Assembly: GCA_900319675.1 (NCBI GenBank)
Contig: ONPK01000008.1
Location: 1-34,699 of the forward strand
Direction: 5' to 3'
DNA: 34,699 nt
Source of the DNA: an uncultured Bacillota bacterium
GTDB taxonomy: Bacteria > Bacillota_I > Bacilli_A > Erysipelotrichales > Erysipelotrichaceae
Below the pieces are notes generated by a model. The model searched no databases. It saw only the letters and a list, made by a program, of their open reading frames with translations, and had not been told where the DNA came from. A program made the translations under genes and the position numbers. How positions within the stretch are numbered: the first letter of the stretch is position 1; every line of letters begins with the position of its first letter. Positions 1 through 34,699 of this stretch are shown piece by piece.

Positions 1-485
1 CACGTTTCATCAACCTGTTATACACAGACGAATTCGTATGGATCACATTGATCTACGGTGTTGAGGGACAGGACTATGTATGGAATGCTGACCACACAAA
101 GGTTAACTATCCAGAAGGATTAGACTTCAACTCTGTACCATACAACTGCATCTACTCATGCGGCATGATCGGTAACGGCTTCCAGGGTCTCGAATACGAA
201 ACATCTGACGAAAGCGGTTCTGACCGTGAATACGGCAAGAAGTTAATGGAAGAAGCATGGTGCCCACCACTGTATGGCTTCATCCCATCAACAGCTAACG
301 TAATGAATGAGATCACAGCTATCGGTAACGTCGTAGAACAGTACAACAACGTATTGTCATATGGTGACGTTGACCCAGAAGTTGAATATCCGAAGTTCAT
401 CGCAGCCTTAAAGGATGCCGGCATCGACAAGCTGATTGCTGATTACCAGGCACAGGCTGATGAATGGGTAAAGGTAAATAAGTAA
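1..485 (+). CDS. Sugar ABC transporter solute-binding protein, C-terminal part (LplA/DUF3502-like)
   Basis: The frame is open from base 3 to the TAA at 483-485 and runs off the left edge, so only about the last 160 residues are seen. The apparent internal start (TTG at 48) is not a real start. The tail is aromatic- and acid-rich, carries a GFIPSTANVMNEITAIGNVV stretch and ends in a helical segment with YPKFIAALKDAGIDKLIADY. This matches the C-terminal lobe of CUT1 lipoprotein binding proteins of the LplA/YtcQ type (DUF3502 end). The protein would bind an oligosaccharide outside the membrane and deliver it to the two permeases encoded at 4600-6492. A strong terminator follows directly, so its transcript can end before the sensor genes. 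The signal peptide and lipobox lie outside the window. The substrate is unknown. Confidence 0.82.
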   Translation, partial: RFINLLYTDEFVWITLIYGVEGQDYVWNADHTKVNYPEGLDFNSVPYNCIYSCGMIGNGFQGLEYETSDESGSDREYGKKLMEEAWCPPLYGFIPSTANVMNEITAIGNVVEQYNNVLSYGDVDPEVEYPKFIAALKDAGIDKLIADYQAQADEWVKVNK

Positions 486-514
486 TATTTACTGATCATT
501 CATAAATGGCAGAA

Positions 515-544
515 AAAAGGCAGGTAGTTAAATACCTGCCTTTT
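515..544 (+). terminator. Intrinsic terminator after the binding-protein gene
   Basis: A perfect 12-bp stem (515-526 with 533-544) has a 6-base loop at 527-532. The stem core is GGCAGGTA/TACCTGCC, and the 3' arm ends in TTTT with more T-rich sequence after it. It lies 30 bases after the binding-protein stop and separates that gene from the sensor kinase gene. Confidence 0.9.
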
Positions 545-548
545 ATTG

Positions 549-554
549 TATAAT
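549..554 (+). promoter_or_regulatory. Candidate -10 box for the yesMN genes
   Basis: A perfect TATAAT sits immediately after the terminator T-tract and 25 bases before the kinase start. No good -35 hexamer is visible at 16-18 bases upstream, because that position lies in the terminator stem. It is therefore a weak or activator-dependent candidate. The ribosome site is AAGGAA at about 564-569. Confidence 0.4.
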
Positions 555-579
555 GTACTAGATAAGGAATGTTCATATA

Positions 580-2292
580 ATGAAGAATTCATGGAGAAGA
601 GTCGTAATCATACTGTTATCCAGCATACTGGTCACATCAGTATTGTTTTTTGTTGTCATGACCATTTCTTACAACAACGTCTACATGAAAACAGTTCTCA
701 GCAATAATGAGCACATAGCCTCAAGCTGGTCCAGCGCCATAGACACCAGACTGAATACCGTATATGAACATCTCTATGACCTGGTTGTAAACGTCTATAA
801 CAATACCGACGTCCGTTCAGGATCACCGGAAATGGATTATGATGACAAGAGAAAGCTGCAGGATCTGATCAGTGCCAAGATGATGGCTTCAAATGACCTG
901 ACCTGCATGTTCATAATTGACAAGGACAGTGACCTTTACTTCTACAGCGGCAAGAGTACCCTTTCCCAGCCGGTTAACTATAATCTGAAAATATATCTTC
1001 AGTCATACAGCAAGGATAACATTTCCTCTCTCAACAACCGCCGCTGGGATCTCATTAACGTCCTTGAAGAAGGATATTACTACAAGTCCATACAGCTGGG
1101 AAAATACATCATAGGAGCAATAAGCGACTGTTCACTTTACAGAATAGAGAATCTGAATGATCCTGGAATTCAGAACGGTTCATTCTTCATTCAGGGTGAT
1201 CAGAGCAGTTTCTGCGTCAGCGGCAACAGTACACTTGCAAACATCATTGATTCAAGGGCTGACAGCGATTATTTCCAGAACGGATTTGCCGTATCACGCG
1301 TTGAGCAGAATTCAGCCAACGCCACCAGCATATTCATTACCAAGCCAGCGGGTTTCTCGAACCAGTGGCGACTGGCTGCCCTTTTCCTCATTCTTGACAG
1401 TGCCATCTGTGTAATACTGGTTGCCGTACTTTCAATGAACATTGACAAGAAACTGCGTATTCCTATCAGGGAACTGGTAAAGGCAAATCAGGAAGTTGCC
1501 AAGGGTGACTTCGGCTACAAGCTCGATGTTGAAAGCGCCGGAAGCAGTGAATTTGAAGAACTGTACTCAAGCTTCAACGAAATGTCTTCCAAGATAGAAA
1601 ACCTTACCATTGAAGCCTATGACCTGAAACTGAAGCGTGAGGAAAACAGACTGAAGATGCTGAGAGCCCAGATGAGACCACATACATTCCTCAATGGCAT
1701 CTCCACCGTCAGCAACATGACTTATACAAGCACGCCAGAACAGATAAGAAAATACATTGCGGCATTCGCCAAGTTTACCAGATACATGCTTAACAAGTCC
1801 AATGACTGGACCACGGTCGGTGAGGAACTGAACAACATTGAAAACTACGTAACAATGCAGAAGATCAGATTCCCCGACAGCATCAACATGGTCGTGGAAT
1901 GCGATCCTGATGTTCTGGCAACAAGGATCCCCTATCTTATCCTGTTTTCCCTGGTAGAGAACTCCTTCAAGCATGCCATGACCCTGGTAAGTACGATGGA
2001 GCTTAAAATCAGCGGCTGCCAGTACGAGGAAGAAGGATTCAAAGGCATAAAGCTGACTGAAGAGGATAATGGCACCGGCTTCAGCGAGGAAGCCTTTGCA
2101 AAGCTGGAAAAGATCGATCCTGATGAACTATATACAAAGGAACACCTCGGACTTACCAATGTCAGGTACAGTCTGAACATGATATATAAGCGTGATGACC
2201 TTCTGAGACTTTCCAACAAGCCTGAAGGAGGAGCCATCATTGAACTGTTAATACCCCAACAGGAGGTAGAAGATGAAACTGCTGGTATGTGA
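580..2292 (+). CDS. YesM/LytS-family sensor histidine kinase
   Basis: This 570-residue protein is a membrane sensor kinase that should phosphorylate the YesN-like regulator encoded directly after it. It has an N-terminal membrane helix at about residues 8-30, a roughly 230-residue extracellular sensing region, a second helix near 265-290 and a HAMP-like linker (RIPIRELVKANQEVAKGDFG). The His_kinase domain has the phospho-accepting His at residue 368. The HATPase domain has the N box (ENSFKHA), DNGTG and a GLTNVRYSL segment. The phosphorylation box reads RPHTFLN where the family usually has NPHFLYN; the His and final Asn are kept, so activity is likely. The gene overlaps the regulator start by 20 bases. 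In YesMN systems the signal is usually the imported sugar, and the neighbours here are sugar-transport genes. The ligand cannot be read from sequence. Confidence 0.93.
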   Translation: MKNSWRRVVIILLSSILVTSVLFFVVMTISYNNVYMKTVLSNNEHIASSWSSAIDTRLNTVYEHLYDLVVNVYNNTDVRSGSPEMDYDDKRKLQDLISAKMMASNDLTCMFIIDKDSDLYFYSGKSTLSQPVNYNLKIYLQSYSKDNISSLNNRRWDLINVLEEGYYYKSIQLGKYIIGAISDCSLYRIENLNDPGIQNGSFFIQGDQSSFCVSGNSTLANIIDSRADSDYFQNGFAVSRVEQNSANATSIFITKPAGFSNQWRLAALFLILDSAICVILVAVLSMNIDKKLRIPIRELVKANQEVAKGDFGYKLDVESAGSSEFEELYSSFNEMSSKIENLTIEAYDLKLKREENRLKMLRAQMRPHTFLNGISTVSNMTYTSTPEQIRKYIAAFAKFTRYMLNKSNDWTTVGEELNNIENYVTMQKIRFPDSINMVVECDPDVLATRIPYLILFSLVENSFKHAMTLVSTMELKISGCQYEEEGFKGIKLTEEDNGTGFSEEAFAKLEKIDPDELYTKEHLGLTNVRYSLNMIYKRDDLLRLSNKPEGGAIIELLIPQQEVEDETAGM

Positions 2293-3850
2293 TGATGATA
2301 TTTCTACGATCGACGTGATACAGAGTCAGCTCGACTGCAAGGAGCTGGGCATATCCAAGATCTTAAGAGCCTACAACGGCGTAATGGCCAGAGAAGTAAT
2401 CGATGCGGAAAACCCGGATCTCATTCTCTGTGACATCGGCATGCCTCTTTCCAATGGGTTAGAGGTACTCGAATACGTCTACAACAAGAATCCGGACATT
2501 GAATTCTCATTTCTGACCTGCTACGAAAGTTTCGAATATGCCCAGAAAGCCATCAGATACGGCGTTACCAGCTACCTTACCAAGCCCTTTGACCTGGAAG
2601 AAGTCAAGGTATGCATACAGAAGATGATTGCCAATGTCAGAAAGAAAAAGGAAAAGGATACAAGAGAACAGAGTCAGTATGACTCACTGATGTCCTCGGT
2701 ATTCCGCCAGGCCTGTGATGGCGTACTCGGTACGGACAGAGACATTGTTGATGCCGGATTAAGAATAAACGGTGTAGACTTCAACGCTGACAGCAAGTGG
2801 CGCATCGTCTTCAGCTGCGCCGACATCACTGATGCCATAAAGAAGACCTGGAGCAAGGAACTCCTGCTGTTTACAGCTTCAAAGATCCATGATGAGGTCA
2901 TCCTCGATTACATCGGCAGTGCTCATACCGTAGTAAACTCCGATGACCGCTTCATCTGGAGCTTCTGCTTTGTGCAGGGAGAGTCTGACAGAGACGCACT
3001 TAAGGAAAAGTGCGAAACACTGATCAGCTTTGGGAAGCGCTACATGTCACTGAATCCCGTCATCATCATTTCAGACCTGTTCAGTTTTTATCAGGCAAGT
3101 AATGTCGTAACGGAACTCTACGATTCTATGCGCAAGCTGCGTTACTATTCCGGAAAGATCTTCTATGAAGATCAGCTGCAGAAGGAAACCGTTGACACTT
3201 CCCCTTCTCTTAATGAAAGCCAGATCCTATGGTATTTCAAGAAGAGAGATTCAGCCGGATACAGTGAATATCTTTCCAGCATTCTGGAAAACTGCAACGG
3301 CAGTGAGCAGACACTTGACCATCTGCGCCGGGAGCTGATAAACATCTACATCAATCATTTCCGTGACAATGGAATGAGTTCAAATACCATTTTCATGGAT
3401 CCCAACATCATCGCTCTTGATGAAAAGTCCACTACCGGCACGAAGGCATTCATGAATTACGCTGAAGGACTATTTAACCTGCAGCAGATAAAGCTTCAGG
3501 AACAGATCGACTCTGAGGACATCATCATCAGGGCAAAGCGTTACATAGATGAGAACTATCATGAGAACATAGACCGCAATGACGTTGCGGCCGTGGCTTT
3601 CGTCACACCAAACTATCTTTCAAAGCTCTTCAAGAGCAGCATGAACATGAACTTAAGAGAGTATATCAACCAGCTGCGCATTGAAGAAGCCAAAAGACTG
3701 CTGTTATCAACATCCATGTCAGTCAGTGAGATAGCTTCCTATGTAGGTTACTTCAACATATCCTACTTCTCTACCGTCTTCCATAAGATCGTAGGCGTCA
3801 GCCCGTTTGACTGGAGGACTGAAGGAGGAAATGAAAATGAAACTAAGTGA
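2273..3850 (+). CDS. YesN-family response regulator with AraC-type DNA-binding domain
   Basis: This 525-residue protein is the cytoplasmic partner of the upstream kinase and probably activates the sugar-uptake genes around it. The receiver domain (about 1-120) has the acidic pocket D7-D9, the phospho-acceptor D54 in LCDIGMP and the conserved Lys in SYLTKPFD. A long middle region of about 280 residues has no recognisable motif, as is usual in YesN proteins. The last 100 residues form two helix-turn-helix motifs of AraC type (VAAVAFVTPNYLSKLFKSS and VSEIASYVGYFNISYFS). ATG at 2273 is chosen because AGGAGGT lies at 2261-2267. Both ends overlap neighbours: 20 bases with the kinase, and about 14 with the next gene. 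This indicates translational coupling across all three genes. Confidence 0.94.
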   Translation: MKLLVCDDDISTIDVIQSQLDCKELGISKILRAYNGVMAREVIDAENPDLILCDIGMPLSNGLEVLEYVYNKNPDIEFSFLTCYESFEYAQKAIRYGVTSYLTKPFDLEEVKVCIQKMIANVRKKKEKDTREQSQYDSLMSSVFRQACDGVLGTDRDIVDAGLRINGVDFNADSKWRIVFSCADITDAIKKTWSKELLLFTASKIHDEVILDYIGSAHTVVNSDDRFIWSFCFVQGESDRDALKEKCETLISFGKRYMSLNPVIIISDLFSFYQASNVVTELYDSMRKLRYYSGKIFYEDQLQKETVDTSPSLNESQILWYFKKRDSAGYSEYLSSILENCNGSEQTLDHLRRELINIYINHFRDNGMSSNTIFMDPNIIALDEKSTTGTKAFMNYAEGLFNLQQIKLQEQIDSEDIIIRAKRYIDENYHENIDRNDVAAVAFVTPNYLSKLFKSSMNMNLREYINQLRIEEAKRLLLSTSMSVSEIASYVGYFNISYFSTVFHKIVGVSPFDWRTEGGNENETK

Positions 3851-4514
3851 GCAGATAAGAGCAGACAGGGAAAAACTGAAGAAGCTGCCTGACCGTAACA
3901 GCAGGCTGCGCTTCATCTGGGACTATTACAAGTATCCCCTGCTGTTTGTCTCAACGGTACTGGTGATACTGCTTGTCAGCTTCATCAGCAACATCGGTAA
4001 GGCAGACATCAATCTCTATGTCGTTCTTCTGAACAACGATTCACCGATCGTAGAATGCGATGAATCCGTCTTCAATGACACCATGAGCAGAGCCGGCATT
4101 GACATGAACAGAAAGCGCGTTGATGTTAACAAGGATCTTTCCCTTGGCATGGGTACAACTGAGGCGACAGACATGGAAACTCTTCAGGTCCTCACTGCCC
4201 TTTTCAGCATCAGCGACTTGGATGTCTACGTAGCACCGAAGCAGTACTTTGACTATTTCGTTCAGGAAAACGGCTTTGCCGATCTTAACAGACTCATTGA
4301 CAGAGACATTCTGGACAGATACCCTGATGATCTCTACGGGCGCACAGATGCCAATGGAAACCTGTATGTTGACGGCATTATTCTGCATCACGGATCCCCT
4401 CTTCACAAGGCAGGATACTATCATGATGACGTCGTGATCGGCGTCGTTAACAATGCCTATCACTTTGATGAAGCCATCGCTTTTCTGAAGCAGCTGCTAA
4501 GGGATAGAAATTGA
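3837..4514 (+). CDS. Membrane-anchored protein of unknown function coupled to yesN
   Basis: The start is taken as ATG 3837 because AAGGAGG at 3822-3828 gives 8 bases of spacing; ATG 3831 is the alternative. The product is 225 residues. It has a charged cytoplasmic N-terminus, an aromatic membrane entry (FIWDYYKYP), one helix at about residues 33-53 and an external domain of about 170 residues. That domain has SBP-like phrases (ISDLDVYVAPKQYFDYF, FADLNRLID). I recall similar short anchored proteins in Firmicutes but know no function. The external part could be a reduced periplasmic-binding fold, which would make it a candidate ligand-sensing accessory to YesMN. That is inference. It overlaps the yesN end by 14 bases and is followed by a possible promoter for the permeases. 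Confidence 0.72.
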   Translation: MKLSEQIRADREKLKKLPDRNSRLRFIWDYYKYPLLFVSTVLVILLVSFISNIGKADINLYVVLLNNDSPIVECDESVFNDTMSRAGIDMNRKRVDVNKDLSLGMGTTEATDMETLQVLTALFSISDLDVYVAPKQYFDYFVQENGFADLNRLIDRDILDRYPDDLYGRTDANGNLYVDGIILHHGSPLHKAGYYHDDVVIGVVNNAYHFDEAIAFLKQLLRDRN

Positions 4515-4540
4515 CAAATGCATCGTACTTTTTTTAATGT
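4511..4540 (+). promoter_or_regulatory. Candidate promoter before the permease genes
   Basis: A perfect TTGACA at 4511-4516 overlaps the stop codon of the preceding gene. An imperfect -10 (TAATGT, 4535-4540) follows at 18 bases of spacing. The 85-base gap before the permease start is AT-rich and would give a 5' leader of about 50 bases. A second weaker pair (TTGCAA 4541-4546, TATGAA 4563-4568) exists nearby. No operator repeat is obvious. Confidence 0.4.
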
Positions 4541-4599
4541 TTGCAAATCCCATTATCAGTAATATGAATATGGATAACAATAAGTAAAGGAGTAAGTTT

Positions 4600-5565
4600 A
4601 TGTCTGAAAAAAAGACTCGAAGCACTGAATTCGATGATGTTCTCAAGGAACAGAAAAAAGAACAGCGCAGAGAAAAATTCAAAAACGACTTCCCACTTTA
4701 TCTTATGATGCTGCCGGGTATGCTCTACCTGATTGCCAACAACTACCTTCCGATGTTTGGTATCTTGCTGGCATTCAAGAGAGTCAACTACTCGATCGGT
4801 ATCTTCAAGAGCCCGTGGGTAGGTCTCGACAACTTTGAATACCTGTTCAAGACAAAAGACGCCTTCATCATGATCCGTAATACTCTGGCCTATAATGCCG
4901 TTTGGATCATCATGGACTTATGTCTTGCCGTATTCATCGCCCTTTGCATGAACGAGATTGCCCAGAGAAGAATTGCCAAGGTAATCCAGCCTATCATCTG
5001 TTTCCCATCAATGGTTTCAGCTGTTATTCTGTCATTCCTGGTATACGCATTCTTAAGCCAGAGCTATGGCTATCTGAATACCGTATTCTTCAAGGACAAC
5101 CCAATTGCCTGGTATAACACAGCCAAGTACTGGCCGTTCATTCTGACCATAGTTCACATATGGCAGTCAGCCGGCCAGAGCTCAGTAATCTACATGGCTT
5201 CCATCGGCGGCATTGACAAGAGCCTGTACGAGTCAGCCCGTATTGACGGTGCAACCAAGCTCGAACAGATCAGATACATCACCCTGCCGTTACTGAAACC
5301 GATGATCACCATGATGCTGTTGCTGTCAATCGGCCGTATCTTCAACTCAGACTTCGGTCTGTTCTATCAGGTACCGTTAGGAAACGGCATGCTTTATGAA
5401 ACAACACAGACTATCGATACCTTCGTTTACAGAGCTCTGATGATCTCCAATAACGTCGGTCAGTCATCAGCAGCCAGTGTATTCCAGGCTGTTATCGGAT
5501 TCTTCCTGGTACTGTTCTCCAACATGCTGGTAAGAAAGATCAATCCGGAGAACTCACTGTTCTAG
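4600..5565 (+). CDS. CUT1 sugar ABC transporter permease (LplB-type)
   Basis: This 321-residue inner-membrane permease is half of the channel for the sugar delivered by the binding protein encoded at the left edge. A charged N-terminus of about 30 residues is followed by six predicted membrane helices. The cytoplasmic coupling loop that contacts the ATPase (EAA loop) is visible as ESARIDGATKLEQIRYITLP. Length and order match LplB/YtcP-type pairs. Ribosome site AAAGGAG at 4586-4592 fixes ATG 4600. The next permease gene starts 9 bases after the stop, so the two are co-translated. The substrate class (oligosaccharide) comes from the family; the precise sugar is unknown. Confidence 0.93.
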   Translation: MSEKKTRSTEFDDVLKEQKKEQRREKFKNDFPLYLMMLPGMLYLIANNYLPMFGILLAFKRVNYSIGIFKSPWVGLDNFEYLFKTKDAFIMIRNTLAYNAVWIIMDLCLAVFIALCMNEIAQRRIAKVIQPIICFPSMVSAVILSFLVYAFLSQSYGYLNTVFFKDNPIAWYNTAKYWPFILTIVHIWQSAGQSSVIYMASIGGIDKSLYESARIDGATKLEQIRYITLPLLKPMITMMLLLSIGRIFNSDFGLFYQVPLGNGMLYETTQTIDTFVYRALMISNNVGQSSAASVFQAVIGFFLVLFSNMLVRKINPENSLF

Positions 5566-5574
5566 GAGGCAGTT

Positions 5575-6492
5575 ATGGCAGATAAGAAAAAGAATAAAAT
5601 CGTCTTAATGAAGGGTGAAGCAACATTCCATTACATCGCCCTGGTCATCATGACCCTGTTCATGCTGTTCTGCATCGTTCCGTTAGTACTGATGATGACT
5701 GTATCATTCTCATCAGAAACATCTCTGGTACATGGCTATCGCTTCATTCCTGAAGCCTGGTCACTCGATGCATATGCATTCATGTGGGCAAAGAGAGCTA
5801 CCATTGCCCGTGCCTACGGTCTTACGATCGTTGTAACGGTCATCGGTACCATTGCCTCACTGATCATCACTTCCCTGTTTGCATATCCTCTGTCAAGGAA
5901 GGATTTCAAGCCGAGAAATGTAATCGCATTCATCCTGTTCTTCACGATGCTGTTTAACGGAGGCATGACTGCTTCATACATCGTCTGGACAAGACTGTTC
6001 CATATCAAGAACTCACTGTTCGCCTACCTGCTGCCTGGCGCATTAATGGGCGGCATGAACGTAATGCTGGTAAGAAACTACTTCAACGCCAACATTCCAT
6101 ATTCAATCATTGAAGCTGCCCGTCTTGACGGCGCTCATGACTGGACCATTTACTCAAAGATCATGGTTCCGCTTTCAAAGCCAATCATGACAACAATCGG
6201 TCTGTTCTCAGCCTTAGGTTACTGGAACAACTGGACAGCCGGTCTGTACTACATTGGAGACCCGAAACTGTACACCATCCAGGTTTACCTGAAGAAACTG
6301 ATGGACAGCATCCAGTTCTTAAAGACAACTGACCTGCAGGACGAAGCAGTACTGCTCGCTCAGCGTTCATTACCTACCGAGAGTGCCCGTATGGCTGTTG
6401 CCATCATCGCATTGATCCCTGTTCTGATCGTCTACCCGATGGTTCAGAAGGAACTCATCAAAGGTATGGTCATCGGCGGTGTTAAGGGCTAA
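5575..6492 (+). CDS. CUT1 sugar ABC transporter permease (YtcP/LplC-type)
   Basis: This 305-residue protein is the second channel subunit, pairing with the preceding LplB-type protein. The EAA coupling loop reads EAARLDGAHDWTIYSKIMVP. The early segment FCIVPLVLMMTVSFSSE and the terminal IKGMVIGGVKG are typical of this MalG/YtcP branch. The ribosome site TAGGAGG lies just before ATG 5575 and overlaps the upstream stop codon. It belongs to the same transcript as the hydrolase that starts 17 bases downstream. The transporter needs a MsmX-type ATPase; the one encoded at 9633-10764 has a broken frame. Confidence 0.93.
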   Translation: MADKKKNKIVLMKGEATFHYIALVIMTLFMLFCIVPLVLMMTVSFSSETSLVHGYRFIPEAWSLDAYAFMWAKRATIARAYGLTIVVTVIGTIASLIITSLFAYPLSRKDFKPRNVIAFILFFTMLFNGGMTASYIVWTRLFHIKNSLFAYLLPGALMGGMNVMLVRNYFNANIPYSIIEAARLDGAHDWTIYSKIMVPLSKPIMTTIGLFSALGYWNNWTAGLYYIGDPKLYTIQVYLKKLMDSIQFLKTTDLQDEAVLLAQRSLPTESARMAVAIIALIPVLIVYPMVQKELIKGMVIGGVKG

Positions 6493-6508
6493 ACCCAAGG
6501 AGGACTAC

Positions 6509-8008
6509 ATGGAATATCGCAAGCCATTTGACAAGGCAAGACCTGAAGAAGTCGGTGTCAGCAGTGACCTGATTCTCGAATACATTGATAACCTTGAAAG
6601 AAGCCAGACAGAGATGCACGGTCTGATGATCATGCGTCATAACAAGATGATCACCGAAGGCTGGTGGACACCTTACGGACCGAACATCCGTCACGGCTTA
6701 CAGTCTCATACCAAGACATACGCTGCCACGGCCGTAGGCATTGCCTATACCGAAGGCATCCTGAAGCTTGATGAAAGACTCATCGACATCTTCCCTGATG
6801 AATCACCGGAAGATCCAAGCGAAAACCTGAAACTCTTAACAGTAAGAGACGTATTATGCATGGGCTGCGGCATGGATACAATGCCGTTCAACTCTGAGCA
6901 CTGGATCAGAGACTTCATGCACACACCGGTAAACCACAAGCCGGGAACAACATACATGTACAATTCAACCGGTTCTACCCTTCTGGGGGCAATCGTCCGC
7001 AAGAAGACAGGATTAGGCCTGCACGATTACCTTACTCCAAGACTTTTCAATAAGATCGGCATTGATCCTGACAACCTGAGATGGATGTGCATGGCAGACG
7101 GCATGGAAGTAGGCGGCGGCGGTCTATACGCAACCACCGAAGACAACTTCCGTCTGATGAAACTTTACGCTGACGGCGGTGTCTGGGAAGGCGAAAGAAT
7201 CCTCGCTGAAGACTACGTCAAGCTGGCAACGACAAATCAGAACGATTCAGCAACTGAATCAATCAATAACCCGGAAGCTTCAGACAACTTCCTTGGCTAT
7301 GGCTTCCAGATCTGGATGTGCAAGCCAAACCGCGCCTACCGCGCAGACGGTGCCATGGGTCAGTTCACCATCGTACTGCCTGATCTCGACATGGAAATTG
7401 CCATTACCGAGACAGCAGTCGGTGCACACTGGGCACAGAGCACACTGAACATCACCTGGGACTTCGTTGAGAAGATAAAGGGAGATGCCCCATTGGCCGA
7501 AGATGATGAAGCCTATGGCAGACTGACCCGCAAACTGGCCAGACTGAACATCGGTAATCCTGCCTGCCAGCCATTCAGCCCGCTGACCGCTAAGATCAAC
7601 GGCCAGAAGTTCAAGGTACAGAACGGTGACCTTACCCCATTTGGCGGTAACTTCATGATCGGTACCAAGCCTGACGGCATCGATACATTCTCACTTGATT
7701 TCGATAACTACGGCTTCGTATGGAACTTCACGACAAGAAGCGGCAGAACCGAGAAGATCAGATTCTCAACCAACGGCACAAGATTCACCAACATGCTGGG
7801 TACTGAAAAGGACCTGACGCAGTTGTATCTCGGTGATGCATACTGGAAGGAAGACAATGTTCTGGTAATGCATGGCAGATGGGTTGAAACCTGTATTCAG
7901 GACACTTACAATCTGGTATTTGAGGGAGACAAGTTCCGCGTTGACTTCGATAACAACTCGGCCTTCAGATTCTTCAAACCGGAACCGATTTTCGGAGAAA
8001 AGATTTAG
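6509..8008 (+). CDS. Cytoplasmic serine hydrolase, beta-lactamase class C / esterase family
   Basis: ATG 6509 is chosen over the longer frame because AAGGAGG at 6497-6503 precedes it; the product is 499 residues. The active-site Ser-x-x-Lys is SHTK (Ser66, Lys69). A Tyr-x-Asn element is visible as YNS in MYNSTGSTLLG. The C-terminal 150 residues form an extra beta-rich domain, as in class C-type esterases and D-aminopeptidases. No signal peptide or membrane helix is seen, so it should act in the cytosol. Sitting between sugar permeases and a deacetylase, it may remove ester groups or amino-acyl decorations from imported oligosaccharides. Family membership is well supported; the substrate is inferred only from context. 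Confidence 0.88.
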   Translation: MEYRKPFDKARPEEVGVSSDLILEYIDNLERSQTEMHGLMIMRHNKMITEGWWTPYGPNIRHGLQSHTKTYAATAVGIAYTEGILKLDERLIDIFPDESPEDPSENLKLLTVRDVLCMGCGMDTMPFNSEHWIRDFMHTPVNHKPGTTYMYNSTGSTLLGAIVRKKTGLGLHDYLTPRLFNKIGIDPDNLRWMCMADGMEVGGGGLYATTEDNFRLMKLYADGGVWEGERILAEDYVKLATTNQNDSATESINNPEASDNFLGYGFQIWMCKPNRAYRADGAMGQFTIVLPDLDMEIAITETAVGAHWAQSTLNITWDFVEKIKGDAPLAEDDEAYGRLTRKLARLNIGNPACQPFSPLTAKINGQKFKVQNGDLTPFGGNFMIGTKPDGIDTFSLDFDNYGFVWNFTTRSGRTEKIRFSTNGTRFTNMLGTEKDLTQLYLGDAYWKEDNVLVMHGRWVETCIQDTYNLVFEGDKFRVDFDNNSAFRFFKPEPIFGEKI

Positions 8009-8016
8009 TAAAACAG

Positions 8017-8044
8017 GGTCCGCTGAAAAGTGGACCTTTTCTTT
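8017..8044 (+). terminator. Intra-operon terminator or attenuator with GAAA tetraloop
   Basis: An 8-bp stem (8017-8024 with 8029-8036, one G-T pair) is closed by a GAAA loop and followed by TTTTCTTT. It begins 9 bases after the hydrolase stop. The T-tract runs straight into the ribosome site (AAAGGAG, 8045-8051) of the deacetylase gene. Since the following genes face the same way with no clear promoter, it probably acts as a partial terminator that lowers their expression. Confidence 0.8.
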
Positions 8045-8056
8045 AAAGGAGTATTT

Positions 8057-8908
8057 ATGGGAAAGAGATTTGACATCCTGCTATTTCCACAGGGCAAAAA
8101 CAAGGCATTTACGTTAAGCTATGATGACGGCGTCTATCAGGACCGCAGACTCGTTGAACTGTTTGACAGGTACCATGTCAAATGTACGTTCAACCTGAAT
8201 GGCGGAGCACTCGGATACATGAGTCCGGCTGAAGCACCGGTTAACGTCTCCAAGATTCCAGCCGAAGAGATTAGAAAACAGTACAGGAATCACGAAGTCG
8301 GGGGCCATGCACTGTATCATTCCGACATCAGCTCATTGGGCAGTCCCTATGCAATGCATGAGATACTGGAAGACAAGAGAATACTGGAGGAGCTTACCGG
8401 AGGCATTCTTAAGATGTTTGCCTATCCTTTCGGATTATTCAATGCTGAAGTAAAGGAAATGCTGAAGACGGCCGGCTATCTGGGAGCCAGAACCGTCAGG
8501 TCAACACACAGCTTTGAACTGCCGAAAGATCCTTATGAACTTGATCCTACCTGCCATCACAATGATGAAAAGCTGTTTGAACTGGCTGAAAAATTCGTTA
8601 CGGAAAAGACATTGAGGACTTCCCTTTTCTATGTCTGGGGACACGCCTATGAATTCGACAGAAACGATAATTGGGACAGGATCGAAAAGCTGGTAAGATA
8701 CATCAGTGAGAACGGCCAGGACATCTGGTTTGCCACAAACGGAGAAATACTGGATTATATTTCCGCGGCACATTTGTTACAATATAGTGTAGATGGATCA
8801 ATGATCTATAACCCTACGGCTACGGACATTGAGATCATGACTGCCTTTGGAAAACGTGAAACGCTTAAGGCAGGAACCACAACGAAAATAGGAGATACAC
8901 CTCTTTAG
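8057..8908 (+). CDS. Cytoplasmic polysaccharide (carbohydrate esterase 4) deacetylase
   Basis: ATG 8057 follows AAAGGAG at 8045-8051 by 5 bases, giving 283 residues; the longer frame starts inside the terminator and is rejected. The NodB-type metal site is visible: the catalytic and metal-binding Asp pair in LSYDDG and the HALYH motif (H-x3-H) in GGHALYHSDIS. FAYPFG and a later WGHAYEF segment also fit. The enzyme would hydrolyse N- or O-acetyl groups from a sugar, using a divalent metal. Unlike most secreted family members there is no signal peptide, so an imported acetylated oligosaccharide is the likely substrate. The YesL-like gene starts two bases after its stop. Confidence 0.88.
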   Translation: MGKRFDILLFPQGKNKAFTLSYDDGVYQDRRLVELFDRYHVKCTFNLNGGALGYMSPAEAPVNVSKIPAEEIRKQYRNHEVGGHALYHSDISSLGSPYAMHEILEDKRILEELTGGILKMFAYPFGLFNAEVKEMLKTAGYLGARTVRSTHSFELPKDPYELDPTCHHNDEKLFELAEKFVTEKTLRTSLFYVWGHAYEFDRNDNWDRIEKLVRYISENGQDIWFATNGEILDYISAAHLLQYSVDGSMIYNPTATDIEIMTAFGKRETLKAGTTTKIGDTPL

Positions 8909-8910
8909 AA

Positions 8911-9633
8911 ATGGAATACAATAACGGATTCATAAAGATACTTGAAACGATCGCAAACATGCTGATAGTCAGCTTTCTGTGGCTGATGTTTTCATTGCCA
9001 ATAATAACCATAGTACCAGCCTGCAGTGCCTTATATCACACTGTAAACAAGATCATATTCGGACCTGGCCGGGGAAACGGTGTCTTCAAAGACTTCTTTG
9101 AAAGCTACAAGACCAATCTGATCAGCGGCATGAAGCTGTCAGTTCTGTGCATTGTCATCGTACTCTTCATTCTTGAAGGCTTATGGACCGGTTACCAGTT
9201 CTATAAGGTCAGCATTCTCGGCATGCTTTACATGATGCTGGGCATAATCATTACCCTGGTAGTAACTCCAATGCTGATATACATACCTCCGGTGCTTTCC
9301 AGATTCGATGCTCCGATGTCATCCATATTCAGGATCTCGGCCTTCATTACGATGAAGAAACCATTAAGAGCAGTTTTATTCGTATTCCTGCTGGCAGCCA
9401 TGGGTTTCATGGTTTCAGCCTTCCCGTTAGCCCTTCTGATCGTACCGGCACTGTATGCCGATCTTATCAGAGGACCGCTGGAAAACGATCTGAAGCAGAT
9501 CATTGAGGAAAACGACCTGCAGGAAATGGTTCAGCAGGAACAGCAGGAAGAAACCGAAGAAGCTGCCGAAGAGGATTCGGCCTTTGATCTTGACAGAAAG
9601 CTGTCTGAAAAGAGAAAGAGCGGTAAGAAATAA
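8911..9633 (+). CDS. YesL-like membrane protein (DUF624)
   Basis: This 240-residue integral membrane protein has four or five predicted helices, the first with the family phrase FSLPIITIVPACSALYHTV. It ends in a charged cytoplasmic tail rich in Glu and Gln followed by Lys/Arg. DUF624/YesL proteins typically sit in YesMN-regulated sugar-uptake loci; their molecular role is not established. The start lies 2 bases after the deacetylase stop, and the nearest purine-rich site (AGGAG, about 8890-8894) is far, suggesting coupled translation. Its stop overlaps the ATPase start as TAATG. Confidence 0.87.
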   Translation: MEYNNGFIKILETIANMLIVSFLWLMFSLPIITIVPACSALYHTVNKIIFGPGRGNGVFKDFFESYKTNLISGMKLSVLCIVIVLFILEGLWTGYQFYKVSILGMLYMMLGIIITLVVTPMLIYIPPVLSRFDAPMSSIFRISAFITMKKPLRAVLFVFLLAAMGFMVSAFPLALLIVPALYADLIRGPLENDLKQIIEENDLQEMVQQEQQEETEEAAEEDSAFDLDRKLSEKRKSGKK

Positions 9634-10764
9634 TGGCAGACATCAGATTTGAGGACGTTACCAAGATCTTCCCTTTCCAGGAAGTTACCGGATTATTCAA
9701 CCGCAGGCAGCAGAGGCTTATCCTTGAGCAGCAGAAGACCATGCCCTACACCTCCAACGAAGGAGTCATTGCCCTTCAGCATCTGGACCTGCACATTAAG
9801 ACCAACAGGATCGGGAAAGAGCACACTGTTGAGACTGATATCCGGACTGGAGAAACCTTCTCTGGGAACGGTTTATTTTGACGACAGAGACTATACTGGC
9901 GTCAGGCCTGAAGACAGAGACGTAGCCATGGTCTTCCAGAACTATTCTCTCTATCCCAATCAGACCGTATACAAGAACATCGCCTTCCCTCTGGAAGTAA
10001 AACACATTCCAAGAGAGGAAATTGAACCTGAAGTAAGAAGAATCGCCGAACTGCTGGATCTGGATGAAAAGCTGGACAGACTTCCGCAGGATCTATCCGG
10101 CGGTGAAAAGCAGCGCGTGGCCATAGCCAGATCACTGGTCAAGAAACCGGGAGTACTTTTACTGGATGAACCGTTCTCCAATCTTGACGTCATCATGCGT
10201 CACAAGCTCAGAGCCCAGCTCAAGAGGATCCACGAAGCGTTAAAAACAACCTTTGTCTACGTGACTCATGACCAGTACGATGCCCTTTCACTTGCCGACA
10301 GGATCATCATTCTCAGGGACGGCATCAAGCAGATGGACGCCCCTACAGCCGATGTCTACAACTATCCGGTAAACAGATTCTGCGCGGAATTCATCGGCTC
10401 ACCGGTAATGAACTTTCTGGAGGAAGTACCGGTCAGTACCGAAGGCTACTTTACCATTCTGGGTGAACGCTTCAAGCTGACCCGTCAGCAGTCAAAGGCA
10501 TTAAGAAAGAATGAAAAAATAACCGTCGGCATCCGTGGCACGAACATTGAGATCGCTTCTGAAGGAATACCGGCAGTCATAGAATATCCGGAAATGATCG
10601 AATCAGACCTGATCATTCACCTGAAAGTTGGAGAAACATCACTGACAGCCGTTGAAAAGATCAGCAATCCCGATCAGATCAGATACTTCCGGGATCAGGA
10701 AGTACACATAAGACTCGATCAGGATTACTTCCACATATTCAACGAAGACGAAGAAAGAATATAG
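9633..10764 (+). pseudogene. MsmX/UgpC-type sugar ABC ATPase, frame broken just before Walker A
   Basis: Frame A from ATG 9633 encodes a normal-looking start (MADIRFEDVTKIFPF to IALQHLDLHIK) and then stops at 9879-9881. From about 9802 the +1 frame carries the rest: PTGSGKST (Walker A), Q-loop (VFQNYSLYPNQTVY), signature LSGGEKQRVAIARS, Walker B (VLLLDEPFSNLD), H-loop (VTHDQ) and a TOBE-type tail to the stop at 10764. In the family, about 8-10 residues ending in the first Gly of the P-loop lie between HIK and PTGSGKS. Here only one base separates those codons, which fits an out-of-frame deletion of about 26 bases. No in-frame start restores the domain. The gene would energise the upstream permeases; another MsmX-like ATPase may serve instead. 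An assembly error is possible. Confidence 0.85.
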
Positions 10765-10792
10765 GACCTGAAGCATTGCCTCAGGTCCTTTT
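10764..10792 (+). terminator. Terminator closing the sugar-uptake locus
   Basis: A perfect 8-bp stem GGACCTGA/TCAGGTCC (10764-10771 with 10781-10788), a 9-base loop and TTTT. It starts at the last base of the ATPase stop codon. Because the next gene converges on it, it may also slow transcripts from the other strand. Confidence 0.88.
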
Positions 10793-10799
10793 CATGTGA

Positions 10800-12263
10800 T
10801 TAATTATCTGAACGGTTGTAGTTGTTCTTCATGTTCTTGCTGGCATCGAGAACAACGTTGTTAAGGGTATTTGTCGTTTCCTTTCTGGCCATGGCAGCGA
10901 GCTTTTCATTTGCCTCGTTCATGAGATCAAACCTGCCGACTTCGATCATCTTCCTGTCGTATTCATTGATGATCTGATGACCCTGGCTGGCAACAGCCAT
11001 CTGGTAACGTTCGATGAACTGAATTGATGTGCCGTAGTTATGATCAGCCAATGCTCCAATGAGCCTGCTTCCCCAGTAGAAGTTCTCCGTTGAAACATCC
11101 AGAGCTACTTCTGAGAGGTACTTCGGCATTCTGTCCGTGTTGGTGTAAACAGGAACTACCGTATTGAAGGCATTTGAGCCGAAGCAGATCCATTCAACGC
11201 CTCTGATTGCCTCAGGTACATAGCCTCTGATCTGCAATACAGCCATGACACCGGTACGGCCGATGCCGATTGAACGGTACATACCCTTCTTCGGTTCAGC
11301 AACATTGCTGTAAGGATTGTATGGGGTTCCCTGATAATATGATGAGAGAACGTACTTTACGTCTTCTACGGTAACCTTCTTTTCCGGTACCAGAGCCCAT
11401 GGAATGTTGTCGCTTTCTGGATTGAAGTCAGCGTTCTCGCCATCCCACTTGTACTTTGTCGGGCAGAAATAGCGGCCCATGAACCAGCCTCTTGGTGTAT
11501 TGTATACATGGTCTGAATCGGAATGTGAACCGAATACGTAACGCGGGTTGAATCTGCCGTCAGTATTGAGATCCAGATGGTTCTCCTCAACAAACTGCTT
11601 CAGATCTGCTGAGCAGAGATAATTCTTCTTCTTGCCATAGGCATCATCGAAATCAAAGTAATCAATGCCAAGCTGATTTGGCATGATGACAACTTCATCA
11701 TCCCCTACTCTTCTGGCCATCCAGTGATGTCCGCCAATCGTTTCCAGCCACCAGCATTCATCCTTATCGTTGAAAGCAATGCCGTTGGCCTCATATGTTC
11801 CATACTTTTCAAGTAATTCGCCTAAGCGCAGAACACCTTCCCTGGCGCTGTGAATGTAAGGCAGTACCAGAACTACCAGATCTTCCTCACCGATTCCGCC
11901 GGGAACATCCTTTTCCTTCTTTGATTCAGCCTTCTTGAATCTTACATACGGATCAGCTCCCAGAACCAGTGGATTTGAGGTGATTGTTTCCGTTGCGGTC
12001 ATGCCGACGTTGGCTTCATTGATGCCGTTGGCTGCCCAGATGCCTCTCTTTGTCGAGACGGACGGTGTTGAAGTGTATCTTAACGGATTATCCGGAAGCT
12101 CGATTTCCAGCTGTCCGATGACACTCTTATATTTCCTTGGCTGCTTCTTGGGATCAACCACGATCAGCTTCTTGACGTCAAAGAATCCGTCATCGTTTCT
12201 GGCAATCATCGTTGAGCCGTCATAGCTGGCTTTTCTTCCTACTAATACTGTTGTACAAGGCAT
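10800..12263 (-). CDS. C69-family dipeptidase (PepD-like)
   Basis: This 487-residue protein is an N-terminal nucleophile hydrolase of peptidase family C69, which cleaves dipeptides in the cytosol. The start MPCTTVLVGRKASYDGSTMI places the presumed nucleophile Cys at residue 3, in the family pattern of a Cys exposed after trimming, followed by IARNDD. The substrate-pocket phrase WWLETIGGHHWMARR is also typical. AGGAGG precedes ATG 12263 on the minus strand, and a good promoter lies at 12300-12327. It is a single-gene unit divergent from the lipase-like gene. There is no signal peptide, as in lactobacillal PepD. Family assignment is strong; peptide preference is unknown. Confidence 0.92.
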   Translation of the reverse strand: MPCTTVLVGRKASYDGSTMIARNDDGFFDVKKLIVVDPKKQPRKYKSVIGQLEIELPDNPLRYTSTPSVSTKRGIWAANGINEANVGMTATETITSNPLVLGADPYVRFKKAESKKEKDVPGGIGEEDLVVLVLPYIHSAREGVLRLGELLEKYGTYEANGIAFNDKDECWWLETIGGHHWMARRVGDDEVVIMPNQLGIDYFDFDDAYGKKKNYLCSADLKQFVEENHLDLNTDGRFNPRYVFGSHSDSDHVYNTPRGWFMGRYFCPTKYKWDGENADFNPESDNIPWALVPEKKVTVEDVKYVLSSYYQGTPYNPYSNVAEPKKGMYRSIGIGRTGVMAVLQIRGYVPEAIRGVEWICFGSNAFNTVVPVYTNTDRMPKYLSEVALDVSTENFYWGSRLIGALADHNYGTSIQFIERYQMAVASQGHQIINEYDRKMIEVGRFDLMNEANEKLAAMARKETTNTLNNVVLDASKNMKNNYNRSDN

Positions 12264-12299
12264 AAAATCCCTCCTTACCTTTGAAAACTATTACCTTAA

Positions 12300-12327
12300 A
12301 TTATAACTTCATGACCGGTTTGGTCAA
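12300..12327 (-). promoter_or_regulatory. Promoter of the C69 dipeptidase gene
   Basis: Read on the minus strand, TTGACC (12322-12327) and a perfect TATAAT (12300-12305) are spaced by 16 bases, about 37 bases before the start codon. A short imperfect inverted repeat (GACC-GGTTT-GGTC on the plus strand) overlaps the -35 region and could be an operator. Confidence 0.7.
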
Positions 12328-12415
12328 CGACAATAACTGACTAAATCAAAATATGATAGAATTAAATCAGAGATAAGACAGCGAAAACGCTGCCGGAAAG
12401 GAAAACAATAATAAT

Positions 12416-13354
12416 ATGTTACATGAAGTAAAATTCACGTCTTTTAACGAGCGCGACCAGGTTTACGGCTGGATCTACGTACCTGCCTGCAAGCCTCTGG
12501 GAATCATCCAGCTGATACACGGCTTTGGCGAACATTCAAGACGCTATCTGCACATGATCACCAGTTTCATGGAAGCCGGCTACATCGTTGCTGCCGATGA
12601 CCACGTCGGTCATGGCAAGACGGCCGTAGAGAACAATACCTGGGGTGACTGGGGAACAAAGGGCTTTACGACAATGATGGAAGATGAAAAGAAACTGCAT
12701 GATCTTGTAGTTGAAAAGTATCCTGACCTGCCGTATTTCATGTTCGGTCACAGCATGGGTTCATTCATCACCAGACAGTACATTGCCAAGTACGGTACGG
12801 ACTTATGCGCCGCTACCATCTGCGGAACTACCGGCGTATGGCCGAATCTGGAAAACAACATTGCCATCGTTCAGAAGCTTGTTGATGAGGGACATGGCGA
12901 AGAGGCCGATCCGACTCTTGGCGCCACGTTCATGGGCTGGATGTTTGCCAGATGCACTGAAGGAGTAAAGCTCGGCAACGAATGGATCTGTGATTCCGAA
13001 TATGTTCAGAAGGACCATGCCGAAGACCCGTTTGATGCCTTTACCAAGCCAACCAGCAACCGTGCATGGCTGTATTTCCTGCAGATGATGCAGGACATCA
13101 CTGGTGAAGAGTGGGCCAGGAAAGTACCTGTCGGTCTGCAGATATACAACATTGCCGGCGACCAGGACCCTGTCGGTCAGTACGGTACAGGTGTTTACCA
13201 GACAGCCAACTGGCTGATCGATACGGGACATGCAGTAACCACAATGCTGTATCCCGGTTACAGACATGAGATCCATAACTATGCCGATCTCAAGGAAGAC
13301 GTTGAAGAAGGAATCATCACATTCTTTGACTCCTGCCTGATGCAGTTAAGCTAA
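12416..13354 (+). CDS. Alpha/beta hydrolase, monoacylglycerol lipase / lysophospholipase-like
   Basis: This 312-residue protein has the serine aminopeptidase S33 fold typical of monoglyceride lipases. The oxyanion region is LIHGFGEHSRRY, the nucleophile elbow is GHSMGS with Ser113, an Asp is present in GDQDPVG and a late His in YRHEIHNY, which completes a plausible triad. There is no signal peptide, so it should act in the cytosol on monoacylglycerols or lysophospholipids. ATG 12416 is preceded by AAAGGA at about 12397-12402, somewhat far. A small hairpin (CAGCG-AAAA-CGCTG, 12379-12392) lies just upstream of that site, and a possible -10 (TATGAT) at 12352-12357. It is transcribed alone and ends at a bidirectional terminator. 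Confidence 0.9.
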   Translation: MLHEVKFTSFNERDQVYGWIYVPACKPLGIIQLIHGFGEHSRRYLHMITSFMEAGYIVAADDHVGHGKTAVENNTWGDWGTKGFTTMMEDEKKLHDLVVEKYPDLPYFMFGHSMGSFITRQYIAKYGTDLCAATICGTTGVWPNLENNIAIVQKLVDEGHGEEADPTLGATFMGWMFARCTEGVKLGNEWICDSEYVQKDHAEDPFDAFTKPTSNRAWLYFLQMMQDITGEEWARKVPVGLQIYNIAGDQDPVGQYGTGVYQTANWLIDTGHAVTTMLYPGYRHEIHNYADLKEDVEEGIITFFDSCLMQLS

Positions 13355-13361
13355 GATAATG

Positions 13362-13385
13362 AAAGCATCCTCACGGATGCTTTTT
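13362..13385. terminator. Bidirectional terminator between convergent genes
   Basis: The stem AAAGCATCC/GGATGCTTT (13362-13370 with 13375-13383) has a TCAC loop and a five-T run on the plus strand. The minus strand also ends in T-rich sequence. It sits in the 32-base gap between the two convergent hydrolase genes. Confidence 0.87.
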
Positions 13386-13386
13386 C

Positions 13387-14562
13387 TTATTCCTTTTCAT
13401 CTTTTTCTTCTTCTGCTTTACTGTTTCTGTTCAGAGGCTGTTTCAGAAAGTCCGGCAATGCATCGGTAACATTCTTTACCGTTGACTTCACGGCACCTTC
13501 AGCCCTTTCCGTCAGCATCTTGCCCAGTATCTGCAGGAGCTTTTCCATTGACTTACCGGCATTTTCATTGAGGTGGGTTACCTCCTTAAGGAACTTCATT
13601 ACGGCTGACAATCCCTTCTGGGTAAAGTCAGTCGTATTCTCAGCATTCACGAAAGCACTGTACATCTGATCAACAAGCTCGGCTCTTTCCTCAAGTGTCA
13701 TGGCCTCCAGGAATTCATTCAGTACGTCCTGAATTACCAAACAGTCAGGTGACAGTGTTCCTCTGACAAAGTCGGTTCCGCTGACCATCCAACCTACGGC
13801 ATCGTGCTCATAGAGGAAGTTCTTGTCGCTCTTAACGACGATCTTTGGTTCGTGGTTGTCAAACAGCATGCCGAATACGCTTAATTCCGGCAATACCTTG
13901 ATCATCCTGTTACCGATCTTCTTGAATTCCTTCTCGTTCATGGCAATGCTGGAAATGCCGGGACCGTCATTGCTGTAGATGCGGATGATCTTCTTCTTAA
14001 CGCTGTCCTTGGCCTCCATTGCCCCATATACCGCCAGATTGCCGCCCTTGGAGTGACCGCCGACGAAATACTTATGGAATGACTTGTCAGCCGTCCGGTT
14101 CAGATACTCTGCTGCCTTCAGCTGGGCATTGACCTTACGGTATGACAGCTGGAAATCCTCCTTCCAGCCGATGATCGTATCATCAGTACCGCAGAAGGCC
14201 ACGTATGAATTCCTGTTATCGATGACGAAATGCATGGCACTGAACTGCGTGCTGGTCTCTTCATCTATCTCTCTTACGTAATCCGTTATCAGCAGATCAC
14301 CGAAACGCTTGCTCTCACCCATCCTTCTTAATACGACCGGGGCGTGAGCAATAAGGCTTCCTGATTTCAGGCATTCCTCTTCAGTATGCAGTTTGAAGAA
14401 CCTCTCAGCTGCCTCATGTACCGTTATTGGTTCATCCGTCGTTATTACTTCTCTGAGATCAGTATATGCGGAATACGCAAACAGAAGATTGTCAACGATG
14501 TTGAACTGATCTCTGTCAAATGTCAGATCCCCTCTCCAGGTAAGATAGTCATAGAAATTCAT
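13387..14562 (-). CDS. DUF2974 (Mbeg1-like) alpha/beta hydrolase
   Basis: This 391-residue protein matches the DUF2974/Mbeg1-like family, a lipase-type alpha/beta hydrolase group of unknown substrate. The N-terminus (NFYDYLTWRGDLTFDRD) is characteristic. The nucleophile elbow is GGHSKGGNLA with Ser171. An Asp-rich strand follows (IRIYSNDGPG), and a His lies in LYEHDAVGWM. The C-terminal 80 residues are charged and helical with no membrane helix. It is the last gene of a four-gene minus-strand unit, starting 14 bases after the stop of a 50-codon gene, with a GGGGGA ribosome site. It may act on lipids, but that rests on the fold alone. Confidence 0.85.
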   Translation of the reverse strand: MNFYDYLTWRGDLTFDRDQFNIVDNLLFAYSAYTDLREVITTDEPITVHEAAERFFKLHTEEECLKSGSLIAHAPVVLRRMGESKRFGDLLITDYVREIDEETSTQFSAMHFVIDNRNSYVAFCGTDDTIIGWKEDFQLSYRKVNAQLKAAEYLNRTADKSFHKYFVGGHSKGGNLAVYGAMEAKDSVKKKIIRIYSNDGPGISSIAMNEKEFKKIGNRMIKVLPELSVFGMLFDNHEPKIVVKSDKNFLYEHDAVGWMVSGTDFVRGTLSPDCLVIQDVLNEFLEAMTLEERAELVDQMYSAFVNAENTTDFTQKGLSAVMKFLKEVTHLNENAGKSMEKLLQILGKMLTERAEGAVKSTVKNVTDALPDFLKQPLNRNSKAEEEKDEKE

Positions 14563-14576
14563 GTTTCTTCCCCCAA

Positions 14577-14729
14577 TTAAACTAATCCGTTTTCTTCAGC
14601 AAGAGCTATGATCTGTTCATCGCTCATGTCTTCAATTTCATTCAGTTCGCTCATGGCATTCTCAATGCCGCTGTTAACTGCCGTACCGTAGTAATCCAGC
14701 AGTCTCTGTCTTAATTCTTCAATATCCAT
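14577..14729 (-). CDS. Small acidic protein of 50 residues, unknown function
   Basis: The frame starts MDIEELRQRLLDYYGTAVNS and ends EEQNGLV-like (AEENGLV) before a TAA at 14577-14579. ATG is at 14729 with a GAGAG purine run upstream. The product is strongly acidic (many Glu/Asp), predicted helical, with no membrane segment. It fits exactly between the repeat protein (21-base gap) and the DUF2974 hydrolase (14-base gap), which is the best evidence that it is real. The short charged helical form resembles an adaptor or inhibitor peptide, but no family is recognised. Confidence 0.7.
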   Translation of the reverse strand: MDIEELRQRLLDYYGTAVNSGIENAMSELNEIEDMSDEQIIALAEENGLV

Positions 14730-14750
14730 AAAACTCTCTTAAAACAGGTA

Positions 14751-15293
14751 TTATCCCAATATCGCACCAATGATTATCATCAACAGGATAATTATGCCTA
14801 AAACGGAAAGAATGTTGGATTCTCCATTGCCGTTCTCCGTAACTTCAGTTCTGTGATTGCTGACGCTGCTGCGATGAACGTCAGCGGTTCTTCTGAACGG
14901 CTGTTCATGTTTCGTCTTTGACCTTGCTGCATTACTCTCATCATCAGGATAAGGATCAATGATCGGCTTTACGTCAAAGCCCTTATAGCTGTGCTTTCTG
15001 TCATGATAGACGTTTACATCATCATAAAGATAACTCTTGCGGCTGGTTCCCTGTTTCTCATGACTGTTATTGTAGTAATTAGTCTGATTGTCATAAAGAT
15101 AGCTTTTGTGACTGTAGCCGACTTTTTTACCATTCCTGTCATAGTAGTTCGTCTGGCCCGGCATGAAATAACTCGGTCTGCTGTAACCGATCTTCTTGCC
15201 GCTGGAATCATAGTAGTTCCTCTCATTATCGTAAAGAAGACTCTTGCGGCTGTAGACCTTTTTCCCGTCCCTGCCGAAAAACAGCTTGCTCAT
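14751..15293 (-). CDS. Tail-anchored protein with four 23-residue Tyr/Gly repeats
   Basis: This 180-residue protein has three parts. Residues 5-96 hold four tandem 23-residue repeats of consensus YDrnGKKvGYSrkSYLYDN, likely beta-hairpins. Residues about 97-155 are polar, charged and probably disordered. The last 21 residues form one hydrophobic helix (IIILLMIIIGAILG at the very end). There is no signal peptide, so it should be a tail-anchored membrane protein with the repeats facing the cytosol. It starts 5 bases after the DUF2130 stop, with its ribosome site inside the end of that gene, so the two are coupled. No named family was recognised with confidence. Confidence 0.8.
   Translation of the reverse strand: MSKLFFGRDGKKVYSRKSLLYDNERNYYDSSGKKIGYSRPSYFMPGQTNYYDRNGKKVGYSHKSYLYDNQTNYYNNSHEKQGTSRKSYLYDDVNVYHDRKHSYKGFDVKPIIDPYPDDESNAARSKTKHEQPFRRTADVHRSSVSNHRTEVTENGNGESNILSVLGIIILLMIIIGAILG
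15006..15281 (-). repeat. Four in-gene repeats of 69 bases (23 codons)
   Basis: Units cover residues 5-27, 28-50, 51-73 and 74-96 of the tail-anchored protein. The Tyr-Asp, Gly-Lys-Lys, Tyr-Ser and Ser-Tyr positions recur at a 23-residue spacing. The first unit is one residue short and the fourth is diverged (NNSHEKQGTSRKSYLYDD). DNA identity between units is moderate, so this is an old protein repeat. Confidence 0.8.
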
Positions 15294-15298
15294 TCAGA

Positions 15299-16726
15299 TC
15301 ATTCCTTATTCTTAAGCTCCTCGAACTTGGCAGCCATCGTCGGGTTGTTTCTGGTCAGTTTTCTGACCGTCAGCTCCTGAGCCTTGTTATTGGCCAGTCT
15401 CAGCTGATTTCCTGAGGTCTGCAATGCTTCCTTGATCTTCTGAAGATGAGTAATTGACTTGTCTATCTCTTCAATTGCCCTCTCATAAGCCTTATGCGCT
15501 GACTCCACGTTCTTGCCGAAGCGGTCCTTGAAGTCATTCATTTCATTTTCAAAGTTTGTTATGTCAATGTTCTGCATCTGCGTTTCAATCAGTGCTTTTT
15601 TTGTGGCCACGTTGTTTCTGGCCGCATTTCTTAACATCGTGATGATCGGGATGAAGAACTGAGGTCTGATGACATACATCTTCTCATAACGATGGCTCAT
15701 GTCCACGATACCGCTATTATAGTAGTCGCTGTCTTCCTCAAGCATGGAAACCAGCACGGCATACTCACAGTTCTTCTCCCTGCGGTCCTTATCCAGTTCC
15801 TTTAAGAAGTCCTCGTTTCTGTGCTTTGTTGCCGTGGTATCCATTTCATTCTTCATTTCAAACATGATGGAAATGAACTCAACGCCATCCTCGTAGTCAC
15901 GGTAGATGTAGTCACCCTTGCTGCCGGTCCTGGCGTCATTGTCCTTCTCAAAGTAGGCGTTCTGGAAACCGGTGGAACGCAGTTTGTTGAATTCATTTTC
16001 ACAGTGTCTTTCCAGTGATTCACCTACCATCTTGGTAGACAGTCTGCTCTTGAAATCCTTGTATCTTTCAATCTCCTCATCCTTGAACTTGATCTTTTCC
16101 TTGAAGTCCTTGTCTCTTTCAATTTCCTCATTCTTGAACTTGATCTTTTCCTCGTATTCACTGACCAGAGACTTCTGTTTGAGCAGGTATTCATTTTCCT
16201 TGTTGGTCAGCTGACTGTTAAGCTCAGTGATGTCCTGTTGTCTCTTATTAAGTTCTTCCTGCATTTCAGCTCTAGCCTTGTTGACTGCCAGTTCCTTCTG
16301 CAGATCTGAGCTGGCAAGCTTACCCTGCAGATCGACCAGCTGTCTCTCCTTTTCAGCGAGCTTCCCCTGGATGACGGTATTCATGTTTTCATTGGCCTGT
16401 CTGATCTTTTCCTCAAGTTCAGCGATCCTTCTGTCCCTCTCACTTAAGGCAGTGGTTACGGCCATGGACTTCTCATTGTCAAAGTTACTGATCTCAGCCT
16501 TCAGTTGGGTCAGCTCAATGTCCTTTCTGGCCAGATCATCGCGGTATTGCTTTTCTACCTCGTTTCTGGCAATGGTAACGGCACTTTCCCTCTCCTTAAG
16601 CAGCTGGTGCTCCCGTTCATGCAGTTCTCTGGCAAACTCATCATCTCTGACCTGTTTAAGTATCTGAGCGTATCCGGTGTCATCTACCTTGAACACCTCT
16701 CCGCACTTTGGGCATTTTATGTTCAT
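15299..16726 (-). CDS. DUF2130 coiled-coil protein with possible nuclease-like core
   Basis: This 475-residue protein matches the DUF2130 family. It begins with a short zinc-ribbon-like CPKCGEVF (one CxxC). A long coiled coil follows at about residues 25-235, rich in Glu, Lys and Arg. The conserved core (about 245-390) has GESLERHCENEFNKL, GSKGDYIYRDY and FEMKNE, and a helical tail ends the protein. The G-D ... E-x-K layout resembles PD-(D/E)xK nucleases such as RmuC, but I cannot confirm the fold. It heads a four-gene unit with the repeat protein, a 50-residue protein and the DUF2974 hydrolase. A 51-base tandem duplication lies in the coiled coil. ATG 16726 has a GAAGGAAG site upstream. Confidence 0.88.
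   Translation of the reverse strand: MNIKCPKCGEVFKVDDTGYAQILKQVRDDEFARELHEREHQLLKERESAVTIARNEVEKQYRDDLARKDIELTQLKAEISNFDNEKSMAVTTALSERDRRIAELEEKIRQANENMNTVIQGKLAEKERQLVDLQGKLASSDLQKELAVNKARAEMQEELNKRQQDITELNSQLTNKENEYLLKQKSLVSEYEEKIKFKNEEIERDKDFKEKIKFKDEEIERYKDFKSRLSTKMVGESLERHCENEFNKLRSTGFQNAYFEKDNDARTGSKGDYIYRDYEDGVEFISIMFEMKNEMDTTATKHRNEDFLKELDKDRREKNCEYAVLVSMLEEDSDYYNSGIVDMSHRYEKMYVIRPQFFIPIITMLRNAARNNVATKKALIETQMQNIDITNFENEMNDFKDRFGKNVESAHKAYERAIEEIDKSITHLQKIKEALQTSGNQLRLANNKAQELTVRKLTRNNPTMAAKFEELKNKE
16050..16151 (-). repeat. Tandem 51-base duplication in the DUF2130 coiled coil
   Basis: Two adjacent units (16050-16100 and 16101-16151) encode EKIKFK[D/N]EEIER[Y/D]KDFK twice, 17 residues each, differing at only a few bases. 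The unit keeps the reading frame and adds about two and a half heptads. It looks like a recent in-frame duplication and might vary in copy number between strains. Confidence 0.85.
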
Positions 16727-16752
16727 ATTATCGCTTCCTTCGTACTGTTATT

Positions 16753-16758
16753 ATTATA
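16753..16758 (-). promoter_or_regulatory. Candidate -10 box of the DUF2130 unit
   Basis: A perfect TATAAT on the minus strand lies 27 bases before the DUF2130 start. It directly follows the T-tract of the tRNA-Pro terminator. No recognisable -35 is present, since that position falls in the terminator stem. Confidence 0.35.
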
Positions 16759-16760
16759 TC

Positions 16761-16796
16761 AAAAATAAAAAAATCTTTCTGCCTGCAGAAAGATTT
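16761..16796 (-). terminator. Terminator of tRNA-Pro
   Basis: A perfect 11-bp stem (16771-16781 with 16786-16796) with a 4-base loop, followed on the minus strand by a TTTTATTTTT run (16761-16770). It lies 9 bases beyond the CCA end of the tRNA. Confidence 0.88.
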
Positions 16797-16804
16797 GTTT
16801 GCAA

Positions 16805-16881
16805 TGGTCGGAGTGACAAGATTTGAACTTGCGACCCCTTGGTCCCGAACCAAGTGCACTACCAAGCTGTGCTACACCCCG
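16805..16881 (-). tRNA. tRNA-Pro(CGG)
   Basis: This 77-base cloverleaf has acceptor stem CGGGGTG/CACTCCG (one G-T pair), D stem GCAC/GTGC, and anticodon stem CTTGG/CCAAG with loop TTCGGGA, giving anticodon CGG. The T arm is GCAAG-TTCAAAT-CTTGT with one G-T pair. The discriminator is A and CCA is encoded. It reads proline CCG codons. It stands alone with its own terminator and a possible -10 (TAGAAT) just upstream. Confidence 0.95.
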
Positions 16882-16954
16882 TGTCCGCTATATATTCTAT
16901 CACAAAAAATGATTTTTAACACTAAAAGATGAAAAATAAACACCGGTACGACAA

Positions 16955-16978
16955 AGGGGCCCGAAGGCCCCTCTTTTT
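16955..16978. terminator. GC-rich hairpin after the flavin oxidoreductase gene
   Basis: A 7-bp stem AGGGGCC/GGCCCCT (16955-16961 with 16966-16972) starts 12 bases past the oxidoreductase stop. On the minus strand the loop is C(TTCG)G, a very stable tetraloop, but the T-tract there is weak (TTTGTCG). On the plus strand a CTTTTT tail follows. It probably ends or protects the minus-strand transcript. Confidence 0.7.
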
Positions 16979-16984
16979 ACTTTT

Positions 16985-18925
16985 CTATGCTTCAAATACG
17001 AATGCTCTGTTATAGGCAGAATGCAGTGCGTCATAGATCTGACCTGGTCTGTCAGCGTCACCGACCAGAACGACATTTTCGCCGAACTCCTCGCACAGTT
17101 CGCTGATCAGCGGTCTTTCACTTCTGACACCCATTGCCAGGATTACCGTATCGGCAGGAATGAACTTTTCTTCCTCTGTCTTGGTATCCTTTACCTTGAC
17201 GCCGTTATCCTCAACGCTTACCAGAGCCGTTGACTTGGCAATGGTACCTCCCTGCTTCATGATCTCCTGAGCCAGATGCATTACGACACTTGGATACAGG
17301 TTGCCGCCAACCTTGTCAAGCATTTCAACAACTGTTACCTTGTGATCCTTGCCTAATAATTCTGCTGTCTCAAGTCCGGTAACACCGCCGCCTACGATGA
17401 CCAGGTCGCCATTGGCTTCAGCCTTGCCAGCCAGTACGTCTTCGGCAGTTACGGCTTTTTCAATGCCAGGCAGATTCGGTCTTACGGCCTTGCCGCCTGT
17501 TGCCATGAATACGGCCTTTACGCCACAGGCCTTCAGGGTTTCAACGTCAGCCTTTGCATTCAGTCTTACTTCTACACCGGCCTTTTCAATTTCAGCCTTC
17601 TGAGTTTCTACGAACTCTGCCAGCATTGTCTTGTTTGGAGGCATGGCTGCCAGATTGACGGTACCGCCTAATCTGTCACCTGCTTCAAACAGGATTGTCC
17701 TGAATCCGCGCTTTGCCAGTACCAGAGCAGCCTGCATGCCTGCAGGACCGCCGCCGACTACGGCTACAGGAGTACCGTTGCCGTTTCTGACCAGTTTGTC
17801 TTCACCAAACTCAAATTCTCTGCCCAGGATCGGGTTCAGCGTACAGCCAAGTGGTAAGCCATCATTGAGGATCCTGAAGCATTCCATGCAGCCAAGACAC
17901 TTTCTGATATAAAGGTCTTCGCCCTTCTTGGCTTTTACACCCCAGTTGGCATCTGCCAGGAAACCTCTGGCAATGCCGACAAAGTCGCTTGCACCTTCTT
18001 CAAGGAGTGCTTCCGCTACGGATGGGTGCTTGATGTTGTCAACGGCGATGACAGGAATGCTTACGGCATTCTTTATGGCTGTGCTTAGGTGCTTCTTCCA
18101 GCCTTCAGCGAAGTATGACGGTTCAATGATGGTTGCACCTGAATCGTACATGCCGCAGCTCACGTTGATGCAGGCTACGCCGAGTTTCTCCAGATATACG
18201 GCGATCTTGACGCTGTCTTCCAGTGTAATGCCGCCAGGCAGGAAGTCATCGCCATTCATTCTGACGGAAATCGGGAACTTAGGACCGCAGTATGCCTTGA
18301 TGCCCATGATGATCTCCGTGATGAAACGCAGTCTGGCTTCAAAGCTTCCGCCGTACTTGTCAGTTCTCTTGTTTGTATAAGGTGAAAGGAACTGGCTTAC
18401 CAGATAACCGTGAGCAGCGTGAATCTCAACGCCGTCAACACCGGCCTTCTGAGCAATAACTGCACCGGTAACGAACTTTCTGACCATTGCCTCTACTTCT
18501 TCAGTTGTCAGGGCTCTTGGCTGTTCGCCGATTACCTTACAGGTAACATCTGATGCAGATACCGGCTGCTTGCCGCCGATCAGACGGCTTGGAGTCTGAT
18601 TGCCCGGATGATGCAGCTGAACGAACAGCTTTGTGCCATAGGTATGAACGGATTCAACCAGTCTTGACAGCTGACCGATTACATGGGTATTGGTTACGCT
18701 TAACTGATTAGGCGTACCTACGCCTGTCTCATCATCAACACGGGTGATTTCTGTAATGATCAGACCAGCTCCGCCCTTTGCTCTGTCGGTGTAGTATCTG
18801 ATCATTCTCGGGCCTGGTTCACCGGTTACTTCAGCAAGTGAACAGCCCATTGCCGGCATGACGATACGGTTTCTGATCTCCAGATTGCCTATCTTCCCCG
18901 GCTCAAACAGCTTAGGATAACTCAT
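16985..18925 (-). CDS. NADH:flavin oxidoreductase, FadH/enoate-reductase-like (FMN, 4Fe-4S, FAD)
   Basis: This 646-residue protein has the domain set of 2,4-dienoyl-CoA reductase and enoate/BaiCD-type reductases. The N-terminal Old-Yellow-Enzyme barrel (about 1-335) has the motif HAAHGYLVSQFLSPYTNKR. The 4Fe-4S site is CLGCMEC with a further Cys in LGCTLNP. An FAD-binding segment reads VAVVGGGPAGMQAA and an NAD(P)H-binding segment LVIVGGGVTGLETAELL. It passes electrons from NAD(P)H via FAD and the cluster to FMN and reduces an activated C=C bond, an anaerobe's way to use unsaturated acyl-CoA or related compounds as electron sinks. It is monocistronic, with AAAGGAG before ATG 18925. The true substrate is not readable from sequence. 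Confidence 0.92.
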   Translation of the reverse strand: MSYPKLFEPGKIGNLEIRNRIVMPAMGCSLAEVTGEPGPRMIRYYTDRAKGGAGLIITEITRVDDETGVGTPNQLSVTNTHVIGQLSRLVESVHTYGTKLFVQLHHPGNQTPSRLIGGKQPVSASDVTCKVIGEQPRALTTEEVEAMVRKFVTGAVIAQKAGVDGVEIHAAHGYLVSQFLSPYTNKRTDKYGGSFEARLRFITEIIMGIKAYCGPKFPISVRMNGDDFLPGGITLEDSVKIAVYLEKLGVACINVSCGMYDSGATIIEPSYFAEGWKKHLSTAIKNAVSIPVIAVDNIKHPSVAEALLEEGASDFVGIARGFLADANWGVKAKKGEDLYIRKCLGCMECFRILNDGLPLGCTLNPILGREFEFGEDKLVRNGNGTPVAVVGGGPAGMQAALVLAKRGFRTILFEAGDRLGGTVNLAAMPPNKTMLAEFVETQKAEIEKAGVEVRLNAKADVETLKACGVKAVFMATGGKAVRPNLPGIEKAVTAEDVLAGKAEANGDLVIVGGGVTGLETAELLGKDHKVTVVEMLDKVGGNLYPSVVMHLAQEIMKQGGTIAKSTALVSVEDNGVKVKDTKTEEEKFIPADTVILAMGVRSERPLISELCEEFGENVVLVGDADRPGQIYDALHSAYNRAFVFEA

Positions 18926-18953
18926 ATTATTCTTATCTCCTTTATCTGACTTA

Positions 18954-18959
18954 ATTATA
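18954..18959 (-). promoter_or_regulatory. Candidate -10 box of the flavin oxidoreductase gene
   Basis: A perfect TATAAT on the minus strand lies 28 bases before ATG 18925, with the ribosome site AAAGGAG between. No convincing -35 is seen at the usual distance, because that stretch is the T-tract of the upstream terminator. Confidence 0.5.
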
Positions 18960-18975
18960 CTTTATGAAGGCATGC

Positions 18976-18999
18976 AAAAAGCCCGTATTGACCGGGCTT
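18976..18999 (-). terminator. Terminator closing the guaD-buk cluster
   Basis: The stem AAGCCCG/CGGGCTT (18979-18985 with 18993-18999) has a 7-base loop and a T-tract on the minus strand (18976-18980 as A's on the plus strand). It begins 14 bases after the stop of the 152-residue gene. Confidence 0.85.
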
Positions 19000-19013
19000 G
19001 TGATTCAATTCAC

Positions 19014-19472
19014 TTATTTCACGAACTTCTTATGTACCGCATTTACCAGGTCATCCTTATTGGTAACGATGTCAACGTAAATGTCCCTCAGAAAGTCCTT
19101 GTAAAGTTCATAGCTGTACTTTTCGGCCTTCCTGCTTAACAGGGTCTCATAGAAGTAATCTTCCACTACTCTTGACCTGTCCTTCATCAGAAGACTCAGC
19201 TTGAAGATCTTGCTGTTGAAGAGTTCTGGATCCTCGCTGGCAATGTAACCGACCATCGCCGTTTCCCCATGGTACAGCATTCTGGCATACTGTTCGGGAT
19301 CTTCCTTGATATTGAAACTCTCAAACAGACATTCAATGATTATTGAGCAGATGCAGAAATACAGAAAGTCAGTCTCTTCATCGGTCAGTTCATAATCCTT
19401 TATGTATTCATAGGCTGCTGACTTGGCAGTTCCCTTGGTAAACCAGAATTCCTTGTCACTCAGATCTACCAT
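19014..19472 (-). CDS. Unknown helical protein of 152 residues, overlapping buk
   Basis: I do not recognise this protein. It is predicted mostly helical and acidic, with a Cys/Ile-rich helix (TDFLYFCICSIIIECLF) that looks buried rather than membrane-spanning. A patterned region around YARMLYHGETAMVGYI follows. It has no signal peptide and no metal or nucleotide motif. Its start overlaps the end of the butyrate kinase gene by 17 bases, so it is translated from the same message. That coupling makes a role in the same pathway, or in regulating it, possible but unproven. A terminator follows. Confidence 0.72.
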   Translation of the reverse strand: MVDLSDKEFWFTKGTAKSAAYEYIKDYELTDEETDFLYFCICSIIIECLFESFNIKEDPEQYARMLYHGETAMVGYIASEDPELFNSKIFKLSLLMKDRSRVVEDYFYETLLSRKAEKYSYELYKDFLRDIYVDIVTNKDDLVNAVHKKFVK

Positions 19473-20565
19473 CGAACCCCTCCCAAACCGGTTTGCCCGG
19501 ATACTGTTTCATCTCTTCTTCGCCTCTTAGTACCCTGAGAGCTCCCATGGCCATTGTTTCATGCTCAAATTCACCGGGATAAACACTGACAGGTGCAATC
19601 CATTCGCAGTGTTCCCTGATCATGTCAATTACATCGTCAAATCGGCAAAGACCTCCGGTAAGAACGATTCCGTCGACTTTTCCCTTAAGTACTGCCGCCA
19701 TTGCTCCGATATATCTGGCAGTCTGATAGATCATGGCCTTCCACACTCTTTCAGCTTCTCTGTTTCCTTCTTCCATCATCCTGTGGATGGTATCGGAATT
19801 CGAGGTTCCGAAATGGCTGGACAGACCTCCTGTCTGTGAGCACATTGATCTGATCTCTTCACTGCTTTTATTCCACAGATAGCGGTTGATGTCCGTAACG
19901 GCCATTGTTCCCATTCTGGTCGGCGTAAACGGCCCCTCACCGCCACCGGCATCGTTGCCGTCGATCATTCTGCCCTTTTCATGAGCCGTAATGGAAATGC
20001 CGCCATCAATGTGGCAGACGATCAGATTCAGATCCTCATACCTTCTGCCAATCCTCTGAGCATGCTTGCGGGCAGCTGCCTTAAGGTTCAGCGCATGACA
20101 GATCGCTCTTCTGTAGATGCCCTTTACACCGGTTATTCTGGCCAGATCCTGCAGTTCGTCCACGACTGGAGGATCCATCATCAGACAGATGCCGCCATAT
20201 TCCCTGTGCAGTCTTTCGGCCATCTGAACGCCGAGATTTGAGGAATGATAAAGACCTCCAGCACAGTTTCTGGTATCTTCCAGCAGTTTTTCATTCACTT
20301 CATAGATGCCTGAGACGATGGAATAACACCCGCCTCCTCTTCCTACTATGGCGTCGATCCCCTTCAGATCTATTGCGTTTTCTCTGAGAAACTCACTGAC
20401 CACCTTCATGCGGTAGTCAAGCTGATCGTTGATGGTTGGAAACGTCTTCAGTACTGAAGAATCATGAAAAACATCTGTTGAAAACAGACATTTCTCATTT
20501 TCATGAAGGGACAGCTTCGTTGAAGTTGATCCCGGATTTATGACAAAAATGCGATACTTCTTCAT
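19456..20565 (-). CDS. buk: Butyrate kinase / branched-chain acyl kinase
   Basis: ATG 20565 is preferred over an upstream TTG because the family starts MKKYRIFVINPGSTSTKLSL; the product is 369 residues. This ASKHA-fold enzyme interconverts butyryl phosphate and ADP with butyrate and ATP. Visible family marks are NPGSTSTKLSL (phosphate 1), GRGGG, the DPPVVDELQDLARITG loop, RRAICHALNLKAAARKHA, GEGPFTPTRMG and the late VLTGGLCRF. The usual HLGGG is HIDGG here. The expected partner ptb (phosphotransbutyrylase) is not in the window. The gene sits between guanine deaminase and an unknown gene and overlaps the latter, so it may act on a different short acyl phosphate. GAGAAG precedes the start. Confidence 0.9.
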   Translation of the reverse strand: MKKYRIFVINPGSTSTKLSLHENEKCLFSTDVFHDSSVLKTFPTINDQLDYRMKVVSEFLRENAIDLKGIDAIVGRGGGCYSIVSGIYEVNEKLLEDTRNCAGGLYHSSNLGVQMAERLHREYGGICLMMDPPVVDELQDLARITGVKGIYRRAICHALNLKAAARKHAQRIGRRYEDLNLIVCHIDGGISITAHEKGRMIDGNDAGGGEGPFTPTRMGTMAVTDINRYLWNKSSEEIRSMCSQTGGLSSHFGTSNSDTIHRMMEEGNREAERVWKAMIYQTARYIGAMAAVLKGKVDGIVLTGGLCRFDDVIDMIREHCEWIAPVSVYPGEFEHETMAMGALRVLRGEEEMKQYPGKPVWEGFDGRSE

Positions 20566-20566
20566 T

Positions 20567-21865
20567 CTAATACTTCTCAATTAACTTCCTGTATACTTCG
20601 TCAGGATCGATTCTGACACCGTCTATGAATCTCTCCCTTATGTTGCGGTCATCGCCGATGTAACAGAAGCGTTCCAGCGCTTCCAGAACCGGAATCCTGA
20701 ATCCCTCATCCTGCATGTTGTCAATGACCAGGGCATTGAACTTATAGCCCTTTTCAATCTTTCCAATGTTGCCGAATACCTTTCCGCCGGCTGCGGTAGC
20801 CATGTAGAAGGCATTGGCAAATACTGCTCTCTTGTAGTCTTCTTCGTAGAATTCCTTCATCTTGGAAAGCTGCAGTACCCTGCTTATCTGACGGTAGATT
20901 CCAAAGAAATGGCCGCCGCCAACATCTGAACCGATGGCAATGTCATAGCCCTTCTCATGCAGTGAGGTTACGGGCATGATGCCGGCAGTTATGTTTGTCG
21001 TAGCATCCGGGCAGTGTACTGAAACAGCGCCATACTTTCTGAATATCCTGTCTTCAGTTTCCGTCGGGAATATGACATGGGCGAAGATCTTCGGTCCGTT
21101 TCCTTGTAACAGACCTGTCATTTCATATATCTCGCCATCTGATGCACACATCGGGAAAAGTTCCTTAGACCAGGCTGCCTCTGCCTTTGATTCAACCAGG
21201 TGGGTATGAACGCCTACGTCATACTTCCTGCACAGTTCTCCAAGTCCCTTTAGAAGCCTTTCCGAACATGTCGGGGCAAATCTCGGTATGATGATCGGTT
21301 TTACCCTGTCACTCAGATCAAGATGTTCCTGAATGAATCTTTCTGTTTCCCTGATCGATTCTTCAGTGTCTTCAACGTAGTATTCAGGAGAATTCATGTC
21401 CATGTTGATCTTTCCGGCATAGGCGTAAAGGCCGCTGTCAATGAGCATCCTGAACAGTATGTCACATGCCTCATAGTGAATGGTCGAGAACAGATTGACC
21501 TGCAGACTGCCGTGTCTGATGAAATCCCTTATGACCTGCGGATAGATCTTTCCGGCATAGTCTCTGTCGGCAAACCTGCTTTCCTGGGGGAATGTGTAGG
21601 TATTCAGCCATTCAAACAGCAGACAGTCCATGCCAACTCCCCGCTCGACATACTGCGGGGCATGCATGTGCAGATCTGAGAAAGCCGGTATTATTATCCT
21701 GTCACCGCAGTCACAGACATCGTACTTTGCGTACTCCTCGGGCAACTCATCATGAACGCCTGATATGACGCCATCCTCAACGACAACGTATCCTCTTTCA
21801 TGTACTTCCATTTCATCCCAGCTTTTGCTGGAAATGATGTTTCCTCTGTATATGCTAATTGCCAT
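20567..21865 (-). CDS. guaD: Guanine deaminase (amidohydrolase superfamily)
   Basis: This 432-residue zinc hydrolase is the likely enzyme converting guanine to xanthine and ammonia in purine salvage. Metal-site His66 and His68 lie in DLHMHAPQY; the substrate-channel phrase is LLFEWLNTYTFPQE, followed by PRFAPTCS, the metal His in VHTHLVESK and an Asp in IGSDVGGG. These match guanine deaminase better than other amidohydrolases. Its start overlaps the end of the upstream membrane-protein gene by 11 bases, with AGGAG upstream. The butyrate kinase ATG lies 1 base past its stop. No purine permease is present in the window. Confidence in guanine over another aminopurine is good but not absolute. 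Confidence 0.9.
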   Translation of the reverse strand: MAISIYRGNIISSKSWDEMEVHERGYVVVEDGVISGVHDELPEEYAKYDVCDCGDRIIIPAFSDLHMHAPQYVERGVGMDCLLFEWLNTYTFPQESRFADRDYAGKIYPQVIRDFIRHGSLQVNLFSTIHYEACDILFRMLIDSGLYAYAGKINMDMNSPEYYVEDTEESIRETERFIQEHLDLSDRVKPIIIPRFAPTCSERLLKGLGELCRKYDVGVHTHLVESKAEAAWSKELFPMCASDGEIYEMTGLLQGNGPKIFAHVIFPTETEDRIFRKYGAVSVHCPDATTNITAGIMPVTSLHEKGYDIAIGSDVGGGHFFGIYRQISRVLQLSKMKEFYEEDYKRAVFANAFYMATAAGGKVFGNIGKIEKGYKFNALVIDNMQDEGFRIPVLEALERFCYIGDDRNIRERFIDGVRIDPDEVYRKLIEKY

Positions 21866-22790
21866 TTTCGATCTCCTGCCAGTAATTTACCGGTGTGATG
21901 TTTCTGTATTCTTCGACTTCATCCCAGGAGGATACCGGAACACCATCCTGTACCCTGTAATAGAATCCGTCGTCCTTTGCCATGTAATATGAGCGGTAGT
22001 AATTAACCCAGCCAACATTTTTGTCAGCCGCCTGAATGCTGATGGTCCAGCCCTTTATTTCACTTTCCGTTACTCTGACGGACAGTTCACAGCTGGCAAT
22101 GATGACCTCATCAGCATCAGAGTTCGATCCAAACATGTCTTTTATGATCGCCTTGCGGATATTCGCCGGGATCCTGTTTTCATCTAATGTAATGAACAGC
22201 TCATTACTGTTGCTTTCCCTGTAGGAAAAGGCTATATCATCAGCACTTTCCAGTTCAGGCAGGAAGATGTTGTTCAGTGAATAGTCATTCAGCCACTCAT
22301 CAGCTACCGGCGGCTTCTGTCTGCAGAGATAACCTGGATCATTTCCGTTCACTACCAGGCTGAAGTAGTTGTTTTCACTGATTATCTCGATGTTCTGAGC
22401 AAGCTCATACTCAACTCTGCGGTCATGCAGTCTGTCACTGTTCATCTCCAGCTGATAGCTTACCGGTGAACATGTATAGTACAGGTGGAAGGATTCAACG
22501 CAGTTATTGTCATAATCAGAGTCATTGTCTTCTATGAATACGCTACTGCTTAGAGACCAGTAGGAAACACTGTCCTTCTGGCCGGGCCAGAGTTCCTGGG
22601 CATGCTGATACCACATCTCATCTGTCCATGACATGGTACTGTTTTTGTAATATACCAGACCGGCAATGGCAATGGCGGCTATTACCGCAACGACAGCACC
22701 AACGATGGCTATCTTTCTGCCTCTGTCTCTTCTTTCCCTGTCTCTTTTTATGGCTGCGTATTCGCCAAGCACGGTTGATCTTTCACTCAT
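21855..22790 (-). CDS. Single-pass membrane protein with external domain, unknown function
   Basis: This 311-residue protein has a highly basic N-terminus (RDRERRDRGRK), one membrane helix at about residues 27-48, and an external domain of about 260 residues rich in Tyr, Trp, Asp and Ser with no known motif. Topology is inside-to-outside as a signal anchor. It is the first gene of the cluster, and its stop lies within the guaD start region (11-base overlap). A possible -10 (TACAAT) lies upstream next to the aldo/keto reductase terminator, and a GGGGAG site precedes ATG 22790. No function can be assigned. Confidence 0.75.
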   Translation of the reverse strand: MSERSTVLGEYAAIKRDRERRDRGRKIAIVGAVVAVIAAIAIAGLVYYKNSTMSWTDEMWYQHAQELWPGQKDSVSYWSLSSSVFIEDNDSDYDNNCVESFHLYYTCSPVSYQLEMNSDRLHDRRVEYELAQNIEIISENNYFSLVVNGNDPGYLCRQKPPVADEWLNDYSLNNIFLPELESADDIAFSYRESNSNELFITLDENRIPANIRKAIIKDMFGSNSDADEVIIASCELSVRVTESEIKGWTISIQAADKNVGWVNYYRSYYMAKDDGFYYRVQDGVPVSSWDEVEEYRNITPVNYWQEIENGN

Positions 22791-22825
22791 GTTAATCTCC
22801 CCTGTTCATCAAACTCTATTGTAAC

Positions 22826-22853
22826 AAAAAAAGAGCATCCTTGGGATGCTCTT
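22826..22853 (-). terminator. Terminator of the aldo/keto reductase gene
   Basis: A perfect 10-bp stem AAGAGCATCC/GGATGCTCTT (22831-22840 with 22844-22853) with a 3-base loop. On the minus strand it is followed by TTTTT, 7 bases beyond the reductase stop. Confidence 0.9.
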
Positions 22854-22859
22854 GTTGTG

Positions 22860-23984
22860 CTATTCGAGGTTTTCTGCGCAGTCGATCAGTCTTTCAATGA
22901 TGTTGATGTGCTGAGGACATACGGATTCGCACTGACCGCACTGGATGCAGTCACTGGCCTTGCCCTTGTCCAGGGTCACTCTCTCATATCTTTCCCTGGC
23001 CTTCGGGTCATCTGACTGCAGCATCTGATTGTTTCTGACTCTGAAGATGTCAGGGATCGGAATGCCCATCGGGCAGCCTTCGGTACAGTAATGACATGCA
23101 GTACAAGGTATAGTATTGATGTTCTTGTAGATATCCTGTACCTTTTCAATAACCTTCATTTCCTCTTCACTAAGAGGCTTGAAGTCGGACATGTATGAAG
23201 TGTTGTCAGCCATCTGTTCAATGTTGCTCATGCCAGACAGTACGGTCAGAATGCCGTCCTGTGAAGCAACGAATCTGATTGCCCACGATGCAAATGATGC
23301 CTCTGGATCGGCTTCTCTGAAGACATCCTGGATCTCCTTTACCGGATTTGCCAGCATGCCGCCCTTGACAGGTTCCATTACGACAACGCTCTTGCCGTGC
23401 TTTCTGGCAACTTCCAGACACCTTCTGGACTGAACGTTTGGATTGTCCCAGTCTGCGTAGTTGATCTGCAGCTGGACGAATTCAGCATCAGGATGCTCAG
23501 TCAGCAGCTGATCAAGCAGTTCAGGAGTAGCGTGGAATGAGAAGCCCCAGTGCTTTATGAGGCCTTTTTCCTTGGCTTCTCTAACGTAGTCCCATAAGCC
23601 GTATTCCTCATAGGTCTTATAGTTGTTTTCCTGAACGGCATGAAGCAGATAGTAATCAAAGTAGCCTGCTCCTGTCCTTTCAAGTGAGGTGTACAGCTGA
23701 GCCTTGGCCTGTTCGACGGTAGGCTTGCCCATGGCACCGTTAAGCTTGGTAGCCAGAGTAAAGCTGTCACGCGGATAACGGTCTACCAGAGCGACCTTGG
23801 CGGTCTTCTCAGATTCGCCGTTATCATATACGTATGCCGTATCAAAATATGTCAGGCCGGCCTTCAGAAACATGTCGACCATTGTCTTTGTCTGTTCAAC
23901 GTCAATTGATCCGTCTTCCAGCTTGGGAAGTCTCATCAAGCCGAAACCCAGCTTCGGCGTCTTTTCTCCAAAGTATCTTTCCAC
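22860..23984 (-). CDS. Aldo/keto reductase with C-terminal 2x[4Fe-4S] ferredoxin domain
   Basis: GTG 23984 is taken as the start (374 residues): an AGGAAAGG site and a promoter lie just upstream, and the longer frame would run back through a tRNA gene. The N-terminal barrel shows the AKR tetrad: Asp and Tyr in YFDTAYVYDNGESE, Lys in LATKLNG and His in YYLLHAV. The C-terminal part has two ferredoxin cysteine sets, CTACHYCTEGCP and CIQCGQCESVCP, typical of the YdbC/PA1127-like family. It probably reduces an aldehyde or ketone in the cytosol, with electrons routed through the clusters. The substrate is unknown. It is monocistronic with its own promoter and terminator. Confidence 0.92.
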   Translation of the reverse strand: MERYFGEKTPKLGFGLMRLPKLEDGSIDVEQTKTMVDMFLKAGLTYFDTAYVYDNGESEKTAKVALVDRYPRDSFTLATKLNGAMGKPTVEQAKAQLYTSLERTGAGYFDYYLLHAVQENNYKTYEEYGLWDYVREAKEKGLIKHWGFSFHATPELLDQLLTEHPDAEFVQLQINYADWDNPNVQSRRCLEVARKHGKSVVVMEPVKGGMLANPVKEIQDVFREADPEASFASWAIRFVASQDGILTVLSGMSNIEQMADNTSYMSDFKPLSEEEMKVIEKVQDIYKNINTIPCTACHYCTEGCPMGIPIPDIFRVRNNQMLQSDDPKARERYERVTLDKGKASDCIQCGQCESVCPQHINIIERLIDCAENLE

Positions 23985-24011
23985 GATTATGTTCCTTTCC
24001 TCTTTGACATA

Positions 24012-24041
24012 ATTATAGTATATTCCGGCTTTCTTTTTCAA
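24012..24041 (-). promoter_or_regulatory. Promoter of the aldo/keto reductase gene
   Basis: On the minus strand TTGAAA (24036-24041) and a perfect TATAAT (24012-24017) are 18 bases apart. The -10 lies 27 bases before the GTG start. This supports the short gene model over the longer open frame. Confidence 0.72.
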
Positions 24042-24044
24042 AAC

Positions 24045-24065
24045 AAAAACTCCCTTGCGGGAGTT
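24045..24065 (-). terminator. Terminator of tRNA-Glu with GCAA tetraloop
   Basis: The 7-bp stem AACTCCC/GGGAGTT (24048-24054 with 24059-24065) is closed on the minus strand by GCAA and followed by TTTTTGTTTTG. It lies 9 bases beyond the tRNA CCA end and overlaps the aldo/keto reductase promoter region. Confidence 0.87.
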
Positions 24066-24074
24066 CGTTGTCAA

Positions 24075-24151
24075 TGGTAGCCTGTACGGGAATCGAACCC
24101 GTGAATGTCGCCTTGAGAGGGCGATGTGTTGAACCGCTTCACCAACAGGCC
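24075..24151 (-). tRNA. tRNA-Glu(CTC)
   Basis: This 77-base cloverleaf has acceptor stem GGCCTGT/ACAGGCT with a G-T first pair, and anticodon stem TCGCC/GGCGA with loop CTCTCAA, giving anticodon CTC. The T arm is ACGGG-TTCGATT-CCCGT, and CCA is encoded. It reads glutamate GAG. It is a single gene with its own promoter and terminator. Confidence 0.95.
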
Positions 24152-24159
24152 GTGTAATT

Positions 24160-24187
24160 ATTTTAGCACAATGTTCTGAGATTTCAA
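24160..24187 (-). promoter_or_regulatory. Promoter of tRNA-Glu
   Basis: TTGAAA (24182-24187) and TAAAAT (24160-24165) on the minus strand are 16 bases apart, with the tRNA 5' end 8 bases beyond the -10. The position is right for transcription starting at or just before the tRNA. Confidence 0.65.
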
Positions 24188-24206
24188 ACATTTTCCTGCA
24201 AATAGT

Positions 24207-24237
24207 AAAAAAACAACGGGGAGATGTTTCTCCCCGT
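24207..24237 (-). terminator. Terminator of the two-gene unknown operon
   Basis: A perfect 9-bp stem ACGGGGAGA/TCTCCCCGT (24216-24224 with 24229-24237) with a 4-base loop, followed on the minus strand by TTGTTTTTTT. It lies 17 bases after the stop of the 390-residue gene. Confidence 0.9.
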
Positions 24238-24254
24238 CATTATCTGTCATTAAG

Positions 24255-25427
24255 TCAGCTCTCACCATTCAGCAGGCCATGCTGATATACGTATTGCTGA
24301 TACTGTTCCTCAATGGCCATTGCGGCGTCCTTGTACAGATTGTAGAAATCCGTACCGTCATGCCACGGGTCGGAGCTTCTGGCATACAGACCGTACTGAC
24401 CGGTCATTGAAGAGAAAGCCGGAAGCTTTCTGACGAAGCAGTATGGTGAATCCGTATCGCGGTTCTTATAGCTCTGGAATACATGAATGCCGGCCTCGGC
24501 ATAGTCATACAGCGTATCCTTGAGCTTGAACAGCGTGTCGACAAGCTGTCTGAATGCCGGCTGCTTTACGTTGTTATAGGCTGCGTTAAGCTGTTCGCTG
24601 ATTTTCGGGAAATCATTAATGCTCTTATTGAGGCTGTCTTCAATGTTGCCAAGGGCAATTATCTCTGAGAGATACTTGTCGATGATCTTCATGTCGGCAT
24701 GGAAACCAGGTTCCACACTGACTGTACCGTTGTTGTTGACAAAGAACCTCTGGTTGAGCTTTCTTACCTCAATTTCAAACTTGTAGTCTTCCTTTCTGGC
24801 TTCACGGTAACCCTGTTCCATGGCGCTTGAAGAAAGCTTCTGCACGTTTTCCCGGTAATACCTGGCCGATCTGACGGCGTTTCTGTTCAGCCCGCTCCAT
24901 GTCAGTTTGAAGAGTTCCGTTATCTTCGTCATGTCATCGTTGATCTTCTGATAAAGATCTTCCGTAAATCCTGCCCCGCCGAAGTTCAGAACTGATTCCT
25001 GATACTTGAATGATGCCTCAAGAGGAATCAGGCTCATGGCCCTGCCCAGTAATTCTATCGGTTCTACAAGGTGAACGGCATCCAGGAAGTAGCGGTGACA
25101 TTCGTCAAAGTACTTCTTCTGCTGAGCAGGCAGATTGCCGTACCATGGCGGGGCTGAATTCTCATCCTTGTAATCACCGAATATTGTCTTGTTGTTGGTA
25201 TAAAACAGTCTGACGAATCCGCTCATGGACAGATCTTCGGTAATCAGACGCGTGAAGTACTTCTCCGTATTGTCGTAGTCACTGTCAGCTACCATCTTTT
25301 CCAGAAGAGCTGAAACGTTGTTAATGCGCTTGATGAGTCCGGACAGCTCGTCCTTTATCTGACCTTCATCAAGGTTTTCCCATGAACTGGGATCAAATAC
25401 TTCATTGCTTAAATCCAATTCTGACAT
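24255..25427 (-). CDS. Unknown helical protein of 390 residues (operon partner of 25451-26737)
   Basis: I do not recognise this protein. It is cytosolic (no signal peptide or membrane helix), mostly alpha-helical and acidic at the N-terminus. Several Tyr/Arg-rich segments stand out (RSARYYRENVQ, EARKEDYKFEIEVRKLNQRFF), and the C-terminal part has YCFVRKLPAFSSMTGQYGLY. It has no nucleotide-binding or catalytic signature that I can see. It is the second gene of a two-gene transcript, 23 bases after the upstream gene, and ends at a strong terminator. A scaffold or substrate-binding role together with its neighbour is conceivable but not supported by a motif. Confidence 0.78.
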   Translation of the reverse strand: MSELDLSNEVFDPSSWENLDEGQIKDELSGLIKRINNVSALLEKMVADSDYDNTEKYFTRLITEDLSMSGFVRLFYTNNKTIFGDYKDENSAPPWYGNLPAQQKKYFDECHRYFLDAVHLVEPIELLGRAMSLIPLEASFKYQESVLNFGGAGFTEDLYQKINDDMTKITELFKLTWSGLNRNAVRSARYYRENVQKLSSSAMEQGYREARKEDYKFEIEVRKLNQRFFVNNNGTVSVEPGFHADMKIIDKYLSEIIALGNIEDSLNKSINDFPKISEQLNAAYNNVKQPAFRQLVDTLFKLKDTLYDYAEAGIHVFQSYKNRDTDSPYCFVRKLPAFSSMTGQYGLYARSSDPWHDGTDFYNLYKDAAMAIEEQYQQYVYQHGLLNGES

Positions 25428-25450
25428 AGTTCAATCTCCATCCCGATTCC

Positions 25451-26737
25451 CTAGAATCTGATCTCATAATCTCTTACGTACCATCTGCCGCCGTTGGTTC
25501 TGATGAGGTTCCTTCTCACCGGTGAACCAAGCTGCTTGCCGTTCTTGTCAAACGATACCGTCTGTACGGAAGCGTATTCGACCTTGTCACCGTATCTGGC
25601 AGCGATGCTCTTCTGATCTTCCGCTGACAGGAAGTAGGAATCCAGGCCGTTATTGTCATCATAGCCCTTGACTACCGTGATCTTGGTAGCTTCAGGAACA
25701 ACTTCAGCATGGACATATTCGCCATGGAATCTTTCCTGATGCAGATCCCAGTGATACAGCAGCAGTGATTCCTGTGTCGGATTCTGTCTTCTTTCCTCCT
25801 GTATGCACTCTGCGTACAGATCATAGTTCTTTTCCTTGATTGCCTGACGGAATATCTCGACGAGTCTTTCCGGAGTAACGTCTTCCGGTATGCTCTTTTC
25901 GGTATACCAGCCTTCCTTGATGGCTGCTACTTCATCTTCGCCTACGAAGTATCCGCTCTTCTCACTTTCCCTGTCGTAAATGCCCAGGACATGTCCCGGA
26001 ACATACAGGGCAACGGGCTCAACGATTGGCGCGTAAACTGGACCGCCAACCTTCTTTTCGCCGGCTTCCGGAATCTCCATGGTAATGTCGGTGATCTCGC
26101 CTAATATCGTCCACTTGTCAACTTCCATCATGGTGGTGTCAACCAGTCTTCTGTAACGCTTTACGGCCTCATACGGACCAAGCCATCTTCTGGTATCTAT
26201 CTCTACGAAATACATGCCGGTTGAACGCTTGCCTACCCATATGTATTCACCGGTAACACCCATGAACTGGTTGGCCGGATATCTGATCTCGTCAAGAATG
26301 ACATATTTGCCCTGATACTGTTCCAGAGGTTCCTTCCTGACTTCAGGAGCCGGGAAGACCTTATCCAGCATCTTGTCCTGATACTGGGCAATGAGGGCAT
26401 TCCAGCCATCCTCACTCTTCTTGGCATACATCTGTCTCAGGTTCTCTTCATTCTCCAGATAGACGATCATGTCATGGGTAATGGTAGTAAAATTACCTGT
26501 TGAGCCCATGATGCATGCTCTTGCCCTGTCAAACAGTTCCTTGACTCTCGGATCATCCGGCGCAAATTCATTGAGGATCATGATGCGTGACAGAGCGTCT
26601 TCCTTGGAACGGAAGATTCCCGATGCACCGTTGGCTCTCTTAACTTCATTTTCAAATTCCTTCAGATACATCTCAGCCTGCTGAATGCGCATGGTGAGAT
26701 TCGCTGCGTTCACAGTGAAAGTAGTTTTATCGACCAT
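25451..26737 (-). CDS. Unknown multidomain cytosolic protein of 428 residues
   Basis: No family was recognised. The sequence divides into three parts: a helical region (about 1-135), a beta-rich middle with SH3-like phrases (YIWVGKRSTGMYFVEIDTRRWLG is split by short loops; YVPGHVLGIYD), and a C-terminal part (about 290-428). The C-terminal part ends in strands like those of NTF2/SnoaL-like domains, closing with GGRWYVRDYEIRF. There is no signal peptide or membrane helix. AAAGGA precedes ATG 26737, and a perfect -10 lies at 26767-26772. It is co-transcribed with the 390-residue protein gene, which suggests the two act together. The NTF2-like reading is a guess from strand pattern. Confidence 0.78.
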   Translation of the reverse strand: MVDKTTFTVNAANLTMRIQQAEMYLKEFENEVKRANGASGIFRSKEDALSRIMILNEFAPDDPRVKELFDRARACIMGSTGNFTTITHDMIVYLENEENLRQMYAKKSEDGWNALIAQYQDKMLDKVFPAPEVRKEPLEQYQGKYVILDEIRYPANQFMGVTGEYIWVGKRSTGMYFVEIDTRRWLGPYEAVKRYRRLVDTTMMEVDKWTILGEITDITMEIPEAGEKKVGGPVYAPIVEPVALYVPGHVLGIYDRESEKSGYFVGEDEVAAIKEGWYTEKSIPEDVTPERLVEIFRQAIKEKNYDLYAECIQEERRQNPTQESLLLYHWDLHQERFHGEYVHAEVVPEATKITVVKGYDDNNGLDSYFLSAEDQKSIAARYGDKVEYASVQTVSFDKNGKQLGSPVRRNLIRTNGGRWYVRDYEIRF

Positions 26738-26766
26738 TATGTATTATTCCTTTCCTAGATACCTGT

Positions 26767-26772
26767 ATTATA
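26767..26772 (-). promoter_or_regulatory. Candidate -10 box of the two-gene unknown operon
   Basis: A perfect TATAAT on the minus strand lies about 30 bases before ATG 26737. The -35 position is not close to consensus. The intergenic space to the divergent RCK-like gene is 137 bases. Confidence 0.5.
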
Positions 26773-26821
26773 ACATAACAAAAACTTCACATTGATAAAT
26801 TATCATGCATGTTCTTTTCAT

Positions 26822-26850
26822 TTGTAGAGGCATTGTTATCATTGTATAAT
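26822..26850 (+). promoter_or_regulatory. Promoter of the RCK-like gene
   Basis: TTGTAG (26822-26827) and a perfect TATAAT (26845-26850) are 17 bases apart. The ribosome site AGGAGGT begins 11 bases after the -10, so the transcript leader is very short. Confidence 0.7.
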
Positions 26851-26874
26851 CTAATTGACAAGGAGGTGTTTGCA

Positions 26875-27291
26875 GTGGCAGTAAAAGTAGCACCGAAAAA
26901 GAGGTATTTTGACAAGGAAGAATTTGTTGAACATGGCATAAGCACCGTTCTGGTTGGCTGTGGCAGGCTTGGAAGCGTTCTGGCAAACAAAGCCAGGAAG
27001 CCCATGATAATAATCGACAAGGATAAAGATGCCTTCAACAGGCTTAAAAAACCTGACAGGCACGTTCTTGTAAACCGCGACATCAGAGATCCGGAAGCCA
27101 TGGCCCACTTTGAGAATAAGGCCAGAGTAATAATGGCAATTGATGACTTCCCGACCGCTGTATATGCCGGCTTATGTGCAAGGACCGTCCACAGCGTTCC
27201 GCGTGTATTCGTCTACAGCAAGTCAGACAGCGTAACTCTGAGATCACTTAAGCTCAGAGCCTACGACGAAGACGGTACCGATAAGTTCTAA
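26875..27291 (+). CDS. Standalone TrkA-N / RCK-like nucleotide-binding protein
   Basis: GTG 26875 is chosen because AGGAGGT at 26861-26867 gives 7 bases of spacing; earlier frame sequence overlaps the promoter. The 138-residue product is a single Rossmann unit: GCGRLG at residues 28-33, an acidic residue at the end of the second strand (IIIDKD, Asp48), then NRDIRDPEAM and RVIMAIDDF, as in TrkA/KtrA N-terminal domains. Those domains bind NAD(H) or ATP and gate potassium channels. No TrkA-C domain is present and no potassium transporter gene is adjacent. It could be a regulator of a distant Ktr/Trk channel or a different nucleotide sensor. It has its own promoter and terminator. Confidence 0.82.
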   Translation: MAVKVAPKKRYFDKEEFVEHGISTVLVGCGRLGSVLANKARKPMIIIDKDKDAFNRLKKPDRHVLVNRDIRDPEAMAHFENKARVIMAIDDFPTAVYAGLCARTVHSVPRVFVYSKSDSVTLRSLKLRAYDEDGTDKF

Positions 27292-27293
27292 TG

Positions 27294-27324
27294 AAAAGCG
27301 AAGGCTTGAAACCTTCGCTTTTTT
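27294..27324. terminator. Bidirectional terminator between the RCK-like and rlmI-type genes
   Basis: An 11-bp stem (27294-27304 with 27312-27322) with a 7-base loop. Its core is AGCGAAGG/CCTTCGCT, and six T's follow on the plus strand. The minus strand also carries TTTT after the stem. The flanking genes converge on it. Confidence 0.88.
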
Positions 27325-27342
27325 GTGCTCTTAAGAGTTTCT

Positions 27343-28554
27343 CTAAACTATCTGAATGATGTAGAATTTCAGATAATCGGTTTCCGGAACGTTCAGCATG
27401 ATCGGATGATCACGGTTCTGCTGACTTACGGAAATGAGTTTCAGCTGATATCCCGTCCTGTATGACGCTTCCTTCAGCATCTTTTCAAACAGTTCGTGAG
27501 GCATGAAGTGCGAACATGAACAGGTCGCCAGATACCCTCCCCTTGATAACAGACTCATGGCCTTCATGTTGATCTCCAGATAACCGTTATAGGCGTGATC
27601 GACTGTCTTACGGCTCTTGGTGAAAGCCGGAGGATCCAGGATGATCAGATCATATTCCTTCTTTCTGACCTTCTCAAGATATTCAAAGACATCAGCCTGA
27701 ACGAAGTTTACCTTCAGGTCATTCATGTCGGCATTTCTTTTTGCCTGATCCAGGGCTGTCTGGGAGATGTCAACGGCAGTAACCGAGGCAGCACCGCCAT
27801 AAGCACAGTTAAGGGCGAACGATCCGGTATGGGTAAAGCAGTCAAGCACTTTCTTTCCCCTTGCAATCTCGCCGACAAGGCGGCGATTACGCTTCTGATC
27901 AAGGAAGTAACCGGTCTTCTGACCATTAACGAAATCTACGTAATATCTTATGCCGTTTTCCTCAATTACCGTTTCCTCATAGTCGGGAATGTCTCTGTCC
28001 TTCAGCTGGTACCAGCCCTTGTAAAGTTCCAGGCCTTCCAGCTGGCGGTTATTGACATCGTTACGCTGATAGATGCCATCGATTTCATAGCCGTCTTCCT
28101 CCAGCACCCTTACCAGCAATGGATAAACGGTATCCCTTATCTTTTCCATCCCGTAGGTAACGATCTGAGTAACCAGGATCTTATCAAACTTGTCTACGGT
28201 CAGCCCGGGCAGCTGATCGGATTCCCCGAATATCATGCGGCAGGACTGCAGGCTGTCCATGACGGTCTTACGGTACTGCCAGGCGTATCTGATCCTCCTG
28301 TACCAGAAATCCTCATCATAGCTGCTGGAAGAGTCCCTGCTGAAGATCCTGACTCTGATCTTGCTGGCAAGAGACAGGAAACCTGAACCAAGGTACTTGC
28401 CCTTTGGCCCTATTACATCGACGATGTCGCCGTTTTCATGATTGCCCGTTATGCCGGTAACGTCACTCTCATAGACCCAGGGATGACCGTTATCAAGCCA
28501 TCTCTCGCCCTTCTTGGATACTGTTACCTGCGGATAGTCGCGCATGATCTTCAT
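27343..28554 (-). CDS. Class I rRNA methyltransferase, RlmI-type (23S rRNA m5C)
   Basis: ATG 28554 has AAGGAG upstream; the longer frame begins inside the sortase terminator and is rejected. The 403-residue protein has an N-terminal PUA RNA-binding domain (GHPWVYESDVTG). A middle EEHGL-like region follows, then a SAM-binding Rossmann domain with LDCFTHTGSFALNCAYGGA and VTAVDIS, the catalytic LDPPAFTKSR motif and the catalytic Cys region ATCSCSHFM. This matches RlmI, which makes m5C1962 in 23S rRNA in E. coli, and related YwbD-like Firmicutes enzymes. It acts in the cytosol on ribosomal RNA. The position modified in this organism cannot be told from sequence. It follows the sortase gene with only a weak terminator between. 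Confidence 0.92.
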   Translation of the reverse strand: MKIMRDYPQVTVSKKGERWLDNGHPWVYESDVTGITGNHENGDIVDVIGPKGKYLGSGFLSLASKIRVRIFSRDSSSSYDEDFWYRRIRYAWQYRKTVMDSLQSCRMIFGESDQLPGLTVDKFDKILVTQIVTYGMEKIRDTVYPLLVRVLEEDGYEIDGIYQRNDVNNRQLEGLELYKGWYQLKDRDIPDYEETVIEENGIRYYVDFVNGQKTGYFLDQKRNRRLVGEIARGKKVLDCFTHTGSFALNCAYGGAASVTAVDISQTALDQAKRNADMNDLKVNFVQADVFEYLEKVRKKEYDLIILDPPAFTKSRKTVDHAYNGYLEINMKAMSLLSRGGYLATCSCSHFMPHELFEKMLKEASYRTGYQLKLISVSQQNRDHPIMLNVPETDYLKFYIIQIV

Positions 28555-28570
28555 AATTGTTTCTCCTTGA

Positions 28571-28596
28571 AAAACAGAATCCCACATGCGTGGGAT
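28571..28596 (-). terminator. Weak terminator between sortase and methyltransferase genes
   Basis: A 7-bp stem ATCCCAC/GTGGGAT (28579-28585 with 28590-28596), a 4-base loop and a CTGTTTTTC tail on the minus strand. The T-run starts four bases late, and the tail merges into the next gene's ribosome site, so partial read-through is likely. Confidence 0.65.
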
Positions 28597-28599
28597 GTC

Positions 28600-29403
28600 T
28601 TAGTGATAATATTCGCTCAGATCAATTACATCTGTCAGCTTGCAGTGGAGTACCCACCTTTCAGGTCCGGTCGGGTTGACGCAGGTCGACAGGGTTATGA
28701 TCTTGTCACTTCCTGAAACGCTGATTCCGGTGTTGTAGTAGGAATCTCTGATCAGTCGGTTGGCAAATGCCTGATTGTCGCTTTCGCTGTTAAGATCCGT
28801 GAAGTAGACGTAGCTGTCTGATTCCGTCTTGAAGAACGAGAATGCAGTATAGATGAACAGCTTGTTGTCCCTGTATATTTCAACGTTCTGATGACTGTAG
28901 AAGAAATCGGATCTAGGATATCTCTGCAGGGTGAAGAACATTGAATGGTCCAGCATTGAGTGACCGTACAGAATGGTCTGGAACGATGAGAAGTCAGCAG
29001 CGTTGCGGCAGTCAGTGAAGATGCATCCTGATGAAGTCCATCTGCCGTCAAATGAATGCTTGACGTAGTATTCATTGTCAACTCCATAGGTAACCGGGTA
29101 ATTTACCTCGGTATCATCGATCTGGATCCAGCCCACGTAGTCGCTGTTTCTTTCCTTAAGATACTCATGATTGAAGAGCGGATAAGGAATGATGGCTGAA
29201 TCGCCGGCCTGCTGGTCACTGTCATCAACGAAGATGACCGCATCCTTGGCAATGTCGTTGTACTCCTTTTCACTTTCCTTGTATTCACTGTTGATAGTTA
29301 TGATCTTTATCAGACTGAAGACGGCAACGCCAAGAAAGACAACCAGCAGTATGACTGGAATGATTGGTAATCCGCCTTTTTTCTTTGTTTTCTTTTCGCT
29401 CAT
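28600..29403 (-). CDS. srtB: Class B sortase
   Basis: This 267-residue membrane-anchored transpeptidase attaches selected surface proteins to the cell wall. A Lys-rich N-terminus precedes one helix (about residues 13-34), then the catalytic domain outside the cell. The catalytic His is in ILYGHSM, the Cys in TLSTC and the Arg in GPERWVLHCK. The early phrase YVGWIQIDDTEVNYPV and the helix-rich insert between His and Cys are typical of class B rather than class A or C. No substrate with an NPQTN-like sorting signal and no pilus genes are in the window, so this may be a general or distant-substrate enzyme. It lies directly downstream of tRNA-Ser on the same strand. Confidence 0.92.
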   Translation of the reverse strand: MSEKKTKKKGGLPIIPVILLVVFLGVAVFSLIKIITINSEYKESEKEYNDIAKDAVIFVDDSDQQAGDSAIIPYPLFNHEYLKERNSDYVGWIQIDDTEVNYPVTYGVDNEYYVKHSFDGRWTSSGCIFTDCRNAADFSSFQTILYGHSMLDHSMFFTLQRYPRSDFFYSHQNVEIYRDNKLFIYTAFSFFKTESDSYVYFTDLNSESDNQAFANRLIRDSYYNTGISVSGSDKIITLSTCVNPTGPERWVLHCKLTDVIDLSEYYH

Positions 29404-29434
29404 TTACATGCCCTTCTTCAGTATTCCACAAAAA

Positions 29435-29522
29435 TGGCGAAGGATATGAGATTCGAACTCATGGTAGCTTTCACTACGCCACCTTTCCAAGATGGTGCCT
29501 TAATCCGCTCGGCCAATCCTTC
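29435..29522 (-). tRNA. tRNA-Ser(GGA)
   Basis: This 88-base type II tRNA has acceptor stem GAAGGAT/ATCCTTC and anticodon stem CCATC/GGTGG with loop TTGGAAA, giving anticodon GGA. A long variable arm carries GTAG...CTAC, the T arm is ATGAG-TTCGAAT-CTCAT, and CCA is encoded. It reads serine UCC and UCU. A possible -10 (TACAAT) lies at 29532-29537. A T-run follows the CCA but no hairpin, so the transcript may continue into the sortase gene. Confidence 0.95.
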
Positions 29523-29646
29523 AGCAATAGTATTGTACTATATTTTCATAATCAAAACATAATTATTTTTCACATAAAGAAAGCAGCGATGACAACATAT
29601 TAGTAACTATGCAAAAGCAGTTTCTCATCAGCAGTCCTAAATCTGC

Positions 29647-29652
29647 TATACT
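29647..29652 (+). promoter_or_regulatory. Candidate -10 box of the fhs-fchA-folD operon
   Basis: TATACT at 29647-29652 lies 58 bases before the fhs start, with TTCTCA as a poor -35 19 bases upstream. The leader of about 50 bases is too short for a known folate riboswitch and shows no obvious structure. The whole gap from tRNA-Ser to fhs is 187 bases with nothing else recognised. Confidence 0.45.
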
Positions 29653-29709
29653 ATATGTATTGGAAACAACATCATCTCAGATGAATCGGATAATAAGGAG
29701 GTGCCTTTC

Positions 29710-31380
29710 ATGTTAACTGACATTGAAATCGCTCAGAGCTGTGAAAAGAAGAACATTGCCGAAATAGCTGAGGAACTTGGCATACCGGAAGAGTATGTTG
29801 AGATGTACGGCAGATATAAGGCCAAGATTGATTACAGATTTCTCAAGGAAAACGCTGATAAGAAGGACGGAAAGCTGATCCTGGTAACCGCCATCAACCC
29901 TACCCCTGCCGGTGAGGGAAAGACGACGACTACCGTTGGCCTGTCCGATGCTTTAAGAAAGATTGGAAAGAAGTCCGTAGTTGCCTTAAGAGAACCGTCA
30001 CTTGGACCGGTTTTCGGCATCAAGGGCGGAGCTGCCGGCGGCGGTTATGCTCAGGTAGTCCCAATGGAGGACATCAACCTGCACTTTACCGGTGACTTCC
30101 ATGCCATCGGCGCTGCCAATAACCTTCTGGCTGCCATGCTTGACAACCACATTCAGCAAGGCAACTCCCTCAACATCGATCCGCGAAGAATAACCTGGAA
30201 GCGTGCCGTTGACATGAACGACAGACAGCTAAGAAACATAATAGACGGTCTGGGTGCCAGAAGTGACGGCACACCGCGTCAGGATGGCTTTGACATAACG
30301 GTAGCTTCCGAAGTAATGGCCGTTCTGTGTCTGGCATCTGACATTCCTGACCTCAAGAGCAGACTGGCAAGAATAGTCGTCGGATATACCTATGACAATC
30401 AGCCGGTAACAGCCGGTGACCTGAAGGCTCAGGGAGCCATGGCTGCCCTGCTTAAGGATGCATTGAAGCCTAATCTGGTTCAGACTCTTGAGCATACCCC
30501 TGCTTTCATCCATGGCGGACCGTTCGCCAACATTGCCCATGGCTGTAATTCAGTTACAGCTACCAGAATGGCTCTGAAACTTGGTGAATACGCCGTAACC
30601 GAGGCCGGTTTCGGTGCTGACCTGGGTGCCGAGAAATTCCTGGACATCAAGTGCCGCATGGCAGGACTGAAGCCGAATGCTGTCGTCATCGTCGCTACAG
30701 TCAGAGCTCTGAAACACAATGGCGGCGTCAATAAGGTCGATTTGGGCAAGGAAAACCTTGAAGCCCTGGAGAAAGGAATGCCAAACCTCCTGCAGCACGT
30801 GGATAACATTACCAACGTATATAAACTGCCTTGCGTAGTTGCCATAAACAGATTCCCTACTGATACGGAAGCTGAACTTAAGCTCATAGAAGACAGATGC
30901 CGTGAACTTGGCGTAAACGTTGCCTTAAGCGAAGTATGGGCCAAGGGCGGTGAAGGCGGAGTAAAACTGGCTGAAGAAGTCGTAAGACTCTGTGAACAGC
31001 CAAATGATTTCACCTACAGCTATGACCTGAACATGAGTATCATGGAAAAGCTTGAAACCATTGCCAGAAGGATCTATCACGCTGACGGCGTTGATCTGGT
31101 AGGCAACGCCTCCAAGCAATTGATCCAGCTGGAATCAATGGGCTTCTCGGATCTGCCGATATGCATGGCCAAGACCCAGTATTCATTTACTGACGATCCA
31201 AACAAGCTGGGTGCACCGCGCAACTTCCGCATTTCCGTCAGAAACCTGAAGGTATCTGCCGGAGCCGGATTCATCGTTGCACTGACCGGCGACATCATGA
31301 CCATGCCGGGACTGCCGAAGGTACCGGCAGCCGAAAAGATCGATGTCGATGAAAACGGCGTTATCACTGGCCTGTTCTAG
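29710..31380 (+). CDS. fhs: Formate--tetrahydrofolate ligase
   Basis: ATG 29710 follows AGGAGGT (29697-29703) by 6 bases; the earlier GTG at 29701 is part of the ribosome site. The 556-residue length is standard. The enzyme joins formate to THF with ATP to give 10-formyl-THF, or runs backward to make ATP and formate. Visible marks are the start [16 protein letters not shown], the ATP loop [39 protein letters not shown], the [16 protein letters not shown] folate-site motif and the late [14 protein letters not shown] end. It heads a three-gene one-carbon operon with fchA 10 bases downstream. No other Wood-Ljungdahl gene is present, so the operon most likely balances formyl-, methenyl- and methylene-THF pools. 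Confidence 0.97.
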
Positions 31381-31390
31381 GGAGTTAACC

Positions 31391-32008
31391 ATGTTCAATA
31401 AGACAATTGAGGAATTTACCCGGCTTACTGCATCCAAGGATCCCGTACCTGGAGGCGGAGGCGTAAGCGGTCTGACCGGAGCGCTGGCTGCCTCTTTGGC
31501 AGAGATGGTCACCAGTCTGACGACGGGAAAGAAGAAATATGCTGAATACGAAGAGGAAATACAGGCCATCATGCAGGAAGCTGATTCACTTAGGGCATCT
31601 CTTCTTAACAGTATCAATGAAGACGCTGAGGCTTTTGCCCCTCTTGCAAAGGCTTATTCAATGGATAAGGATGCCGAAGGCTACGCAGCAAGGCTTGAGA
31701 GTTGCCTTAGAGAAGCTGCCAGCTCCCCTTTCCACATTCTTAAGCTGTGTACCAGAGTAATAGAACTTGATGAAAGACTTGCAGTAATCGGATCAAAAAT
31801 TGCCGTATCAGATGCAGCGACATCCGTAATGCTCGCTCACGGTGCCTTATACGGCGCCATGATCAACATCAGGGTCAATACCCGTCTCATGAAAGACAGG
31901 GAATATGCTGAAAGGCTGGATAATGAAGCTGAGGATCTCCTAAGGAAATATGCCAGAAGAGCTCTTAAGTGCTATAAAAACATAGAAAAGAGGCTGTCAG
32001 ATGGCTGA
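31391..32008 (+). CDS. fchA: Methenyl-THF cyclohydrolase / formimino-THF cyclodeaminase
   Basis: ATG 31391 is taken, with a GGGAG site overlapping the fhs stop; an earlier in-frame start would lie inside fhs. The 205-residue all-helical protein matches FchA/FTCD-C, with the glycine-rich DPVPGGGGVSGLTGALAASL and the GKKKYAEYEEE helix. It interconverts 10-formyl-THF and 5,10-methenyl-THF, or deaminates formimino-THF. No histidine- or purine-fermentation formimino transferase is nearby, so cyclohydrolase is the more likely job. The position between fhs and folD, and an 8-base overlap with folD, place it as the middle step of the pathway. Confidence 0.92.
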   Translation: MFNKTIEEFTRLTASKDPVPGGGGVSGLTGALAASLAEMVTSLTTGKKKYAEYEEEIQAIMQEADSLRASLLNSINEDAEAFAPLAKAYSMDKDAEGYAARLESCLREAASSPFHILKLCTRVIELDERLAVIGSKIAVSDAATSVMLAHGALYGAMINIRVNTRLMKDREYAERLDNEAEDLLRKYARRALKCYKNIEKRLSDG

Positions 32009-32864
32009 GATCCTGAGAGGCAAGGACGTCGCTGCCTTCATAAATGAAAGAAGCAGAAAAGACGTTGAAACATTAAAAGAAAAAGGAATAACCCCTGCCC
32101 TGGCCATTGTCAGGGTTGGCGAAAAAGAAAATGACATTGCCTATGAGAGAAATGCCATCAAAAGATGCGACTCCATCGGTGTAAGGACCATCAGCGTCGT
32201 ATTGCCCGCAGACATCCCAAAGGATGACTTCTATGACAGACTTGATGAGCTGAATAACGATGATGAGATCCATGGGATCCTGTTATTAAGACCGGTACCA
32301 AAGCATCTGGACAATGAAAAAGCCAGGCAGTACATCAGGCCTGAAAAGGACGTTGACGGGTGTACGGACGGTTCTTTAGCCGGGGTATTTACCGGAACAG
32401 CCAGAGGCTTTGCTCCCTGCACTGCTCAGGCCGCAGTCGAAATACTTGATTATTACGGCATTGACGTAACGGGAAAGAACACCGTCATTCTGGGACGTTC
32501 ACTGGTAGTCGGCAGACCGCTGGCAATGTTATTGATGAACAGAAACGCAACGATAACGATCTGTCACCGGAAGACAGTCAATGTCAGTGAAATAGCCCGC
32601 AAGGCAGAAATACTGATATCGGCCATGGGTGAAATCGAAGCCGTAACGGCTGACTATCTGAGTCCCGGACAGACCGTGATAGACGTCGGCATCACCTACA
32701 GCGAAGAAAAGCAGAAGATCTGCGGAGATGTTCTGTTTGAGGAGGCTGAGCCGATCGTAGATAAGATAACTCCGGTACCGGGAGGTGTCGGATCGGTAAC
32801 GACTTCAGTACTTGTATCTCACGTAGTTGAAGCCGCCAAGAGAGCAAATGAAAGCCGCGAATGA
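32001..32864 (+). CDS. folD: Methylene-THF dehydrogenase of the FolD family, cyclohydrolase residues missing
   Basis: This 287-residue protein is FolD by length and fold. The folate domain has PEKDVDG (Asp119), the NAD(P) domain has VILGRSLVVGRPLAMLL and ICHRKT, and the end has TPVPGGVGSVTT. It should oxidise 5,10-methylene-THF to methenyl-THF. The cyclohydrolase site differs from the family: Tyr48 is kept, but the Lys four residues later (Lys56 in human MTHFD1) is Ala52. The Gln of the usual VQLPLP (Gln100) is Leu96 in ILLLRPVP. It is therefore probably a dehydrogenase only, with FchA supplying the other step. Lys54 and Arg97 lie near these positions and could in principle compensate. ATG 32001 overlaps fchA by 8 bases. 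Confidence 0.93.
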   Translation: MAEILRGKDVAAFINERSRKDVETLKEKGITPALAIVRVGEKENDIAYERNAIKRCDSIGVRTISVVLPADIPKDDFYDRLDELNNDDEIHGILLLRPVPKHLDNEKARQYIRPEKDVDGCTDGSLAGVFTGTARGFAPCTAQAAVEILDYYGIDVTGKNTVILGRSLVVGRPLAMLLMNRNATITICHRKTVNVSEIARKAEILISAMGEIEAVTADYLSPGQTVIDVGITYSEEKQKICGDVLFEEAEPIVDKITPVPGGVGSVTTSVLVSHVVEAAKRANESRE

Positions 32865-32888
32865 AATGAATTGAATCGCGGCTTTTTT
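32851..32888 (+). terminator. Terminator of the one-carbon operon
   Basis: A 10-bp stem AAAGCCGCGA/TCGCGGCTTT (32851-32860 with 32876-32885), a 15-base loop and a six-T run ending at 32888. The 5' arm lies inside the last codons of folD, and the folD stop is in the loop. ptsI converges from the other side. Confidence 0.88.
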
Positions 32889-32894
32889 CTTTTA

Positions 32895-34598
32895 CTACTT
32901 AACTGTATTGTGGATGATTTCCAGAACTTCGTCAGGTGTGCTGCAGGCAACTGCCTTTTCACCAAGCTTCTTCATTTCTTCATAAGACAGCTTGTTGGCG
33001 ATGCTTCTGGCTCTCAGAATGCTTGTTGCACTCATTGAGAACTCATCGAGTCCTAAGCCCATTAATACGCTGATGGCATCAGGTTCGCCGGCCATTTCAC
33101 CGCACATGCCTACCCACTTGCCTTCCTTGTGAGCGCCGTCGATCGTCATCTTGATCAGACGCAGGATTGATGGGTTGAACGGCTGATACAGGTAAGATAC
33201 CTTTTCACTCATTCTGTCAGCAGCCATTGAGTACTGGATCAGGTCGTTTGTACCGATTGAGAAGAAGTCGGCTACCTTTGCGAACTGGTCAGCCAGTACG
33301 GCAGCGGCCGGAATCTCAACCATCATGCCTACCTGGATGTGGTCGCCAACCTTGACACCTTCAGCGATGAGCTTGGCCTTCTCTTCTTCGTACATTGCCT
33401 TGGCTTCATTGAATTCAGCAACAGTTGCGATCATCGGGAACATGATTGCCAGTGAACCGAAGGCGCTGGCTCTGATCAGAGCTCTTAACTGGGTTCTGAA
33501 GATGTCCTTTCTGTCCAGACACAGTCTGATTGCCCTGTAACCTAAGAACGGGTTCATTTCCGGATCAATTGGCAGATATGGCAGCTTCTTGTCACCGCCG
33601 ATGTCAAGTGTTCTTACTACGACTTCCTTGCCTTCCATGGCTTCCAGAACCTTCTTGTAGGCTACGAACTGCTCTTCCTCAGTTGGAAGTGCCTGGCTGT
33701 TCATGTACAGGAATTCCGTACGGTACAGGCCGATGGCCTCTGCACCGTTGTCGTTGGCACCGATTACGTCATCCGGTGTACCGATGTTGGCTGCCAGAGT
33801 GATCTTGTGGCCGTCTACTGAAACTGACGGCTGATCCTTGAAGGCCTTTAATGCCAGTACTTCTTCAAGATACTTGGCTTCCTTTGCCTTATACTTCTTA
33901 ACTTCTTCTTCCGTAGGATTGATGATGACATCACCCTTCAGAGCATCAAGGACAACGACGTCGCCAGCCTTGACCATGCTTAAGATATCCTTACAGCCTA
34001 CGATAGCCGGGATCTCAAGGCTTCTGGCCATGATGGCTGAATGTGATGTACGTCCGCCGATCTCAGTGATGAAGCCCTTGGCAAACTTCTTGTCAAGCTG
34101 AGCCGTGTCAGAAGGTGTCAGGTCATGAGCAACGATTACGCATTCCTCATTGATGAGTGACAGGTCAGCGATCTTGACGTCAAGAATGTGATATTTGATT
34201 CTTGTTGTTACGTCTCTGATGTCTGCAGCTCTCTCCTTCATGTATTCATCGTCCATGGCTTCAAACATGCCGATGTACATCTTGGCAACGGTATCAACGG
34301 CAAATTCAGCATTTACGTTTTCGGCAGTGATCATGTTCTTTACTTCATCTGCGAAAGCCGGGTCTTCAACAACCATCAGATGGGCATCGAAAATTGCCAG
34401 TTCCTCGTCAGAGAGTCTGCCTGTGGCCTTTTCCTTTATTGTTTCAATGTCTTTCTTGCTGTCGGCAACGGCCTTGTCGAACTTTGCTACTTCAGCAGCT
34501 CCGTCAGCTTCTCTTCTTTCAATTACGATTTCCGGTGTTTCATATTTGTAAACCGGTGCAATGGTTACGCCACTGCTTGCTGCAATACCCTTTAACAT
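32895..34598 (-). CDS. ptsI: PTS Enzyme I (phosphoenolpyruvate-protein phosphotransferase)
   Basis: ATG 34598 (567 residues) fits the family start MLKGIAASSGVTIAPVYKY; the ribosome site AGGAGGAG is about 12 bases away, which is long but the only option. The enzyme takes phosphate from PEP and passes it to HPr, driving all PTS sugar uptake in the cytosol. The phospho-accepting His is His186 in GGRTSHSAIMARS. The PEP site shows GLYRTEFLYM, LDIGGDKKLPYL, GTNDLIQYSMAADR and the catalytic Cys in GMCGEMAGEP. ptsH usually precedes ptsI; here a promoter sits directly upstream, so ptsI is transcribed on its own. No PTS permease genes are in the window. Confidence 0.97.
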   Translation of the reverse strand: MLKGIAASSGVTIAPVYKYETPEIVIERREADGAAEVAKFDKAVADSKKDIETIKEKATGRLSDEELAIFDAHLMVVEDPAFADEVKNMITAENVNAEFAVDTVAKMYIGMFEAMDDEYMKERAADIRDVTTRIKYHILDVKIADLSLINEECVIVAHDLTPSDTAQLDKKFAKGFITEIGGRTSHSAIMARSLEIPAIVGCKDILSMVKAGDVVVLDALKGDVIINPTEEEVKKYKAKEAKYLEEVLALKAFKDQPSVSVDGHKITLAANIGTPDDVIGANDNGAEAIGLYRTEFLYMNSQALPTEEEQFVAYKKVLEAMEGKEVVVRTLDIGGDKKLPYLPIDPEMNPFLGYRAIRLCLDRKDIFRTQLRALIRASAFGSLAIMFPMIATVAEFNEAKAMYEEEKAKLIAEGVKVGDHIQVGMMVEIPAAAVLADQFAKVADFFSIGTNDLIQYSMAADRMSEKVSYLYQPFNPSILRLIKMTIDGAHKEGKWVGMCGEMAGEPDAISVLMGLGLDEFSMSATSILRARSIANKLSYEEMKKLGEKAVACSTPDEVLEIIHNTVK

Positions 34599-34649
34599 GC
34601 TTATTATGATCTCCTCCTGATGCAACTTGTGACATCTTTATACAAGTAA

Positions 34650-34678
34650 ATTTTAGCATTCTTACCCTACCATTTCAA
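34650..34678 (-). promoter_or_regulatory. Promoter of ptsI
   Basis: On the minus strand TTGAAA (34673-34678) and TAAAAT (34650-34655) are separated by exactly 17 bases. The leader of about 45 bases contains a short inverted repeat, ACTTGT/ACAAGT (34625-34630 and 34642-34647), close to the predicted transcript start. Confidence 0.72.
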
Positions 34679-34699
34679 CCCGTCAAGCATCTCGTCAAG

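Follow-up and report, generated by a model that had tools for sequence, protein, structure and literature searches.

A FolD protein without the cyclohydrolase lysine and glutamine, predicted to act as a dehydrogenase only, is encoded with Fhs and FchA in an uncultured Erysipelotrichaceae bacterium

The 34,699-nucleotide stretch of DNA analysed here (the window) carries a folD gene that raises the question of whether its product still catalyses both reactions of a bifunctional FolD enzyme, or whether the cyclohydrolase step has been left to the product of the neighbouring fchA gene. The latter had been proposed in the initial annotation, which described a division of labour between a dehydrogenase-only FolD and FchA. 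The folD gene (32001-32864, + strand) is an intact open reading frame of 287 amino acids, and its product belongs to the FolD/MTHFD superfamily, since both the catalytic domain (PF00763, 111 bits) and the NAD(P)-binding domain (PF02882, 178 bits) were found above the respective cut-offs.

When the protein was aligned by phmmer with human MTHFD1 (1a4i), the active-site residues Y52, K56, Q100 and D125 of the latter were matched by Y48, A52, L96 and D119, and the stretch from Tyr48 to Leu96 was free of gaps both in this alignment and in that with Thermus thermophilus FolD (6v6y). The same columns were obtained by MAFFT for E. coli FolD, where Y50, K54, Q98 and D121 correspond to Y, A, L and D; these E. 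coli columns agree with the alignments to solved structures. Thus, the conserved Tyr48 is encoded at 32142-32144 (+), whereas the column of the cyclohydrolase lysine is occupied by Ala52 (32154-32156, +) and that of the glutamine by Leu96 (32286-32288, +). An AlphaFold model of the protein (pLDDT 96.2) superimposed on E. coli FolD 1b0a with a Z score of 39.1 and a deviation of 1.6 Å over 285 residues, and on bifunctional FolDs in general with Z scores of about 37-41 and deviations of mostly 1.3-1.9 Å over about 280 residues. As judged from the aligned sequences, the register of the active site is unambiguous, and the residue assignments of the initial annotation, including Ala and Leu in the columns of human Lys56 and Gln100, were borne out by phmmer, MAFFT and structure superposition alike. 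Of the four residues of the bifunctional enzymes, the tyrosine and the aspartate are therefore present and the lysine and the glutamine are replaced. Human Ser49, put forward as a third member of the cyclohydrolase site (PMC6443876), is likewise replaced, by Asp45. All 25 listed NCBI models matching the protein carry bifunctional names, and none of the equivalog or subfamily cut-offs for bifunctional FolD was reached among them (best score 261.5 bits, against a cut-off of 421).

The consequences of such replacements can be anticipated from work on E. coli FolD, in which the K54N substitution made cyclohydrolase activity undetectable and left about 19% of dehydrogenase activity, while Q98H left about 1% and about 8%, respectively (PMC5688156). 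The lysine has been assigned as the general acid-base and the glutamine as the residue that positions it (PMC3338484). By this reasoning, the combination of Ala and Leu would be expected to abolish cyclohydrolase activity and to spare the dehydrogenase if the surroundings of the active site have adapted; some compensation has to be assumed, since the E. coli mutants lost dehydrogenase activity as well. That loss, most severe in Q98H, is what might suggest that the dehydrogenase has also been lost or altered here, through decay of the gene or recruitment to a new role. We regard this as highly improbable, because the reading frame is intact, the Tyr, the Asp and the nucleotide-binding motifs are conserved, identity to most of the closest relatives is 54-68%, the FolD fold is predicted with confidence, and this is the sole FolD copy found in the genome: no second, canonical FolD was detected in the assembly, which is 89% complete.

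The gene context is consistent with a pathway shared among separate enzymes. The fchA gene (31391-32008, +) encodes a member of the methenyl-THF cyclohydrolase family FTCD_C (PF04961, 184 bits, above the cut-off), so that a separate cyclohydrolase gene is present in the genome, and its 3' end overlaps the start of folD by exactly the 8 bases given in the initial annotation (32001-32008). The fchA-folD pair described there is real; what had been missed is the first gene of the operon, fhs, which encodes formate--tetrahydrofolate ligase (29710-31380, +; PF01268, 922 bits) and scores 952.6 bits against the equivalog model NF010030, well above its cut-off of 652. The fhs start is probably the ATG at 29710, which is preceded by a ribosome-binding site, AAGGAGG, at 29695-29701; the listed GTG start at 29701 is disfavoured because it falls within that site. 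The three genes follow one another in the same orientation (+ strand), with 10 bases between the end of fhs and the start of fchA. A GC-rich hairpin followed by a run of T at the end of folD (32854-32889, +), read by eye, is the probable terminator of the operon; it is absent from the output of the terminator scan, and its loop exceeds the length range of the scanner. Beyond folD lies a convergent gene for a PEP-utilising enzyme of the PTS enzyme I type. No riboswitch was found upstream of fhs in Rfam at gathering scores. On the opposite strand, between a sortase gene and the operon, there is a tRNA gene (29438-29522, -; 51.5 bits), and further away in the window two adjoining long open reading frames of 390 and 428 amino acids (24255-26737, -) gave no Pfam match.

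With fhs at its head, the operon would make up a complete module connecting formate and methylene-THF, in which 10-formyl-THF could be obtained from formate as well. FolD is very probably restricted to the dehydrogenase reaction, as predicted from its sequence, and dependent on FchA for the cyclohydrolase step within this three-enzyme module. The activities, flux direction and cofactor that we infer would be as follows: Fhs would join formate and THF into 10-formyl-THF, FchA would interconvert 10-formyl-THF and methenyl-THF, and FolD would interconvert methenyl-THF and methylene-THF with NAD(P)H. As its fold and nucleotide domain are retained, together with the Tyr and Asp that bind the substrate, FolD should remain a dehydrogenase; lacking the catalytic lysine and the glutamine that positions it, it should release methenyl-THF unhydrolysed, so that the cell would rely on FchA. 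Such dependence need not be strict, as methenyl-THF is able to hydrolyse spontaneously (PMC5688156). Neither a Formyl_trans_N domain (Fmt, PurN, PurU) nor MTHFR was detected in the 89% complete genome. If the absence of Fmt, PurN and MTHFR is real, it would favour a flux that carries formate into methylene-THF for the synthesis of serine and thymidylate, or a reverse flux in which Fhs yields ATP, rather than the provision of formyl groups for Fmt and PurN; in the case of Formyl_trans_N, it would also mean that initiator Met-tRNA is unformylated and that the third step of purine synthesis proceeds by another route.

If FolD of this type depends on FchA, the two should occur together, and the initial annotation had called for a survey of whether lysine-less FolD is always accompanied by fchA. 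For this purpose, 149 genomes were drawn from the phylum that holds Blautia and Clostridia; FolD was found in 147 of them and its catalytic domain typed, with an FTCD_C gene counted as present above 100 bits and genomes bearing both kinds of FolD counted as Lys+Gln. An FTCD_C gene was present in all 31 genomes whose FolD is solely lysine-less (in 21 of them no more than 2 kb from folD) and in all 26 in which the lysine is kept and the glutamine is changed to glutamate (within 2 kb in 19), against 26 of the 90 genomes with Lys+Gln FolD, in one of which it lay within 2 kb. Two apparent exceptions were rejected: in G304, seemingly a Lys+Gln FolD adjoining fchA, the adjoining copy is the second FolD of the genome and carries the Gln-to-Glu change, and in G323, seemingly lysine-less without fchA, the FolD in question has a tandem partner in the same genome, which is Y-K-Q-D. 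The difference in FTCD_C presence between lysine-less and Lys+Gln genomes gave p = 2e-13 in Fisher's test, which ignores kinship. In the FolD gene tree, 4-7 changes of state suffice and the supported branches are compatible with one origin, and a phylogenetically independent comparison offered only 1-2 supported independent pairs and no significance. The association between FolD residues and fchA is thus strong by counts and weak by independent events, its independent origins being few.

The same pattern was observed closer to the source genome. Among 39 relatives with folD, an FTCD_C gene accompanied all 13 lysine-less FolDs and 2 of the 26 Lys+Gln ones, in both of which it lies on a contig other than that of folD. 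When about 85,000 species genomes were scanned by sequence pattern, at least 592 matches were obtained, at least 555 of them confirmed as relatives; all 80 of the best of these lack both Lys and Gln, a count to be read with the caveat that the scan patterns partly select for this loss. That the loss is not due to chance is indicated by these relatives and by the unbiased 147-genome survey, in which it tracks fchA. These 80 relatives come mainly from Lachnospiraceae, Oscillospiraceae, Erysipelotrichaceae and Coriobacteriaceae, with one Treponema MAG. The fchA gene lies directly upstream on the same strand in 62 of them, and 17 of the remaining 18 have an FTCD_C gene elsewhere in the genome; in the one exception, the lysine-less MAG L082, none was found. 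General divergence was also considered as the cause of the loss. In the phylum of the source genome, 26 FolDs of low score, for the most part from small Mollicute-type genomes, keep both Lys and Gln and are not accompanied by an FTCD_C gene, so that drift alone does not explain it, and all four genomes found there with lysine-less FolD (G103, G126, G196 and G207) have an FTCD_C gene. Within the same genus the order fhs-fchA-folD is conserved. One member (G004, 83% complete) has a canonical Y-K-Q-D FolD, with no FTCD_C gene found, which may imply that fchA and lysine-less folD are swapped as a unit, between one-enzyme and two-enzyme systems. In another (G001, with lysine-less FolD), fchA at C5:4046-4573 contains an in-frame TAA, reflecting either a sequencing error or a broken gene; in the latter case it would be an informative exception.

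One may ask, nevertheless, whether FolD could have remained bifunctional by means of Lys54, Arg97 or Asp45, FchA being then redundant or a formimino-THF cyclodeaminase. The first two residues had been named in the initial annotation as those that might take the catalytic position, and neither was found there by alignment register or conservation. Lys54 falls in the column of E. coli K56, where bifunctional enzymes have a second basic residue in any case (Lys or Arg in 90 of the 94 Lys+Gln rows sampled). Arg97, common among the closest relatives, is missing from most other lysine-less FolDs, since it occurs in just 8 of 50 sampled rows, which otherwise contain mostly Met, Ala, Leu or Ser. In favour of Asp45, which stands in place of the usual Ser, it is found in 80 of 80 named relatives. 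As to FchA, the FTCD_C family also includes cyclodeaminases, and against NF045657 the protein scored 157.5 bits over its full length (E 3e-46), below the equivalog cut-off of 275; the choice between the two activities therefore rests on gene context and on the best solved match, 7vg4, a methenyltetrahydrofolate cyclohydrolase (E 1e-33). This match, together with the tracking of fchA presence and adjacency by the loss of Lys and Gln, makes a FolD that is still bifunctional improbable.

The purpose of the split is a separate problem. The initial annotation had suggested that it serves separate control of the formyl- and methenyl-THF pools, or saves methenyl-THF for another user, and two distinct proteins would indeed allow separate pools. 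However, the 8-base overlap suggests coupled translation, which argues mildly against independent control, and the adjacency of fchA and folD in most relatives points to their co-production; we therefore find little to recommend this explanation. The division of labour between a dehydrogenase-only FolD and FchA is well supported, at the level of sequence, by the residues, their register, the single FolD copy and the co-occurrence across genomes, but it is not peculiar to the source genome.

Indeed, the combination of a monofunctional MTHF dehydrogenase and a separate cyclohydrolase is already described as a kind, and the FolD studied here is, by sequence, a member of a large conserved subfamily of gut Bacillota. 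According to what is said to have been found by Aluri and co-workers, C. perfringens FolD is a monofunctional dehydrogenase and FchA a cyclohydrolase, both being required to replace E. coli FolD. A separate FchA in some microorganisms is mentioned in PMC7219735, and there, as in PMC11559097, the study of C. perfringens FolD, FchA and Fhs is cited (Aluri et al. 2016, Microbiology 162:145). The likeness to C. perfringens lies in the same set of three proteins. Peptostreptococcus productus is now placed in Blautia, and two Blautia FolDs (L085 and L104; 56-57% identity) are lysine-less, with fchA upstream. The P. productus dehydrogenase (Wohlfarth et al. 1991), an assayed enzyme, is termed monofunctional in PMC6443876; the FolD considered here, a predicted dehydrogenase, is likened to it through these Blautia relatives. 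Our protein has the fold (Z about 39) and the nucleotide domain of bifunctional FolDs and of the DC domain of human MTHFD1, along with their Tyr and Asp, and it differs from them in having Ala, Leu and Asp in place of Lys, Gln and human Ser49. Yeast MTD1 (1edz), a monofunctional NAD-dependent dehydrogenase, has the same fold (Z 29.1) and reportedly likewise lacks the cyclohydrolase Lys and Gln, but it is eukaryotic, is just 23% identical and is not known to have an FchA partner. Clusters of fhs, fchA and folD occur in related anaerobes, e.g. Tepidanaerobacter (PMC3584212), and such clostridial Wood-Ljungdahl clusters have the same gene content as ours; unlike them, the operon described here gives no indication of acetogenesis, as MTHFR was not detected in the genome.

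It is tempting to see in the state of the two residues a simple genomic rule for monofunctionality of FolD in Bacillota, under which a large proportion of gut Firmicutes would be wrongly labelled as having a bifunctional enzyme; to our minds the case for and against this is evenly balanced. Under such a rule, FolDs in which the lysine is lost (to Ala, Leu, Ile, Gln, Met or Val) or the glutamine changed to glutamate would be dehydrogenase-only and paired with FchA, and, as both classes are so paired, several routes of substitution would lead to the same split. The Gln-to-Glu class, which keeps the lysine, comprises G232, G233, G276, G333 and 22 other genomes. A residue rule across genomes, including this class, was not found stated in the open-access literature. 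In metabolic models of gut Firmicutes, the bifunctional names of the matching NCBI models would lead to a wrongly assigned reaction, an error that a check of two residues and of fchA presence would correct, and the pattern provides natural variants for studying the separation of the two FolD reactions. Moreover, K54 is the residue through which E. coli FolD is bound by the natural product carolacton (PMC5688156), and lysine-less FolDs would therefore be expected to show insensitivity at the level of the target. A different situation is met in G255, G283, G295, G323, G331, G350, G361 and similar genomes, which contain pairs of FolD copies, often in tandem and mostly without a strong FTCD_C gene, one being Y-K-Q-D and the other Y-Q-Q-E or Y-Q-H-E; the second copy, in which Gln takes the place of the Lys and Glu that of the Asp, may have another role.
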